A DNA stretch of 64,000 bases from Planococcus sp. SK3692 (GTDB lineage: Bacteria > Bacillota > Bacilli > Bacillales_A > Planococcaceae), in contig NZ_JARCHV010000002.1 in NCBI RefSeq assembly GCF_028890485.2, positions 1,116,001 through 1,180,000 of the forward strand. Direction: 5' to 3'. Shown piece after piece: positions 1-64,000 of this stretch; position 1 is the first letter of the stretch; each line of letters opens with the position of its first letter. Both the position numbers and the translations under genes were made by a program. Below the pieces are notes generated by a model. The model was not told the origin of the DNA, searched no databases, and saw nothing but the letters and a program-made list of their open reading frames with translations.

Positions 1-1
1 A

Positions 2-745
2 CGCGGTGAGAATATCGATTTCCCTGAATCGGTCATCGAGTTCTTTGAAGGCTATATCGGCCAACCGCACGGCGGCTTCCCGAAAGAATTGCAAAAAGTG
101 ATTTTGAAAGAACGCGAGCCGATCACAGTGCGCCCGGGCGAACTGCTCGAACCTGCTGATTTTGAAGCGATCCGGGAGACATTGTTCAAGCGGCTGGAGC
201 GGCCGGTCACGAGCCATGAAGTGCTGGCCTATGCGCTATATCCGAAAGTATTCGAAGAATATAGCGTAACCAACCAGACCTTCGGGGATGTATCGGTCCT
301 TGATACGCTGACTTTCCTGTACGGTATGCGCTTGAGCGAAGAAATCGAAGTCGAGATTGAAAAAGGCAAGACCTTGATGATCAAGCTCGTGTCCATCGGC
401 GAACCGCAAAAAGATGGAACACGCATCATTTATTTTGAATTGAACGGCCAACCGCGTGAAATAAGTATCCAGGATATGACGGTTGAAACCGATTCCGCAG
501 CAAAACCGAAAGCCGATCCGACTAAAGAAAACCACATCGCAGCGACAATGCCTGGCACTGTCCTGAAAGTAGTCGGTGAAAAAGGGTTGAAAGTGAAGCG
601 CGGCGATCATTTGCTAGTCACTGAAGCGATGAAGATGGAGACAACTGTCCAAGCGCCATTTGACGGAACCATCCAAGAAATTTACGTAACAGCCGGCGAC
701 GGCATTTCAACAGGCGATTTGCTCATTGAAATGGAATCAAAATAA
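2..745 (+). CDS. pycA: Pyruvate carboxylase, C-terminal part (5' end outside window)
   Basis: The reading frame is open from base 2, so only the last 247 residues are visible. Pyruvate carboxylase makes oxaloacetate from pyruvate and bicarbonate using ATP and biotin. The visible part covers the end of the carboxyltransferase domain, the tetramerisation region and the C-terminal biotinyl domain. The biotin site is in EAMKMET, with the lysine codon at 632-634. The linker before it is rich in Pro, Lys and Asp. In Bacillales pycA lies directly before ctaA, as here, and the two genes converge on a shared terminator. The family assignment is secure from the biotin motif, domain order and context; the N-terminal biotin carboxylase cannot be judged. 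Confidence 0.95.
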   Translation, partial: RGENIDFPESVIEFFEGYIGQPHGGFPKELQKVILKEREPITVRPGELLEPADFEAIRETLFKRLERPVTSHEVLAYALYPKVFEEYSVTNQTFGDVSVLDTLTFLYGMRLSEEIEVEIEKGKTLMIKLVSIGEPQKDGTRIIYFELNGQPREISIQDMTVETDSAAKPKADPTKENHIAATMPGTVLKVVGEKGLKVKRGDHLLVTEAMKMETTVQAPFDGTIQEIYVTAGDGISTGDLLIEMESK

Positions 746-747
746 AA

Positions 748-783
748 TAAAAAAATCCGGTGCAATCTGCACCGGATTTTTTA
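748..783. terminator. Bidirectional terminator between pycA and ctaA
   Basis: A perfect stem (ATCCGGTGCA paired with TGCACCGGAT) with a 3-nt loop is flanked by an A-run on the left and a T-run on the right. It can therefore end both pycA (plus) and ctaA (minus). Confidence 0.9.
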
Positions 784-1698
784 TTTGGTTTTGATGAACT
801 TGCTTCTGGATACAAGAAGGACCATGTAACATAACAATCCAAAAAGCATTGAGATGAGCAAGGAGTGAAGCAAAGCGACAGCCAGATTCAACTTCGTCAA
901 AACGACGAGCATGCCGCTCGTGGCTTGCAGAAGCACGATGGTGAAAGCGATCAGCCATCCCCAATAGATGACGCGCTGGTCGCGGTAATGGCGATACGCA
1001 TGGAGCGCAATGATACCGATCCAAATGACGATGAGCGCAGCTGCAAAGCGATGGCCCATCTGGACCCATTCATACATATTGCTTGGTAGTGCAAACTGGT
1101 CATTGCGGCACAAAGGCCAATCAGAACAAATCAAGCTCGATTCCGTGTGGCGGACAAGAGCGCCGGTGTAAACGACGACATAAGAATACAAGGCGACGCC
1201 GAGCGTATGGAACTTCAATGTGCGCCCGATTTGCACGCGGTCGGCATCAAACTTGCGATCCACCTCAAAAATAAGCAAGGTCAAGAGTAAAACCGCAGCA
1301 AACGATAAGAGGGAAATCCCGAAGTGAAGTGCGAGAATGAAATCGCCTTGACCCCATAGAACTTGTGCGGCCCCGATCAATGCTTGCAGCACAAGGAAGA
1401 AGACAGCCATAAAGGCGAGGAACTTCGTTTCCCTTACATGGCCGAACTTGCGCCAAGCCCAAACGGCTAACACTACGATCAAGATTCCGACAACACCCGT
1501 TACTAAGCGGTGGGAGAACTCGATCAGCACCTCAGGGGTAATTTCGCGCGGGATCAAATTGCCGTTGCAATCTGGCCAGTTGCGGCCACAGCCCATGCCG
1601 CTATCGGTCTTGGTCACCAAGGCCCCGCCGAGAAGGATGAGCAGCATGCCGACAGAGGCAAGAACCCCGAATATTTTTATATAAATGTTGCTTTTCAA
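781..1698 (-). CDS. ctaA: Heme A synthase CtaA
   Basis: CtaA oxidises the C8 methyl of heme O to the formyl group of heme A, the cofactor of aa3/caa3 oxidases, in the cytoplasmic membrane. The 305-residue protein is almost entirely hydrophobic helices, as expected for the eight-helix COX15/CtaA fold. Two extracytoplasmic cysteine pairs are visible, in CGRNWPDC and in CSDWPLC, matching the pairs known in B. subtilis CtaA. Conserved membrane histidines (EFSHR, ALHFG, GHRF) fit heme ligation. The start is TTG, read from plus-strand CAA at 1696-1698, preceded by AGGTGG. The gene is divergent from ctaB as in B. subtilis. Confidence 0.95.
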   Translation of the reverse strand: MKSNIYIKIFGVLASVGMLLILLGGALVTKTDSGMGCGRNWPDCNGNLIPREITPEVLIEFSHRLVTGVVGILIVVLAVWAWRKFGHVRETKFLAFMAVFFLVLQALIGAAQVLWGQGDFILALHFGISLLSFAAVLLLTLLIFEVDRKFDADRVQIGRTLKFHTLGVALYSYVVVYTGALVRHTESSLICSDWPLCRNDQFALPSNMYEWVQMGHRFAAALIVIWIGIIALHAYRHYRDQRVIYWGWLIAFTIVLLQATSGMLVVLTKLNLAVALLHSLLISMLFGLLCYMVLLVSRSKFIKTK

Positions 1699-2045
1699 AT
1701 TGCCACCTACTTTTTTTAGAAAAACTTTTAGCGTTAACGATAACCTGCATACTCGATGATAGCGAAACTGCGTTTAAAATACAACGAGAAATGGGCGTTC
1801 CTCCAAACTTTCAAGAATTGGACATAATAATAGCGACCTTCACAAACTGTTCAAAAACAGCGTTTTTTCTATCTTAAAATAACGAGAGGGCTACTGTATG
1901 ATTAGAGATGAATATTTGTAAGACCAATTGCGTGAAATCATCACTTTATATCAGGAAATTTCAGTAATATGTAGAAAAGAAGCTGGAATTTAGATATAGT
2001 TATGGTTAGCGGAATATGCTTACAACTTTGAAAGGAGGGAGTTAT
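1699..2045. other. Divergent ctaA/ctaB intergenic region
   Basis: These 347 bases hold no credible gene. The region is AT-rich and must contain the promoters of ctaA (minus) and ctaBCDEF (plus). A near-palindrome GTTAACGATAAC lies at 1733-1744, and a TTTGTGAA-like element on the minus strand at 1839-1846. A weak TATAGT-type -10 lies near 1995. A strong AAAGGAGGG sits directly before ctaB. No clean consensus promoter could be fixed for either gene, which fits regulated promoters. Confidence 0.6.
1839..1846 (-). promoter_or_regulatory. Possible ResD-type box (TTTGTGAA)
   Basis: Read on the minus strand this is TTTGTGAA, matching eight of the nine bases of the TTTGTGAAT ResD consensus described for B. 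subtilis, where ResD activates ctaA and ctaB. It lies about 140 bp upstream of the ctaA start. A single short match has a substantial chance probability, so it is only a candidate. Confidence 0.25.
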
Positions 2046-2963
2046 ATGTCAAACGGCCGGTCTTTGTCTGCAGAACCGACCGATGCTGTAGAATCGAGCA
2101 CGTTCACTAAAGATTTTCTGGCACTTATTAAGATTGGGATTGTCAATTCCAATTTAATTACCGTCTTTACGGGACTGTGGCTCGCTTTCCAGTTTTCGGA
2201 TAAGAATTTCCTTGATCACATGGACATTCTCGTCTACACGATCGTCGGTTCGGCATTGATCATTGCGGGGTCTGCGGCGATGAATAATTATATCGACACA
2301 GATATTGACCCATTGATGGCTAGCAAGAGAGCCCGCCCGACAGTTACGGGCAGGTTCAAGCCATCCGCTGTCTTGGCACTCGCCATTTCTTTCATCGTTA
2401 TAGGCGAAATCTTTTTGTTTTCCGCTTCTGTTTCAGCAGGTCTGTTTGGAATCGCCGGCATTTTAGCTTATGTTGTTCTCTATTCGATGTGGTCGAAGAG
2501 ACGGCATGTCGGCAACACGATCGTCGGCAGCATTTCCGGCGCAATCCCGCCGCTAATCGGCTGGGCTGCGGTGGAGCCGACGCTCGGTACGGGCGCGTGG
2601 GCGTTGTTTCTGATTATGTTCATCTGGCAGCCGCCGCATTTTTATGCGCTTGCCATGAAACGGACGGAAGAGTATCGGGCTGCAAATATTCCGATGCTTC
2701 CGGTGGTCAAAGGATTCCACCGGACAAAAAAATCAATGCTTGCATGGGTTTTACTGCTTTTCCCATTGCCGTTCCTGCTCATGGAACTTGGGATAGGCTT
2801 CATCATCTTAGCAACAGCGTTGAATATCGGATGGCTAGTTCTTGCGATCCGGGGCTTCAAAGCAGCTGATGATTTGAAATGGGCGAAGAAAATGTTCATC
2901 TATTCGTTGAACTATATGACGATCTTATTTGTTTCGATGATCATTTTCGCAGTATTCGTCTAA
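2046..2963 (+). CDS. ctaB: Protoheme IX farnesyltransferase CtaB
   Basis: CtaB transfers a farnesyl group to protoheme IX to make heme O, the substrate of CtaA. It is a UbiA-family membrane prenyltransferase of 305 residues. The aspartate-rich site is visible as NNYIDTDIDPLMASKRARP, and a second conserved stretch is WQPPHFYALAMKR. The start chosen is the ATG at 2046 behind AAAGGAGGG at about 2030; an in-frame ATG at 2016 has no ribosome binding site. It heads the ctaBCDEF cluster. There are 55 bases between it and ctaC and no terminator. Confidence 0.95.
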   Translation: MSNGRSLSAEPTDAVESSTFTKDFLALIKIGIVNSNLITVFTGLWLAFQFSDKNFLDHMDILVYTIVGSALIIAGSAAMNNYIDTDIDPLMASKRARPTVTGRFKPSAVLALAISFIVIGEIFLFSASVSAGLFGIAGILAYVVLYSMWSKRRHVGNTIVGSISGAIPPLIGWAAVEPTLGTGAWALFLIMFIWQPPHFYALAMKRTEEYRAANIPMLPVVKGFHRTKKSMLAWVLLLFPLPFLLMELGIGFIILATALNIGWLVLAIRGFKAADDLKWAKKMFIYSLNYMTILFVSMIIFAVFV

Positions 2964-3018
2964 ATTTCTCTTTTACTTAACTGTAAAACATTTTATTCAG
3001 AGAGGGGTATGAAAAGCT

Positions 3019-4101
3019 ATGATGAAAGGACCTAAGAAATGGCGCCTTTTCGCCTTGATGACCGCATTGCTTGTTTTTCTTTCAGGCTGCGGACGCGAAG
3101 AGATCTCGACGCTGATACCGGCTGGTAAGGTTGCGCAAGATCAGTTCAACTTGCTGATTTTGTCATCCATCGTCATGTTGTTCGTTATCGTCGTCGTTAC
3201 CATCATCTATGTATTGGCAATTGTGAAATTCCGCCGTTCAAAAGTAGGGGAGGACATGATCCCTGAACAAGTCGAAGGAAGCGCGCGTCTTGAGTTTATC
3301 TGGACAGCAATTCCAATTGTTTTGCTTTTGATCCTCGCTGTTCCGACGGTCTACTCAACTTTCGACCTGGCTGATGTCACGGCGATGGATGCACAGAATG
3401 AAGACGGCGTGGCTGAAAACTTAACTGTTAATGTAACCGGTAAACTTTACTGGTGGGAATTCGAGTATCCTGAACAGGAGATTCGCACTGCACAGGAACT
3501 GGTCGTCCCGACTGGTGAACGCGTCTACTTCAATTTGATTGCTGCAGACGTTAAACACTCGTTTTGGATTCCTTCTGTTGGCGGTAAACTTGACGTCAAC
3601 CCTGAAAACGTCAACACGTTCTATTTGGAATTCGATAAAGAATCTTCAGAACTTGAAGAAGGCGTTTACTTCGGTAAATGTGCTGAGCTTTGCGGACCTT
3701 CCCACGCATTGATGGATTTCAAAGTCAAAACGCTCAACCGCGAAGACTTTGATGCATGGGTAGCTGCAATGCAGGAAGAACAAGCAGCACCTACAGAGAC
3801 ACTCGCTCAAGAAGGCCAGGAAATCTTTGAGCAAAGTTGTATTTCATGCCATGCAGTCAACAGCGCTGGCGCACCGACTGGCTTCGGTCCAAACTTAACT
3901 ACCTTCGGCGACCGTACAACTATCGCTGGCTTCATGGAACACGATGAAGAAACATTGAAAAACTGGATTGCTGACCCACAGCAATACAAGCCAGGCAACT
4001 TGATGCCTGCTCCAGAAGAAATAAACAATGGAGAGCCATTCTCTGATCAAGAGTTGGATGCACTTGCTGCATACTTGATGAGCTTGAAAGTTGAAGAGTA
4101 A
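3019..4101 (+). CDS. ctaC: Cytochrome c oxidase subunit II with fused cytochrome c (caa3 type)
   Basis: Subunit II receives electrons at the CuA centre. The 360-residue protein starts with a lipoprotein signal (lipobox LSGC, about residues 21-24) and two transmembrane helices. The extracytoplasmic cupredoxin domain carries the CuA ligands in GKCAELCGPSHALMDF. The C-terminal domain (from about residue 255) is a cytochrome c with CISCH as the covalent heme c site and a downstream Met in NLMP as likely sixth ligand. The fusion defines a caa3 oxidase that carries its own electron donor. AGAGGGG precedes the ATG. Confidence 0.96.
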   Translation: MMKGPKKWRLFALMTALLVFLSGCGREEISTLIPAGKVAQDQFNLLILSSIVMLFVIVVVTIIYVLAIVKFRRSKVGEDMIPEQVEGSARLEFIWTAIPIVLLLILAVPTVYSTFDLADVTAMDAQNEDGVAENLTVNVTGKLYWWEFEYPEQEIRTAQELVVPTGERVYFNLIAADVKHSFWIPSVGGKLDVNPENVNTFYLEFDKESSELEEGVYFGKCAELCGPSHALMDFKVKTLNREDFDAWVAAMQEEQAAPTETLAQEGQEIFEQSCISCHAVNSAGAPTGFGPNLTTFGDRTTIAGFMEHDEETLKNWIADPQQYKPGNLMPAPEEINNGEPFSDQELDALAAYLMSLKVEE

Positions 4102-4126
4102 AAGTTAAAAAAGGAGGTAAACTATT

Positions 4127-6040
4127 GTGAGTTCTAACTCTCAGAAAAAGGGTTTCGGCGCTACAATATGGGACTACTTAACAACAGTAGACCATAAGAA
4201 AATCGCGATCCTCTACTTGATCTCCGGCGGATTCTTCTTCCTAGTCGGCGGCGTAGAAGCGATGATGATCCGGATTCAGCTGATGAAAGCCGGAAACGAT
4301 TTCCTCAGCGCCGGAACATATAACGAAGTTTTAACGATGCACGGAACGACCATGATCTTCCTTGCGGCGATGCCAATTCTTTTGGCATTCATGAACGCCG
4401 TCTCACCTTTGCAAATCGGTGCGCGTGATGTGGCGTTTCCTTTCCTGAACTCACTTGGGTTCTGGCTGTTCTTCTTCGGTGGTATCTTCTTGAACCTTTC
4501 ATGGTTCTTAGGCGGAGCACCGGATGCAGGATGGACAAACTACGCTTCTTTGGCACTTGCCTCTGAAGGCCACGGAATCGATTTCTACTCGCTAGGGTTG
4601 ACGATATCTGGTTTCGGTACATTGATTGCAGGGATTAACTTCCTTGTGACGATCATCAATATGCGTGCACCGGGTATGACCTATATGAGAATGCCGCTTT
4701 TCACTTGGACGACTTTCGTAGCGTCTGCGTTGATTCTCTTGGCATTCCCTCCACTGACTGTCGGTATCTTCTTCATGGTATTTGACCGTTTGTTCGGAGC
4801 TAATTTCTTTGATGTAACAATGGGCGGTAACACCATCATCTGGGAGCATTTCTTCTGGATCTTCGGTCACCCGGAAGTTTATATCTTGATCTTGCCAGCA
4901 TTTGGTATTTTCTCTGAAATCTTTGCAATTTTCTCCCGCAAACGCCTATTCGGTTACACGGCATTGGTCTTTGCGACAATCCTAATCGGTTTCTACGGAT
5001 TCATGGTTTGGGCTCACCACATGTTTACCGTTGGTCTTGGGCCAACAGCTAACGCGGTTTTCGCCCTTGCAACAATGATTATCGCAGTTCCGACAGGGAT
5101 CAAAATCTTTAACTGGCTATTGACGATCTGGGGAGGAAACATTTCTTTCACAGTGCCGATGATTTACGCGGTTGCGTTTATCCCGTCATTCGTAGCAGGT
5201 GGAGTAACAGGCGTTATGCAGGCAATTGCGCCGCTTGATTACCAGCTGCACGATTCTTACTTTATCGTTGCCCACTTCCACTACGTAATCGTTGGTGGCG
5301 TTGTGCTCGCTATTTTGGCAGGTACGCATTTGTACTGGCCGAAAATGTTCGGTACAATGTTGAGCGAAAAACTTGGAAAATGGACATTCTGGTTCTTCTT
5401 TATCGGATTCCATTTGACATTCTTTATCCAGCATTTCCTCGGCCTTATGGGTATGCCTCGCCGTGTTTACACGTTCGGAGCAGATCAAGGCTGGGATCTC
5501 TTTAACGCAATCAGCTCGGCTGGTGCCTTGCTCATGGCGATCGGAATTCTTATCCTCCTCGTCAACGTTGTTATGACAGTAATGAAAGGCGAACGTGTTG
5601 GCAACGACCCATGGGGCGACGGACGTACGCTTGAATGGGCAATCCCGTCACCACCGCCATTCTACAACTTTGCACAAACACCGCTTGTCCGTGGACTTGA
5701 CCCGTATTGGATCGAGAAAATGGAAGGCAATAAAGAAGGCATGGTGTATGCTGAGCCACTTGGCGATATCCACATGCCGAATGGATCATTCATTCCTTTC
5801 GTTATCTCACTTGGCATGTTCATCGCAGCGTTTGGCGCTATGTACCATACGGACGGACATGCGTGGGCGCTTCCTGTATTGATCGGTGGTCTTGCGATCA
5901 CATTCGGTTCGATGCTTGTGCGTTCTTTGAAAGATGACCTTGGATTCCATGTAACAAAAGAAGAATTGATTGCGGATAACGAACGCATTCAAAGAGAAGC
6001 AAGAGCGCTGGAAGGAGGCAAAAAAGGTGGACTTAAATAA
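4127..6040 (+). CDS. ctaD: Cytochrome c oxidase subunit I
   Basis: This is the catalytic subunit holding heme a and the heme a3-CuB site where oxygen is reduced and protons are pumped. The 637 residues form about 12-14 helices. Ligand motifs are visible: HPEVY and AHHMFTVG for CuB, and HDSYFIVAHFHY for hemes a3 and a. The start is GTG at 4127 behind AAAAAGGAGG. The C-terminus extends past the core fold, as in Bacillus CtaD. Its last 14 bases overlap ctaE, and the ctaE ribosome binding site lies inside its end. Confidence 0.96.
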   Translation: MSSNSQKKGFGATIWDYLTTVDHKKIAILYLISGGFFFLVGGVEAMMIRIQLMKAGNDFLSAGTYNEVLTMHGTTMIFLAAMPILLAFMNAVSPLQIGARDVAFPFLNSLGFWLFFFGGIFLNLSWFLGGAPDAGWTNYASLALASEGHGIDFYSLGLTISGFGTLIAGINFLVTIINMRAPGMTYMRMPLFTWTTFVASALILLAFPPLTVGIFFMVFDRLFGANFFDVTMGGNTIIWEHFFWIFGHPEVYILILPAFGIFSEIFAIFSRKRLFGYTALVFATILIGFYGFMVWAHHMFTVGLGPTANAVFALATMIIAVPTGIKIFNWLLTIWGGNISFTVPMIYAVAFIPSFVAGGVTGVMQAIAPLDYQLHDSYFIVAHFHYVIVGGVVLAILAGTHLYWPKMFGTMLSEKLGKWTFWFFFIGFHLTFFIQHFLGLMGMPRRVYTFGADQGWDLFNAISSAGALLMAIGILILLVNVVMTVMKGERVGNDPWGDGRTLEWAIPSPPPFYNFAQTPLVRGLDPYWIEKMEGNKEGMVYAEPLGDIHMPNGSFIPFVISLGMFIAAFGAMYHTDGHAWALPVLIGGLAITFGSMLVRSLKDDLGFHVTKEELIADNERIQREARALEGGKKGGLK

Positions 6041-6653
6041 ACGATATACCCCACAAACTTGGCCCGATCATCCTGAAACGGCGACGCTCGAAGGGAAGAA
6101 CAAGTTCGTTGGTTTCTGGTTGCTGCTGGCAGCTGAGACCGTCACCTTCGCCTCTCTCTTCGCAACTTATCTTGCGTTGAAAGATAAAGGCCCAAGCGGA
6201 ATGGAATTTTCCGCTTCTGGCTTGTTCGAACTGCCGCTTGTGTTTGCCATGACAATGATTCTTTTGACATCTTCGTTGACAAGTGTCTACGCGATGTATC
6301 ATATGAAGAATCATAATTTCAAGGCCATGCAAGCATGGCTCGGAATTACCGTGCTCTTGGGGCTTGCGTTCCTAGGCTTGGAAATTTACGAGTTTAACCA
6401 TTATGTGCATTTAGGCTTTGGCTATACCAATAGTGCCTTTAGTTCCGCGTTCTATACCTTAGTCGGAACGCACGGAGCTCACGTAGTCTTCGGGCTTAGC
6501 TGGTTCATCGCATTGATGCTCCGCAACGCTAAACGTGGCTTGAACATGTACAACGCACCGAAGTTCTATCTTGCCGCTCTTTACTGGCATTTCATTGACG
6601 TAGTATGGGTGTTCATCTTCACTGTAGTCTACTTGATGGGAGTGATCGGTTAA
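6027..6653 (+). CDS. ctaE: Cytochrome c oxidase subunit III
   Basis: Subunit III is a non-catalytic membrane subunit that stabilises the oxidase. The 208-residue protein has about five helices. Conserved stretches include FWLLLAAETVTFASLFATY near the N-terminus and GTHGAHVVFG and YWHFIDVVWVFIF towards the end. The GTG at 6027 is chosen because AAGGAGG lies about 9 bases upstream and the product begins VDLNKRYTPQTWP. An in-frame ATG at 5970 would only add a translation of ctaD coding DNA. It is translationally coupled to ctaD by overlap. Confidence 0.94.
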   Translation: MDLNKRYTPQTWPDHPETATLEGKNKFVGFWLLLAAETVTFASLFATYLALKDKGPSGMEFSASGLFELPLVFAMTMILLTSSLTSVYAMYHMKNHNFKAMQAWLGITVLLGLAFLGLEIYEFNHYVHLGFGYTNSAFSSAFYTLVGTHGAHVVFGLSWFIALMLRNAKRGLNMYNAPKFYLAALYWHFIDVVWVFIFTVVYLMGVIG

Positions 6654-6654
6654 T

Positions 6655-6987
6655 ATGGCACACGATACTCACGATATTCACAGATCCAGAGCGGAATTTG
6701 AATTTATCAAGAGAAAACGCGCTACCGAGATGCGCGGCCAGTTGACATCATTCGCTATGATGATCTTCTTGACATTGATCGCGTTCACGTTAGTGGCAGC
6801 AGATTTTTCGAATTACTTGATCGTGCCGATTATCTTGCTATTGGCTGCAGTTCAAGTAGTGCTTCAATTATATAATTTCATGCACATGAGCAATAAAGGC
6901 CACGGCATGATGGCATTCTTCATGTTCAGCGGCATTTTTGTCGCATTCACCATCGTTCTTACGATGGTAACCATTGTATGGTGGTAA
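6655..6987 (+). CDS. ctaF: Cytochrome c oxidase subunit IV (CtaF)
   Basis: This small membrane subunit of the Bacillus caa3 complex (110 residues) belongs to the COX4_pro family. It has a charged N-terminus rich in His, Arg and Lys followed by three hydrophobic helices. The motif VVLQLYNFMHM is typical of the family. The ATG starts one base after the ctaE stop. A strong terminator follows, so ctaF ends the first cta transcription unit and ctaG has its own promoter. Confidence 0.9.
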   Translation: MAHDTHDIHRSRAEFEFIKRKRATEMRGQLTSFAMMIFLTLIAFTLVAADFSNYLIVPIILLLAAVQVVLQLYNFMHMSNKGHGMMAFFMFSGIFVAFTIVLTMVTIVWW

Positions 6988-6991
6988 CCTG

Positions 6992-7027
6992 AAAAACTCC
7001 GGACTTTCAAAAGTCCGGAGTTTTTTT
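6992..7027 (+). terminator. Terminator of ctaBCDEF
   Basis: The stem AACTCCGGACTT pairs with AAGTCCGGAGTT around the loop TCAA and is followed by a run of T. Confidence 0.92.
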
Positions 7028-7071
7028 CTGTTGATCGACTATGGGCACCGTCAAATGTCATGATTCGTTCA

Positions 7072-7100
7072 TTGATATGGCAAGACATCCCCTATATAAT
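7072..7100 (+). promoter_or_regulatory. SigA-type promoter for ctaG
   Basis: TTGATA at 7072-7077 and TATAAT at 7095-7100 are separated by 17 bases, a near-consensus promoter. It lies just after the ctaF terminator and 34 bases before the ctaG start, making ctaG and the next gene a separate transcription unit. Confidence 0.75.
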
Positions 7101-7134
7101 GAGGGTACTTAAGGAAAAAAGGAGGTACGGTCTA

Positions 7135-8061
7135 ATGCCAATCAGCATTTTTGGCTTCGAGGCGTTATGGAGCCCCTGGTATTTTGCATTTCTCGTACTG
7201 ATTACGCTTTTATATTTTCTAGTCACCACTAAGTGGAGACATAAATTCACTGATAGCGAACCGCTTCAAACCAAGCAGGCCTTGCTCTTTGTCTCTGGGA
7301 TGGCCTTGATCTACGTTTTGAAAGGCTCGCCGGTCGATTTGCTTGGCCACATCACCTTGACAATGCATATGGTTCAGATGGGCTTGCTTCTGCTATTGGC
7401 TGCCCCATTGATCATCATGGGGATCCCTTCTTATATTTGGCGGGCATTCATTGGCTTGCCAATCATCAATCCTCTGTTTATGTTCTTCACTAAACCATTG
7501 ATTGCCTTGCTGCTATTCAGTTTGTTTTTCTCGGTCTACCATTTGCCGCTTGTTTTTGATTTCGTCAAACAAGATGTGCTCATCCACAGCATTGTCAGCA
7601 CTCTATTATTCGTCTCAGCTTTAATTTACTGGTGGCCAGTGGTCAACAACCTGGAAGGCATGCACAAATTCCATGGCCTCAAAAAATTGGGTTATCTATT
7701 CGGTCTAAGCGTCTTGATGACCCCAGCTTGTGCCTTGATCATTTTTAGCACGACACCATTTTATGCCACCTATTCAGACGGGGAAGCCTGGATGCAGGCG
7801 ATGGCGTTATGCGTGCCTGCAGGAACATTGGCGCAACTTAATTTGTCCGGTCCCGAACTCTTCACAAACATGTCGCTGATCGAAGACCAACGCACGGGCG
7901 GCATCACGATGAAAATTATCCAAGAACTGGTGTTTACCGTATTCATTTGGCTGGTCTTCCATGAATGGCTTAAAAACGAAACAGCTAATGCTGATGAAAT
8001 CACCGCCAAGGTTTTGCAGGACCGCAAAGATATGGCGTATTACAGACATAATGGGCAATGA
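7135..8061 (+). CDS. ctaG: Cytochrome c oxidase assembly factor CtaG
   Basis: This 308-residue polytopic membrane protein belongs to the caa3_CtaG family, required for active caa3 oxidase in B. subtilis and thought to serve copper insertion. It is unrelated to the Cox11-type CtaG of proteobacteria. About seven helices are visible, with membrane histidines in LLGHITLTMHMVQMG and VYHLPLVFDF that could bind metal. The ATG at 7135 is preceded by AAAAAAGGAGG; an in-frame upstream start at 7060 would run through the promoter and is rejected. The DUF420 gene follows 20 bases later. Confidence 0.92.
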   Translation: MPISIFGFEALWSPWYFAFLVLITLLYFLVTTKWRHKFTDSEPLQTKQALLFVSGMALIYVLKGSPVDLLGHITLTMHMVQMGLLLLLAAPLIIMGIPSYIWRAFIGLPIINPLFMFFTKPLIALLLFSLFFSVYHLPLVFDFVKQDVLIHSIVSTLLFVSALIYWWPVVNNLEGMHKFHGLKKLGYLFGLSVLMTPACALIIFSTTPFYATYSDGEAWMQAMALCVPAGTLAQLNLSGPELFTNMSLIEDQRTGGITMKIIQELVFTVFIWLVFHEWLKNETANADEITAKVLQDRKDMAYYRHNGQ

Positions 8062-8081
8062 CCCAAAAGGAGTTTAATTAA

Positions 8082-8543
8082 ATGAATTTGCCGCTATTGC
8101 CAACCATCAGTACATTCTTTATCGTCTTGAGCGCCGTATTGGTGGCGATCGGATGGAACTTAATCCTCAAACGCCGCATTGAAGCGCATAAAAAAGTAAT
8201 GCTGGGTGCCGGGGCTGCCGCGCTGACGTTTTTCATCATCTATGTCTCGCGTACACTGTTTGTAGGAAACACGGCATTCGGGGGACCGGATGAGTTGAAA
8301 ATCTACTATACGGTCTTTTTGATTTTCCATATCACGCTTGCAACAATCGGGGCAGTGATGGGGCTGGTGACCATTTATTGGGGCTTGAAAAACCGCCTCG
8401 ACAAACACCGCAAAATTGGCCCATTTACAAGCGTCGTCTGGTTCTTCACCGCAATTACAGGAGTGACCGTTTATTTATTGCTTTATGTATTTTATGAAGG
8501 CGGACACACGACTTCCGTTTTCAAAGCGATTCTGGGTGGATAA
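8082..8543 (+). CDS. DUF420 membrane protein, CtaM/YozB-like
   Basis: This 153-residue protein has about four hydrophobic helices and belongs to the DUF420 family (YozB in B. subtilis; CtaM in Staphylococcus aureus, needed for maturation of the aa3 oxidase). Conserved histidines are visible in IEAHKKVML, LIFHITLATIG and LDKHRKIG. Its place directly behind ctaG, in the same transcript, supports a role in oxidase assembly. AAAAGGAG precedes the ATG. The functional link comes from the family and the neighbourhood rather than a catalytic motif. Confidence 0.85.
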   Translation: MNLPLLPTISTFFIVLSAVLVAIGWNLILKRRIEAHKKVMLGAGAAALTFFIIYVSRTLFVGNTAFGGPDELKIYYTVFLIFHITLATIGAVMGLVTIYWGLKNRLDKHRKIGPFTSVVWFFTAITGVTVYLLLYVFYEGGHTTSVFKAILGG

Positions 8544-8579
8544 AAAAAACACTGAGCATAAGTTGCTCAGTGCTTTTTT
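8542..8579. terminator. Bidirectional terminator between the DUF420 gene and the ytvI-like gene
   Basis: The stem CACTGAGCA pairs with TGCTCAGTG and is flanked by an A-run on the left and a T-run on the right, serving the converging genes. Confidence 0.9.
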
Positions 8580-8586
8580 GTGTATT

Positions 8587-9645
8587 TTAAACTTTGAACT
8601 CCATTTTGATAATGCCGGCTTCCCGTGCTGATGTGAAGAGGATAACCAATAACGGCCCAATAAAGAATCCGAGAAAGCCGATCAGTTGAAGGCCGATAAA
8701 CATGGCGATCAATGTGGCAAGCGGAGATAGCCCGATTTGGGTGCCCATCACTTTCGGTTCAACGGTTCTTCGGATGACCAGTAACACCAATGCCAAAATA
8801 GCCAGCTGCGTGCCTTGAACGATGTCCCCGACGATGAACATATAAATGAACCAGGGGGTCAATACGATAATCGAACCGAGGATCGGGATAAAGTCGATGA
8901 CCCAGATAACAAGCGACATGACCAAGGCATATTCAGGGGCAATAAACAATAAGGCGATCAATGAAACAGCAAAAATGATCAAGCTGACAAGGAATTGCGC
9001 TTTCAAGAAACCAAAGACGACATTATTCAGCCGTGCGCTCATAAAGCGTACTTTTTCAGCAGTCGATTCCTTCAAGCGATTGAACAGCATGCCTTTTAAA
9101 TCCATTAAATCGAGCATGAACAAGAACAGGGCGATGAGGAAGACGATGAAACTGACTAAAAAAGAAGGAATGCCCGTCAATAAATTGGTGACTGTATCGT
9201 AATTGACGAATGTCAAGATCCAGTCGCGAATACCTTCCGCAAACGCGATCAATTCCGTTTCGAATGAATTGACGACTTCCACTGGCATTTCAGCAGTGGA
9301 ACGCAGGAAGAAAGCTTCCACTTCTCCCCACATATTTGAGAGGGAATTTGTATACTCTGGAACCATTTTTGAGAACTGGATAATTTGGCCAACCAACTGC
9401 GTAATGATCCAGTAAACCAAGCCGGAAGCGATGACAAGGAAAAGAATAAACACTGTGATGACTGCGCCTTTGCGTTCCCATTTGAACCGTTTCTGCACGA
9501 ATTTCACAAAAGGCTCTAAGAAGATAGCGGTGAGTAGCGCGATGATAAGTGGAACGGCAATCGGCAATATGTATATAGAGATTAACGCAATAATAGCGAT
9601 GACCAATAATAGGGTCGCCAGTCTTTTATTAAACCACTTGCCCAC
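8587..9645 (-). CDS. AI-2E/PerM-family permease, YtvI-like
   Basis: This 352-residue membrane protein belongs to the AI-2 exporter/PerM family, near YtvI of B. subtilis. It has two helices at the N-terminus, a soluble amphipathic segment (about residues 85-155) and a block of five or six helices containing the family signature WVIDFIPILGSII and a late IGLQLIGFLGFFIGPLL. The transported substrate is unknown for this branch. YtvI is annotated as a sporulation membrane protein, but the family is common in non-sporulating Bacillales. The start is GTG at 9643-9645 behind GAAGGAGG. It is convergent with the DUF420 gene. Confidence 0.85.
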   Translation of the reverse strand: MGKWFNKRLATLLLVIAIIALISIYILPIAVPLIIALLTAIFLEPFVKFVQKRFKWERKGAVITVFILFLVIASGLVYWIITQLVGQIIQFSKMVPEYTNSLSNMWGEVEAFFLRSTAEMPVEVVNSFETELIAFAEGIRDWILTFVNYDTVTNLLTGIPSFLVSFIVFLIALFLFMLDLMDLKGMLFNRLKESTAEKVRFMSARLNNVVFGFLKAQFLVSLIIFAVSLIALLFIAPEYALVMSLVIWVIDFIPILGSIIVLTPWFIYMFIVGDIVQGTQLAILALVLLVIRRTVEPKVMGTQIGLSPLATLIAMFIGLQLIGFLGFFIGPLLVILFTSAREAGIIKMEFKV

Positions 9646-9696
9646 AATAAACCTCCTTCAATTGACTGCATGAAATTTCACGACAAAGCATTTGTT

Positions 9697-9728
9697 TAAA
9701 AAAACCGCAGTTCGTATTGAACTGCGGA
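9697..9728 (-). terminator. Terminator of the yugN-like gene
   Basis: CCGCAGTTC pairs with GAACTGCGG around a 5-base loop. On the minus strand it is followed by a run of seven T, so it ends the leftward YugN-like gene. Confidence 0.85.
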
Positions 9729-9732
9729 AATT

Positions 9733-10098
9733 TTACGCTTTGATTTCGAACTCGGAAATTTCTTTTTTGATGGAAGCCAAAATTTCAGCGCCAGTTTTCA
9801 ATAGGTGATCCGGGAAATGCTCGTCTTCACCGTATTCGATACCGTGCGGGTAGTAATGCTTGCCGATGACCGGCTTCAAGACGCGGACAGTCGCATCGTT
9901 AGCATCAACATCTCCGTCGATCGCATAAGCGAACACGCGCAAGTAATAAGTGCCTTCGCGGACGATGAATTTGCGGTCGTATGTGACGCGCTCATAATCC
10001 CATTGGCCTTCTTTCGTCAAACCATGCTTGTTCATGATGTCTTCAAGCAATGTAATATCCACTTCGATGTTCTCTAGTCCTGTATTTTCAAAATACAT
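9733..10098 (-). CDS. YugN-like family protein
   Basis: This 121-residue soluble protein belongs to the YugN-like family of Bacillales, whose function is unknown. It starts MYFENTGLENIEVDITLLED and contains the family stretch YDRKFIVREGTYYLRVFAYA, with a His-rich YYPHGIEYGEDEHFP later. No signal peptide, membrane segment or catalytic motif is evident. The ATG at 10098 is chosen because GAGGAGGA lies just upstream; an in-frame ATG 69 bases earlier has no ribosome binding site. It is divergent from the CAP-domain gene. Confidence 0.8.
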   Translation of the reverse strand: MYFENTGLENIEVDITLLEDIMNKHGLTKEGQWDYERVTYDRKFIVREGTYYLRVFAYAIDGDVDANDATVRVLKPVIGKHYYPHGIEYGEDEHFPDHLLKTGAEILASIKKEISEFEIKA

Positions 10099-10179
10099 GG
10101 GATCTCCTCCTCTATAACAAAAAAAGACTGAATGCTCCTTTAATAATAGATCATATTTTGGGTACATGCAATGGCTAGA

Positions 10180-10209
10180 TTGTGTCAGAATGCAGGCGGC
10201 TGTTATAAT
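10180..10209 (+). promoter_or_regulatory. Likely promoter of the ylbC-like gene
   Basis: TTGTGT and a perfect TATAAT are separated by 18 bases, 30 bases upstream of the chosen start. The -10 is strong and the -35 weak. Confidence 0.55.
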
Positions 10210-10238
10210 GGGGAAAATGGGTGTCAGGAGCTGATTCA

Positions 10239-11303
10239 GTGAAGGACTTGTTACGCATCATGATTTTCTTGGCAATTGTCCTGATTGGACTGTTTTACTT
10301 GGACCCGTCAATCAGTGAAAACGAATTGCTTGAAGCACCACGGCCAGCGGATCCTTTGCCTGCCGATAATTTGACGGAATCGGCGCTCGATGTCGAACGG
10401 CCGACGAGCGGGCTTTCCGTCCATATTGGGAAGCCGGCGGAAGAGTGGCTGGCAGAGCATGGCAAGCCCGATCGCATCGAGCCATCCGCTTTTGGCTATG
10501 AATGGTGGGTATACGATGCCGCATATTCGAATTTTGTCATGGTCGGAGTAAAAGAAGGGGAGGTTGTCCAAGTATATGCGGCTGGCGAGTCAACGGATAT
10601 CGAACCTTATGAAATCGGCCAGACAATAGAGGAGCTTTACAGGTTTACGATCGTCCAGAACGAAGTGACCGTCAAATACGGCACCAATACCTATACTTTC
10701 AATTTAAGCGAGCAGGATATGGATAAGCGGATCTTGGTCAGTTTTGAAGACCTTTATGCACAATTGTATCTCGACGCTGAAGACCAGCAATTAGAAGCGG
10801 TCAGGTTCATGGATGCAGAAACGCTGATCCGCCATCAACCTTACGATATGATGTATGCTGGGGATTTATTGGTGACACCAAGGCCATCATCCACTTTGCA
10901 GCGCTCTATTGATGATGCGAACGCTAAGCAATTGGTCGATTTAACTAATGTCTATAGGCTTCGCCATCAGCGCTCCTTAGTAAAAGAAAATGTCGGCATC
11001 AGTTTATTAGCCAAGCAGACGAGCGAGGAAATGGCGCGCACGGAGTTTACTTCTGTAGAAATGGAAGTGTCCGATTTGGAAGCACGCCTGCAAGGTGCGG
11101 ACATTCCATTCGATTTGGCGGCCATCAATACGGCATCGCGCTACTACGATGCACCTGAAACTTTGCACGGCTGGTTCAATTCCCCGAGCCATAGAGGAAC
11201 CTTATTGAGTACGCAATACAACCAAGTCGGCGTCGGCGTGTTCGGTAAGTATTACAGCCAGATCTTGTTAAAGCAGGATCCGGGCGTCTATGAAAGCCAG
11301 TAG
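10239..11303 (+). CDS. ylbC: CAP-domain protein with CAP-associated N-terminal domain (YlbC-like)
   Basis: This 354-residue exported protein has an N-terminal signal or anchor (KDLLRIMIFLAIVLIGLFYL), a CAP-associated domain (about residues 60-200, with the repeat-like IGKPAEEWLAEHGKPDRIEP) and a C-terminal CAP/SCP domain (about 225-345). The CAP signature is recognisable in VDLTNVYRLRHQRSL, SRYYDAPETLHGWFNSPSHR and YNQVGVGVFG. The usual CAP active-site histidine of the first motif is not obvious. The start is taken as GTG at 10239, behind AGGAG, rather than the GTG at 10221. Synteny with ylbC, which precedes ricF in B. subtilis, supports the name; the biochemical role is unknown. Confidence 0.82.
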   Translation: MKDLLRIMIFLAIVLIGLFYLDPSISENELLEAPRPADPLPADNLTESALDVERPTSGLSVHIGKPAEEWLAEHGKPDRIEPSAFGYEWWVYDAAYSNFVMVGVKEGEVVQVYAAGESTDIEPYEIGQTIEELYRFTIVQNEVTVKYGTNTYTFNLSEQDMDKRILVSFEDLYAQLYLDAEDQQLEAVRFMDAETLIRHQPYDMMYAGDLLVTPRPSSTLQRSIDDANAKQLVDLTNVYRLRHQRSLVKENVGISLLAKQTSEEMARTEFTSVEMEVSDLEARLQGADIPFDLAAINTASRYYDAPETLHGWFNSPSHRGTLLSTQYNQVGVGVFGKYYSQILLKQDPGVYESQ

Positions 11304-11306
11304 TCC

Positions 11307-11346
11307 AATAGCCGGCAACTGGGCAAGCCTTGTTTTGGCTATTTTC
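11307..11346 (+). terminator. Weak terminator-like hairpin after ylbC
   Basis: AATAGCC and GGCTATT can pair around a long loop and are followed by only a short T-run. It is a marginal terminator. Confidence 0.3.
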
Positions 11347-11413
11347 AGAAGTAATCGGTGTATGAATCTGGAAAACAATCTGCTATGATGAAAGCGTAGA
11401 GGAGGAATGCAAA

Positions 11414-11860
11414 GTGATCATGACCTATGAATGGGTCGGTATAACTGACTCTGCGGATGAGCTGAGTGAAATGATACTGCAATCAGAGCAGGCTGCGAAA
11501 TATCGCGATGCCTATGACTCTGTCTATAACGATAAACTATTGGCGAGAGAGATCCACGATTTCGCCAGGCTGAAGGAGCTGTATGAAGAAGTACAGCGCT
11601 TTGGCAAATACCACCCGGATTACAAGCGGGTGATGAAGCAAATCCGCGTGGACAAACGCCGTTTGGACCTGAACGAAAAGGTGGCTGAGCTACGGCTTGC
11701 AGAAAATGAGCTGCAGGACTTGATGGACCAAGTGAGCTTCATCCTTGGCCGATCAGTGTCAGAAGCGGTCAAGATTCCTTCGAGCAATCCGTTCTTTTCA
11801 TCGGATTCCTCTTGCGGAAGCGGCTGCGGCACAGGCGGCGGCTGTTCTTGTTCCGCATAA
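11414..11860 (+). CDS. ricF: RicF (YlbF), subunit of the RicAFT Y-complex
   Basis: RicF works with RicA (YmcA) and RicT (YaaT) to stimulate RNase Y-dependent mRNA maturation in B. subtilis; the complex carries two [4Fe-4S] clusters. The 148-residue protein has the helical Com_YlbF domain (about residues 10-115; MILQSEQAAKYRDAYDSVYN, RLDLNEKVAELRLAENELQD). It ends in a flexible Ser/Gly tail with five cysteines (CGSGCGTGGGCSCSA plus one preceding residue), the likely cluster ligands. The GTG at 11414 lies 8 bases after GGAGG; an ATG at 11420 is the alternative. An extended -10 (TGCTATGAT) at 11381-11389 may supply its own promoter. Confidence 0.92.
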   Translation: MIMTYEWVGITDSADELSEMILQSEQAAKYRDAYDSVYNDKLLAREIHDFARLKELYEEVQRFGKYHPDYKRVMKQIRVDKRRLDLNEKVAELRLAENELQDLMDQVSFILGRSVSEAVKIPSSNPFFSSDSSCGSGCGTGGGCSCSA

Positions 11861-11861
11861 T

Positions 11862-11898
11862 AAAAAAAGTGCAACCTCAAAGGGTTGCACTTTTTTTA
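11862..11898. terminator. Bidirectional terminator between ricF and the GDPD gene
   Basis: AAAGTGCAACC pairs with GGTTGCACTTT around a 6-base loop, with an A-run before and a T-run after. It overlaps the last bases of the converging GDPD gene. Confidence 0.92.
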
Positions 11899-12813
11899 TT
11901 GGCGTTTTTCTTCTAGCGCCGAAATCAATTTGATGGCGATATCAGGCCGGTCAGTGATGATGCCTTTAGCTCCTGCGTTGATCAATTTCTCCATGGCTTC
12001 CTTATCGTCGATTACCCAGTAATGAACCGCGACATTCAAGCGGTCAAGAAAGGCTATGAATCGTGCAGAGTCGAGGCGGAACACGGAATGCTTCACCGGA
12101 ATCTGCACAACATCCGCACGCGGTGCATACAGATGGCCAAACTGGCTATTGAAGGAAGTGAAAGCTTTGCGCACTTCATTTTCCCCAGCGCCGAGTGCGA
12201 CGCGGTTTTGGGCATATAAATTGAAGCGGTCGATTTGTTCGTCGTAAAAGCTGGTGACGACGACTCGGTCTTCTGCACCGAGGGATTCGATCAAGCGCCA
12301 CAGTTTTGAAGGCACCAAACTGCCTTCATACGTATCAGGTGCGTCTTTGATGTCGATATTGATGTACATTTGCGGGAATTTTTCCAGCAGTTCACGAAGC
12401 AGGACGGCTTTCTCACCTTTGCCACGGTAGGAATTTTCGCTTTTGTCATCAACAAAGTGATAGCCGAGGTCAAGCGCACGCAGTTCTTCGAGTGTCATTT
12501 CGGCTACGCGCCCGGCTGAACCGGACGTGCGGTCGACAAACTCATCGTGAAAAACTAAAATCTCCTCATCGTTGGTCATGCGAATATCGATTTCAAAACC
12601 GTGTACACCGAGCTCTGCGGCGCGGTCAAAGGCTGCCATTGTATGCTCGGGTGCGAGCGAGCTGCCGCCACGATGAGCGAGGACGATCGGGTGCTGATAA
12701 TCGAGAACGGCTTTTTGCGGCCGTTTCTGTGGTTCCGTAAATGCCTTAGAGCCGGCCCATGCGGCTGCGCCAACAGCGGCTGCGGCCAGGCCGATTTTCG
12801 TTTTCTTACCCAT
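11896..12813 (-). CDS. Glycerophosphodiester phosphodiesterase, membrane-anchored
   Basis: It hydrolyses glycerophosphodiesters to glycerol 3-phosphate and an alcohol. The 305-residue protein has a short N-terminal hydrophobic anchor rich in Ala and Gly, then a GDPD TIM barrel. Motifs seen are AHRGG (residues 46-50), FEIDIRMT (metal-binding Glu74 and Asp76), VFHDEFVDRTS (catalytic His) and YINIDIKDA. The ATG at 12813 is preceded by AGGGGG; an in-frame ATG 33 bases upstream has no clear ribosome binding site. It sits as a leftward insert between ricF and ylbG, which are adjacent in B. subtilis. Location outside or on the membrane is inferred from the anchor. Confidence 0.9.
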   Translation of the reverse strand: MGKKTKIGLAAAAVGAAAWAGSKAFTEPQKRPQKAVLDYQHPIVLAHRGGSSLAPEHTMAAFDRAAELGVHGFEIDIRMTNDEEILVFHDEFVDRTSGSAGRVAEMTLEELRALDLGYHFVDDKSENSYRGKGEKAVLLRELLEKFPQMYINIDIKDAPDTYEGSLVPSKLWRLIESLGAEDRVVVTSFYDEQIDRFNLYAQNRVALGAGENEVRKAFTSFNSQFGHLYAPRADVVQIPVKHSVFRLDSARFIAFLDRLNVAVHYWVIDDKEAMEKLINAGAKGIITDRPDIAIKLISALEEKRQ

Positions 12814-12885
12814 ATATGTATAACCCCCTGTTTTGGTAGTATCCACATTATAGCGGAACGCTCTACTTGCTGTCAGTTTATTCGG

Positions 12886-12915
12886 TTGCGGCTTTTTTTA
12901 GACCTATGGTATTCT
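12886..12915 (+). promoter_or_regulatory. Possible promoter of ylbG
   Basis: TTGCGG and TATTCT are spaced by 18 bases, with an extended TG before the -10, 25 bases upstream of the ylbG start. Both hexamers deviate from consensus. Confidence 0.4.
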
Positions 12916-12939
12916 AGAGTTTAGAAAAGAGGGATAGAT

Positions 12940-13212
12940 ATGCATGATCGCCAAGGTCTGATTGTCTATGTGCATCAGCTGAAACAAGCAAAATCACTGC
13001 GGAAGTATGGACATGTCCATTTTATTTCCCGCAAATTGAAATATGTTGTCGTCTATATGGACCAAGACAAAATCGAAGCCACAAAAGAAAAACTATCCAA
13101 GTTGCCGTATGTCAAGAAAGTGCTGGAGTCCCAGCGGCCTTTCCTTAAGACGGAATATGAAAACGCCAAGCCCGATAAAGCGAAGGAATACGATTATAAA
13201 ATCGGCTTGTGA
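12940..13212 (+). CDS. ylbG: YlbG family protein (DUF2129)
   Basis: This 90-residue cytoplasmic protein of the UPF0298/DUF2129 family has an unknown function. It is basic and begins [20 protein letters not shown]. Conserved family features include the [15 protein letters not shown] segment and [14 protein letters not shown]. The ATG at 12940 follows AAAGAGGG. In B. subtilis ylbG lies directly between ricF and rsmD; here it is separated from both by leftward genes. Its stop codon directly abuts the end of the opposing downstream gene, with no terminator. Confidence 0.88.
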
Positions 13213-13593
13213 TCACTGCATCGGCGGAATATAATGGTTGAGCCTAAGAATGGCGATGAGATGGCCGAAATAAAGTTTGGTGTCTGCGTATTGTGAAGAA
13301 TGCTTGACGTCCATGCGAATCGGCTCATGGCCTAACTGTTTTACGGCGTCTTCGAACACAGCCAATCGTTTTGAGCCGTCTGGCACCCCTTCGCGGCAGA
13401 GATAGATCGGCATGAAATTGCCTTCTTGGGCTGGCTGGAATGCAGCGGCTACGGAAACGACGGGTTGGGCGTCTTTCGTTTTTGAAACGAAAACGAATCC
13501 GTGCATAAACCGTTCTTGATTGCTCTCCATCAATTGGCGAAGTTCATATATATCGCCGTACCCTTCTCCGAGTTCGATAAAACGTTGTATCAT
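13213..13593 (-). CDS. Uncharacterised Bacillales protein, possibly DUF7147-like
   Basis: This 126-residue soluble protein starts MIQRFIELGEGYGDIYELRQ. I recall similar short proteins in Bacillales under a DUF7147-type label, but cannot confirm it. It looks like a mixed alpha/beta domain with a central beta-rich part (HGFVFVSKTKDAQPVVSVA). No signal peptide, membrane helix or catalytic motif is visible. AAAGGA lies about 10 bases before the ATG. It ends exactly at the ylbG stop and is divergent from rsmD. The coding call is supported by good codon pattern and a ribosome binding site; function is unknown. Confidence 0.75.
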   Translation of the reverse strand: MIQRFIELGEGYGDIYELRQLMESNQERFMHGFVFVSKTKDAQPVVSVAAAFQPAQEGNFMPIYLCREGVPDGSKRLAVFEDAVKQLGHEPIRMDVKHSSQYADTKLYFGHLIAILRLNHYIPPMQ

Positions 13594-13676
13594 CTAAAAC
13601 ACGTCCTTTCCAGAATCCATTCTACCATTATGGGCGGTATTTGCAGTACTAAAATGATAAAGTAAGAGGCGATAGT

Positions 13677-14723
<1,047 letters not shown>

Positions 14724-14724
<1 letters not shown>

Positions 14725-14746
14725 GTCACGTGACACGTGGCTTTTT
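14724..14746 (+). terminator. Terminator after coaD
   Basis: AGTCACG pairs with CGTGGCT (one G-U) around TGACA and is followed by TTTTT. It is short but well formed. Confidence 0.6.
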
Positions 14747-14779
14747 GTTGTGGTTCGAACGAAAAGGAGAGGATATGCG

Positions 14780-15805
14780 ATGAAAAGTAAAAAACTATGG
14801 TTTTTTGTGCTGGTGATGGCGCTCGTCGTGTTTGTCAGCTCCTACCGGCTGGATGCTTATATTTCACGCCCAGGTGACGCATACGAGCTATCGCCTCTGG
14901 TGGAAGTCGAGGGGCGGGATGAAGGCGATGCAGGTACGCTCAGCTTAATGACGGTAACGATGTTCAATGCTACACCGGCTTTATACATCATGGCGCAATT
15001 TCAGGAAGGCTATAAAGTGCTCGACCCTGAACAAGTGAGAAGCCCTCATGAAAGCGATGAAGAGTACAATGTCAGGCAGTTGAAGCTGATGTCCGATTCA
15101 CAGGTTAACGCGCTGCAAGTGGCATTTGAAGAAGCGGGGAAGCCTTATGAAGTATCGAGCAACGGCGTTTTTATCTTGAATGTGCTGGAAGATGGGGCAG
15201 CAGCTGGTTTATTGTCGCCGGGCGACCGTTTGTTGGAAATTGATGGGCAAGCTTATGATTCAATGGAAGATTTTCTTGAAAATTTAGGCACTAAAAAAGT
15301 GGGAGATGAAGTGGAGCTGGTGATTGAGCGCGATGAACGTACGATCAACCAGAAGGTCACACTCGCCCCATTGCCGACAGAGCCTGAGCGCGCAGGCATC
15401 GGCATTTCGTTTGTGGAAGATAAGGAAATCGAAACGACTCCGGATGTTTCGATTGACTCCGACACCATCGGCGGGCCGTCCGCCGGGTTGATGTTTACTT
15501 TGGAAATCTTGAATCAATTGCTGGATGAAGACATTACCCACGGGTATGATATCGCGGGAACCGGCACGATGGAAAGCGACGGAACGGTCGGGCCAATCGG
15601 CGGGATCGATCAAAAAGTCATGGCAGCAGACCGTGCCGGCATCGACGTTTTCTTCGCGCCGGATGATGAGGGCGATTCCGATACACCGAGCAATTTTGAT
15701 GTCGCCGTTGAAACCGCAGAAGAAATCGGCACCGAGATGGATATCGTCCCGGTCACCGACATTGATGCGGCACTTGATTATTTGTCGGAACTGCCACCGA
15801 GGTAA
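14780..15805 (+). CDS. ylbL: YlbL-type PDZ and Lon-like (S16) membrane protease
   Basis: YlbL/SepM-type proteases are membrane-anchored, with an extracytoplasmic PDZ domain and an S16 (Lon) Ser-Lys protease domain. In 341 residues one N-terminal helix is followed by a PDZ domain (about residues 120-200; VLEDGAAAGLLSPGDRLLEI) and the protease domain. The catalytic serine is in DTIGGPSAGLMF and the lysine in GGIDQKVMAADRAG. In B. subtilis YlbL contributes to removal of the SOS cell-division inhibitor YneA. The ATG at 14780 follows AAGGAGAGG. The 3' end overlaps tmcAL tail to tail by 28 bases. The ylbJ and ylbK genes found between coaD and ylbL in B. subtilis are absent. Confidence 0.92.
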   Translation: MKSKKLWFFVLVMALVVFVSSYRLDAYISRPGDAYELSPLVEVEGRDEGDAGTLSLMTVTMFNATPALYIMAQFQEGYKVLDPEQVRSPHESDEEYNVRQLKLMSDSQVNALQVAFEEAGKPYEVSSNGVFILNVLEDGAAAGLLSPGDRLLEIDGQAYDSMEDFLENLGTKKVGDEVELVIERDERTINQKVTLAPLPTEPERAGIGISFVEDKEIETTPDVSIDSDTIGGPSAGLMFTLEILNQLLDEDITHGYDIAGTGTMESDGTVGPIGGIDQKVMAADRAGIDVFFAPDDEGDSDTPSNFDVAVETAEEIGTEMDIVPVTDIDAALDYLSELPPR

Positions 15806-16992
15806 ATAGGCGGCGTCGTGTATTCTTTTTTTAAAGAATCTGCGCCGATCGCTTGAAGGTAAAGTGCTGATGCGCGGATATCGAGCTGTCCCATATTTCC
15901 TGTCAAATCCGCGGCCCGGCTGATGACAGGGAGCGGGATGGCTTTTTTTCGTTCGTTCAGATAACGCCTGCCGTTATGTGTCATGCCGAGCAAGCGGATG
16001 TATTCAGGGTGTTTTACAGCTTGTGCTTCCTGCTGCGTGTAGCCGGTGAAGATGTGGGTCAACATGCGCTGTATGCGCGTACGGGTAAAGCGCTTGCTTT
16101 TCACTCGGTTGATAAACACATCGAAAGTCGCCGAACGCTTCGCCGACTCGTAGATCAGGTTTTCGATGCCTTCCGTTACTTCGGCAAACCGTGCAAGTGC
16201 TTTTGGCCCTTCGCGCAAAATCGTGAAGCGCAGCATGGGATAGAATCGTTGCCAATCGACAAACCCTTGCTGCTCAGCATGGACGCGTTCAAGCAAGCGG
16301 AGGCTGCTCAATGGCAAGTAAGGAGCTAGTTCTTCGAGCTCTTCGCCTTCGAAAAAAGCATTGCGTATGCCGGTTGCACTGGCAATCGCGACACCTGGCT
16401 TCAGCAGCTCGTGGTAACCCGCGCCGATGCGCTGAATTGTCAGCGGCGCTATCGTACTGTTGATCTCATGGGCTGCTTCTATATAATGATAGCCAAGAAT
16501 ATTATTCGGCTTGGTCAAATCGGCGTATCTGGCTTCGCCTGTTGTTAAGGATAGGTAAGCATCATTCAAGGCTTTCGGGTAGCTGATGCCGGTTTGCACT
16601 TTGTCATGGATGAGGTTTTCGTATTGGTCTCTTTTGGTTCTCAATAATTCAAGGCTATTCAAGAAGGGATCGATGGTGCCTTGTTCGCTGCCGAAGCAAA
16701 AAGAAGCGCATCCTGCTGCGTCGAGCAAATGGATAGCACCACGCGCGAATTCAGAAGCCTGCGCAGTTGCAAAAACGTAGGGTAATTCAATGACCACATC
16801 GACGCCAGCCGAGAGCGCCATTTCCGTGCGCGTCCATTTATCGGCAAATGCCGGCTCGCCGCGCTGGAGGAACTGGCCGCTCATAACGGCGACGACTACG
16901 TCCGCCCCTGACAGCTGCTTTGCCTTCGCTGCGTGATGCAAATGGCCATTATGAAAAGGGTTATATTCAACAACGATTCCTGTCGCTTTCAT
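15778..16992 (-). CDS. tmcAL: tRNA(Met) cytidine acetate ligase TmcAL (YlbM)
   Basis: TmcAL forms N4-acetylcytidine at the wobble position of elongator tRNA-Met using acetate and ATP. The 404-residue protein has the nucleotidyltransferase-like motif VVEYNPFHNGHLHHA at the N-terminus. The KWTRTEMALSAGVD and IELPYVFATAQASEFARGA segments are typical of the family. The C-terminal part is helical. A good minus-strand promoter lies about 30 bases upstream. Its last 28 bases overlap ylbL on the other strand, with no terminator between them. Confidence 0.92.
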   Translation of the reverse strand: MKATGIVVEYNPFHNGHLHHAAKAKQLSGADVVVAVMSGQFLQRGEPAFADKWTRTEMALSAGVDVVIELPYVFATAQASEFARGAIHLLDAAGCASFCFGSEQGTIDPFLNSLELLRTKRDQYENLIHDKVQTGISYPKALNDAYLSLTTGEARYADLTKPNNILGYHYIEAAHEINSTIAPLTIQRIGAGYHELLKPGVAIASATGIRNAFFEGEELEELAPYLPLSSLRLLERVHAEQQGFVDWQRFYPMLRFTILREGPKALARFAEVTEGIENLIYESAKRSATFDVFINRVKSKRFTRTRIQRMLTHIFTGYTQQEAQAVKHPEYIRLLGMTHNGRRYLNERKKAIPLPVISRAADLTGNMGQLDIRASALYLQAIGADSLKKEYTTPPIYLGGSSDK

Positions 16993-17023
16993 TACAGCAC
17001 CTTCTTTTGGTATGATTAGTTCT

Positions 17024-17053
17024 AGTATAACGATGAGCGAATTATGGTGACAA
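17024..17053 (-). promoter_or_regulatory. Promoter of tmcAL
   Basis: Read on the minus strand, TTGTCA (17053-17048) and TATACT (17029-17024) are 18 bases apart, just upstream of tmcAL. It is back to back with the ylbN promoter, the two -35 boxes being 9 bases apart. Confidence 0.65.
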
Positions 17054-17062
17054 GATTTTTTC

Positions 17063-17091
17063 TTGACATCGTTTGTTCTACATTATATAAT
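17063..17091 (+). promoter_or_regulatory. Consensus SigA promoter of ylbN-rpmF
   Basis: A perfect TTGACA at 17063-17068 and a perfect TATAAT at 17086-17091 are separated by the optimal 17 bases, 28 bases before the ylbN start. It is among the strongest promoters in the window, which fits ribosomal protein expression. Confidence 0.92.
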
Positions 17092-17119
17092 CAACTTTGT
17101 TGTCTTGAGGTGATTACTT

Positions 17120-17656
17120 ATGAAAATAGCGATTCAACAGCTACAAAAGTATCGTAACGACGGGATGCCAATTGACCAGTATGTTCAATTGGATGAGGCG
17201 AAAAAGCGCAATAGTGATATTCGCGCCGTATCTCCTATACACGTCACAGGACACTGTACGATTGGTTCGCAACAAATGACGTGCATGCTCCATCTTGAAG
17301 GGACGCTTACGCTGCCCTGTGCACGAACTTGGGAAGATGTCGAATATCCGGTCAGCATCGACACCGTGGAAATCTTCGATTGGTCTGAAAAAGGCCGTGA
17401 AGAAGGCGAGGACGAATATGTCCACGCGGTAACGACTGAAGTCATTGATCTTCAGCCGATTTTAGAAGAGCTGATCGCCCTTGAAGTCCCAATACAGGTC
17501 TTCAAGGAAGACTCAGAACAAACCGTCATCAAAGGCGGCAATGACTGGTCTTATTTGTCAGATGAAGAAGTTCTGGCCAAGAAGGAAGAAGCACAATCAA
17601 AACCGGATCCAAGACTGGCTGATTTAGCCAAGTATTTCGATCAGACAGATGAATAG
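17120..17656 (+). CDS. ylbN: YceD/DUF177 family protein YlbN
   Basis: This 178-residue cytoplasmic protein of the DUF177 (YceD) family is almost always encoded directly before rpmF and is linked to 23S rRNA maturation or stability. A central beta-rich domain contains the family pattern LTLPCARTWEDVEYPV. The N-terminus MKIAIQQLQKYRNDGMPID and the acidic C-terminal part with PDPRLADLAKYF are typical. The ATG follows TTGAGGTGATTACTT, a good ribosome binding site. rpmF follows after 24 bases in the same transcript. Confidence 0.9.
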   Translation: MKIAIQQLQKYRNDGMPIDQYVQLDEAKKRNSDIRAVSPIHVTGHCTIGSQQMTCMLHLEGTLTLPCARTWEDVEYPVSIDTVEIFDWSEKGREEGEDEYVHAVTTEVIDLQPILEELIALEVPIQVFKEDSEQTVIKGGNDWSYLSDEEVLAKKEEAQSKPDPRLADLAKYFDQTDE

Positions 17657-17680
17657 AATCATTGTAAGGAGGTGTCACCA

Positions 17681-17857
17681 ATGGCTGTACCGTTCAGAAG
17701 AACATCTAAAACCGCTAAAAGAAAACGCCGTACGCATTTCAAGCTATCCGTACCTGGTATGGTAGCGTGCCCAAGCTGTGGCGAAAGTAAATTGGCTCAC
17801 CATGTCTGCAAAGCATGTGGATCATACAAAGGCAAAGAAGTAGTAGCTAGCAAATAA
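17681..17857 (+). CDS. rpmF: 50S ribosomal protein L32
   Basis: L32 is a small large-subunit protein. The 58 residues begin [20 protein letters not shown] and contain two zinc-binding pairs, CPSC and CKAC, so this is the zinc-binding (C+) form. The ATG at 17681 is placed by a strong AAGGAGGTG; an in-frame GTG three codons upstream is less likely. A strong terminator follows 16 bases after the stop. Confidence 0.97.
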
Positions 17858-17873
17858 AACAGTATTTGCTTAG

Positions 17874-17914
17874 AAAAAGGTTATCTGGAGGCCATGGCTC
17901 CGGATAACCTTTTT
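17874..17914 (+). terminator. Terminator of ylbN-rpmF
   Basis: A long hairpin (AAAAAGGTTATC...GATAACCTTTTT, with GGAG/CTCC continuing the stem) around GCCATGG ends in a T-run. Confidence 0.93.
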
Positions 17915-17960
17915 CATTTGCCGAAAAACAGGTAAACTAGAGGCAGAGGTGAGTCAAAAC

Positions 17961-18713
17961 ATGGCATACATAATCGAAACAAAAAATCAGGTAATGACAT
18001 TTACGATCGACCGGCCCCATATTCGCAACGCTATCAATAATGACGTGATGGAAGGGTTTGAAGAACTCACTTCACGCGCAAGAACAGAAGACATCCGCTA
18101 TGTCATCATCACGGCGACAGGCGAGCAGGCATTTTGTTCAGGCGGCGACTTGTCGGTCTTCCATGAATTGAAAACAGAACAGCAGGCTTGGCCTATGCTC
18201 AGCCGGATGGGCGAAGCCTTGTATCGCATCAAGACGATTCCTGTCCCGGTCATTGCGCTCGTCAATGGCACGGCAGTCGGCGGGGGCTGTGAGATTGCGA
18301 CGGCGTGTGATTACCGGCTGGTGAGGAGACACGCCAAATGCGGCTTTATTCAAGGGACGCTGGCCATCACGAGCGGCTGGGGCGGCGGCACCTATCTTTT
18401 TGAATCCCTGAAGCATGACGCAGCACTGAAGATGCTCAGTGATGCGCGCGCCTACACAGCGGCTGAATTGCATGAGAACGGGTGGGCCAGCGCCATCATC
18501 GGAGAAGACGGGGATATTGACCGATTCTTGGCATCGATGGACCGTGTGCTGCCATCCGTCCACCGTGCGTATAAAGCCATGGCGATCCGCAAGTGGCAGG
18601 AAACGAATTTGAAACTGCGGGTCGACCAGGAAATACGTGAATGCGCCAGATTGTGGGCAGAGGAAGCGCACCATAAGGCTGTGGATGCGTTTTTGAATAA
18701 AAGCAAAAAATAA
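17961..18713 (+). CDS. Crotonase-fold (enoyl-CoA hydratase/isomerase family) protein, possibly an ECHDC1-like acyl-CoA decarboxylase
   Basis: This 250-residue protein has a clear crotonase fold: oxyanion-hole loops CSGGDL (about 59-64) and VNGTAVGGGCEIATACDYRL, with Glu111 in GGGCE. The second catalytic glutamate of classical hydratases (in PEILLGTIPG of the mammalian enzyme) is replaced: the aligned stretch here is FIQGTLAITSGWGGG. The Ile-x-x-x-Trp-Gly-Gly pattern recalls ECHDC1, the ethylmalonyl-CoA decarboxylase. It precedes an acyl-CoA carboxylase operon but has its own terminator. The ATG at 17961 follows AGAGGTGAG; a GTG at 17949 is the alternative. Family is certain; activity is inference. 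Confidence 0.85.
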   Translation: MAYIIETKNQVMTFTIDRPHIRNAINNDVMEGFEELTSRARTEDIRYVIITATGEQAFCSGGDLSVFHELKTEQQAWPMLSRMGEALYRIKTIPVPVIALVNGTAVGGGCEIATACDYRLVRRHAKCGFIQGTLAITSGWGGGTYLFESLKHDAALKMLSDARAYTAAELHENGWASAIIGEDGDIDRFLASMDRVLPSVHRAYKAMAIRKWQETNLKLRVDQEIRECARLWAEEAHHKAVDAFLNKSKK

Positions 18714-18735
18714 GGCTCCTATGGGGTCTTTTTTT
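18714..18735 (+). terminator. Terminator after the crotonase-family gene
   Basis: GGCTCC pairs with GGGGTC (two G-U pairs) around a 3-base loop, starting right after the stop codon and followed by seven T. The stem is short. Confidence 0.6.
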
Positions 18736-18809
18736 ATGGAAAAACAATGCCATCTTCTTATGAATGAAGTGAACAGACGGAACATTATGGAAAATATTTT
18801 TTTCAATAG

Positions 18810-18839
18810 TTGAAATCGCTTACAAAATTCGTATATGCT
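18810..18839 (+). promoter_or_regulatory. Promoter of the acyl-CoA carboxylase operon
   Basis: TTGAAA at 18810-18815 and TATGCT at 18834-18839 are spaced by 18 bases, 35 bases before the accC-like start. The -35 box and spacer overlap a cre-type operator. Confidence 0.6.
18811..18824 (+). promoter_or_regulatory. Catabolite-responsive element (cre) overlapping the carboxylase promoter
   Basis: TGAAATCGCTTACA matches every position of the classical B. subtilis cre consensus TGWAANCGNTNWCA. It lies across the -35 region and spacer of the promoter, where CcpA bound with HPr-Ser-P would block RNA polymerase. The inference is that the carboxylase operon is repressed when a preferred sugar is present. 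Confidence 0.7.
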
Positions 18840-18873
18840 AGAGAAGGGAGAAAACTTAGGGGGTATTTCATAC

Positions 18874-20223
18874 ATGAAAAAAATCCTGATTGCCAACCGG
18901 GGCGAAATTGCACGGCGCATTATCCGGACATGCGACCGCCTCGGCATCGAAACCATCGCAATCCACTCCGAGGCGGATGGGGAACTGCCTTATGTGAGTG
19001 AAGCGACAGAAGCGGCAGCGATCGGCCCGAACCCGGTCGCGCAATCTTATTTACAAGCAGATAAAATCATCGAAGAAGCTGTAAAGCGCAACGCTGAAGC
19101 GATCCATCCAGGTTATGGCCTGTTATCGGAAAACGCGGATTTTGCACGCAAAGTGACAGAAGCGGGACTGATCTTTATCGGCCCAAAACCTGAAGTCATC
19201 GAAACGATGGGCGATAAGCTCGGCTCCAGGCGCACGATGAAACAAGCTGGTGTGCCTGTCGTTCCAGGGACAGCTGAAGGGGTATCAGACATTGAGGCAG
19301 CTGTCTTGGAAGCGAAAGCGATCGGCTATCCGTTGATGTTGAAGGCGAGTGCGGGAGGCGGCGGCATTGGCATGGTATTGTGTGAAAATGAGCAAGCGCT
19401 CACTCAGCAGTTTGAATCGGTCAAAAACCGTGCCAAAGCCTACTTCGGAAACGACATTGTCTATCTGGAAAAATTCATCGCCAATGCACGCCACATCGAA
19501 GTACAGATTTTTGGCGACGAGTCAGGCAATATTGTCCATTTGTATGAGCGCAACTGCTCTGTACAGCGCCGCAATCAAAAAGTCATCGAAGAATCGCCGT
19601 CTCCGGACTTACCGGAATCCGCCAAAACCAAGCTGTGTGAAGCAGCCGTCCAAGCGGCTCGCGCGGTCGGCTACACAAATGCAGGAACGGTGGAGTTTAT
19701 CGTTGATGAAAACAACGATTTTTACTTCCTGGAAATGAACACCCGTCTGCAAGTGGAACATCCAATTACCGAAGAGGTGACGGGAATCGATTTGGTTGAA
19801 TGGCAAGTAAATGTTGCAAGGGGCGAAGCATTGCCTGCACAAGACACAATCCAGACGACTGGACATTCAATCGAATACCGTATTTATGCGGAAGACCCGA
19901 AAACATTTTTCCCGTCTCCTGGGACATTGTCCGTCTTGAAATGGGGTGCTGGTGCCCGTATTGAAACGGGATACGAAGAAGGCAATAAAGTCACGCCATT
20001 CTACGATCCAATGATTGCCAAGGTAGTATTGACAGGGGCATCGCGGGAAGAAGTCTTAAATAAATCCAGAAAGTTCTTTGACGAAACGGTGATTGAAGGG
20101 GTAAAAACCAATCTGCCGTTATTTGATCAATTTATCGAATCCAAACTATTTATAGAAGGAAATTACGCGACGGCCGTATTGGCTCAGTGGCTTACACAAC
20201 AAAAGGAGGAAAAAACAGTATGA
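18874..20223 (+). CDS. Acyl-CoA carboxylase biotin carboxylase subunit (YngH-like)
   Basis: It carboxylates biotin on the carrier protein using ATP and bicarbonate. The 449-residue protein has the three-part biotin carboxylase layout: N-terminal KKILIANRGEIARRI, the ATP-grasp glycine loop KASAGGGGIGM, EMNTRLQVEHPITEEVTG and the C-terminal GHSIEYRIYAEDP. Length equals AccC. The ATG at 18874 follows TAGGGGG. Operon order biotin carboxylase, separate carrier, carboxyltransferase matches the yngHA-yngHB-yngE type, so it is more likely a catabolic or odd-acyl carboxylase than the fatty-acid AccC, whose usual partner is accB. Substrate cannot be read from this subunit. Confidence 0.9.
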   Translation: MKKILIANRGEIARRIIRTCDRLGIETIAIHSEADGELPYVSEATEAAAIGPNPVAQSYLQADKIIEEAVKRNAEAIHPGYGLLSENADFARKVTEAGLIFIGPKPEVIETMGDKLGSRRTMKQAGVPVVPGTAEGVSDIEAAVLEAKAIGYPLMLKASAGGGGIGMVLCENEQALTQQFESVKNRAKAYFGNDIVYLEKFIANARHIEVQIFGDESGNIVHLYERNCSVQRRNQKVIEESPSPDLPESAKTKLCEAAVQAARAVGYTNAGTVEFIVDENNDFYFLEMNTRLQVEHPITEEVTGIDLVEWQVNVARGEALPAQDTIQTTGHSIEYRIYAEDPKTFFPSPGTLSVLKWGAGARIETGYEEGNKVTPFYDPMIAKVVLTGASREEVLNKSRKFFDETVIEGVKTNLPLFDQFIESKLFIEGNYATAVLAQWLTQQKEEKTV

Positions 20224-20435
20224 AACAACTAACAGCATCTATGGCCGGAACGGTCTTAAACATTGCAGTCAACGAAGGGGATTCTGTATCGGCGGGGCAA
20301 ACCGTTCTGACTCTTGAATCGATGAAAATGGAAATTCCGGTAGAAGCGGAATTCAGCGGAAAAGTCGAAAAAGTCGATGTGGAAGTTGGCAGCTTTGTCA
20401 ACGAAGGGGACACATTGGTGACGCTCGGCGAATAA
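20220..20435 (+). CDS. Stand-alone biotin/lipoyl attachment protein (YngHB-like)
   Basis: At 71 residues this is just one biotinyl domain, lacking the N-terminal extension of AccB. The biotin site is in LESMKMEIP, with the lysine at residue 36. In B. subtilis the equivalent small protein (BLAP, yngHB) can accept biotin or lipoyl groups. The ATG overlaps the upstream stop as ATGA, and AAAAGGAGGA lies 8-10 bases upstream, so translation is coupled to the carboxylase. It must shuttle carboxybiotin between its two operon partners. Confidence 0.92.
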   Translation: MKQLTASMAGTVLNIAVNEGDSVSAGQTVLTLESMKMEIPVEAEFSGKVEKVDVEVGSFVNEGDTLVTLGE

Positions 20436-20463
20436 GGCATTTGAATCCAAAGGGGTGGAAGAA

Positions 20464-22014
20464 ATGACGAAAACGACTGAAACAACGGGATATAATACAA
20501 GGCTTGAAGAAAAGCTTTCGAAGATTTTCGCAGGCGGGCAAGAGAAATACCATGAGAAGTTGAAAGAAAGTAATAAACTATTTGTCAGAGACCGCTTGAA
20601 TTTGTTGTTTGATGACGGCGATTATATTGAAGATGGCCGTTTCGCGAATGTGGAAGCGGGCGATCTTCCAGCAGATGGCGTCGTCACGGCGATCGGCAAA
20701 GTGAACGGCGAAACCGTTTGCGTCATGGCGAACGACTCCACCGTTAAAGCAGGGTCATGGGGCTCACGGACAGTGGAGAAAATCATCCGTATCCAAGAAA
20801 CGGCTGAAAAGATGCAAGTGCCGATGCTTTATTTGGTGGACTCGGCAGGGGCACGCATCACCGATCAATTGGAGATGTTCCCAAATCGCCGCGGGGCAGG
20901 CCGCATTTTCCACAACCAAGTGCGCATGTCCGGTATGGTCCCGCAAGTATGCTTATTGTTTGGCCCATCTGCGGCAGGCGGGGCATACATCCCGGCGTTT
21001 TGTGACATCGTCATCATGGTTGAAGGAAATGCCTCAATGTATTTAGGATCGCCGCGCATGGCGGAAAAAGTCATCGGCGAGAAAGTGTCGCTCGAGGAAA
21101 TGGGCGGCGCCCGCATGCACTGTACTGTCAGTGGCGTTGGCGACGTATTGGTGTCCACCGAAGAAGAAGCGATTTCGGAAGCGCGCCGCTATATGGCATT
21201 TTTCCCGGCGAATTTTGCCGGCAAGCCCGAAGTGCTCGAAGCAAAAGCGAAGAAAGCGGGACGCAGCCTGGAAGAGATCATTCCAGAAAACCAGAACGCG
21301 CCATTTGATATGTATGAATTGATCGACCAATTGATCGATGAAGATAGCTTTTTCGATATCAAGAAGTTGTTTGCGCCGGAATTGATCACTGGCTTCGCTC
21401 GAATCGACGGACAAGCGGTCGGCATCATTGCCAACCAGCCGAAAGTAAAAGGCGGCGTATTGTTCGGGGATTCTGCTGATAAAGGCGCCAAGTTCATCAA
21501 CCTATGCGATGCCTTCTCGATTCCGCTATTGTTCCTCGCCGATGTGCCTGGCTTTATGATCGGTACAAAAGTGGAACGTGCAGGCATCATCCGTCACGGC
21601 GCTAAGTTCATCTCTGCGATGAGTGCGGCTACTGTGCCGAAGATTTCAGTCGTCGTACGGAAAGCATACGGCGCCGGGCTTTATGCGATGGCAGGACCTG
21701 CTTTTGAACCCGATGTGTGCATTGCGCTTCCGACAGCGCAAATTGCCGTCATGGGACCTGAGGCGGCAGTCAATGCGGTTTATTCCAATAAGATCGAAGC
21801 GATCGAAGACCCGAAAGAACGCCTTGCCTATGTCCAGCAAAAGCATCAGGAATATAAAGAAGAAATCAATATTTATCGTTTGGCATCAGAGCTTATCGTC
21901 GATGAAATCGTCGCGCCATATGCGCTTCGTGATGAATTGTCCAAACGCTTAACGATCTATGCCACGAAAGATTTGCCATTGCCGTATCGAAAACATCCGA
22001 TCATTCCTGTATAA
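20464..22014 (+). CDS. Acyl-CoA carboxylase carboxyltransferase subunit (YngE-like)
   Basis: This 516-residue carboxyltransferase of the PccB/MccB type joins beta and alpha halves in one chain. It transfers CO2 from carboxybiotin to an acyl-CoA. Visible motifs are DSAGARITDQLEMFPNRRG and GPSAAGGAYIPAFCD in the N-terminal half, and DVPGFMIGTKVERAG and RKAYGAGLYAMAG in the C-terminal half. The DSAGARITDQ form resembles B. subtilis YngE. Candidate substrates are propionyl-, methylcrotonyl- or acetyl-CoA; I cannot tell which. The ATG at 20464 is placed by AAAGGGGTGG; an in-frame GTG at 20455 is possible. Confidence 0.9.
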   Translation: MTKTTETTGYNTRLEEKLSKIFAGGQEKYHEKLKESNKLFVRDRLNLLFDDGDYIEDGRFANVEAGDLPADGVVTAIGKVNGETVCVMANDSTVKAGSWGSRTVEKIIRIQETAEKMQVPMLYLVDSAGARITDQLEMFPNRRGAGRIFHNQVRMSGMVPQVCLLFGPSAAGGAYIPAFCDIVIMVEGNASMYLGSPRMAEKVIGEKVSLEEMGGARMHCTVSGVGDVLVSTEEEAISEARRYMAFFPANFAGKPEVLEAKAKKAGRSLEEIIPENQNAPFDMYELIDQLIDEDSFFDIKKLFAPELITGFARIDGQAVGIIANQPKVKGGVLFGDSADKGAKFINLCDAFSIPLLFLADVPGFMIGTKVERAGIIRHGAKFISAMSAATVPKISVVVRKAYGAGLYAMAGPAFEPDVCIALPTAQIAVMGPEAAVNAVYSNKIEAIEDPKERLAYVQQKHQEYKEEINIYRLASELIVDEIVAPYALRDELSKRLTIYATKDLPLPYRKHPIIPV

Positions 22015-22030
22015 TGAGTAATAGACGTGG

Positions 22031-22060
22031 AGTCTGCCTAAAAAGGCAGGCTTCTTTTTT
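22031..22060 (+). terminator. Terminator of the acyl-CoA carboxylase operon
   Basis: GTCTGCCT pairs with AGGCAGGC around a short A loop and is followed by CTTCTTTTTT. A second hairpin, AGACACCC/GGGTGTCT at 22064-22087, follows without a T-run. Confidence 0.85.
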
Positions 22061-22123
22061 AGCAGACACCCAAGCAAATGGGTGTCTCTTAACTACGATT
22101 GCTCTGAAAAAGGAGGGGTTTCC

Positions 22124-22981
22124 ATGAAATTCGCAATTATCGGCGGAAACGCCCAGGCGTTGCTGCTGGCACATCTATTGAAAAAAGAAGGCGATGTGCA
22201 GCTAATCATCACGAACGAACAACAAGCCGCTGAACTCAACGCGCACGGCCTTATTTGTGGAGCGACACAACAGCCAATTTCCGTATATACCGATTTTGAA
22301 CAGGTGGACCCGGATGCTTATATATTTATTACGGTTCATTCAGAAGAACTGCCACCGATTTTAAAGCTGTTGAAAATCCGCCGGCCGAGCAATCCACTCG
22401 TATTTGTTCAACAAGGGATGCTGTATATCGAAAAAGCCCGTCTATTGGCACATCGGCAAATTGCTTCTGCCACATTGGATTGCGACGCAGTCAAAGTCAA
22501 AGGACACGAAATCAAGTACACGAAAACGCCTCAGTTGAGCCTTGGCGTATTGAAAGGTGAACCTGCGCAATTCGAAGCACTCACCCATATGGGGCATGTA
22601 ACCGTTGAGTGGACAGAGGATATTGAGAAGCGATTGTATGAACAGCTGTTGAGAGATAGCCTCATTAATCCGTTGACGGCATTGATGAAAATCGAGAAAG
22701 GGCGCTTGATCACCGATCCGAATGCCTACGAATTGTTCCGCAACCTGTACAACGAGTTATATTTGGCGTTTCCTGAAATCGAAAGCTTGCAGCCGATCGA
22801 GCGAGTCGCTGCCTATTGCGCGTCACGGCCGGAAGAAATATCTTCTATGCTTGCAGACCGCCTGGCGAGGGACCCGATGGATGTGGATGGGCTGATGCTG
22901 TATATCCTGCAAATTTCGAAATTGGATCTGCCGTTATTTAAAGCGTTCTATCATTTATTGAAGACTGTTGAGGAAAACTAA
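22124..22981 (+). CDS. Ketopantoate reductase family protein (ApbA/PanE-like, YlbQ position)
   Basis: This 285-residue protein belongs to the ketopantoate reductase (ApbA/PanE) family, which reduces 2-dehydropantoate with NADPH for pantothenate synthesis. The N-terminus MKFAIIGGNAQALLLAHLL is a modified Rossmann loop: GGNAQA replaces the usual GxGxxG, with no third glycine. The C-terminal helical domain with RDSLINPLTALMKIEKG corresponds to the family pattern around the catalytic Lys. B. subtilis panE (ylbQ) sits in the same place before the dcw region. Because the nucleotide loop is altered, ketopantoate activity is probable but not certain. AAAGGAGGGG precedes the ATG. Confidence 0.8.
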   Translation: MKFAIIGGNAQALLLAHLLKKEGDVQLIITNEQQAAELNAHGLICGATQQPISVYTDFEQVDPDAYIFITVHSEELPPILKLLKIRRPSNPLVFVQQGMLYIEKARLLAHRQIASATLDCDAVKVKGHEIKYTKTPQLSLGVLKGEPAQFEALTHMGHVTVEWTEDIEKRLYEQLLRDSLINPLTALMKIEKGRLITDPNAYELFRNLYNELYLAFPEIESLQPIERVAAYCASRPEEISSMLADRLARDPMDVDGLMLYILQISKLDLPLFKAFYHLLKTVEEN

Positions 22982-23361
22982 TGGAGTGGATATCTACTGC
23001 CGGGAACGTGTTGCTTTACGTACCGTTTATCTTATTTTTGTTTGTCTATGCATTGACCTATAAGTCCCAAAAACGCAAGGCGCTCGGCATCGCTGCTGAT
23101 GTCACGGCTTTTCTGTTGTTCTTTTCAGTGCCAGCGTCGATTGAATTGCTGTTTGGCGCAAAAGTTCAACCATTCATCTTGATGGCGGCATTATTGTTTG
23201 CGATTTTTCTGCTGATCCGGGAGTGGAAAACTCAAAAAGAATTGGAAGTAATCAAGTTTCTGCGCAAAGTGTGGCGCATATGTTTTTTGGCTTTGGCCGC
23301 CGTTTACGCCGCTACTTGGCTTGCCGGACTTATCTTTTTAGCAATCCAATCATTCCGCTAG
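22981..23361 (+). CDS. DUF3397 family membrane protein
   Basis: This 126-residue protein has four predicted transmembrane helices and a basic loop (YKSQKRKALG). It fits the DUF3397 family, found at this position (before bshC) in many Bacillales. The ATG overlaps the last base of the PanE-like stop codon, so it is cotranscribed and translationally coupled. Function is unknown; nothing suggests an enzyme. Confidence 0.78.
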   Translation: MEWISTAGNVLLYVPFILFLFVYALTYKSQKRKALGIAADVTAFLLFFSVPASIELLFGAKVQPFILMAALLFAIFLLIREWKTQKELEVIKFLRKVWRICFLALAAVYAATWLAGLIFLAIQSFR

Positions 23362-23372
23362 GCGGATTTTTT
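23354..23372 (+). terminator. Small terminator after the DUF3397 gene
   Basis: TCCGC pairs with GCGGA around TAG, starting within the end of the coding sequence and followed by six T. The stem is short. Confidence 0.55.
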
Positions 23373-23399
23373 CTCAAGCAATCCTCCTTTTGTTATAGT
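23371..23399 (+). promoter_or_regulatory. Possible promoter of bshC
   Basis: TATAGT with an extended TG (TGTTATAGT) at 23391-23399 lies 38 bases before bshC. A weak TTCTCA is 17 bases upstream of the -10. Confidence 0.45.
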
Positions 23400-23436
23400 A
23401 GTCTTTGAATGTAAAGCGAAAAGGGGATTCAACTTC

Positions 23437-25056
23437 ATGAAATTAGAGGAGAAATACATACCGCCATCCTCCAAATTGATGGCTGATTATACGAACGAAG
23501 AACAAGCGATTTTGCAATACTTTTCCTATAAGCCTTCTTTGGATCAAGCCCGAAACAGGCTTGAAACTCTTCAAAGCCATCCGGTCGACCGGGAAAAACT
23601 TGCGTCCATTATCTCAGACTATATGAAACCTTTCGGAATATCTGAAGCGTCTAGGCAAAACCTTGCGCGTTTTGAAGGAGGTGCATCGGTCGTTGTGACT
23701 GGCCAGCAGGCAGGATTGCTGACTGGCCCATTGTATACAATCCATAAAGCGATTTCTGCTATTTTATTGGCGAAAGAAGCATCCGAAATGTTGGACACGC
23801 CAGTCGTGCCGGTGTTTTGGATTGCCGGTGAAGACCACGATTTAGCAGAAATCTGCCATATTTACCGTGAAACAAACAGCCGTGTTGAAAAGCTGAATTA
23901 TCCGCATGCCAAACTCGGGAAATGTGCTGCTTCGCACGCATCGCTCAAAGCGGATGAAATCGAAGAATTTTTGGAAGAGTATTTCCGCAGCTTGCCCGAG
24001 ACCGCACATACAAAAGAAATTCATTCCTTGGTTTTTGAGCATCTTGAAAAAGCTGATACATTTACCGTATTTTTCGCGAGCTTGCTCAATCATTTCTTCC
24101 ATAAAGAAGGTTTGCTTTATATTGATGCTGCGAACGAGCAATTGCGCGCTTATGAATCAAGCTTTTTCTCGAAGATCATCACAAACAGCGAGTTAATTGC
24201 GAAAGCAGTCACGAAAGCTGAAACTGCGCTTCAACAAGACGGCTATACTGCAGGAATTGATGCCAAGGAAGAAGCGGCGCATCTGTTTATCACCATCGAA
24301 GGCGAACGCTTATTGCTCGAGCGGGACGGAAACCGTTTTGCCGTCAAGAATACAGCGCTAAGCTACACGGAGCAAGAACTGCTGGAAATTGCCAAGCAGC
24401 AGCCAGAACGTCTAAGCAATAATGTCGTGACACGGCCATTGATGCAAGATTTTGTCTTTCCGGTGCTGGCTTTTGTCGGTGGGCCAGGGGAAATCGCGTA
24501 TTGGGCAGCTTTAAAAGGCGCGTTCAACCTGCTGGGAATGGAGATGCCGATCGTCATGCCAAGGCTCAGCGTCAGCTTAATCGACCGCAAGACTGCGGGA
24601 CTATTGGAGAAACGGGACTTGAGTTTTGAAGAAGTCGTTGTCGAGCGGAAAATTCCACAAATGCGCACTGAACTGTTCGATCACATCAGAGATAGCGAGA
24701 CGGAAGCGAAAATCGACGAAGTCAAACAAGGCTTGACTGAAGAGTACGAAGAACTGATCAGCCGCTTTACGGCGGTCAGCGCCGGGCTTACGCCTTTGGC
24801 TGAGAAAAATTTGCGCATCCACTTAGCGCAGCTGGATTTCCTGAAACACAAGCTGCAAGACGAAGTGGCGATCCAAAACAGCACCCAGTTTAACCAACTG
24901 GCAGCGATCGAAAATGCCCTGTTGCCTGAATCAGGTTTGCAGGAGCGAATTTACAACCCGGTGCCATATTTGAATCAGTATGGTAAAGATCTCGTAGAAG
25001 ACCTATTGGCGTTGCCGATGAAATATAATAACACCCACAAAATTGTCATTCTTTAA
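23437..25056 (+). CDS. bshC: Bacillithiol biosynthesis cysteine-adding enzyme BshC
   Basis: BshC adds cysteine to glucosaminyl-malate in the last step of bacillithiol synthesis, the main low-molecular-weight thiol of Bacillales. At 539 residues it is full length (B. subtilis about 539). Recognisable stretches are VVTGQQAGLLTGPLYTIHKA, VPVFWIAGEDHDLAEICH and the C-terminal coiled-coil region (about 420-490), which mediates dimerisation in the known structure. The C-terminal YNPVPYLNQYG is typical. AAAGGGG precedes the ATG. It is monocistronic with its own terminator. Confidence 0.94.
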   Translation: MKLEEKYIPPSSKLMADYTNEEQAILQYFSYKPSLDQARNRLETLQSHPVDREKLASIISDYMKPFGISEASRQNLARFEGGASVVVTGQQAGLLTGPLYTIHKAISAILLAKEASEMLDTPVVPVFWIAGEDHDLAEICHIYRETNSRVEKLNYPHAKLGKCAASHASLKADEIEEFLEEYFRSLPETAHTKEIHSLVFEHLEKADTFTVFFASLLNHFFHKEGLLYIDAANEQLRAYESSFFSKIITNSELIAKAVTKAETALQQDGYTAGIDAKEEAAHLFITIEGERLLLERDGNRFAVKNTALSYTEQELLEIAKQQPERLSNNVVTRPLMQDFVFPVLAFVGGPGEIAYWAALKGAFNLLGMEMPIVMPRLSVSLIDRKTAGLLEKRDLSFEEVVVERKIPQMRTELFDHIRDSETEAKIDEVKQGLTEEYEELISRFTAVSAGLTPLAEKNLRIHLAQLDFLKHKLQDEVAIQNSTQFNQLAAIENALLPESGLQERIYNPVPYLNQYGKDLVEDLLALPMKYNNTHKIVIL

Positions 25057-25064
25057 CTTGAAAA

Positions 25065-25088
25065 AGCCTGCATATGCAGGCTTTTTTT
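25065..25088 (+). terminator. Terminator of bshC
   Basis: AAAGCCTGCATATGCAGGCTTT is a fully self-complementary stem ending in a T-run. Confidence 0.85.
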
Positions 25089-25147
25089 GTGTCAAGTAAA
25101 CTCTTTGAGATGAAATGCTGTAACAATAGTGAAATATTTCAAAAACA

Positions 25148-25175
25148 AGTGGTGGCATGTGGGGGAATGTGGTAC
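25148..25175 (+). promoter_or_regulatory. Three 10-bp-phased TGG repeats, candidate MraZ operator
   Basis: Three direct repeats, AGTGGTGGC, TGTGGGGGA and TGTGGTACA, place TGG at 25150, 25160 and 25170, exactly one helical turn apart. MraZ of other bacteria binds TGGG- or GTGG-type direct repeats ahead of mraZ. A TATAAT at 25182-25187 lies just downstream with no -35, so the repeats occupy the -35 zone. Auto-regulation by MraZ is inferred. Confidence 0.65.
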
Positions 25176-25203
25176 ATTAATTATAATAAGTGGGGTGAAA
25201 GGC

Positions 25204-25635
25204 ATGTTCATGGGCGAATTTCAACACAATGTTGATGCTAAGGGCAGATTAATCGTTCCTGCAAAATACCGTGAATTGCTTGGTGAGCATTTTGTGATCA
25301 CCAGAGGCCTGGATCAATGCTTATTTGGTTATCCGATGAATGAATGGAATAAAATTGAAGAAAAATTAAAAGAAATGCCAGTTACGAAAAAAGATGCACG
25401 CGCATTTACACGTTTTTTCTTTTCAGGGGCCCAGGAAGTGGAACTTGATAAGCAAGGGCGCGTCAATATACCTGCCAGCCTTTTGTCGTATGCCAAAATC
25501 GAAAAAGAGTGCGTCATACTCGGTGTCTCCAATCGGTTTGAAATATGGGCAAAGGATGCATGGGAAGCGTATTTTGAAGAATCCGAAGAATCCTTTAATG
25601 AAATTGCCGAAAACTTAACTGACTTTGATTTTTAA
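25204..25635 (+). CDS. mraZ: Transcriptional regulator MraZ
   Basis: MraZ is a ring-forming DNA-binding protein that controls the dcw operon it heads. The 143-residue protein has two SpoVT-AbrB-like halves, each with the DxKGR signature: [17 protein letters not shown] and [15 protein letters not shown]. The ATG at 25204 gives the conserved N-terminus MFMGEFQHN, behind GGGGTGAAAGG. In-frame starts upstream would read through the operator repeats. It leads a long run of closely spaced genes to ftsZ. Confidence 0.95.
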
Positions 25636-25657
25636 TTTACCGAACGGGGGGACTGGG

Positions 25658-26596
25658 TTGTTCAATCACACTACAGTTTTGCTGCATGAAACTGTCGATG
25701 GGCTGAACATTCGTCCAGATGGCATATATGTAGATTGTACACTCGGCGGCGCGGGCCATAGCGAATATTTGGTTCAGCAGCTATCCGATGAGGGACATCT
25801 GTACTGCTTTGATCAGGATGTAACAGCAATCGAACATGCAAAAGAAAAACTGAAAGACCATTTACATAAGATTACTTTCATCCATGCAAACTTTAAGTAT
25901 TTAAAAGAAGAATTGGAAAAGCACGGAATCGAGAAAGTTGACGGCATCTTGTACGACTTGGGTGTTTCGTCGCCCCAGCTCGATACGCCAGAACGCGGGT
26001 TCAGCTATCATCACGACGCCCCGCTCGATATGCGCATGGACCAAAGCGCGGAACTGAGCGCTTACCATGTCGTGAACGAATGGCGCTTTGAAGATTTGGT
26101 ACGCATTTTCTACCGTTACGGAGAAGAGAAATTCTCCAAGCAGATTGCACGTAAAATCGAAGCTGCAAGAGAAAAACAGCCAATCGAAACGACAGCGCAA
26201 CTGGTTGAATGCATCAAAGACGGCATTCCAGCGCCAGCGAGGCGTAAAGGCGGACATCCGGCAAAACGCGTTTTCCAGGCGATCCGCATCGCGGTGAACG
26301 ATGAGCTGGGTGCTGCTGAAACTTCTTTGCAGGATGCGCTCGACATGCTCGCCATTGGCGGAAGAATCAGCGTCATCACTTTCCATTCGCTCGAAGACCG
26401 CTTGACGAAGGCTTTATTCAAGGAAGCTTCATCACTTCCGGAACTGCCGCCGAACTTGCCGGTCATCCCGGATGGTCTTGAACCGAAATTGAAATTAATC
26501 ACTCGAAAACCTATATTGCCATCTGAAGAAGAATTGGCGCATAATAATCGGTCGCGTTCCGCCAAGTTGCGGATTGCGGAGAAAATCAAACTCTAA
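25658..26596 (+). CDS. rsmH: 16S rRNA (cytosine(1402)-N(4))-methyltransferase RsmH
   Basis: RsmH (MraW) methylates N4 of C1402 in 16S rRNA. The 312-residue length is standard. Motifs include [14 protein letters not shown] for SAM binding, [19 protein letters not shown] and [12 protein letters not shown]. The start is TTG at 25658 after a GGGGGGACTGGG stretch, giving (M)[15 protein letters not shown] as in homologues. An in-frame start at 25625 would overlap mraZ and lacks a site. Confidence 0.94.
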
Positions 26597-26608
26597 GGAC
26601 GTGTTTAA

Positions 26609-26968
26609 ATGGCGTTGAATGCGAGAACCCAAACCTACATACAACAGCCGGCCGTTCCGCAAAGTCCGAATAGACAGCCGGCTAAAAAGAAAAAACTCAT
26701 CACCAAAGGCGAGAAAATCCTTTATACAGCTTTCCTGGCTGTCTGCATCATGTGCGCATTGCTCGTCTTGCAAAATCAGTCGACAATCCAAGCTTCTACG
26801 CAGGAAATCCAAACAATTGAAAATTCAATCAGTGAAACGACGAAACAAAATACCGATTTGTCCGTGCAAGTAAGTGAACTGTCTTCATATGAGCGCATTT
26901 GGTCGAAAGCAAAGGATTACGGCTTAAAATTAAATGAGCGAAATGTAAAGGTAGTGCCGGGACAATGA
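26609..26968 (+). CDS. ftsL: Cell division protein FtsL
   Basis: FtsL is a bitopic divisome protein that forms a complex with DivIB and DivIC. The 119 residues comprise a basic cytoplasmic tail rich in Gln, Pro and Lys (RQPAKKKKLITKGEK), one transmembrane helix (about 38-56) and an extracytoplasmic coiled coil (about 62-95), ending in LKLNERNVKVV. Sequence conservation in this family is low, but topology and position between rsmH and pbpB are diagnostic. Its stop overlaps the pbpB start. Confidence 0.9.
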   Translation: MALNARTQTYIQQPAVPQSPNRQPAKKKKLITKGEKILYTAFLAVCIMCALLVLQNQSTIQASTQEIQTIENSISETTKQNTDLSVQVSELSSYERIWSKAKDYGLKLNERNVKVVPGQ

Positions 26969-29274
26969 AGAAAAAATTTCGTTTTCAAGGAGGAGCCTTT
27001 CTGCTATTTTTACTATTTGCAGGGCTCTTTTTCCTTTTAATGGCCAGAATAATCACAATTCAAGCAACGGGCAAAGTGGAAGGGCAGGAGTTGGCTGCCA
27101 GAGCTGCTGCCAAATACAGCCAGGAAGAAGTATTGACCGCAGAACGCGGAAAGATTTTGGATCGCAACGGGGAAGTCATTGCCGAAGACACATTGACGTA
27201 TAAATTAGTGGCGGTATTGGATGAATCGGTGACGACGAATCCGGAAAAACCGAACCACGTGATCGATGCCGAAGAAACAGCGGCGTATTTGTCCGAGCAA
27301 TTGGGGACGCCGAAAGAAGAACTGGTAAGCATTTTGGAAAATGGCATGGAAAAAGACCGTTACCAAGTTGAGTTCGGCGCAGCCGGACGGGAAATCAGCC
27401 ATACCCAGATGCTTGAAATGAAAGAAAAAGAGCTGCCGGGCTTATTGTTCGTTAAAGACCTAAAACGCCTTTACCCGAACGGTGTGTTCGCATCCCATTT
27501 GATCGGGTTCGCCATGAAAGAAGAGTTCGAGGATGGGCAAGTGAAGACTATGGGCAAGATGGGCTTGGAATCTATCCATGACGAAGTTCTGACAGGAAAA
27601 AACGGAAAAATGGAGTTCGATACCGATAAATGGGGTTATCTATTGCCGAATAGCCAAGAAGCTGTCACCCCCGCTATCGATGGATCGAATCTCCAATTGA
27701 CGCTGGACCGCACGCTGCAGAACTTTTTGGAGGATGCCATGTCGAGCGTCCAGGAAGAATATAATCCGGCACGCATGATTGCCGTGATTGCAGATCCAGA
27801 TACCGGCGAGATCTTGGGCATGTCCCAACGCCCGACATTCAACCCGAACACGCGTGAAGGCTTATCGGACAACTGGTTGAATGAAAGCATCGAGCTGACG
27901 ATCGAGCCTGGCTCGCCGATGAAAGTATTTACATTGGCCGCAGCGGTTGAAGAGGGCAAATGGGATCCGAATGCTTATTATGATTCCGGAACCTACACAT
28001 TGCTGGATCGCACGATTGGCGACCATAATAGCGGGCGCGGCTGGGGAAGCATCACGTTCCTTGAGGGCTTCCAGCGTTCTTCCAACGTATCGATGGGTTA
28101 TCTGCTTGAACGCCTTGGTGCAGATAATTTTATGAATTATATCGATGCATTCGGTTTCGGCGAAAAAACTGGCATCGATTTGCCGAATGAAGCGGCAGGA
28201 AAAATCCTGGATCAATATCCGATCAATAAATTGACCACTTCCTATGGCCAAGGATCGACCGTTACCCCAATTCAGATGATTCAAGCAGCGACAGCGCTCG
28301 CTGGAGATGGCACGATGATGAAGCCGTATATCATCGATCAAATCAAAAATCCTGATACAGGCGACGTAACTGTAAAATCTGAACCTCAAGAAGCCGGTAC
28401 GCCAATTTCAGCAGAAACAGCGAAAAAAGTGCGTGAAATCATGGCGTCTACAGTGACATCTGAAGTTGGATCGGCGCAAGGCTTCGCATTACAGGATTAT
28501 ACTGTTGCTGGGAAAACCGGTACCGCACAAGTTCCGGGAGAAGATGGCCGGTATATGACGGGAACCAATAATTATTTGTTCTCATTCCTTGGAATGGCCC
28601 CAGCTGATGACCCGGAATTATTGATATACATCGGTGTTCAGCAGCCTCAATTGCCCGCGGATGAATACGGTTCTGTCCCCGTGTCCAAAATCTTTACGTC
28701 TGTCATGGAAAACGGATTGAAGTATTTGAACATTGCGCCTGAGAATTCGGTAGAGGCAAAGACTGTAGAAATCGAAGACTATAAAGGGCTGGCGATGGAA
28801 GAGGCTGTATCTCAGCTGAAAGCCAAGGGGTTAAATCCGGTTATCGCTGGCGATAATTCTCAAATAAGTGATCAATACCCAGCTGCTGGCGAAAAATTGG
28901 TATCCGGTGAAAATATCATTTTGAGAACCGGCGGCACTACCGCTATTCCGGATTTCACAGGGTGGTCGAAACGTGAGCTTCTGGCATTCCAAGCACTCAG
29001 CGGATTGCCGCTTGAAATTGCAGGCCAAGGCTTCGCGATGACACAAAGCGTAGCAGAAGGTGCAGTGCCAGAAAAAGGCGAATCTGTTATCATCGAATTG
29101 CAGCCACCGGAAGTATTTTATCCACAGCAATCGCAGAATGATGAAGAAACGCAGTCGCCGGATGCAGAATCAGCTGCAACGGAGAACCCAGAAGCCACTG
29201 AACCAATCACAGAACAACCTGCAGAATCAACAGAACAACAAACGGAACAATCCTTAAACAACGAAAATGAATAA
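26965..29274 (+). CDS. pbpB: Penicillin-binding protein 2B, division transpeptidase
   Basis: This class B PBP cross-links septal peptidoglycan. The 769 residues include one N-terminal membrane anchor, a dimerisation domain (about 50-230), the transpeptidase domain (about 270-585) and two C-terminal PASTA domains (about 595-715). Catalytic motifs are SPMK (in EPGSPMKVF), SSN (RSSNVSMG) and KTGT (VAGKTGTAQ). The chain ends in about 50 residues very rich in Glu, Gln, Thr and Pro. It overlaps ftsL by ATGA. Two PASTA domains fit PBP2B of Bacillus and PBP1 of Staphylococcus. No spoVD paralogue follows. Confidence 0.95.
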   Translation: MKKKFRFQGGAFLLFLLFAGLFFLLMARIITIQATGKVEGQELAARAAAKYSQEEVLTAERGKILDRNGEVIAEDTLTYKLVAVLDESVTTNPEKPNHVIDAEETAAYLSEQLGTPKEELVSILENGMEKDRYQVEFGAAGREISHTQMLEMKEKELPGLLFVKDLKRLYPNGVFASHLIGFAMKEEFEDGQVKTMGKMGLESIHDEVLTGKNGKMEFDTDKWGYLLPNSQEAVTPAIDGSNLQLTLDRTLQNFLEDAMSSVQEEYNPARMIAVIADPDTGEILGMSQRPTFNPNTREGLSDNWLNESIELTIEPGSPMKVFTLAAAVEEGKWDPNAYYDSGTYTLLDRTIGDHNSGRGWGSITFLEGFQRSSNVSMGYLLERLGADNFMNYIDAFGFGEKTGIDLPNEAAGKILDQYPINKLTTSYGQGSTVTPIQMIQAATALAGDGTMMKPYIIDQIKNPDTGDVTVKSEPQEAGTPISAETAKKVREIMASTVTSEVGSAQGFALQDYTVAGKTGTAQVPGEDGRYMTGTNNYLFSFLGMAPADDPELLIYIGVQQPQLPADEYGSVPVSKIFTSVMENGLKYLNIAPENSVEAKTVEIEDYKGLAMEEAVSQLKAKGLNPVIAGDNSQISDQYPAAGEKLVSGENIILRTGGTTAIPDFTGWSKRELLAFQALSGLPLEIAGQGFAMTQSVAEGAVPEKGESVIIELQPPEVFYPQQSQNDEETQSPDAESAATENPEATEPITEQPAESTEQQTEQSLNNENE

Positions 29275-29311
29275 ATGAACGAGTGTACTCGTCTTTAAAG
29301 GAGCTCTATTA

Positions 29312-30280
29312 ATGGAAGTTATGAATATATTAGGATTTGGGATTGCATTGATCATGACCGTCGCATTGATGCCAGTATTCATCCCGCTATTGAAACGCAT
29401 GAAATTCGGACAAAGTATTCGTGAAGAAGGCCCGGAATCGCATTTGAAAAAAATGGGGACGCCGACAATGGGCGGGTTAGTGTTCCTTATCTCTATTATC
29501 GTGACGGTCCTATTGGTAGCCGCTTTTAATGGTGAATTGACGACACAAGTGGTCATTTTACTGATTGTCCTATTTGGTTACGGATTGATCGGCTTTTTGG
29601 ATGATTTCATCAAAGTGGTGCTCAAGCGCAATCTAGGGCTGACATCGCTTCAAAAGTTGCTGGCACAAATCGTCATCGCTGTTTTGTCATTCTTTTTGCT
29701 GCGCGCAAACGGATTTGACACGGCGCTCGGCATTCCGTTTACAAATGCATCCATCGAACTCGGGTGGGTATATGTCTTGTTCATCGTGTTCTGGTTAGTC
29801 GGATTTTCAAATGCTGTTAATTTGACAGATGGGCTTGACGGGCTGGTCGCTGGAACGGCATCCATCGCTTTTGCGGCATTCGGCATATTGGCGATCGTCC
29901 AACAAGAAACTGGAATCGCCTTGTTCACGTTTGCTGTAGCAGGCGGGCTAATCGGATTCCTCGTTTTCAACAAATACCCGGCAAAAGTATTCATGGGCGA
30001 CACAGGCTCTTTAGCTCTAGGTGGCGCGCTGGCTATGGTATCGATTCTATTGAAACAGGAATTGCTCCTGCTGTTGATCGGTTTGGTGTTTGTCATTGAA
30101 ACCGCATCGGTCATTTTGCAGGTCGGCAGTTTTAAACTACGAAAAAAACGCATATTCAAAATGAGCCCAATCCACCATCATTTTGAATTGAGTGGCTGGT
30201 CTGAATGGAAAGTTGTCACCGTCTTTTGGGGTGTCGGTTTCATCAGCGCTGCGATTGCCGTTTTATTGGAGGTCATGTAA
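29312..30280 (+). CDS. mraY: Phospho-N-acetylmuramoyl-pentapeptide-transferase MraY
   Basis: MraY makes lipid I by moving phospho-MurNAc-pentapeptide onto undecaprenyl phosphate. The 322-residue protein has ten helices. Key motifs are [17 protein letters not shown] (N-terminal loop), the aspartates in GFLDDFIKV and [21 protein letters not shown] and the HHH of [18 protein letters not shown] precedes the ATG. It is followed without a gap by murD. No murE lies before it, unlike in B. subtilis. Confidence 0.96.
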
Positions 30281-31645
30281 ATGAAAGATTTGCCGCAATT
30301 GCATCAAAAGAAAGTGCTCGTGCTTGGATTGGCGAAAAGCGGCTTTACGGCTGCGCGCCTTTTACATAAACTTGGCGCATTCGTGACGGTCAATGATTCC
30401 AAGCCCTTTGAAGAAAATCCTGAAGCCCAAGAGCTATTAAATTTAGGTGTCACCGTTATTTGTGGGCGTCACCCTGAAGATCTATTGGATGAAGGGTTTG
30501 AATTGGTCATCAAGAATCCGGGGATTCCTTACCGCAACCACCTGATCCAGAAAGCATTGGAAAAAGATATTCCGGTGTGGACAGAAATCGAACTTGCATA
30601 CCGCATCAGCGAAGCGCCGTTTATCGGCATCACGGGATCGAACGGCAAAACGACGACGACGACTTTGTTGTTCCATATGCTCAACCAGGACGGCAAGTCA
30701 CCGCTTATTGCTGGCAATATCGGTACAGTGGCAAGCGGAGTGGCAGAAAAAGCGACAGCTGACCACGTCATCGTCACAGAGCTTTCTTCATTCCAATTAA
30801 AAGGGACGGAAACTTTCCGCCCCCACATCTCGATTATCACCAATTTATATGAAGCGCATCTTGATTACCATGGATCGCTTGAAGACTATATCGGATCGAA
30901 AAAGAAAATCACGGAAAACCAGACGGCTGAAGATTATTTCATCTACAATGCGGACCAGCAGGTGCTCGTGGACCATGCGAAAACAGTTAAAGCACAAGGC
31001 GTTCCTTTCACCTTGAAAGGACGCACAGAAAAAAGCATCAGTGCTGACAGTGACTATATTTATTGGCAAGGTGAGCCGTTGATCGAACGCAAACGAATCA
31101 TGCTGGCTGGTGAGCATAACCTTGAGAACATTTTGTCCGCCACTGCCGCCATGCTCTTGTCTGGAGGAACAAAGGAAACCATCATCCGCGTATTGACCTC
31201 TTTTACTGGGGTCAAGCACCGTTCACAGTTTGTCGGGGAATGGCAAGGAAGACGGTTCTATAACGATTCGAAAGCAACGAATGAGCTTGCCACCAAAAGT
31301 GCGCTGGAAGCTTTCAGCGACAACATCATTTTGCTCGCGGGGGGACTCGAGCGCCAGCATTCGCTGGAAGAATTGCGCCCCTATATGAATCGAGTGAAAG
31401 TGCTTGTCACTTTCGGTGAGACGGCGGACCGTTTTGCTGAATTTGCAGAAAGCTGCGATGTTCCGACGGTCATTAAAGCCGGATTGATGGACGATGCAGT
31501 CGAAAAGGCAGTCAGTCAGTCATCTCCGGAAGATACAATCTTGTTGTCTCCTGCTTGTGCGAGCTGGGATCAATACGAAAGTTTTGAAGTCCGCGGCGAT
31601 GCGTTTATCGAAGCGGCCAGAAAATATACAGAAGCAAACGAATAA
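30281..31645 (+). CDS. murD: UDP-N-acetylmuramoylalanine--D-glutamate ligase MurD
   Basis: MurD adds D-glutamate to UDP-MurNAc-L-Ala with ATP. The 454-residue protein shows the N-terminal UDP-binding Rossmann part (KKVLVLGLAKSGFTAARLL), the ATP loop GITGSNGKTTTTTLL, the Mur signature HRSQFVGEWQGRRFYNDSKA and the C-terminal LLSPACASWDQYESFE. Its ATG starts the base after the mraY stop, with GGAGGT inside the end of mraY. spoVE/ftsW, murG and murB, which follow murD in B. subtilis, are missing here. Confidence 0.95.
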   Translation: MKDLPQLHQKKVLVLGLAKSGFTAARLLHKLGAFVTVNDSKPFEENPEAQELLNLGVTVICGRHPEDLLDEGFELVIKNPGIPYRNHLIQKALEKDIPVWTEIELAYRISEAPFIGITGSNGKTTTTTLLFHMLNQDGKSPLIAGNIGTVASGVAEKATADHVIVTELSSFQLKGTETFRPHISIITNLYEAHLDYHGSLEDYIGSKKKITENQTAEDYFIYNADQQVLVDHAKTVKAQGVPFTLKGRTEKSISADSDYIYWQGEPLIERKRIMLAGEHNLENILSATAAMLLSGGTKETIIRVLTSFTGVKHRSQFVGEWQGRRFYNDSKATNELATKSALEAFSDNIILLAGGLERQHSLEELRPYMNRVKVLVTFGETADRFAEFAESCDVPTVIKAGLMDDAVEKAVSQSSPEDTILLSPACASWDQYESFEVRGDAFIEAARKYTEANE

Positions 31646-31663
31646 AACGAAGGAGCGGCGGAT

Positions 31664-32446
31664 ATGGACAAAGTTATAGACATCGAAGAACGCATACCAA
31701 CGCTCCGGGAGCGGCGCAGAAAAAGGTCGAACCGCAAGTTTGCGGCTTTATTGACCGTTTTTATTTCGTTGCTGTTCATTCTTTTATACAGCCAGTCCAC
31801 TTACAGCGAGATCCGCGACATCAAAGTCACAGGTGCTGAATTGTTCGATGGCGAGAGTTATAAGCAGGCCAGCACTTTGGCGCTTGGGGATTCGATGTGG
31901 TCATTTGACAGCGGGGAGATCGAGCGTGAAATTGAATCGCTTGAATGGGTCGAATCGGCAACAGTTAAAAAAAATTGGTTGAGCTCAGTTGAAATCGAAA
32001 TCCAAGAATTTGTCGAGATGGGGTATTTGGATCAAGGCAATAGCTATCAAGTGGTCTTGTCGAATGGCGTCGTGCTCAACCAGCCCATCAGCGTCGTGGA
32101 AGGACCGATTTTTTCGAATTTCGAAGATGAAGCAAAACGGGAAGCGTTGATCGAGCAACTGGTCAAAACCGACCCGGAAGTGCAGAATCTCATCTCTCAA
32201 GTCATTTTGGATACGGAACAGGAACGTGCAGATTACATCACAATTTATATGAATGACGGAAACGAAATCAAGGCGATTTTATCGACTTTGGCAGAGAAGA
32301 TAAATTATTATCCATCTGTCACCGCTCAGCTGGAAGGCCGCCAAGGCATCATTGACATGGAAGTTGGCATTTATTTCCGTTCCTATAACGATGTGTTCGG
32401 ATTGGCGGAAGCGGGTGAGGAACTTGAAAACATCGAAGAACAATGA
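31664..32446 (+). CDS. divIB: Cell division protein DivIB (FtsQ)
   Basis: DivIB is the FtsQ-type divisome protein. The 260 residues have a basic cytoplasmic tail (RRRKRSNRKFA), one transmembrane helix (about 27-45), a POTRA domain starting at YSEIRDIKVTGAELFD and a beta domain, ending in an acidic tail. AAGGAGCGG precedes the ATG. The 3' end overlaps the start proposed for ylxW. Role: bridging FtsL-DivIC and the septal synthase, from family knowledge. Confidence 0.92.
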   Translation: MDKVIDIEERIPTLRERRRKRSNRKFAALLTVFISLLFILLYSQSTYSEIRDIKVTGAELFDGESYKQASTLALGDSMWSFDSGEIEREIESLEWVESATVKKNWLSSVEIEIQEFVEMGYLDQGNSYQVVLSNGVVLNQPISVVEGPIFSNFEDEAKREALIEQLVKTDPEVQNLISQVILDTEQERADYITIYMNDGNEIKAILSTLAEKINYYPSVTAQLEGRQGIIDMEVGIYFRSYNDVFGLAEAGEELENIEEQ

Positions 32447-33167
32447 GCGCAAAAGCATCAGCAAGTCGATCATCTTCTCGCTCGTTTTCTTGGTTCTCGG
32501 ATTTATCATGGCCTATTCCTATAGTTTGTCGAACCAGCGAGAAGCGGAAAATGATTTTGCGGGAACCAGCTTTTTCGAGCAAAAAGAACAATACCGGAAA
32601 GAATTGATCGAACAGCAAGAGCGCAATAAAGAATTGCGCGCAGAGCTGGATGACAAGCAAAAAGCCGTTCAGGAATTCGAGCGGTCTGTAGTGGACGGTG
32701 AAGAAAACTATACGGCATACGCCCGGGAGGCAGAAGAATTGAGACGCTTCCTCGGGCTTGTTCCGGTTAAAGGGCAAGGCTTGAAAGTGACTCTCGAGGA
32801 CGGCGATTATACGGCAGACCATGTGAATCCAAACGATTATATGGTTCATGAAAGCCATGTGTTCCAAGTGATTAACGAACTCTATATTTCCGGTGCCGAG
32901 GCAATTGCCGTAAATGGCCAGCGGATTCACGGCAATTCCCATATTGTCTGCACGGGCCCTGTCATTACAGTCGACGGCATCCAGCATCCTGCGCCTTTCA
33001 CCATCGAAGCGATTGGGAGTCCAGAAGTATTGACTGCCTCCATGCAACTGTCAGGCGGCGTTCAGGACCAGCTCGTCAACGATAACATCATTGTAACGCT
33101 TGATTCAGGGCGAGCTATCCGCATGCCGGCACTTTTGTCGGAGATGGATACAGGGGGACAGCGATGA
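32424..33167 (+). CDS. ylxW: DUF881 family protein YlxW
   Basis: This 247-residue membrane-anchored protein belongs to the DUF881 family. A short basic N-terminus leads to one helix (SIIFSLVFLVLGFIMAYSY), a coiled coil (about 45-90, rich in Glu, Gln, Lys) and the DUF881 domain from about residue 100 (VPVKGQGLKVTLEDGDY, NELYISGAEAIAVNGQRI). The start is uncertain: TTG at 32424 has GGGTGAGG close by and overlaps divIB by 23 bases; a start further upstream would put the N-terminus entirely in divIB DNA. It is paired with ylxX as in B. subtilis; function is unknown, likely at the divisome. Confidence 0.82.
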   Translation: MKTSKNNERKSISKSIIFSLVFLVLGFIMAYSYSLSNQREAENDFAGTSFFEQKEQYRKELIEQQERNKELRAELDDKQKAVQEFERSVVDGEENYTAYAREAEELRRFLGLVPVKGQGLKVTLEDGDYTADHVNPNDYMVHESHVFQVINELYISGAEAIAVNGQRIHGNSHIVCTGPVITVDGIQHPAPFTIEAIGSPEVLTASMQLSGGVQDQLVNDNIIVTLDSGRAIRMPALLSEMDTGGQR

Positions 33168-33880
33168 AAAAACGCATTACGGGCCGTTTTACGGTCATTC
33201 TTTTTGTTATCGGTTTTATGACTGCGACACAATACAACACGGTAAATATGGATGACAGCCGGGATTCCCGGGATACATGGGAAATCCGCCAGCAATTATC
33301 GCGGGAAAAGCAACTTCATTCGGAATTGCTGTCGGAAATCAGCCTGCTGGATGAGACACTTGGCAAGTATAGCGATGAAGCGACTCAAGATCCGCAGGCG
33401 GTTTTGAAAGAGACAGTAAAAGATTTGCAGAACTCTGCCGGCCTTTCGCAAGTGATTGGCCCGGGAATTGAACTGGAGATTAGCCCTTCGCTTGAAGCGA
33501 TTGCGCTTGGAACCGAAATAACAGAAATTCCACCAGATCTATTGATTCGCTTAGTGAATGAAATCAACCGCTTTGATGGCATCGAGCTGGCGATTGCCGG
33601 GGAGCGTGTCATCAACACGACCGCGATACGCGATATCAATGGCTACACGACTGTGAATACAGAGCCTATCTCGACGCCGCCGTTTATGATCACGATTATG
33701 GCAACGAGCATGGAAGAAGCGCGGAAACTTTCTAGTTATTTGACGGCTTCTGCAATTCACGATGATTTTTACATAGACGATTTGACGATCACTATTTCAG
33801 AGCCGCAGGAAGAATTGGCGCTGCCGGCTTTTGATGAAGAAATTACCATGGAGCATCTTCAAGCCGGGGAGGGGGAGTAG
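33164..33880 (+). CDS. ylxX: DUF881 family protein YlxX
   Basis: This is a second DUF881 protein of 238 residues, the partner of YlxW. It has one N-terminal helix (FTVILFVIGFMTATQY), a heptad-like region (about 40-90) and the DUF881 domain with GPGIELEISPS and NRFDGIELAIAGERVINTTAI. The C-terminus is acidic. The ATG overlaps the ylxW stop as ATGA. It looks like a tandem duplicate that has diverged in the N-terminal half. Exact function unknown. Confidence 0.86.
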   Translation: MKKRITGRFTVILFVIGFMTATQYNTVNMDDSRDSRDTWEIRQQLSREKQLHSELLSEISLLDETLGKYSDEATQDPQAVLKETVKDLQNSAGLSQVIGPGIELEISPSLEAIALGTEITEIPPDLLIRLVNEINRFDGIELAIAGERVINTTAIRDINGYTTVNTEPISTPPFMITIMATSMEEARKLSSYLTASAIHDDFYIDDLTITISEPQEELALPAFDEEITMEHLQAGEGE

Positions 33881-33882
33881 GA

Positions 33883-34245
33883 ATGTGGATATCGATTCTA
33901 GGATTGCTGTTGGGCATTTCACTCGGCTTGTTGACGGATATCCAAATACCGCCTGAATACGCTAGTTATTTGTCAATAGCAGTGCTGGCTTCACTTGATA
34001 CGCTATTTGGGGGCATACGGGCCCATTTGCAGCAAGTTTATGATGATAAAGTGTTCGTTTCAGGTTTTTTCTTTAATATCGTATTGGCTGCAGGCCTGGC
34101 TTTTCTTGGCGTCCATTTAGGTGTAGATTTGTATTTGGCAGCCATTTTCGCGTTCGGCGTCCGGCTATTCCAGAATATTGCGGTGATCCGCCGCATTCTG
34201 CTTACGAAATGGGCCGAAAAAAAGAAGCTTGGTGAGGCAAATTGA
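33883..34245 (+). CDS. sbp: Small basic protein Sbp (DUF1290)
   Basis: This 120-residue membrane protein of the Sbp/DUF1290 family lies between ylxX and ftsA in Bacillus. Three or four helices are visible (WISILGLLLGISLGLL; FFFNIVLAAGLAFLGVHLG), with the family stretch YLSIAVLASLDTLFGGIRA and a basic C-terminus. It starts two bases after ylxX. Its role is unknown. The gene is followed by 104 bases with no terminator before ftsA. Confidence 0.87.
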   Translation: MWISILGLLLGISLGLLTDIQIPPEYASYLSIAVLASLDTLFGGIRAHLQQVYDDKVFVSGFFFNIVLAAGLAFLGVHLGVDLYLAAIFAFGVRLFQNIAVIRRILLTKWAEKKKLGEAN

Positions 34246-34349
34246 CGAATTGCAGGAAAATTTTCTAAGTTTCGCTATTTTACTTAGACAAGGTGTGTAT
34301 TTTACAATAGAATGTAATGTAGAGAAGTTTTATAAGGAGGTGCCACGAG

Positions 34350-35639
34350 TTGAGTCAATCAGAATTATATGTAAGTTTGGATATCGGGTCTTCCTCCGTC
34401 AAAGTATTGATCGGGGAAATGACCAATAAATCGTTGCACGTCATCGGCGTTGGCAACGTCAAATCTAATGGAATCAAAAAAGGTGCGATTGTTGATATAG
34501 ATGCAACTGTACAGTCCATTAAAAAAGCCGTCGATCAGGCAGAGCGCATGATCGGCAAAGAAATCCACGAAGTGGTGCTGGGCATTCCAGCCAACCAAGT
34601 GGCATTGCAGCCGGTTAAGGGAATCGTTGCAGTAAACAGCGAGAACCGTGAAATTACGGATGAGGATTTGGAACGCGTTTTGGAAGCGGCACAAGTCATG
34701 TCGATTCCGCCAGAACGTGAGCTGGTCAATATCATTCCTGAAGAATATGTTGTCGACCACTTGGGCGAGATCAAAGACCCTAGAGGCATGATCGGCATCC
34801 GACTTGAAATGGATGGTACAATGGTGACGACTTCGAAAACGGTCTTGCACAATGTGCTTCGCTGTGTTGAACGCGCTGGCCTTGAAATCCGCGAGATTTA
34901 TGTCCAACCGTTAGTAGCCGGAAGTTATGCATTGACGGAAGACGAAAAGAACCACGGAACGGCCTGCATCGATATCGGCGGTGGATCGACTTCCATCGCA
35001 GTATTCCGCGATGGCCATTTGCGTGCGGCATCCGTCATTCCAGTAGGCGGGGATCACGTAACGAAAGATTTATCGATCGTTTTGAAAACCCCGACAGAGC
35101 AGGCTGAAAAAATCAAGCTCGAACATGGCCACGCATTTTTCGACGATGCTTCAGAAGAAGAAGTATTCGAAGTGCCGGTAATCGGTTCGGATTCAAGAGA
35201 ACAATACAGCCAAAAATACATATCTGAAATAATCGGAGTTCGCATGGAAGAACTTTTCGAATTGATTTTAGATGAGTTGTACCGCCTCGGCGTCGATGAG
35301 CTGCCTGGTGGTGTCGTATTGACAGGCGGAATGGCCAAAATGGACGGCCTTCCAGAGCTGGCAAGAAGCATTCTCCAAACGCGGGTGCGCTTGTTCACGC
35401 CTGAATTCATCGGAGTTCGCGAGCCGCAGTACACAACAGCGGTCGGATTGATCCAATACGCTTACGCAGAAGATTTGTTCTATGGAAACGTCGGCCATAG
35501 TTCAGCAGCGACACATTCGCAGAAACCTGAGTATGTGGAGCAGCAGCCGAAAAAGCAAAAGCAGCCGAAACAACCGAAACAGGATAACGAAGGTGTCGTA
35601 AGCAAAGCCAAAAAAATGTTTGATCGTTTTTTTGAATAA
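34350..35639 (+). CDS. ftsA: Cell division protein FtsA
   Basis: FtsA is the actin-like protein that tethers FtsZ to the membrane. The 429 residues show actin-type nucleotide motifs: SLDIGSSSVKVLIGE, ACIDIGGGSTSIAVF and VVLTGGMAKMDGL. A Lys/Gln/Pro-rich linker (about 385-415) leads to the C-terminal amphipathic membrane-targeting helix AKKMFDRFFE. The start is TTG at 34350, 8 bases after a perfect AAGGAGGTG. A possible weak promoter (TACAAT at 34303-34308) lies in the gap upstream. ftsZ follows after 58 bases. Confidence 0.95.
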   Translation: MSQSELYVSLDIGSSSVKVLIGEMTNKSLHVIGVGNVKSNGIKKGAIVDIDATVQSIKKAVDQAERMIGKEIHEVVLGIPANQVALQPVKGIVAVNSENREITDEDLERVLEAAQVMSIPPERELVNIIPEEYVVDHLGEIKDPRGMIGIRLEMDGTMVTTSKTVLHNVLRCVERAGLEIREIYVQPLVAGSYALTEDEKNHGTACIDIGGGSTSIAVFRDGHLRAASVIPVGGDHVTKDLSIVLKTPTEQAEKIKLEHGHAFFDDASEEEVFEVPVIGSDSREQYSQKYISEIIGVRMEELFELILDELYRLGVDELPGGVVLTGGMAKMDGLPELARSILQTRVRLFTPEFIGVREPQYTTAVGLIQYAYAEDLFYGNVGHSSAATHSQKPEYVEQQPKKQKQPKQPKQDNEGVVSKAKKMFDRFFE

Positions 35640-35697
35640 AATCATCATTGTGTCCGGCTTATGTTCAAAAGCTGAGCAATCTTAGGAGGAAAAAAGA

Positions 35698-36888
35698 ATG
35701 TTGGAATTTGATACAAATATCGATGCATTAGCCGTAATTAAAGTCATTGGTGTCGGTGGCGGCGGAAACAACGCAGTCAACCGGATGATCGAACATGGAG
35801 TTCAAGGGGTGGAATTCATCGCTGTCAACACAGATGCGCAAGCCTTGAACCTTTCGAAAGCGGAAACACGCCTGCAAATCGGCGGAAAATTGACGCGTGG
35901 CCTTGGCGCTGGCGCTAACCCGGATGTTGGGAAAAAAGCAGCAGAAGAAAGCAAAGAACAGATCGAAGAAGCTTTGCGCGGAGCTGATATGGTCTTCGTC
36001 ACTGCCGGTATGGGCGGAGGCACTGGTACGGGTGCTGCACCTGTCATCGCAGGCATCGCCAAAGAACTTGGCGCTTTGACGGTGGGCGTCGTTACTCGCC
36101 CGTTCACATTCGAAGGGCGCAAGCGCTCAACTCAGGCTATCGGCGGAATCGCAACGATGAAAGAGTCAGTCGATACATTGATCGTTATCCCGAACGACCG
36201 CCTACTTGAAATCGTCGACAAAAATACGCCGATGCTAGAAGCGTTCCGTGAAGCGGATAATGTTCTTCGCCAAGGTGTACAAGGCATCTCTGATTTGATC
36301 GCAGTTCCTGGTCTTATCAACCTTGACTTTGCCGATGTGAAAACGATCATGTCGAACAAAGGATCAGCACTTATGGGCATCGGTGTCTCTTCTGGAGAAA
36401 ACCGTGCTGCCGAAGCAGCGAAAAAAGCTGTATCGAGCCCATTGCTTGAAGTATCTGTCGATGGGGCAAAAGGCGTCTTGATGAACATCACAGGCGGTTC
36501 GAACTTGAGCTTGTATGAAGTACAAGAAGCAGCCGATATCGTCGCTTCCGCTTCTGATGAAGAAGTGAACATGATCTTCGGTTCCGTTATCAACGACAAC
36601 TTGAAAGATGAAATCGTCGTCACGGTTATCGCTACTGGATTCAACGAAGAACAATTGAACCCTGCTGGACGTGCACCACGCGGATCTGGATTGAACGCAA
36701 ACCGCATCCAATCGATCCAGCAACAAAACCCGGCTCCTTCTATTCGTGAAGCACGCCGCGAAGAACAGTCCCAGCGCCGCGAAGAGCAAACTCCTTATTA
36801 CAACCAGGAGCCTCAGCGCCAGGACAAGCAAAGTGAAGATGCGTTGGACATTCCGACATTCCTTCGCAACAGACAAAAACGCCGTTAA
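35698..36888 (+). CDS. ftsZ: Cell division protein FtsZ
   Basis: FtsZ is the tubulin-like GTPase that forms the division ring. The 396 residues contain the nucleotide-binding [13 protein letters not shown], the tubulin signature [13 protein letters not shown] and the synergy-loop region [11 protein letters not shown]. After the core (about 315) comes a flexible Gln/Arg/Glu-rich linker and the conserved C-terminal peptide [15 protein letters not shown], which binds FtsA, SepF and other partners. TTAGGAGG precedes the ATG and a strong terminator follows. No spoIIGA-sigE-sigG follow, as they would in B. subtilis. Confidence 0.97.
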
Positions 36889-36892
36889 TACG

Positions 36893-36924
36893 AAAACAGC
36901 TGCCAATTTGGCAGCTGTTTTTTT
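36893..36924 (+). terminator. Terminator after ftsZ
   Basis: AACAGCTGCC pairs with GGCAGCTGTT around AATT(T) and is followed by a T-run. Confidence 0.92.
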
Positions 36925-37026
36925 GTTTAAGGAAGGCTATAGAATTTCTTTTAACGGCGGTTACCACGGTTCCTTCATAATTTTGTTGAAAAGTGGGCGC
37001 CTTTATTGTTTTAATGCCAGGCTGAA

Positions 37027-37055
37027 TTGATAAATCAGCTTCGGCTTGGTACAAT
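37027..37055 (+). promoter_or_regulatory. Promoter of ylmE-sepF-ylmG
   Basis: TTGATA at 37027-37032 and TACAAT at 37050-37055 are 17 bases apart, with an extended TGG before the -10. It lies 32 bases upstream of ylmE, after the ftsZ terminator. Confidence 0.78.
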
Positions 37056-37087
37056 AAAGTGAACGTCTATAGAAAAGTTGTGAGCAG

Positions 37088-37759
37088 ATGAAAGCGATTA
37101 AACCGAAATTTGAAGAAATGACCCATACATTAAATCAAATCCATAGCGGCATTGAAATCGTCGCAGTCACCAAACAAGTCGGAATCGATCGAACGCAGGA
37201 AGCCATCGATGCAGGAATTCGCCATCTTGGCGAAAATCGTCCGGAAGGCCTCAAGCTCAAACATGGGGAGATTAAAGGCGATGTGGTTTGGCATTATATC
37301 GGCACGCTTCAGTCTCGGAAAGTCAAAGAAGTGATCGGCCTCATCGATTATCTTCATTCACTCGACCGCCTGAGTCTGGCAAAAGAAATTCAAAAGCGCG
37401 CCGACAAGCCCGTTAATTGCTTTATCCAAGTCAATGTTTCTGGTGAGGATTCCAAAAGCGGCTTTTCTCCTGAAGAAGTTCCTGCTTTTATCGAATCCTT
37501 GAAGGAATTTGATAAGGTGCGTGTGGTGGGCTTGATGACCATGGCGCCGAACACAGAAGATGAAACTTTATTGAGAGCAACATTCAAAGGATTGAAAGAC
37601 TTGCAGCTGCAAATCGCAGCGAATAACTGGGAGCACGCCCCTTGCACAGAATTGTCGATGGGCATGTCCAATGATTACCTGATTGCGGCAGAAGAAGGCG
37701 CGACATTTGTCCGCGTCGGGACCGCGTTGGTAGGGTCGGAAAGTGAGGCGGAAAGATGA
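37088..37759 (+). CDS. ylmE: YggS-family pyridoxal phosphate homeostasis protein YlmE
   Basis: This 223-residue PLP-binding protein of the YggS/PLPBP family holds PLP and affects amino acid and vitamin B6 balance without a known catalytic reaction. The alanine-racemase-like barrel shows the PLP lysine in IVAVTKQ (about residue 30), GENRPEG (usually GENYVQE in Bacilli), HYIGTLQSRKVKEV and ELSMGMSNDYLIAAEEG with VRVGTALVG. The ylmD gene that normally precedes it is absent. Its stop overlaps the sepF start. Confidence 0.92.
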   Translation: MKAIKPKFEEMTHTLNQIHSGIEIVAVTKQVGIDRTQEAIDAGIRHLGENRPEGLKLKHGEIKGDVVWHYIGTLQSRKVKEVIGLIDYLHSLDRLSLAKEIQKRADKPVNCFIQVNVSGEDSKSGFSPEEVPAFIESLKEFDKVRVVGLMTMAPNTEDETLLRATFKGLKDLQLQIAANNWEHAPCTELSMGMSNDYLIAAEEGATFVRVGTALVGSESEAER

Positions 37760-38259
37760 GTATGAAGGATAAATTCAAGAATTTCTTTTATCTGGACGAG
37801 TACGAGGAAGAGCCCGTCCAGGAAGAACGCAAGCAGCGGCCCGTACAGCGTTATGAAAAACCCGCGCCGGCAGCTGCCGAACAGCCGCAAAAGAAAACAG
37901 TAAAAGCACCAAAGCCAGTGAAAGAACGCCGTGAGAATTTGGAGGAACCTACCGTGCAGAATTTAGTCAATTTGCAGAATTCATCTGCTTCTTCATCAAA
38001 AGTCAGCTTGGCGGAACCGCGTGTTTATGCGGAAGCGCAGGATATTGCAGAAAGCTTGAAAACAAAACAGGCCGTTGTGGTCAACTTGCAGCGCATCGAA
38101 CGGGACCAAGGCCTTCGAATCATCGATTTCCTGAGCGGCACTGTCTATGCACTAGGTGGAGACATCCAGCGCATCGGTACTGATATCTTCCTATGCGTGC
38201 CGGACACGGTCGAAGTGGATGGTGCCATTTCCGACTATTATCACGACGATCAACAATAG
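37756..38259 (+). CDS. sepF: Cell division protein SepF
   Basis: SepF is a membrane-binding FtsZ partner needed for proper septum shape. The 167 residues have an N-terminal amphipathic helix (MSMKDKFKNFFYLDEYEEE), a basic Pro/Lys/Glu linker (about 20-70) and the globular domain (about 80-160; KTKQAVVVNLQRIERDQGLR, IIDFLSGTVYALGGDIQRIG). The ATG overlaps the ylmE stop by 4 bases. Gene order ylmE-sepF-ylmG is that of most Firmicutes. Confidence 0.94.
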   Translation: MSMKDKFKNFFYLDEYEEEPVQEERKQRPVQRYEKPAPAAAEQPQKKTVKAPKPVKERRENLEEPTVQNLVNLQNSSASSSKVSLAEPRVYAEAQDIAESLKTKQAVVVNLQRIERDQGLRIIDFLSGTVYALGGDIQRIGTDIFLCVPDTVEVDGAISDYYHDDQQ

Positions 38260-38277
38260 AAAGGTGCTAAAAATCGA

Positions 38278-38541
38278 ATGTATCTTCTTGTAAATTTATT
38301 ATTGAGCGCTATAAACATCTACTTTTACATCCTGATTATCAGCGTCTTCATGAGCTGGGTGCCGAGCATCAAGGAATCTGCATTCGGCCAGATGATCTCC
38401 CGGATTACTGATCCTTATTTGGATATTTTCCGCCGCTTCATTCCGCCGATCGGCATGATCGATATCTCGCCAATTGTAGCCATTTTCACATTAAGCCTCG
38501 CGAGCCAAGGAATCATCACATTGGCTGAGTACCTTCTCTGA
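38278..38541 (+). CDS. ylmG: YggT family membrane protein YlmG
   Basis: This 87-residue protein of the YggT family has two transmembrane helices (about 3-25 and 60-80) separated by a conserved amphipathic loop, SWVPSIKESAFGQMISRITDPYLD, followed by FRRFIPPIGMIDISP, the family signature. It lies 18 bases after sepF in the same transcript. Function is unknown in Firmicutes. A terminator follows. Confidence 0.9.
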   Translation: MYLLVNLLLSAINIYFYILIISVFMSWVPSIKESAFGQMISRITDPYLDIFRRFIPPIGMIDISPIVAIFTLSLASQGIITLAEYLL

Positions 38542-38571
38542 TAAGAAGCTGAATAAATGGCAGCTGACATA

Positions 38572-38606
38572 GAAAGACGGAGAATCCATTTCTCTGTCTT
38601 TTTTAT
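38572..38606 (+). terminator. Terminator after ylmG
   Basis: AAAGACGGAGAA pairs with TTCTCTGTCTTT around a short loop (one mismatch or G-U) and is followed by a T-run. Confidence 0.85.
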
Positions 38607-38693
38607 ATGCGGCAATTAGCAAAAGGGTTTTTCTGCTGTTTGTAGAATGCTTGTTAAACAACGAATGAATCCAAGAACCGGAGGGAACGGCCC

Positions 38694-39479
38694 ATGGAAG
38701 AGATATTCCAGCATTTTCGTAAAGACGAACAACAATTTATCGAGCAGGCATCGGATTGGCTGCGAGACGTAGAAGATATGTATGCGCCGAAACTCACGGA
38801 TTTTTTGGACCCGCGACAGCGCTTTATTGTCAACTCGCTTATTGGCGGGCGGGATGTGCAAATGGCCGCTTCAGGCTTGTTCGGCCAAGCAGAACGGCAG
38901 CGCGTTTTGCTGCACCCATCTTATTATGTCCCGGAGGAAAGTGATTTCCAAGTCACCATGTTCGAGCTGCGCTATCCTGTGAAATTCGTTACATTGAAGC
39001 ATCCGGATATTCTCGGTGCGCTCATGTCGCTCGGCCTGGAACGCGGAAAATTCGGCGATATCCGTATTGGTGATGGCACTGTTCAGCTCGCAGTGATGAC
39101 TGAAGTTGCACCGTATTTGCGCGCCAATTTCATCAGTGCCGGAAAAGTGAAGGTTCAGCTTGAAGAAGTGACCGACCCTGCCTATTATCTTCCAGTCATC
39201 GAGGAGTGGACGGAAGAAGCGCATACGGTCAGTTCGCTGCGGCTCGATACGGTCATGAGCTCGGTCTATAAAATTTCCCGACAAAAAGCTGCCGCATTGA
39301 TTAGCGGCGGTAAAGTGAAAGTCAATTGGACAGCACAAGAAAGTGTGTCATTCGAATTGCACGAATCTGATTTGATTTCAGCGAGAGGGCTCGGGCGTGT
39401 GCAAATCATCGCGATTGAAGGGCGGACAAAAAAGGATAAGATCCGCCTGCAGGTCGGCAAATTGGAATTGAAAAAATAA
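38694..39479 (+). CDS. ylmH: S4-domain RNA-binding protein YlmH
   Basis: YlmH family proteins carry a C-terminal S4 RNA-binding domain and bind ribosomal complexes; B. subtilis YlmH (RqcP2) has been linked to ribosome quality control. The 261 residues show an N-terminal domain with FLDPRQRFIVNSL and the S4 domain from about 180 (SLRLDTVMSSVYKISRQKAA, ALISGGKVKVNW). GGAGGG precedes the ATG at 38694. It fits the ylmG-ylmH-divIVA order and shares the window with rqcH. Confidence 0.92.
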   Translation: MEEIFQHFRKDEQQFIEQASDWLRDVEDMYAPKLTDFLDPRQRFIVNSLIGGRDVQMAASGLFGQAERQRVLLHPSYYVPEESDFQVTMFELRYPVKFVTLKHPDILGALMSLGLERGKFGDIRIGDGTVQLAVMTEVAPYLRANFISAGKVKVQLEEVTDPAYYLPVIEEWTEEAHTVSSLRLDTVMSSVYKISRQKAAALISGGKVKVNWTAQESVSFELHESDLISARGLGRVQIIAIEGRTKKDKIRLQVGKLELKK

Positions 39480-39568
39480 AACACGGCCGAATGTGGTGAA
39501 TATTACTGAAATTTCTCGCCATGACAGGTATAATGAGTGTAACCATGCAGAGAGTAAGGAGAGATACG

Positions 39569-40096
39569 ATGCCTTTATCACCATTAGATATACATAATAA
39601 AGAATTCAGCCGCGCATTCCGCGGTTATCAAGAAGACGAGGTCAACGAATTCCTCGAACAGATCATGAAAGATTACGAAAAAGTCATCAAGGAACGGACT
39701 GAAATGGAAGAGCGCATGAAATCAACGGATGAGCGCATGGGACATTTCACCAATTTGGAAACGACTTTGCAGAAATCCATCTTCGTCGCTCAGGAAGCGT
39801 CAGAAGAAGTCCGTCGCAACGCACAGAAAGAAGCGGATTTAATCGTCCAGGAAGCGGAAAAGAATGCAGACCGCATCGTTAATGAATCGCTTGCAAAAGC
39901 ACGCCGCATCGCGACCGAAATCGAAGAGTTGAAAAAGCAGTCGAAGATTTTCCGCAACCGCTTCAAGATGTTGGTGGAAGCGCAGCTTGATTTGATCGAA
40001 ACAGAAGACTGGAACACATTGCTTGAATACGATTTAGATACGGAAAATATCGACCAGATCGAAAAGAAAGAAGCAGGAAACGCGGCGAAGGAATAA
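39569..40096 (+). CDS. divIVA: Cell division initiation protein DivIVA
   Basis: DivIVA binds negatively curved membranes at poles and septa. The 175 residues start with the membrane-binding MPLSPLDIHNKEFSRAFRGY, followed by a long coiled coil (about 30-140) rich in Glu and Lys, a KQSKIFRNRFKMLVEAQ helix and an acidic C-terminal tail. The ATG at 39569 is preceded by TAAGGAGAG; an in-frame upstream ATG lacks a site. A lone TATAAT at 39529-39534 may be its -10. Confidence 0.94.
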   Translation: MPLSPLDIHNKEFSRAFRGYQEDEVNEFLEQIMKDYEKVIKERTEMEERMKSTDERMGHFTNLETTLQKSIFVAQEASEEVRRNAQKEADLIVQEAEKNADRIVNESLAKARRIATEIEELKKQSKIFRNRFKMLVEAQLDLIETEDWNTLLEYDLDTENIDQIEKKEAGNAAKE

Positions 40097-40104
40097 GCCC
40101 GCTC

Positions 40105-40133
40105 TTGACTGAGGGTAATTCTGCTTCTATAAT
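40105..40133 (+). promoter_or_regulatory. Promoter of the ileS T-box transcript
   Basis: TTGACT at 40105-40110 and TATAAT at 40128-40133 are 17 bases apart and start a leader of about 260 nt ahead of ileS. Confidence 0.88.
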
Positions 40134-40139
40134 TACGAC

Positions 40140-40377
40140 ATACTTATAAACGCATTGATGGAGACAGTACGAAACGGAAATCCGATCGAGCGAGCCGGGG
40201 GCGGTGGAAGCCTGGCGCGGAGCCGTCTTGGAAAATCACTCCTGAGCTGGACCGGTGAACGCAAGTAACCGGGCCCGTTTCCGCCACGTTACGGTGTAGA
40301 GTTGGCAGCAGTTAGCTGCAACAAGGGTGGTACCGCGAGCTTCTCGTCCCTTTCCAGGGATGGGGGCTTTTTATTAT
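40140..40377 (+). promoter_or_regulatory. T-box riboswitch, isoleucine-specific, controlling ileS
   Basis: The leader holds the T-box core AAGGGTGGTACCGCG at 40323-40337, the AGTA bulge of stem I at 40166-40169, and an internal stem rich in G and C. The probable specifier codon is ATC (Ile) at 40235-40237, within GGAAAATCACTCCTGAGC, followed by a purine as usual. Uncharged tRNA-Ile would pair with the specifier and T-box and prevent the terminator. The leader is complete and directly upstream of ileS, so the assignment is firm; the specifier is read by pattern rather than a folded model. Confidence 0.94.
40336..40377 (+). terminator. Regulated terminator of the ileS T-box
   Basis: The GC-rich inverted repeat (CTTCTCGTCCCT with AGGGATGGGGG, G-U pairs included) followed by CTTTTTATT lies immediately after the T-box sequence, as the alternative to the antiterminator. 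Confidence 0.85.
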
Positions 40378-40397
40378 GCTTACAGGAGGAATGGAAA

Positions 40398-43160
40398 ATG
40401 GATTATAAAGATACATTATTGATGCCAAAAACCGAGTTTCCGATGCGTGGCAATTTGCCGAACCGGGAACCTGAAATGCAAAAGAAATGGGAAGAAATGG
40501 ACATCTACAAAAAAGTGCAGGACCGCACGAAAGGCCGTCCGTTCTTCGTTCTTCATGACGGGCCGCCATATGCAAACGGCGACCTTCACATGGGACACGC
40601 ATTGAACAAAGTCTTGAAGGATATGATCGTCCGTTCGCGCAGCATGATGGGCTTCCATGCTCCGTATGTGCCAGGCTGGGATACGCACGGTTTGCCGATC
40701 GAGCAGGCGCTGACCAATAAAGGCGTCAACCGCAAAGAATTGTCGCTCGCGGAATTCCGCAAGCTATGCGAAGAATATGCTTACGAACAGATCGACAGCC
40801 AGCGCTCACAATTCAAACGGATCGGCGTACGCGGCGACTGGGAAAATCCATATGTGACGTTAAAGCCATCCTACGAAGCGCGCCAAATCGAAGTGTTCGG
40901 CAAAATGGCGAATAAAGGCTATATCTATAAAGGCTTGAAACCGGTCTACTGGTCCCCTTCAAGTGAATCTTCACTTGCTGAAGCGGAAATCGAATATCAC
41001 GATAAAAAATCACCATCGATTTATGTGTCATTCCCGGTTACAGACGGTAAAGGCGTATTGGATGAAGGCGTCAAGCTGGTCATCTGGACGACGACGCCTT
41101 GGACGATCCCTGCCAACCTCGGGATTTCCGTACATGCCGATTTGGATTATGTGGAAGTCGCTCACGGCGGTTCGACATTTGTCGTTGCGAAAGATTTGCT
41201 CGAAGAAGTGGCAAAAGAACTGGAGTGGGCGGATTATGAAGTGGTCCGCACAGTGAAAGGCCAGGAACTCGAACATATCCAAGCGAAACACCCATTGTAT
41301 GACCGCACGTCACTCGTCATGCTTGGCGACCACGTCACGACTGATTCCGGTACTGGCTGCGTTCACACCGCTCCTGGACACGGGGAAGATGACTTCTTGA
41401 TCGGCAAGAAATATGGCTTGGATGTTCTATGCCCAGTCGATGAGCGCGGCGTCATGACAGACGAAGCGCCAGGATTTGCCGGCGAGTTCTATGACAAAGC
41501 GAATAAATCAATCACGGAAGCGCTCGACGAAGCAGGCGCTCTAGAAGCCCTGTCATTCATCACCCACTCCTATCCGCATGACTGGCGCACGAAAAAACCG
41601 GTCATCTACCGTGCGACGGCGCAATGGTTTGTATCGATCGATGCGTTCCGCGACCAGATCTTAAAAGCAATCGATGAAACGGCCTTCACGCCGGCGTGGG
41701 GCGAAACACGCCTTTATAATATGCTGCGCGACCGTGGAGACTGGAATATCTCACGCCAGCGTGTATGGGGCGTCCCGATTCCTGTATTCTATGCGGAAAA
41801 CGGCGATCCGGTCATCACTGAAGAAACGATTGCGCATATCGCCGATCTATTCCGTGAGCACGGATCGAATATCTGGTTCGAGCGTACGGCAGCGGAATTA
41901 TTGCCGGAAGGCTTTACGCACCCAAGCAGCCCGAACGGTATCTTCACGAAAGAAATGGACATCATGGACGTCTGGTTTGATTCCGGTTCGTCCCACCAGG
42001 CTGTGCTCGATGAGCGCGAAGACCTGCAATATCCTGCCGATCTATATTTGGAAGGCTCTGACCAATACCGCGGCTGGTTCAATTCGTCGCTTACGACAAG
42101 CGTCGCCATCAACGGCATCGCTCCTTACAAAGGCGTGTTGAGCCATGGCTTTACATTGGACGGCAATGGCCGCAAAATGAGTAAATCGCTTGGCAATGTT
42201 ATCGTGCCGGCAAAAGTCATGAACCAAATGGGGGCAGACATCTTGCGCCTATGGGTTTCTTCTGTTGACTATACAGCGGACGTACGCGTATCGGATGATA
42301 ACTTTAAGCAAGTATCTGAAGTGTACCGCAAGATCCGCAACACGCTGAAATTCCTTCACGGCAACTTGGCGGACTTTGATGAAAAGACAAACCGCGTACC
42401 GTTTGAAGAAATGCGCGAAATGGATCAGTATATGGTCATGAAATTGAATAAACTGATCGAAACAGCTACAAATGGCTACAAAAATTATGAATTCTCATCT
42501 GTCTATTTGGCGTTGAATAGCTATTGTGCAAATGACCTCAGCTCGTTCTATCTTGATGTCGCAAAAGACGTCGTCTATATCGAACGCGCCGATCATCCGC
42601 ACCGTCGCGCGATGCAGACAGTGATGTTCGACAGCTTGATGGCACTCGTCAAGCTTGCATCCCCGATCCTCCCGCATACAGCGGATGAAATGTGGTCGTA
42701 TCTGGAATCAGCTTCAGAAGAAAGCGTCCAGTTGACCGACTTCCCTGAAGCAGTGGAGCGTCCTGAATTCAAGGATCTTGAAGCGAAATGGAGCCGTTTC
42801 ATGGACGTCCGAGACGATGTCCTGAAAGCTCTGGAAGAAGCGCGTGCTGCGAAAACGATCGGGAAATCGCTTGAAGCGAAAGTAACGGTCTACGCAAGTG
42901 ACGAACTGGCGAACTTATTGCCAGCTATCGATTCGAACCTGGCACAATTGTTCATCGTTTCCGAATACGAATTCGGCGGAGCGAGAGAACAAGCGCCGGA
43001 AAATGCGCTGTCACTCGATGAAGTATCAGTTGTCGTCGAAAAAGCGCAAGGCGAGAAATGCGGCCGCTGCTGGACAATCTCCAAGCATGTCGGCGAATCG
43101 GAAGCACATCCTGAACTTTGCCCGCGTTGTGCGGAAGTCGTGGAAATCGAATACGCTTAA
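40398..43160 (+). CDS. ileS: Isoleucyl-tRNA synthetase
   Basis: IleS charges tRNA-Ile and edits misactivated valine. The 920-residue class I enzyme shows the HIGH-type motif in [15 protein letters not shown], the editing domain (about 190-400; [29 protein letters not shown]), KMSKS in [12 protein letters not shown], an anticodon-binding domain and a C-terminal zinc site (CGRCW...CPRCAE). This is the short mupirocin-sensitive bacterial-type layout by length and HMGH form. The ATG at 40398 follows CAGGAGG; an upstream in-frame start would lie inside the T-box. Confidence 0.97.
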
Positions 43161-43169
43161 GTTTGAACG

Positions 43170-43206
43170 GTCCGAAAGCCGGTTATCCGGTTTTCGGACT
43201 TTTTTC
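43170..43206 (+). terminator. Terminator of ileS
   Basis: GTCCGAAAGCCGG pairs with CCGGTTTTCGGAC around TTAT and is followed by a T-run. Confidence 0.92.
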
Positions 43207-43264
43207 TTTTTTCGCCCGCTCTGTGGTAAAATGAATAGACTGATGAATGACGGAGGAAATACAA

Positions 43265-43738
43265 GTGATTTATTATGGGATTGCTCTACTAATTATTGCA
43301 TTGGATCAATGGACCAAATGGCTGGTCGTCAAAAATATGGAGCTCGGGGAACGGATTCCTGTGCTCGAACCGTATCTCGGATGGCTTTCCCACCGCAACC
43401 GCGGCGCGGCATGGGGGATGCTAGAAGGGCAAATGTGGCTATTTGCCGTCATCACTATCGTGGTGATTGTGGCGATTCTTTATTATTTCCATAAGCATGC
43501 CGGTGGACAGCCCTTGTTTCAATTAGCGCTAATGGTGCTATTGGGAGGCGCAATCGGTAATTTTATCGACCGGATGTACCGCGGTGAAGTCGTCGATTTT
43601 GTCGATGTGCTGATTCCAGTAATCAATTATGATTTTCCGATCTTCAATGTAGCGGATGCTGCATTGACCATTGGTGTCGTCTTAATGGTCATTTACGTGA
43701 TCATGGATGAAAAACAACAAAAGAAAAAGGTGTCTTAA
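43265..43738 (+). CDS. lspA: Lipoprotein signal peptidase (signal peptidase II)
   Basis: LspA removes lipoprotein signal peptides. The 157-residue protein has four helices. The two catalytic aspartates are in GNFIDRMYRGEVVDF and FNVADAALTIG, and LDQWTKWLV and SHRNRGAAWGML are typical. The start is GTG at 43265 behind GGAGGA; an in-frame ATG at 43247 would swallow the ribosome binding site. The next ATG overlaps its stop. Substrates in this window would include CtaC and the ABC binding protein. Confidence 0.94.
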   Translation: MIYYGIALLIIALDQWTKWLVVKNMELGERIPVLEPYLGWLSHRNRGAAWGMLEGQMWLFAVITIVVIVAILYYFHKHAGGQPLFQLALMVLLGGAIGNFIDRMYRGEVVDFVDVLIPVINYDFPIFNVADAALTIGVVLMVIYVIMDEKQQKKKVS

Positions 43739-44640
43739 TGGAAGAACTGACAATAAACATTACTGAAGAACAAAAAGGCGAACGGATCGACAAAGTGATT
43801 TCTGCCATCGACGAGGAATGGTCGCGCTCACAGATCAGCAATTGGGTCAAAGACGGCCATATCAAAGTGAACGGCGAAACGGTGAAGCCCAATTACAAAG
43901 TCCGCCTCGAAGATGAAATCATCATCGCGCCGCCGCTATTGGAAGAATTGGATGCAGAACCGGAAAACCTGGACCTCGATGTCGTCTACGAAGATGAAGA
44001 CGTGCTCGTCGTCAACAAACCGAAAGGCATGGTCGTCCATCCCGCACCGGGACATGCGAACGGGACGCTCGTCAACGGTCTTATGTACCATTGCACCGAC
44101 TTGTCTGGCATCAACGGCATCGTGCGCCCTGGAATCGTCCACCGCATCGACAAAGATACATCGGGCTTGTTAATGGTCGCGAAAAACGACCTTGCTCACG
44201 CGTCATTGGTGGACCAATTGGTCGAAAAATCCGTGACACGTAAATACATCGCACTTGTCCATGGACATATCGCTCACGATAAAGGAACCATCGATGCGCC
44301 GATTGCAAGAGATCCGAAAGAGCGCCAAAAGATGGCCGTTGTCGACAAAGGAAAACATGCGGTGACGCATTTCACCGTGCTTGAACGTTTTGGTGATTTC
44401 ACATTGGTGGAATGCCGGCTTGAAACTGGGCGCACGCACCAAATCCGTGTCCATATGCGTTATATCGGATTCCCACTTGTCGGCGACCCGAAATACGGAC
44501 CGAGAAAAACGATGGATATCGGTGGCCAGGCTTTGCATGCAGCCGTCATCGGTTTTATCCACCCACGGACGAAGGAATACTTGGAATTCTCGTCGGCTTT
44601 GCCAGCTGAATTCGAAGAACTTCTCGAGACTCTCCGCTGA
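43738..44640 (+). CDS. RluA-family pseudouridine synthase (YlyB-like, RluD type)
   Basis: It converts uridines of 23S rRNA to pseudouridine. The 300 residues contain an N-terminal S4 domain (about 12-70) and the RluA catalytic domain with the aspartate in VHRIDKDTSGLL, plus DEDVLVVNKPKGMVVHPA and LETGRTHQIRVHMR. The ylyB gene occupies this place between lspA and pyrR in B. subtilis. RluD-type specificity (helix 69 of 23S rRNA) is inferred from the S4 domain. The ATG overlaps the lspA stop, so the genes form one operon. Confidence 0.93.
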   Translation: MEELTINITEEQKGERIDKVISAIDEEWSRSQISNWVKDGHIKVNGETVKPNYKVRLEDEIIIAPPLLEELDAEPENLDLDVVYEDEDVLVVNKPKGMVVHPAPGHANGTLVNGLMYHCTDLSGINGIVRPGIVHRIDKDTSGLLMVAKNDLAHASLVDQLVEKSVTRKYIALVHGHIAHDKGTIDAPIARDPKERQKMAVVDKGKHAVTHFTVLERFGDFTLVECRLETGRTHQIRVHMRYIGFPLVGDPKYGPRKTMDIGGQALHAAVIGFIHPRTKEYLEFSSALPAEFEELLETLR

Positions 44641-44645
44641 GGGGG

Positions 44646-44675
44646 TTGACAAATGAAATGGCTGTTCTTTATACT
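44646..44675 (+). promoter_or_regulatory. Promoter of the pyr operon
   Basis: A perfect TTGACA at 44646-44651 and TATACT at 44670-44675, 18 bases apart, lie just after the pseudouridine synthase gene. Transcription would start near 44682 and run through the PyrR leader. Confidence 0.85.
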
Positions 44676-44681
44676 AAGACC

Positions 44682-45399
<718 letters not shown>

Positions 45400-45429
45400 G
45401 AATTTTTAGAGAGACAGGGGAGAAACAGC

Positions 45430-46719
45430 TTGAGCAATGCCATTCTGGACATACACGATAAACCAAAAACAGGGCAATGGGTTTCCCTTAGCCTGCAGCA
45501 TATGTTCGCCATGTTCGGCGCAACGATCCTGGTGCCGCAGCTAGTTGGCTTGAGCCCCGCGATCGCGCTATTGACAAGCGGCATCGCCACCATCATCTTC
45601 GTCCTCATCACGCAATTCAAGGTGCCGGCTTATCTCGGATCTTCATTCGCCTTTATCGTCCCGATACAAATCGCGACGGAAACAGGCGGCATCGGCTCGG
45701 CAATGATCGGCGCGATGTTCGTCTCACTTGTCTACGCGATCGTCGCGCTGATCATCTGGAAGACTGGCTATAAATGGCTCATGAAGCTCTTGCCCCCGAT
45801 TGTCGTCGGCCCGGTCATTATCGTCATCGGGCTGGCACTGTCTGGCACAGCGGTCGATATGGCCATGAACATCCCAACCGCAGACGGTGGCTCTGAATAC
45901 AGCCTGCTGCATTTCTCAGCAGCACTCGTAACGCTCGCTACTGCGATCATCTGTAATATTTACTTCAAGAACATCATCTCACTCATGCCGATCCTGATCG
46001 GCATCATCGCAGGTTACGCTTACTCGGCAATGATCGGCATCATCGACTTCAGCCCAGTAGCTTCAGCTAACTGGTTTCAAGTTCCGGAATTTCTCTTGCC
46101 GGGGGTCGATTATTCTTTCCAAGTGACGCCGACCTTGCTGTTCGTCATGGTGCCAATCGCCATCGTCACGATCTCTGAACATATCGGGCATCAACTGGTG
46201 CTCGGCAAGATCGTCGGGCGCAATTACATAAAAGATCCAGGCCTTCACCGCTCGATTTTGGGCGACGGCATCGGAACATTTATCTCCTCGCTTGTCGGGG
46301 GGCCGCCAAAAACGACATACGGCGAGAACATCGGCGTACTGGCCATCACGAAAGTGTTCAGCGTGTACGTCATCATCGGCGCGGCGGTATTCGCCATCCT
46401 GTTCTCTTTCTTCGGAAAATTGATGGCGGTTATCGACACCATTCCAACAGCGGTGCTCGGGGGCATCTCGATTCTGCTGTTCGGCATCATCGCCTCGTCA
46501 GGACTGCGGATGCTTGTCGATAATGGCATCGACTTCGGCAACAACCGTAACTTGGTCATCTCGTCGGTCATCCTGGTCATCGGGATTGGCGGCGCAAAAC
46601 TTGAGTTTAGCGAATCATTCGCGATCGAAGGCATGGCGCTAGCTGCCATCGTCGGCGTGATCTTGAACTTGATCCTGCCTGGGCTTGATAAACAGGAATT
46701 GGATGATGGAACTGAATAA
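45430..46719 (+). CDS. pyrP: Uracil permease PyrP
   Basis: PyrP is a uracil:proton symporter of the NCS2 family in the cytoplasmic membrane. The 429-residue protein has about 14 helices. Family features are QHMFAMFGATILVPQLVGLSP near the N-terminus, VTISEHIGHQLVLGKIVG with the conserved Glu and His, and GGPPKTTYGENIGVLAITKV. The start is TTG at 45430 after AGGGGAG. Only 30 bases separate it from pyrR, with no PyrR site between. The second attenuator follows it. Confidence 0.95.
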   Translation: MSNAILDIHDKPKTGQWVSLSLQHMFAMFGATILVPQLVGLSPAIALLTSGIATIIFVLITQFKVPAYLGSSFAFIVPIQIATETGGIGSAMIGAMFVSLVYAIVALIIWKTGYKWLMKLLPPIVVGPVIIVIGLALSGTAVDMAMNIPTADGGSEYSLLHFSAALVTLATAIICNIYFKNIISLMPILIGIIAGYAYSAMIGIIDFSPVASANWFQVPEFLLPGVDYSFQVTPTLLFVMVPIAIVTISEHIGHQLVLGKIVGRNYIKDPGLHRSILGDGIGTFISSLVGGPPKTTYGENIGVLAITKVFSVYVIIGAAVFAILFSFFGKLMAVIDTIPTAVLGGISILLFGIIASSGLRMLVDNGIDFGNNRNLVISSVILVIGIGGAKLEFSESFAIEGMALAAIVGVILNLILPGLDKQELDDGTE

Positions 46720-46732
46720 ACTTACCTTTTAA

Positions 46733-46827
46733 GGAATGTCCAGAGAGGCATGGAAAGGGTTATGGATAGGGGTGCAGTTTACCCTTATTTCCTTACACCT
46801 TCCTGCCCCTGGGAAGGTGTTTTTTTG
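46733..46827 (+). promoter_or_regulatory. PyrR attenuator 2, between pyrP and pyrB
   Basis: The PyrR-binding loop ATGTCCAGAGAGGCAT is at 46736-46751. A terminator hairpin, CACCTTCC/GGAAGGTG at 46796-46819, is followed by seven T. The GGGGTGCAGTTTACCCTTATT stretch between them can form the antiterminator. The arrangement matches the pyrP-pyrB attenuator of B. subtilis. Confidence 0.9.
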
Positions 46828-46854
46828 TACAGTCAACGAAAGGGCGTGAGCAAA

Positions 46855-47724
46855 TTGCCGAATCTGTTAACGATGAACAATCTTGAAAACGACAAAATCA
46901 TGAACTTGCTGAAGCGTGCTGAACAGTTTGAGAAAGGCGAAAAGGCGTCACTCGATGGGGCGGTCGTCAATTTATTCTTCGAACCGAGCACACGGACGAA
47001 AATGAGCTTCGAGATGGCTGAACACCGCCTTGGACTGTCAGTGCTCCCGTTTGAAACGGCATTCTCGAGCATTTTGAAAGGCGAAACACTTTATGACACA
47101 GTGAAAACGATGGAAGCGATTGGCGTCAAGGCAGTGATTATCCGCCATGAAGAAGAAGAATATTACGAGCAGTTAGCAGGCTGTAAGGTAGCGGTCATTA
47201 ATGGGGGCGACGGTTCGGGCCAGCACCCGACACAATCATTGCTCGATTTGTACACGATCCACCAGGAGTTCGGGCGTATCGACGGCATCCATGTAACAAT
47301 CGTCGGCGACATCGCCCATAGCCGGGTCGCCAAATCGAATGCAGCCGCTCTGAAACAGCTCGGCGCGAAAGTCAGCTTCGTCTGTCCGGAAGAATGGAGC
47401 GGCGAGTACGACACGAGCGATGATCTGGATGCCTTGATTGGCGAAACGGATGTGGTCATGATGCTCCGCGTGCAGCATGAACGTCATGCCGTATCCGCGT
47501 TATTTTCCAAAGAACGCTACCATATCGAATTCGGGCTGACAGAAGCACGTGAGCGCAAAATGAAAAAAGGCGCCATCATCATGCATCCGGCGCCGATCAA
47601 CCGCGGAGTGGAAATCGCCGATTCACTTGTCGAATGCAAGCGTTCGAGAATTTTCAAACAAATGGAAAACGGCGTCTTTGTCCGAATGGCTGTACTTGAA
47701 TATGCAATGAAAGGGAGAGAATAA
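46855..47724 (+). CDS. pyrB: Aspartate carbamoyltransferase catalytic subunit PyrB
   Basis: PyrB joins carbamoyl phosphate and aspartate, the committed step of pyrimidine synthesis. The protein contains [20 protein letters not shown] (carbamoyl phosphate loop), [14 protein letters not shown] and [13 protein letters not shown]. The start is uncertain: TTG at 46855, about 10 bases after AAAGGG, gives 289 residues, (M)[12 protein letters not shown] at 46846 is too close to that site. This is somewhat shorter than the usual 300-310. No regulatory pyrI gene is present, as expected in Firmicutes. Confidence 0.93.
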
Positions 47725-47725
47725 A

Positions 47726-49000
47726 ATGGGATTATTTATTAAGAACGTAAAGATGTTGAACGGGGAACAATTGGAGGAGACGAACATCCGCGTCAAAAAT
47801 GGCCGCATCGAAGAAATCGGCGCACACTTGAACGGGCAGGGAGAAACGGAAATCGACGGCAAAGGCCGAATGATCGCACCAGGATTTGTGGACGTCCATG
47901 TCCATTTGCGTGAACCGGGGGGAGAAAAAAAGGAAACCATTGAAAGCGGCACGAAATCAGCTGCACGCGGCGGTTATACGACCATCTGCGCCATGCCGAA
48001 TACACGGCCGGTACCCGACACGAAAGAAAATCTCGATCACGTCAACGGCTTGATCGAAAAAAATGCGCTCATCCGGGTTTTGCCGTATGCATCCATCACG
48101 ATCCGCGAAGCGGGCAAAGAACGGACCAATTTGAAAGAGCTGAAAGAACACGGAGCGTTCGCATTCACAGATGACGGTGTCGGCATACAGGAAGCCGGGA
48201 TGATGCTCGAGACGATGAAAGAAGCGGCAGACCTCAATATGGCTGTCGTCGCGCATTGCGAGGACAATAGCTTGATTTACGGCGGTGTCATGCATGACGG
48301 CAAACGAAGCCGAGAACTTGGGCTTCCCGGAATCCCGTCTGTAGCGGAATCGGTCCATATCGCACGCGACATTCTGCTCGCTGAAGCAGCAGGCGCTCAT
48401 TACCATGTTTGCCACGTCAGCACGAAAGAGTCGGTGCGCGTCATCCGTGATGCGAAAAAAGCAGGTGTCCGCGTAACGGCTGAAGTAACGCCTCATCACT
48501 TATTGCTGACAGAAGAGGACATCCCAGGCGACGATGCGAACTACAAAATGAACCCGCCGCTTCGCGCGAAAGAAGATTACGAAGCGCTTCACGAAGGGCT
48601 GCTCGACGGCACGCTCGATTTTATCGCAACTGACCACGCCCCACATGCTGCAGAAGAAAAAGCGAACGGCATGGAAAAAGCACCGTTTGGCATCGTCGGA
48701 TTCGAAACGGCGTTCCCGCTTCTTTACACGGAATTCGTCCAAAGCGGCAAATGGACACTTGGCCAATTGATCAACTGGCTCACGAAAAAACCGGCGGATG
48801 TGTTCGGCCTGCCTTACGGGACGATTGAAGCAGGGCAAGCGGCCGACTTGGTGCTGCTCGACTTGGACAAACAGCAGGAAATCCGCACGGAAGATTTCCT
48901 TTCCAAAGGAACGAATACGCCATTTGGCGGACAAACTTGCACCGGCTGGCCAGTAATGACCATTTTCGGCGGTGACATCGCATGGCAGGAGGAAAACTGA
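47726..49000 (+). CDS. pyrC: Dihydroorotase PyrC
   Basis: PyrC closes carbamoyl aspartate to dihydroorotate. It is a zinc amidohydrolase of 424 residues (type I dihydroorotase). Metal ligands are in [11 protein letters not shown], in the VAHCEDN and HVCHVST histidines, and in the aspartate of [20 protein letters not shown] precedes the ATG, which is one base after the pyrB stop. Its own stop overlaps the carA start by one base. Confidence 0.95.
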
Positions 49001-50094
49001 TGAAACGTTATTTGATCTTAGAAGACGGCACAGTATTCGCAGGGGAAGCATTCGGCGCACAAACGGCATCATTCGGGGAAGTGGTGTTCAATACGAGCAT
49101 GACTGGCTATCAGGAAATTCTCTCCGATCCATCCTATTGCGGGCAGATCGTCACGATGACGTACCCGTTGCAAGGCAATTACGGCATCAATAGCGACGAT
49201 TTCGAATCGATCGACCCAGCCGTGAAAGGCATGGTCGTCCGGGAAGCAGCGGATTTTCCGTCGAATTTCAGAAGCACGATGAGCTTGAGCGAATTGCTCG
49301 AGAAAAAAGGCATCCCTGGTATCGCCGGAATCGATACGCGAAAGCTGACTCGGCTGATCCGCGTCAACGGATCGATCAAAGGCATTTTGACGGCTGCTGG
49401 TGAAGAGCCGGATGTGGAACAAGTGGTCGAGAAGCTGAAAGAAACTCCGTTGCCGACTGACCAAGTGGCGCAAGTATCGATCACACGCCCATATCCAAGT
49501 CCGGGTCGCGGCAAGCGCGTCGTCTTGATCGATTACGGCATGAAGCACGGGATTTTGCGCGAGCTGAACAAACGCAAATGCGATGTCATCGTCGTGCCGC
49601 ATAATACGAGCGCGCAGGAAATCCTTGCCTGGGGCCCAGACGGCGTCATGCTGTCAAACGGCCCAGGAGACCCGAAAAACGTGCCGGAATGTGTGGAAGT
49701 CGTCGGCGAATTGCTCGGCCAAGTACCGATTTTCGGGATTTGCCTCGGCCATCAATTGTTCGCAAGAGCGTGCGGTGCCGAGACCTTCAAGCTGAAATTC
49801 GGCCACCGCGGCGGAAACCACCCAGTGCGCGATCTGGTCACCGGCAAAATCGAAATCACGTCACAAAACCACGGTTACGCAGTCGATGAAGAAACCTTGC
49901 AAGGCACACGCCTGAAAGTGACACATAGTGCACTCAATGACGGAACGAACGAAGGACTCGCGCACCTTGATTACCCAGCCTTCACCGTCCAATACCATCC
50001 GGAATCCTCACCGGGACCGGAAGACTCAAACTATTTATTCGACCGATTTTTGGAAATGATGAACGCACAGCGGAAGGAGCAACAACATGCCTAA
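49000..50094 (+). CDS. carA: Carbamoyl-phosphate synthase small subunit (pyrimidine-specific)
   Basis: This subunit (also called pyrAA) releases ammonia from glutamine for carbamoyl phosphate synthesis. The 364 residues have an N-terminal domain starting [19 protein letters not shown] and a class I amidotransferase domain with the nucleophilic cysteine in [11 protein letters not shown] and the His/Glu in [11 protein letters not shown]. The ATG at 49000 follows AGGAGGA within pyrC; an in-frame start at 48982 is rejected for lack of a site. It overlaps carB by 8 bases. Confidence 0.95.
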
Positions 50095-53000
50095 AAGACA
50101 AGATATCAAAAGCATCCTCGTAATTGGTTCAGGCCCGATCGTCATCGGCCAAGCTGCAGAATTCGACTATGCGGGCACACAAGCCTGCCTCGCCTTGAAA
50201 GAAGAAGGCTACCGTGTCATTTTGATCAACTCCAACCCGGCGACAATCATGACCGATACCGAAATCGCCGATAAAGTATATATCGAGCCGATCACTTTGG
50301 AATTCGTCAGCCGCATCCTTAGAAAAGAGCGTCCGGATGCATTGCTTGCGACTCTTGGCGGGCAGACAGGACTCAACATGGCCATCGAATTGGACGAATC
50401 CGGAATTTTGGATGAACTGGATATTGAAATCTTAGGAACCAAGCTGGAAGCGATCCATAAAGCGGAAGACCGCGATTTGTTCCGCACTTTGATGAACGAA
50501 CTCGGGGAACCGGTACCGGATTCTGACATCATCCATAATATGGAAGAAGCTAAGCGTTTTGTAGAGAGAATCGGCTATCCGGTCATCGTCCGCCCAGCCT
50601 TCACACTCGGCGGAACGGGCGGCGGCATTTGCCATAACGACGAGCAATTGCAGGAAATCGTCGCATCAGGCTTGAAATATAGCCCGGTGACGCAATGCTT
50701 GCTTGAAAAATCGATTGCTGGATTCAAGGAAATCGAATACGAAGTGATGCGCGACGCGGAAGATACCGCCATCGTCGTCTGTAATATGGAAAACATCGAT
50801 CCGGTCGGCATCCATACCGGCGACTCGATCGTTGTGGCACCGAGCCAAACTTTATCTGACCGTGAATACCAGATGCTCCGCAACGTCTCGTTAAAAATCA
50901 TCCGCGCCTTGAAAATCGAAGGGGGCTGCAATGTGCAGCTCGCACTCGATCCGCACAGCTTCGATTATTACATCATCGAAGTGAATCCGCGCGTCAGCCG
51001 TTCCTCAGCGCTGGCATCGAAAGCGACTGGCTACCCGATTGCGAAACTGGCGGCTAAAATCGCTGTCGGCTTGACGCTTGGTGAAATGATGAACCCGGTG
51101 ACAGGGCGCACATACGCTGCTTTCGAACCGGCACTTGACTATGTCGTATCGAAAATCCCGCGCTGGCCGTTCGACAAATTCGAATCGGCCAAACGCAACC
51201 TCGGCACGCAAATGAAAGCAACCGGCGAAGTCATGGCAATGGGCCGGACCTTCGAGGAATCAATGCTGAAAGCGATCCGTTCGCTGGAAACCGGACAATT
51301 CCATTTGGAGCTGAAAAACGGCAAGGACATGAGCGATGAATGGATCGAAAAACGCATCCGCAAAGCAGGAGACGAAAGATTGTTCTTTATCGGCGAAGCG
51401 CTTCGCCGCGGGGTGACGATTGAAACGATCCACGACTGGAGCCAAATCGATTTGTTCTTCTTGGAGAAGTTCGACAAGATCGTCCGCTTTGAAGAAGTTC
51501 TGCAGCAAAACCCCTTTGATTATGAGACAACGAGAAAAGCCAAGCGCATGGGCTTTGCGGATAGAACGATCGCCAAACTATGGTCATCGGAAGAAGCAAA
51601 AGTATACGAATGGCGCAAAGAGCAAGGCTTGATGCCGGTCTATAAAATGGTCGATACGTGTGCTGCGGAATTCGAATCGGAAACGCCTTATTTCTACGCC
51701 AGCTACGAAGATGAAAACGAATCGATCCGCACCGACAAAGAAAGCGTCATCGTGCTTGGGTCCGGCCCGATCCGCATCGGACAAGGCGTCGAATTTGATT
51801 ACGCAACGGTCCATTCCGTCTGGGCGATCAAAGAAGCCGGCTACGAAGCGATCATCATCAACAACAACCCGGAGACGGTCTCGACCGATTTCTCCATTTC
51901 CGACAAGCTCTATTTTGAGCCTTTGACCATTGAAGACGTCATGCACATCATCGACCTCGAACAACCGAAAGGCGTGGTCGTGCAGTTTGGCGGGCAGACA
52001 GCGATCAACTTGGCCGACAAGCTCGAGAAAAACGGCGTGAAGATTCTCGGCACGACGCTTGAAGATATCGACAGAGCGGAAAACCGCAATAAATTTGAAG
52101 CGGCGCTCCACGAAATCGGCATTCCGCAGCCGCTCGGCAAGACGGCGGTGTCGACAGAAGAAGCGGTGGTCATCGCTTCGGACATTGGCTATCCGGTGCT
52201 GGTCCGCCCGTCTTACGTACTAGGTGGCCGTGCGATGGAAATTGTCTACAATGAGAGCGACTTAATTCATTATATGGAACACGCAGTCGAAGCAAGCCCG
52301 GAACATCCGGTACTAGTCGACCGTTATTTAACAGGCGAGGAAATTGAAGTCGATGCCATCTGTGACGGAGAGAATGTCTTAATTCCGGGCATCATGGAAC
52401 ATATCGAACGGGCAGGGGTACACTCTGGAGATTCGATTGCCGTCTATCCGCCGCAAAATATCTCGCAGCAGCAAATCGAGACTTTGACGGATTACACGAC
52501 ACGGCTTGCCAAAGGCTTGAAAATTGTCGGCCTGCTGAATATCCAGTACGTCATTTCAAAAGGCGAAGTGTTTGTCATCGAAGTCAATCCACGCTCAAGC
52601 CGCACGGTGCCGTTCCTTAGCAAAATCACAGGAATTCCGATGGCAAATATCGCAACGAAAGCGATCTTGGGGCAAAGCATCATCGACCAAGGCTACACAA
52701 CAGGGCTCGCGCCGCTGAAAAAAGGCGTCTACGTCAAAGTGCCAGTGTTCTCGTTCGCGAAACTGCGCCGCGTCGACATCACGCTCGGACCGGAAATGAA
52801 ATCGACCGGGGAAGTGATGGGCAAAGATGTCACGCTTGAAAAAGCGCTCTATAAAGGACTAGCTGCAGCTGGTATGGAAGTGAAAGACCATGGCACTGTG
52901 CTTCTGACCGTTTCCGATAAAGATAAAGAAGAAGCGGTTGGGCTCGCGAAACGCTTCCGGGATATTGGATACCAAATCATGGCAACTGGCGGGACGGCTC

Positions 53001-53271
53001 AAGCTTTTGAAGCCGCAGGCATTGCCGTAGCCGAAGTCGGGAAAATCGGTGCGGAAGGCCGCACGTTGCTGGATGTCATCCAGAACGGCGACGCGCAGAT
53101 CGTCATCAACACCTTGACGAAAGGCAAGCAGCCGGAGCGCGACGGGTTCCGCATCCGCCGGGAATCGGTTGAAAACGGCGTACCGTGCTTGACTTCACTC
53201 GACACGGCAGAAGCGATGCTCAGAGTCATCGAATCAATGACATTCCAAGCAGAGGAAATGGGGGCAGGTGT

Positions 53272-53275
<4 letters not shown>
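50087..53275 (+). CDS. carB: Carbamoyl-phosphate synthase large subunit (pyrimidine-specific)
   Basis: The large subunit (pyrAB) makes carbamoyl phosphate in two ATP-dependent steps. The 1062 residues are two homologous ATP-grasp halves (about 1-550 and 550-930), each with [18 protein letters not shown] and EVNPR motifs, and a C-terminal MGS-like allosteric domain (about 935-1062), the site for UMP/PRPP regulation. It overlaps carA at the 5' end and pyrK at the 3' end, showing tight translational coupling through the operon. Confidence 0.96.
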
Positions 53276-55635
<2,360 letters not shown>

Positions 55636-55639
<4 letters not shown>

Positions 55640-56265
55640 AAAAACAAATTGCACAACAGCTATTATCAATCGGCGCGGTGGAGCTGCGCCCGAACGATCC
55701 CTTTACTTGGGCCTCAGGCGTCAAATCGCCGATTTACTGCGACAATCGGCTGACGATGTCCTATCCGGAAGTCCGCAAGGCGATCGCTGATGGGCTCGCG
55801 GAAACGATACGCCGCGAGTATCCGGATGCGCAAGTGATTGCAGGAACCGCGACGGCGGGCATCCCGCATGCGGCATGGGTGGCCGAACGCCTTGATCTGC
55901 CAATGGTCTATGTGCGTTCGAAACCGAAAGGCCACGGACAATCGAATTTGATTGAAGGAAAAATAGAGCGAGGCCAAAAAGCGGTCGTCATCGAAGACTT
56001 GATCTCCAAAGGCGGATCCGTGCTGCAGGCGGCACAAGCCTTACAAGATGCCGGCTTTGAAGTGGCTGGAATTGCTGCGATCTTCACTTATGGGCTGCCT
56101 CAAGCACAGCAAGCGATAGAGGAAGCCGGATTCACCTTCCATACTTTGACGGATTTCCCGGCACTGGTTGAACAAGCCCAAGAAAGTGGAGCGATAGCGG
56201 CAGAAGATTTGCCGATGCTCAGCGAATGGCACGAAAAACTAAAAGCCGGCGCATTGACTTCATAA
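55636..56265 (+). CDS. pyrE: Orotate phosphoribosyltransferase PyrE
   Basis: PyrE joins orotate and PRPP to OMP. The 209 residues include the orotate/PRPP sites [17 protein letters not shown], the flexible catalytic loop [15 protein letters not shown] and the PRPP loop [15 protein letters not shown]. In B. subtilis PyrE, as I recall it, the last loop has Thr (LISTGGS) where this protein has Lys. The ATG at 55636 overlaps the pyrF stop; a start at 55621 is possible but has no better site. It is the last pyr gene and is followed by a strong terminator. Confidence 0.94.
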
Positions 56266-56268
56266 CAA

Positions 56269-56303
56269 AACCTTCGCCCATCAAGGATGGGCGAAGGTTT
56301 TTT
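56269..56303 (+). terminator. Terminator of the pyr operon
   Basis: AACCTTCGCCCAT pairs perfectly with ATGGGCGAAGGTT around CAAGG and is followed by six T. Confidence 0.95.
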
Positions 56304-56371
56304 CAGCCGGTCAGGGAAATAAAGAAAGTGAAAAGGGGTATGGTACAACTAACGATAAGGAGGCGGTAGAC

Positions 56372-57706
56372 ATGGGACTCACCAAACAAGAAATCCACAA
56401 ATGGACGGATGAGCATCCGCTGATGGCAGATTTGCTCGACTTGAAGCCAGTCGTCTGGCTGAACCCGAAGCGCAGGGAAATGGATCAAGTACAAGGCTTG
56501 CCGGTGACGATCGATGACCTGGAGGAGGCGGAGCAATTGTGGATGCGCTTCGCCCCGTATTTGGTGAAAGTGTTCCCCGAGACGGTTAAAACGGGAGGGA
56601 TCATCGAATCGGAATTGCGGGAAGCCAAGCACATGCATACGCAATTGGAATCGTATTACGGCCAGCAGCTGCCAGGAAAATTATACGTCAAATGCGACAA
56701 CGAACTGCCCGTTGCAGGATCGGTGAAGGCACGAGGCGGATTTTTTGAAGTGCTGCGCTATGCAGAGAACCTGGCACTAAAAGAAGGGCTTATTACGCAT
56801 GAGGATTCTTATGAATGGTTTGCAACGGAACAAGCAAAAAAATTCTTCGGAAGCTATCCCATCGGCGTCGGCTCGACCGGTAATTTGGGGCTTAGCATCG
56901 GCGTCATCAGTGCCGAGCTCGGCTTCAAGGTCTCCGTCTATATGTCAGCCGATGCCAAAGGGTGGAAAAAAGAATTGCTTCGGAAAAAAGGCGTCCGCGT
57001 CGTCGAATTCAGCGGCGACTTCAGTGAAGCGGTCACGGCAGGTCGCGAAGAGACGCTTCATCTGCCGAACGGTTATTTTGTCGATGACGAGAAATCACGC
57101 GAATTGTTTCTCGGCTATAGCGTGGCGGCACTTCGTTTGAAACATCAACTGGAACAAAGGGATATTCCGGTAGACAAAGAGCATCCGCTATTCGTCTACT
57201 TGCCATGCGGTGTCGGCGGTGCACCAGGAGGGATCGCATTCGGGCTGCGCCACATGTTCGGCGATCACGTCCACCCGGTGTTCATCGAACCGACGCATTC
57301 GCCGGCTGTCTTGCTCGGCCTCATGACGGGCTTGAAGAGCGGCATCTGCGTCCAGGACATTGGTATCGACAACAGGACAGAAGCGGACGGGCTCGCAGTC
57401 GGCAGGGCATCGAGCTTCGCGTCGACAAGTTCTGAGCAATTGATTTCAGGGATTGCGACGGTCGAAGATGAAGAGTTGTTTCCGCTGCTCGCCATGCTGA
57501 ATGATAGCGAAGAAATCAAAATCGAACCTTCCGCAGCAGCCGGGTTTGCCGGGCCGTTCATGATGGCAGCGACAAACTATACTGAAGACCATGGCATCGA
57601 TCCGGAAAAAGCGACACATATCGTTTGGCTGACAGGAGGGGCGCTCGTCCCCGAACAAGAGATGGCAGGATTTTATGCAAGAGGGTTGAAGAAACTGAAA
57701 CGATAG
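56372..57706 (+). CDS. dsdA: D-serine ammonia-lyase (D-serine dehydratase)
   Basis: DsdA is a PLP enzyme turning D-serine into pyruvate and ammonia, used for detoxification or carbon. The 444-residue protein matches the DsdA family in length. The PLP lysine is in NELPVAGSVKARGGFFEVL, the phosphate loop in IGVGSTGNLGLSIG and a glycine loop in PCGVGGAPGGIAFG. ATAAGGAGGCGG precedes the ATG. It is a single-gene unit after the pyr terminator. No dsdC regulator or D-serine transporter adjoins it here. Confidence 0.92.
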   Translation: MGLTKQEIHKWTDEHPLMADLLDLKPVVWLNPKRREMDQVQGLPVTIDDLEEAEQLWMRFAPYLVKVFPETVKTGGIIESELREAKHMHTQLESYYGQQLPGKLYVKCDNELPVAGSVKARGGFFEVLRYAENLALKEGLITHEDSYEWFATEQAKKFFGSYPIGVGSTGNLGLSIGVISAELGFKVSVYMSADAKGWKKELLRKKGVRVVEFSGDFSEAVTAGREETLHLPNGYFVDDEKSRELFLGYSVAALRLKHQLEQRDIPVDKEHPLFVYLPCGVGGAPGGIAFGLRHMFGDHVHPVFIEPTHSPAVLLGLMTGLKSGICVQDIGIDNRTEADGLAVGRASSFASTSSEQLISGIATVEDEELFPLLAMLNDSEEIKIEPSAAAGFAGPFMMAATNYTEDHGIDPEKATHIVWLTGGALVPEQEMAGFYARGLKKLKR

Positions 57707-57774
57707 GCAGGATTTTCAGTTCATTCCACGAATAGGAGAGTGAACGATAAACGAAAAAGAAGGGAAGCGGAGAC

Positions 57775-58185
57775 ATGGCCATTCAAGCGAACCAGATTTT
57801 CGTTAATTTGCCGGTTAAGGATTTGGAGAGATCGATGAAGTTTTTTGGCGAGATGGGCTTTGATTTCGATGAGCGGATGACGGACAATAACGCCACCTGC
57901 ATGATCATCGGCCACAATATGTACGCCATGCTGCTGGTGGAAGACTTCTTCAAAAGCTTCACCCATAAAGACATTGCCGACACATCCAAAAGTGCAGAGG
58001 CGATCATTGCCTTATCGGCGTCTAGCCGGGAGGCCGTTGATGAATGGGTGGAAAAAGCGATGGCAGCCGGCGGCAGTTCCGCAAACGAGCCGATGGACAA
58101 TAAGTTTATGTATTCCTGGAGTTTTCACGACCCGGACGGCCATTTATGGGAAGTCATGTATATGGAAGACGAGGCATTCGAATAA
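57775..58185 (+). CDS. VOC family (glyoxalase/bleomycin resistance fold) protein
   Basis: This 136-residue protein has the paired beta-alpha-beta-beta-beta modules of the VOC superfamily. It starts IFVNLPVKDLERSMKFFGEMGF and ends FHDPDGHLWEVMYM, with the metal-ligand-type His and Glu. The subgroup cannot be fixed, and many such proteins are predicted lactoylglutathione lyase-like enzymes with no known substrate. GAAGGGAAGCGGAGAC precedes the ATG. It is separated from dsdA by 68 bases and shares a terminator with the converging ABC genes. Confidence 0.85.
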   Translation: MAIQANQIFVNLPVKDLERSMKFFGEMGFDFDERMTDNNATCMIIGHNMYAMLLVEDFFKSFTHKDIADTSKSAEAIIALSASSREAVDEWVEKAMAAGGSSANEPMDNKFMYSWSFHDPDGHLWEVMYMEDEAFE

Positions 58186-58220
58186 AAAAACCGCACCGGA
58201 TAAATTTCCGGTGCGGTTTT
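58184..58220. terminator. Bidirectional terminator between the VOC gene and the ABC transporter genes
   Basis: AAAACCGCACCGG pairs with CCGGTGCGGTTTT, flanked by A- and T-runs, between converging genes. Confidence 0.92.
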
Positions 58221-58224
58221 GTGT

Positions 58225-58902
58225 TTATAAATATTCAGCGTAGCGTTTTTCCAGGTAGTTCTGTAGTACGGTCATGACTGTGCAGATGGCCCAGTAGATG
58301 AGTGCGACCAGGATGAGCAATGTCAACAGGTCGTATTCACGTGCGCCGACAATGCGCGCTTTCTGGAAAATCTCCGGTACTGTGATCATCGCCGCTAGTG
58401 ACGAGGCCTTGATCAAATCCAGATAGACATTCGATAAAGGCGGCACGGCAATGCGCACCGATTGCGGCAGGATGATGCGGCGCATCGTCTGCCAGTAACT
58501 GAGGCCGAGTGCTGTGGAAGACTCCCATTGCCCTTTGTCGACGGAGGCAAGAGCCGAGCGAAACACTTCCGCGATATAAGCCGCGCTATTGATGGTAAAG
58601 CCGATGAGCGCTGCTTGCAAAGCGGTGAATTCGAGCCCGATGACGGGGAGTGCAAAATACAGTAAGAACAAAATGACGAGAATCGGCACACCACGCATGA
58701 ATGATATATATAGGCGTGCTGGCAAGTGAAGCAGCGGCTGTTTCGACGTTCTGGCGAGCCCCATGAAAAAGCCGATGACCAGGCCGCCGAGCATGCTGCC
58801 CATTGAGATCAATAGCGTCAGCCAAATGCCTTCAAGCACATAAGGCAAGGAGCTGATGGCAAGTTCGGGATCGAACAACAGCCCCCATTCGATATCGCTC
58901 AT
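58225..58902 (-). CDS. Polar amino acid ABC transporter permease (TcyB-like)
   Basis: This 225-residue permease of the HisM family has about five helices. The EAA loop that contacts the ATPase is visible in LGLSYWQTMRRIILPQSVR. An N-terminal GLLFDPELAISSLPYVLEGIW is typical of TcyB/YckA-like cystine or polar amino acid importers. AAAGGAGG precedes the ATG. It is 15 bases downstream of the binding-protein gene. No ATP-binding protein gene follows; the next feature is a terminator. The substrate is inferred only at the level of polar amino acids or cystine. Confidence 0.88.
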   Translation of the reverse strand: MSDIEWGLLFDPELAISSLPYVLEGIWLTLLISMGSMLGGLVIGFFMGLARTSKQPLLHLPARLYISFMRGVPILVILFLLYFALPVIGLEFTALQAALIGFTINSAAYIAEVFRSALASVDKGQWESSTALGLSYWQTMRRIILPQSVRIAVPPLSNVYLDLIKASSLAAMITVPEIFQKARIVGAREYDLLTLLILVALIYWAICTVMTVLQNYLEKRYAEYL

Positions 58903-58917
58903 ACAGTTGAGCCTCCT

Positions 58918-59766
58918 TTAATTTGACTCTTCGACATCCGGTTCGACGGAAACGTCCGCCCCGTCGAAGAATTCAGCTGAGATATCAGTGATGGTACCGT
59001 CGGACAGCATTTCCTCGAGTGTAGCATTAACTTGTTCGAGAAGTTCTTCGTTGCCTTCATTGACGACCAAACCGACTTCAGACGGTAAGTATTTGATATC
59101 CGGATGGATGGTGATGTTGAGTTCCGGGAAAGCGGCAACTCCGAATTTCGACAAATAATAATCGTTCAATATGACATCCGTCCGTCCGATTGACACATCG
59201 CGCAAATAGATTTCATTCGTCGCATTGTCATAGGTTACTTCTTCCGCTCCGTAGTCGCGTGCAATTTGCATATAAACAGAAGTCGAGACGCCGGCCGCTT
59301 TTTTGCCTTCCAAGTCTTCGAGTGATTCGATTCCGGATAAGTCATCTTTTCGGACGACAGCTGTTCCGTAAGAATATTTGATCGGCTTAGAAAATAGGAA
59401 TTTATCAGTCATTTCTTCTGTTACTTCAATATCGTTCGCTGCCATATCAAGCTGTCCCGTGCTGACGCTCGTCAGCATTTCATCAAATCCGAGTTCGCGG
59501 AATTCGATTTCCAAATCGAGGCGTTCACCGAGTTCGCGCACGACTTCTACTTCAAAGCCCGTCAATTCGCCGCTTTCTTCGTCGCGGAACGAAGTGGCCA
59601 ACAGCGTGCCGGATGTGCCGACTGTCAAGACGCCTTCTTCTTGGATGCGGTCCCATTCCGACGGCTGTTCCGTTTCAGCAGCTTCATCTCCGCAAGCTGA
59701 TAGTGCAACCGCTGCCGTTCCAAACAGGGCGGCAGTTATGTATGTTCGTTTCGTTAAATTAGTCAA
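58918..59766 (-). CDS. Amino acid ABC transporter substrate-binding lipoprotein (TcyA-like)
   Basis: This 282-residue type 3 solute-binding protein has a lipoprotein signal peptide with lipobox LSAC (cysteine about 25). The binding domain starts WDRIQEEGVLTVGTSGTL and contains LTGFEVEVVRELGERLDLEIEF and QLDMAANDIEVTEEM. That pattern fits family 3 binders of cystine, glutamine or related amino acids. The start is TTG at 59764-59766 behind AAGGAGG. It is the first gene of a two-gene operon with the permease. Confidence 0.9.
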   Translation of the reverse strand: MTNLTKRTYITAALFGTAAVALSACGDEAAETEQPSEWDRIQEEGVLTVGTSGTLLATSFRDEESGELTGFEVEVVRELGERLDLEIEFRELGFDEMLTSVSTGQLDMAANDIEVTEEMTDKFLFSKPIKYSYGTAVVRKDDLSGIESLEDLEGKKAAGVSTSVYMQIARDYGAEEVTYDNATNEIYLRDVSIGRTDVILNDYYLSKFGVAAFPELNITIHPDIKYLPSEVGLVVNEGNEELLEQVNATLEEMLSDGTITDISAEFFDGADVSVEPDVEESN

Positions 59767-59809
59767 TGATAGGCCTCCTTATATGATGTCCTATAAAAAG
59801 ATAGCATTA

Positions 59810-59837
59810 ACTATAGCTTGGGGCAATGCCTTGTCTA
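59810..59837 (-). promoter_or_regulatory. Likely promoter of the amino acid ABC genes
   Basis: On the minus strand TAGACA (59837-59832) and TATAGT (59815-59810) are 16 bases apart, 44 bases before the binding-protein start. Confidence 0.55.
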
Positions 59838-59842
59838 ATTTA

Positions 59843-59867
59843 TTTACTTATAATATTATTATGTAAA
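59843..59867. promoter_or_regulatory. Imperfect inverted repeat upstream of the ABC promoter
   Basis: TTTACTTA...TATGTAAA-type dyad: TTTAC at 59843-59847 and GTAAA at 59863-59867, with matching TA pairs inside, directly upstream of the -35. It could be an operator, but the AT-rich sequence makes chance symmetry likely. Confidence 0.3.
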
Positions 59868-59884
59868 CAAAAAATGGTGCAGCA

Positions 59885-59923
59885 AAAAACCCGTACTGGC
59901 TAGCTGCCGATACGGGCGAGTTT
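59885..59923 (-). terminator. Terminator of rqcH
   Basis: CCCGTA and TACGGG, with inner CGGCAGC/GCTAGC-like pairing, form a hairpin. On the minus strand it is followed by GTTTTTTG, just past the rqcH stop. Confidence 0.75.
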
Positions 59924-59927
59924 TAAG

Positions 59928-61583
59928 TCATTTCTTTAATTTCAACACCAGATCTTCATCAGGTGTTACGTAAACGGTTTTCTGTTCGAAATAAATCACG
60001 AAACCAGGCTTGGCGCCGCTTGGCTTTTTCACTTGGCGGACGTCTGTGTAATCGACCGGCACCGAAGCCGATTCGCGTGCTTTGCTGAAATAAGCGGCGA
60101 TGCTGGCAGCTTCTAGAATAGTGTCTTCATCCGGGTCTTGCGAGTGGATGATGACATGGGATCCTGGAATGTCTTTTGTGTGTAGCCATGTATCGGATTT
60201 CGATGCGACTTTAAATGTCACGTAATCGTTTTGCTTGTTGTTTTTGCCGACGGAAATCGGGATGCCGGTGCTTGATACATAATGTTCGACATTCGGTTTT
60301 TGCGGTTTTTTCTTTTTCTTCGATTTCTGTGCTTTCATATAGCCTTGTTCGGCCAACTCTTCGCGGATCTCTTCGATATCGGAAAGCCCAGCTTGCTGCA
60401 CTTGTTGCATGAGCAGTTCGAAATAGCGGATGTCTTCTTCGGTCTTTTCAATTTGCTCATGCGTTTTAACGACCGCTGTTTTGGCTTTTTGATAGCGCGA
60501 GTAGTATTTTTGTGAATTCTCGATTGGTGTTTTGCGCGGGTCGAGCGTGATTGTTACAGTTTCTTCATTATAATAATTGACGACTTCCGCTTGTTTCATG
60601 CCTTTTTTGATAGTATGCAGGTTGGCCATGATCAATTCACCGTTCAATTGCAATTGATCGCGTTTTTGCGCTTGGTCTTGTTCTTTCTGAAGTTTTTTCA
60701 GCTTTAATTTCAGTTTAGAAATTTCGTTCTGCAGCCAGCGCTCCAAATCACCCGCCTGCTGCTTGACGCGGTCGCGTTCAGCTTTGGCATAATAAATGCG
60801 GTCGAGCAATTCGGATAAATTGTCAAAACGCATATTGTCTTGTCCGAGATGCGTCAATTCAGTCGCTGAAAAATAGCTTTTTCCTTGCTGTTCAACGTAA
60901 TAGCCGGTCGGTTCCGGAGCAATGAAATCCTGTAAAAAGGCAGCTGCGCTTTCCGCGTTTTGTTCGAGACGATAATTTAGCTCTTTCGCTGTCAGCGGGG
61001 AAAAGCCGGCAAACCGGGAGACGATTTCCTTATCGGTGAGCCCGCTAAAGTCTGCATCCGCCGCAAATGGATCTTGTTTGTCTTGGGAAGGCGGGAAAAT
61101 ATAATCCTGGCCTGGCAAAATCGTCCGGTAAGAGTTGACGCTCGGCGGCAAATGTTTCAGGCTGTCGAGAATCACGTCACGTTCGGCGTCGACTAAAATG
61201 ATATTCGAATGCCGGCCCATCATTTCGATATGGAGTTCGCGTTCGATCTCGTCACCGATTTCATTGCGTGCGCGGATGCGCAGGATGATCAGCCGGTCGG
61301 AGCCGTGCTGCTCAACGCTTGTGATGACGCCGCCTTCAATATGCTTGCGAAGCAGCATGCAGAACATCGGTGGTTCCGACGGATTGACGTTTGCCGTGTT
61401 GGTCAAATGGATCCGCGAATAGGACGGGTGGATTGAGATGAGCAATTTATGGTTTTTTCCTTGTGCGCGTATATGCAGGAGCAGTTCGAGCTGATTAGGC
61501 TGATGAACTTTTGAAATCCTTCCGGTGACGAGCTGTTGCAATTCGCTTGTCATCGCTTTCGTAAATAATCCATCAAATGCCAT
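59928..61583 (-). CDS. rqcH: RqcH (NFACT family ribosome quality control protein; YloA)
   Basis: RqcH binds stalled 50S subunits with peptidyl-tRNA and adds C-terminal alanine tails that mark nascent chains for degradation. The 551 residues show NFACT-N (about 1-180; MAFDGLFTKAMTSELQQL, FCMLLRKHIEGG), HhH and coiled-coil regions (about 180-430; long Lys/Gln heptads) and the NFACT-R domain (about 445-550; DTWLHTKDIPGSHVII). The ATG at 61583 follows GAAAGAGGG; an in-frame ATG 33 bases upstream is less likely. Older annotations call it a fibronectin-binding protein. It is divergent from remA. Confidence 0.93.
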   Translation of the reverse strand: MAFDGLFTKAMTSELQQLVTGRISKVHQPNQLELLLHIRAQGKNHKLLISIHPSYSRIHLTNTANVNPSEPPMFCMLLRKHIEGGVITSVEQHGSDRLIILRIRARNEIGDEIERELHIEMMGRHSNIILVDAERDVILDSLKHLPPSVNSYRTILPGQDYIFPPSQDKQDPFAADADFSGLTDKEIVSRFAGFSPLTAKELNYRLEQNAESAAAFLQDFIAPEPTGYYVEQQGKSYFSATELTHLGQDNMRFDNLSELLDRIYYAKAERDRVKQQAGDLERWLQNEISKLKLKLKKLQKEQDQAQKRDQLQLNGELIMANLHTIKKGMKQAEVVNYYNEETVTITLDPRKTPIENSQKYYSRYQKAKTAVVKTHEQIEKTEEDIRYFELLMQQVQQAGLSDIEEIREELAEQGYMKAQKSKKKKKPQKPNVEHYVSSTGIPISVGKNNKQNDYVTFKVASKSDTWLHTKDIPGSHVIIHSQDPDEDTILEAASIAAYFSKARESASVPVDYTDVRQVKKPSGAKPGFVIYFEQKTVYVTPDEDLVLKLKK

Positions 61584-61639
61584 GAAAAATCCCTCTTTCA
61601 AATCGTTTTGTTCCATCTTATCATTTTCAAGGAAGAATA

Positions 61640-61648
61640 TGATATAAT
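61640..61648 (+). promoter_or_regulatory. Extended -10 promoter element upstream of remA
   Basis: TGATATAAT at 61640-61648 is a consensus extended -10 in the gap between rqcH and remA. No good -35 is seen. Confidence 0.5.
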
Positions 61649-61705
61649 AAGACAGTTAGTTTTAAGCGTGAATATATGACTTAAGCATCGATGGCGGTGA
61701 AGAAG

Positions 61706-62596
<891 letters not shown>

Positions 62597-62597
<1 letters not shown>

Positions 62598-62821
62598 TGT
62601 TATACCCATCCGTTGATAAACTAAAAAGCCGCATCGATTCGAAATACTCCCTGGTCGCCTTGGCGTCCAAGAGAGCTCGCCAATTGCACGAACATGGCGA
62701 TGAAAAACTGGATTCCTACGTATCCCATAAAGCGGTTGGAAAAGCGCTTGAAGAAATTGCAGAAGGTGCATTGACGCCGGTTCAGCAAGACGCATCCGCG
62801 ATTTACGAAGACGAAATTTAA
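62597..62821 (+). CDS. rpoZ: RNA polymerase omega subunit
   Basis: Omega helps assemble and stabilise RNA polymerase. The 74-residue protein begins MLYPSVDKLKSRIDSKYSLV and contains ASKRARQL and KAVGKALEEIAEG, the family core. AAAGGAG lies 7 bases before the ATG, which overlaps the gmk stop by one base. Confidence 0.95.
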
Positions 62822-62840
62822 CTTATGATCTCAATTGACG

Positions 62841-62877
62841 ACTCCCAGAGCGAAACTGTTCTTTGGGAGTTTGTTGT
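62841..62877 (+). terminator. Weak terminator-like hairpin after rpoZ
   Basis: ACTCCCAGAG pairs with CTTTGGGAGT (one G-U) around a 10-base loop. It is followed by TTGTTGTTT, a poor T-run, so readthrough to coaBC is likely. Confidence 0.5.
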
Positions 62878-62896
62878 TTAGAAAGGGTGTTTAGCG

Positions 62897-64000
62897 GTGT
62901 TGGCAAATCGAAAAATCCTATTATGTGTAAGCGGCGGCATCGCCGTCTATAAAGCGGTCGCCCTCGTCAGCAAATTGTCCCAGGCAGGCGCGGACGTGAA
63001 AGTCATCATGACCGAATCAGCAAAGCAATTCGTTCAGCCTTTATCGTTCCAGGTGATGTCCAGAAACGATGTCTATTTTGATACATTCGATGAAAAAGAT
63101 TCTTCTGTCATCGCGCATATCGATTTGGCGGATTGGGCGGATCTTGTGATCGTTGCGCCGGCGACTGCCAATATGATCGCGAAAATGGCCAATGGCTTAG
63201 GCGATGATATGGTGTCAACAGTGCTGCTAGCGACGACTGCACCGATTTGGGTTGCGCCTGCGATGAATGTCCATATGTACGACCATCCGGCAGTGAAACG
63301 CAATATTGATCGTCTGCATCATGACGGCATCCGTTTTATCGAGCCGTCTGAAGGCTTTTTGGCCTGTGGTTATGTCGGAAAAGGACGTTTGGAGGAACCG
63401 GAGAAAATCCCTGAACTGGTTGCCGGTCATTTCACCAAAAACAAGCCCTTGAAAGGCAAGAAAGTCGTCGTGACGGCTGGGCCGACGCGCGAGCGAATCG
63501 ATCCAGTACGTTTTTTGACGAACTTCTCGAGCGGCAAGATGGGCTACGCGATGGCAGAAGCGGCAGCAGAACTTGGCGCGGAGACGATTCTGATCAGCGG
63601 CCCGGTTTCGTTGCCGGTGCCAAGCGGCGTCAAGCGCATTCAAGTCGAAAGCGCACAGCAGATGCTCGAAGCGGTGCTTGGTGAATACGATAGTGCAGAC
63701 TTGGTCGTCAAAACGGCAGCTGTTGCAGATTACCGCCCGGCAGCCATTGCAGGGCAGAAGGTCAAGAAAAAAGAAGGCAATTCAGTCCTTGAGCTGGAGC
63801 GCACGGTAGATATTCTCCAGCAGCTTGGTCAAATGAAGAACCATCAAATACTGGTCGGCTTCGCGGCAGAGACCGATCATGTGGCACAATATGCAAAAGA
63901 TAAGCTCGAGCGGAAAAATGCTGATTATATTATCGCAAACGATGTCAGCGCAGACCAGGCAGGCTTTGACCATGATACGAATGCAGTAACCGTATATGGC
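62897..64000 (+). CDS. coaBC: Bifunctional phosphopantothenoylcysteine decarboxylase / phosphopantothenate-cysteine ligase (3' end outside window)
   Basis: CoaBC joins cysteine to phosphopantothenate and decarboxylates the product, steps two and three of CoA synthesis. 368 codons are visible with no stop before the window end. The CoaC flavoprotein half starts NRKILLCVSGGIAVYKAV and has APAMNVHMYDHPAV and the catalytic cysteine in GFLACGYVGKGRLEEP. The CoaB half begins near residue 190 with VVVTAGPTRERIDPVRFL and FSSGKMGYAMAEAAAE, and includes KTAAVADYRPA. The start is GTG at 62897 after AAAGGGTG; TTG at 62900 is possible. Confidence 0.95.
   Translation, partial: MLANRKILLCVSGGIAVYKAVALVSKLSQAGADVKVIMTESAKQFVQPLSFQVMSRNDVYFDTFDEKDSSVIAHIDLADWADLVIVAPATANMIAKMANGLGDDMVSTVLLATTAPIWVAPAMNVHMYDHPAVKRNIDRLHHDGIRFIEPSEGFLACGYVGKGRLEEPEKIPELVAGHFTKNKPLKGKKVVVTAGPTRERIDPVRFLTNFSSGKMGYAMAEAAAELGAETILISGPVSLPVPSGVKRIQVESAQQMLEAVLGEYDSADLVVKTAAVADYRPAAIAGQKVKKKEGNSVLELERTVDILQQLGQMKNHQILVGFAAETDHVAQYAKDKLERKNADYIIANDVSADQAGFDHDTNAVTVYG

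Follow-up and report, generated by a model that had tools for sequence, protein, structure and literature searches.

A widespread crotonase-fold clade with glutamine at the second catalytic glutamate site: a candidate alkylmalonyl-CoA decarboxylase in Planococcus and its relatives

Among the closest described systems, ECHDC1 degrades ethyl- and methylmalonyl-CoA, as reported in PMC6717113, which also prints the mouse ORF whose translation served as our ECHDC1 sequence. In E. coli, scpB belongs to the scpA-argK-scpB-scpC operon and is annotated as methylmalonyl-CoA decarboxylase (ScpB, or YgfG). The third point of reference is the 3-hydroxypropionyl-CoA dehydratase 5zai, for which PMC6048173 names Glu113 and Glu133 as the catalytic acid and base and Tyr142 as a pocket residue of this C3-C4 dehydratase. 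To these we compare a crotonase-fold protein of 250 aa encoded at 17961..18713 (+) in the window, by which we mean the whole 64,000-nucleotide stretch of Planococcus sp. SK3692 that was analysed; the clade to which the protein belongs carries here a name of our own, the FxQ clade, and is a candidate group of alkylmalonyl-CoA decarboxylases.

The ORF translates into 250 aa without an internal stop (an alternative GTG start lies 12 bases upstream, at 17949), and its product matches Pfam ECH_1 at 2.8e-34. An AlphaFold2 model built from 40 sequences (mean pLDDT 88.7) matched crotonases in the PDB (3pea_F, VIA Z 30.1, rmsd 2.4 over 245 residues), and with G61, G62 and G107-109 invariant the protein combines the fold with the oxyanion-hole glycines that together mark the crotonase superfamily. 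The model bears out the fold named in the original prediction; confidence is lowest at residues 133-135, next to Gln131. The fold search was uninformative on decarboxylation, since the matches listed were many crotonases with similar Z values and the word 'decarboxylase' was absent among them; the closest solved structures, by sequence and by fold alike, carry hydratase or dehydratase names.

In the phmmer alignment to 5zai, which is ungapped here, Glu111 falls on Glu113 and Gln131 on Glu133; because these are the glutamates named as catalytic in PMC6048173, we read Gln131 as replacing the second hydratase Glu, such that the window protein carries, as aligned, a naturally occurring Glu-to-Gln exchange at the second of the two catalytic positions. 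The same alignment puts W140 on Tyr142, and Ile136 to Trp140 with the following Gly-Gly make up the Ile-x-x-x-Trp-Gly-Gly pattern, so that two features claimed beforehand, the missing second Glu with the first retained and the pattern itself, were both found. Where classical enoyl-CoA hydratases possess two catalytic Glu, the window protein keeps E111 and has Q131 for the other. A delta3,delta2-enoyl-CoA isomerase, which uses a single catalytic Glu at the position equivalent to residue 131, was also set aside, as that position is Gln.

Evaluating these residues across relatives revealed that they belong to the family as a whole. The loci yielded 178 crotonase rows, of which 30 identical ones were dropped to leave 148. 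Compared with the window protein, 128 of these reached 120 bits or more, and every one of the 128 distinct relatives possesses E111, Q131, W140, E224, W232 and H237. The other 20 rows, comprising classical crotonases of the source genome, E. coli enzymes, operon partners and ECHDC1, held Q131 in 0/20 and W140 and W232 in 1/20 each, with mouse ECHDC1 being that one row both times. E111, Q131, E224, W232 and H237 were likewise invariant in a diverse set of 27 sequences that included four proteobacterial relatives, and among the 32 clade rows of a 64-row tree set Q131, W232 and H237 occurred in 32/32 and W140 in 31/32. Gln131 is, across these alignments, a family trait and the motif is not chance, and ordinary hydration appears unlikely with Gln at the second Glu site in 128/128 relatives. 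The invariance of the oxyanion glycines, Glu111, Gln131, Trp232 and His237 in the 27 diverse sequences indicates an active site under selection, which argues against a non-catalytic protein or an epimerase or thioesterase that works with Glu111 alone; we regard such a function as highly improbable, even with one catalytic Glu lost and no epimerase-named gene in the four annotated mutase-operon stretches described below.

The gene is also common, being present in 198/200 genomes of an order-level sample (E up to 1e-30), all listed under one family code, and in 108/250 genomes of a class-level sample (E up to 1e-28); judged by the window crotonase, the closest named relatives of the source genome are Planococcus records. 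Among the best 25 NCBIfam matches listed for each of eight members, the window protein and seven relatives, every model stayed below its cut-off, the annotation in four plasmid records of the clade reads 'enoyl-CoA hydratase/isomerase family protein', and a search of titles and abstract openings in open-licence PMC found no literature on the clade or on a mutase-crotonase operon. The FxQ clade is, judged by its sequences, a widespread and so far nameless branch of the enoyl-CoA hydratase fold.

The original prediction proposed, as a suggestive link, a bacterial repair decarboxylase with an ECHDC1-like motif that serves the neighbouring carboxylase by removing its damaged product. The ECHDC1 idea is supported in part. 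Both proteins have the crotonase fold with E111, F129, W140, E224 and W232 and neither has Glu at 131, but ECHDC1 has His at 131 and Asn at 237 where the FxQ clade has Gln and His, and identity to the window crotonase is 29% over 166 residues. The Trp of the GWGG motif was rejected as an ECHDC1 marker, given that PDB 7eum, a named enoyl-CoA hydratase/isomerase, and the relative pl_L191 carry it together with Glu at 131. Orthology did not follow from reciprocal matching: the source genome holds nine PF00378 matches, eight of which were compared with ECHDC1 (L009 was without a match at E 1e-6), and with ECHDC1 the window crotonase reached 82.0 bits, below the 98.2, 95.5 and 93.6 bits of three other crotonases, and is thus not its reciprocal best match. 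In the trees, in every one of which ECHDC1 is a single long-branch row, it fell within the FxQ clade at 99/97 in a 67-row tree, joined FxQ at 64/98 in a 64-row tree with more outgroups, a grouping that is not firm and has a bootstrap not fully settled, and dropped outside the clade in a quick tree from which the motif columns (window residues 104-148) had been removed. After this matching and three trees we leave ECHDC1 orthology as unproven. A true, vertically related bacterial ECHDC1 serving a partner carboxylase is in our view quite unlikely; the common F129, W140 and W232 and the first tree favour it, and they are set against the failed reciprocity, the departure of ECHDC1 once the motif columns are gone, the residues at 131 and 237, and the many loci, counted below, in which no carboxylase gene was found.

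The clade itself kept its proteobacterial members with and without the motif columns. The 32-row FxQ clade, mutase-operon proteins included, was recovered at 91/82 in the 64-row tree, whose bootstrap had not fully settled, and it was retained with an SH-aLRT of 98 in the quick tree minus residues 104-148, so that the tie of the mutase-operon proteins to the clade is independent of the motif. E. coli ScpB (L120) resembles the clade in its crotonase fold, its Glu at 111 and its lack of Glu at 131, but it has Pro at 131 and Tyr at 232 and shares 24% identity over 121 residues with the window crotonase. It stood on a separate branch from FxQ in three trees, and since forcing the two together was rejected, if modestly (p-AU 0.0398, rounded to 0.04), membership of ScpB in the clade was rejected as well. 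Set among known crotonases, the window protein has hydratases and dehydratases as its nearest PDB entries and lies in a clade apart from ScpB.

The strongest evidence for decarboxylation is the operon context of those relatives whose clade membership is motif-independent. Among 72,556 plasmid records searched at the protein level, 171 contained a match; 30 of these were listed, and 7 of the 30 (H1-H5, H7, H8) reached at least 120 bits. H1, H2, H5, H7 and H8 were fetched, with H3 and H4 left out, and a mutase adjoins the crotonase in 5/5 of the fetched records. By annotation, the crotonase of four of them is followed by a methylmalonyl-CoA-mutase-family large subunit, a B12-binding/cobalamin-dependent protein and a CoA-transferase (L170:8956-13829, L171:7977-12763, L172:7977-12992 and L174:7983-12970), after which comes a GTP-binding protein in L170 and L171 and a hypothetical protein in L172 and L174; in L173, the fifth record and one without annotation, the mutase was found by tblastn. 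Pfam assigned MM_CoA_mutase, B12-binding, CoA_transf_3 and MeaB in the Diaphorobacter record (L170, the one scanned), whose mutase also lies above the NCBIfam cut-off for the methylmalonyl-CoA mutase N-terminal domain. At two sites where E. coli ScpA carries Tyr and Arg, 4/4 aligned operon mutases have the same residues, which would bind a carboxylate. A term search of PMC2847961 found no passage on mutase substrate determinants.

This gene cast, which recurs on proteobacterial plasmids with a split B12-dependent mutase, resembles that of the E. coli scp operon, as scpB and the proteobacterial FxQ relatives both keep company with genes for a mutase, a MeaB-type GTPase and a CoA-transferase, but the E. 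coli CoA-transferase is of a different Pfam family from that of L170. The cast accompanies the proteobacterial relatives and not the crotonase of the 100 Bacilli loci searched for a mutase. The lower-scoring plasmid relatives L175-L177 and L184-L191 fall outside the FxQ clade, and the stretches fetched around them contain no mutase; in one Sphingobium sp. record (L189:2414-4759), an annotated hypothetical protein of about 780 codons matches the crotonase in its C-terminal part, an apparent fusion.

The operons also bear on which acid would be decarboxylated. A malonyl-type decarboxylase with another main substrate, either malonyl-CoA or a longer dicarboxylyl-CoA supplied by the neighbouring mutase or carboxylase, could be reconciled with the CoA-transferase of the mutase operons (family III by Pfam in L170) and with TRAP or tripartite tricarboxylate transporter genes directly after the operon in 3/4 annotated records, which hint at an imported acid. 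Trp140 and Trp232 suggest instead a small pocket, as far as the alignment and PMC6048173 allow, and in Bacilli the crotonase occurs together with genes of the methylmalonyl-CoA mutase family, such that we consider another main substrate very doubtful.

This co-occurrence was evaluated in the 250 class genomes; a mutase-family gene was called at E up to 1e-50 in 135 of them, and a carboxyltransferase at E up to 1e-150 in 142. A mutase-family gene is present in 108/108 genomes with the FxQ gene, and the FxQ gene in 0/115 mutase-free genomes, with 27/135 mutase-bearing genomes lacking it; these counts are raw and uncorrected for shared ancestry (phylogeny). Because a control crotonase of the source genome, found in 156/250 class genomes, occurs in 26 that are mutase-free, the restriction to mutase-bearing genomes is not general to crotonases. 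A carboxyltransferase occurs anywhere in the genome in 106/108 FxQ-bearing class genomes. The source genome has its mutase genes away from the window (which is C5:1116001-1180000), on contig C4 at 187145-189934, and another mutase-family gene with a long ORF lies at C5:537433. A tblastn search with five mutases placed a mutase near the crotonase in 0/100 Bacilli loci, the same queries having matched in two positive-control loci.

In the window, the crotonase follows rpmF (ribosomal protein L32; 17681..17857, +), a conserved upstream neighbour, and the adjoining carboxylase operon that had been predicted is confirmed, with an accC-type biotin carboxylase of 449 aa (18874..20223, +), a biotinyl carrier protein of 71 aa recognised from its sequence with an ESMKME motif and from the tblastn loci (20220..20435, +), and an acyl-CoA carboxyltransferase of 516 aa (20464..22014, +) whose best NCBIfam match, mmdA, is under the cut-off. 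The carboxyltransferase matches listed from other class genomes are 48-91% identical to it, and a second carboxyltransferase of the same genome (C4:181673) is 38% identical. A terminator-like hairpin 3' of the crotonase (18712..18730, +) and a promoter-like site (18810-18839) do lie between the two units, as had been stated, but the scanned stretch holds such elements in numbers not above shuffled sequence (2 terminators vs a shuffled mean of 1.3, sd 1.3; 2 promoters vs 1.7, sd 1.4). The roughly 160 bases between crotonase and accC (18714-18873) leave no room for an RsfA-type gene.

The genome scan identified 231 encoding stretches, the best 80 of which form our named loci, and window genes were placed in these by tblastn with at least half of the query covered in one match. 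By this measure and by sequence, rpmF is upstream in 79/79 loci that have upstream sequence (L021, the 80th, starts just before the crotonase), whereas accC, biotinyl carrier and carboxyltransferase follow downstream as a full set in 29/80 and as a partial set in 9/80, L020 ends too early to tell, and none of the three was found in 41/80. The carboxylase link is conserved, not obligatory, and of the pairing proposed originally the frequent adjacency survives and strict coupling does not. In L043, L047, L048, L066, L069, L079, L083 and L084, tblastn placed a biotinyl carrier and carboxyltransferase but no adjoining biotin carboxylase, and L042, the ninth such locus of the 80, has a carboxyltransferase only; these loci may borrow a biotin carboxylase from elsewhere, or their products may act as a decarboxylase. 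In L043, L052 and L060 an RsfA-like ORF, noted by eye, sits directly 3' of the crotonase.

Across 20 broader Bacilli loci the arrangement shifts, with the crotonase followed by an RsfA-type gene and then by accC and biotinyl carrier in 10/20. In L160, the one such locus annotated, accC and biotinyl carrier are followed by an HMG-CoA lyase gene and a second, classical crotonase, and then by the carboxyltransferase; second crotonases with Glu at 131 occur in 8/20 of these loci, at a distance of some kilobases from the first. Carboxylase genes were not found in L147 and L148, which read rpmF, crotonase, panE and bshC, nor in L161 and L164, which read crotonase, RsfA-type gene and panE. In the 18/20 loci other than L147 and L148, tblastn with a motif scan did not find rpmF. 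An RsfA-type motif lies close to the crotonase in 13/20, and the ORFs inspected beside the crotonase in L151, L157, L162, L163, L165 and L166 gave no functional hint.

Such neighbours, together with the names of the nearest solved relatives, would fit a hydratase, dehydratase or lyase whose acyl-CoA substrate is an uncommon one, such as an intermediate of leucine or branched-chain breakdown, and in which another residue, for instance His237 or Glu111 alone, provides acid-base catalysis. The enzymes in question, 5zai and enoyl-CoA hydratases such as PaaF, are the best PDB sequence matches and share the fold, the first Glu and the oxyanion glycines with the clade, but they have the second Glu, with Tyr or Ala at 140 and Phe or Ala at 232. 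The second crotonases of the Bacilli carboxylase operons, which form a separate and well-supported branch, differ from FxQ in having both Glu. We take them to be of the YngF type. With a two-Glu crotonase already in eight of those operon regions, Gln at the catalytic site in every distinct relative, and proteobacterial relatives that adjoin a B12 mutase and not beta-oxidation genes, we consider a hydratase, dehydratase or lyase unlikely.

Our best explanation, held at medium confidence, is that the window protein and the FxQ clade are short-chain alkylmalonyl-CoA decarboxylases. Independent support for it comes from the relatives in B12-mutase operons and from the way the gene co-occurs with one of the methylmalonyl-CoA mutase family; the missing second Glu and the ECHDC1-like residues, including a polar non-Glu residue at 131 in both (His in ECHDC1, Gln in FxQ), suggest the same. 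Counted against it are the known bacterial enzyme ScpB with its Pro at 131 and its place elsewhere in the tree, the exit of ECHDC1 when motif columns are removed, the hydratase and dehydratase names of the nearest structures, the mutase-bearing genomes that lack the gene, and a model that is weakest beside Gln131. As none of the 100 Bacilli loci searched has a mutase near the gene, a decarboxylase function there would be transferred from relatives that share about 31-36% identity.

From the residues, clade, operon contexts and co-occurrence that we observe, we infer the following chemistry, substrate and physiological role. The protein would be a soluble CoA-thioester enzyme that decarboxylates short branched malonyl-CoA esters, methylmalonyl-CoA first and possibly ethylmalonyl-CoA. 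The thioester carbonyl would sit in an oxyanion hole formed by backbone NH groups of the G61-G62 region and G108, and loss of CO2 would leave an enolate held by the same oxyanion hole. Gln131, at the site of the hydratase Glu, would hold or orient the carboxylate without deprotonating water, the alpha carbon would be re-protonated by Glu111 or bound water, and Trp140 and Trp232 would shape the pocket to fit an acyl group of C3-C4. The proteobacterial members would serve as a pathway enzyme behind a B12-dependent mutase, comparable to ScpB in E. coli. In Bacilli, where its neighbours are rpmF or an RsfA-type gene and, in many loci, an acyl-CoA carboxylase, metabolite repair that clears stray methylmalonyl-CoA or carboxylase by-products is more likely than a pathway step, because no mutase was found near the gene in the loci searched there.

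More tentatively, the FxQ clade could be a lineage of malonyl-type CoA decarboxylases on the crotonase fold, the third beside ECHDC1 and ScpB, with Gln in place of a catalytic Glu. It may have been deployed twice, in Proteobacteria for the catabolic reaction that follows a B12-dependent mutase, and in Bacilli as a repair enzyme of wide distribution that keeps stray methylmalonyl-CoA from fatty acid synthesis. If the decarboxylase reading is true, a gene of 198/200 order-level genomes would move from hydratase to decarboxylase, an as-yet unexplained B12-mutase operon in Proteobacteria would be accounted for, and bacteria would have a counterpart to mammalian ECHDC1 for removing abnormal carboxylation products.
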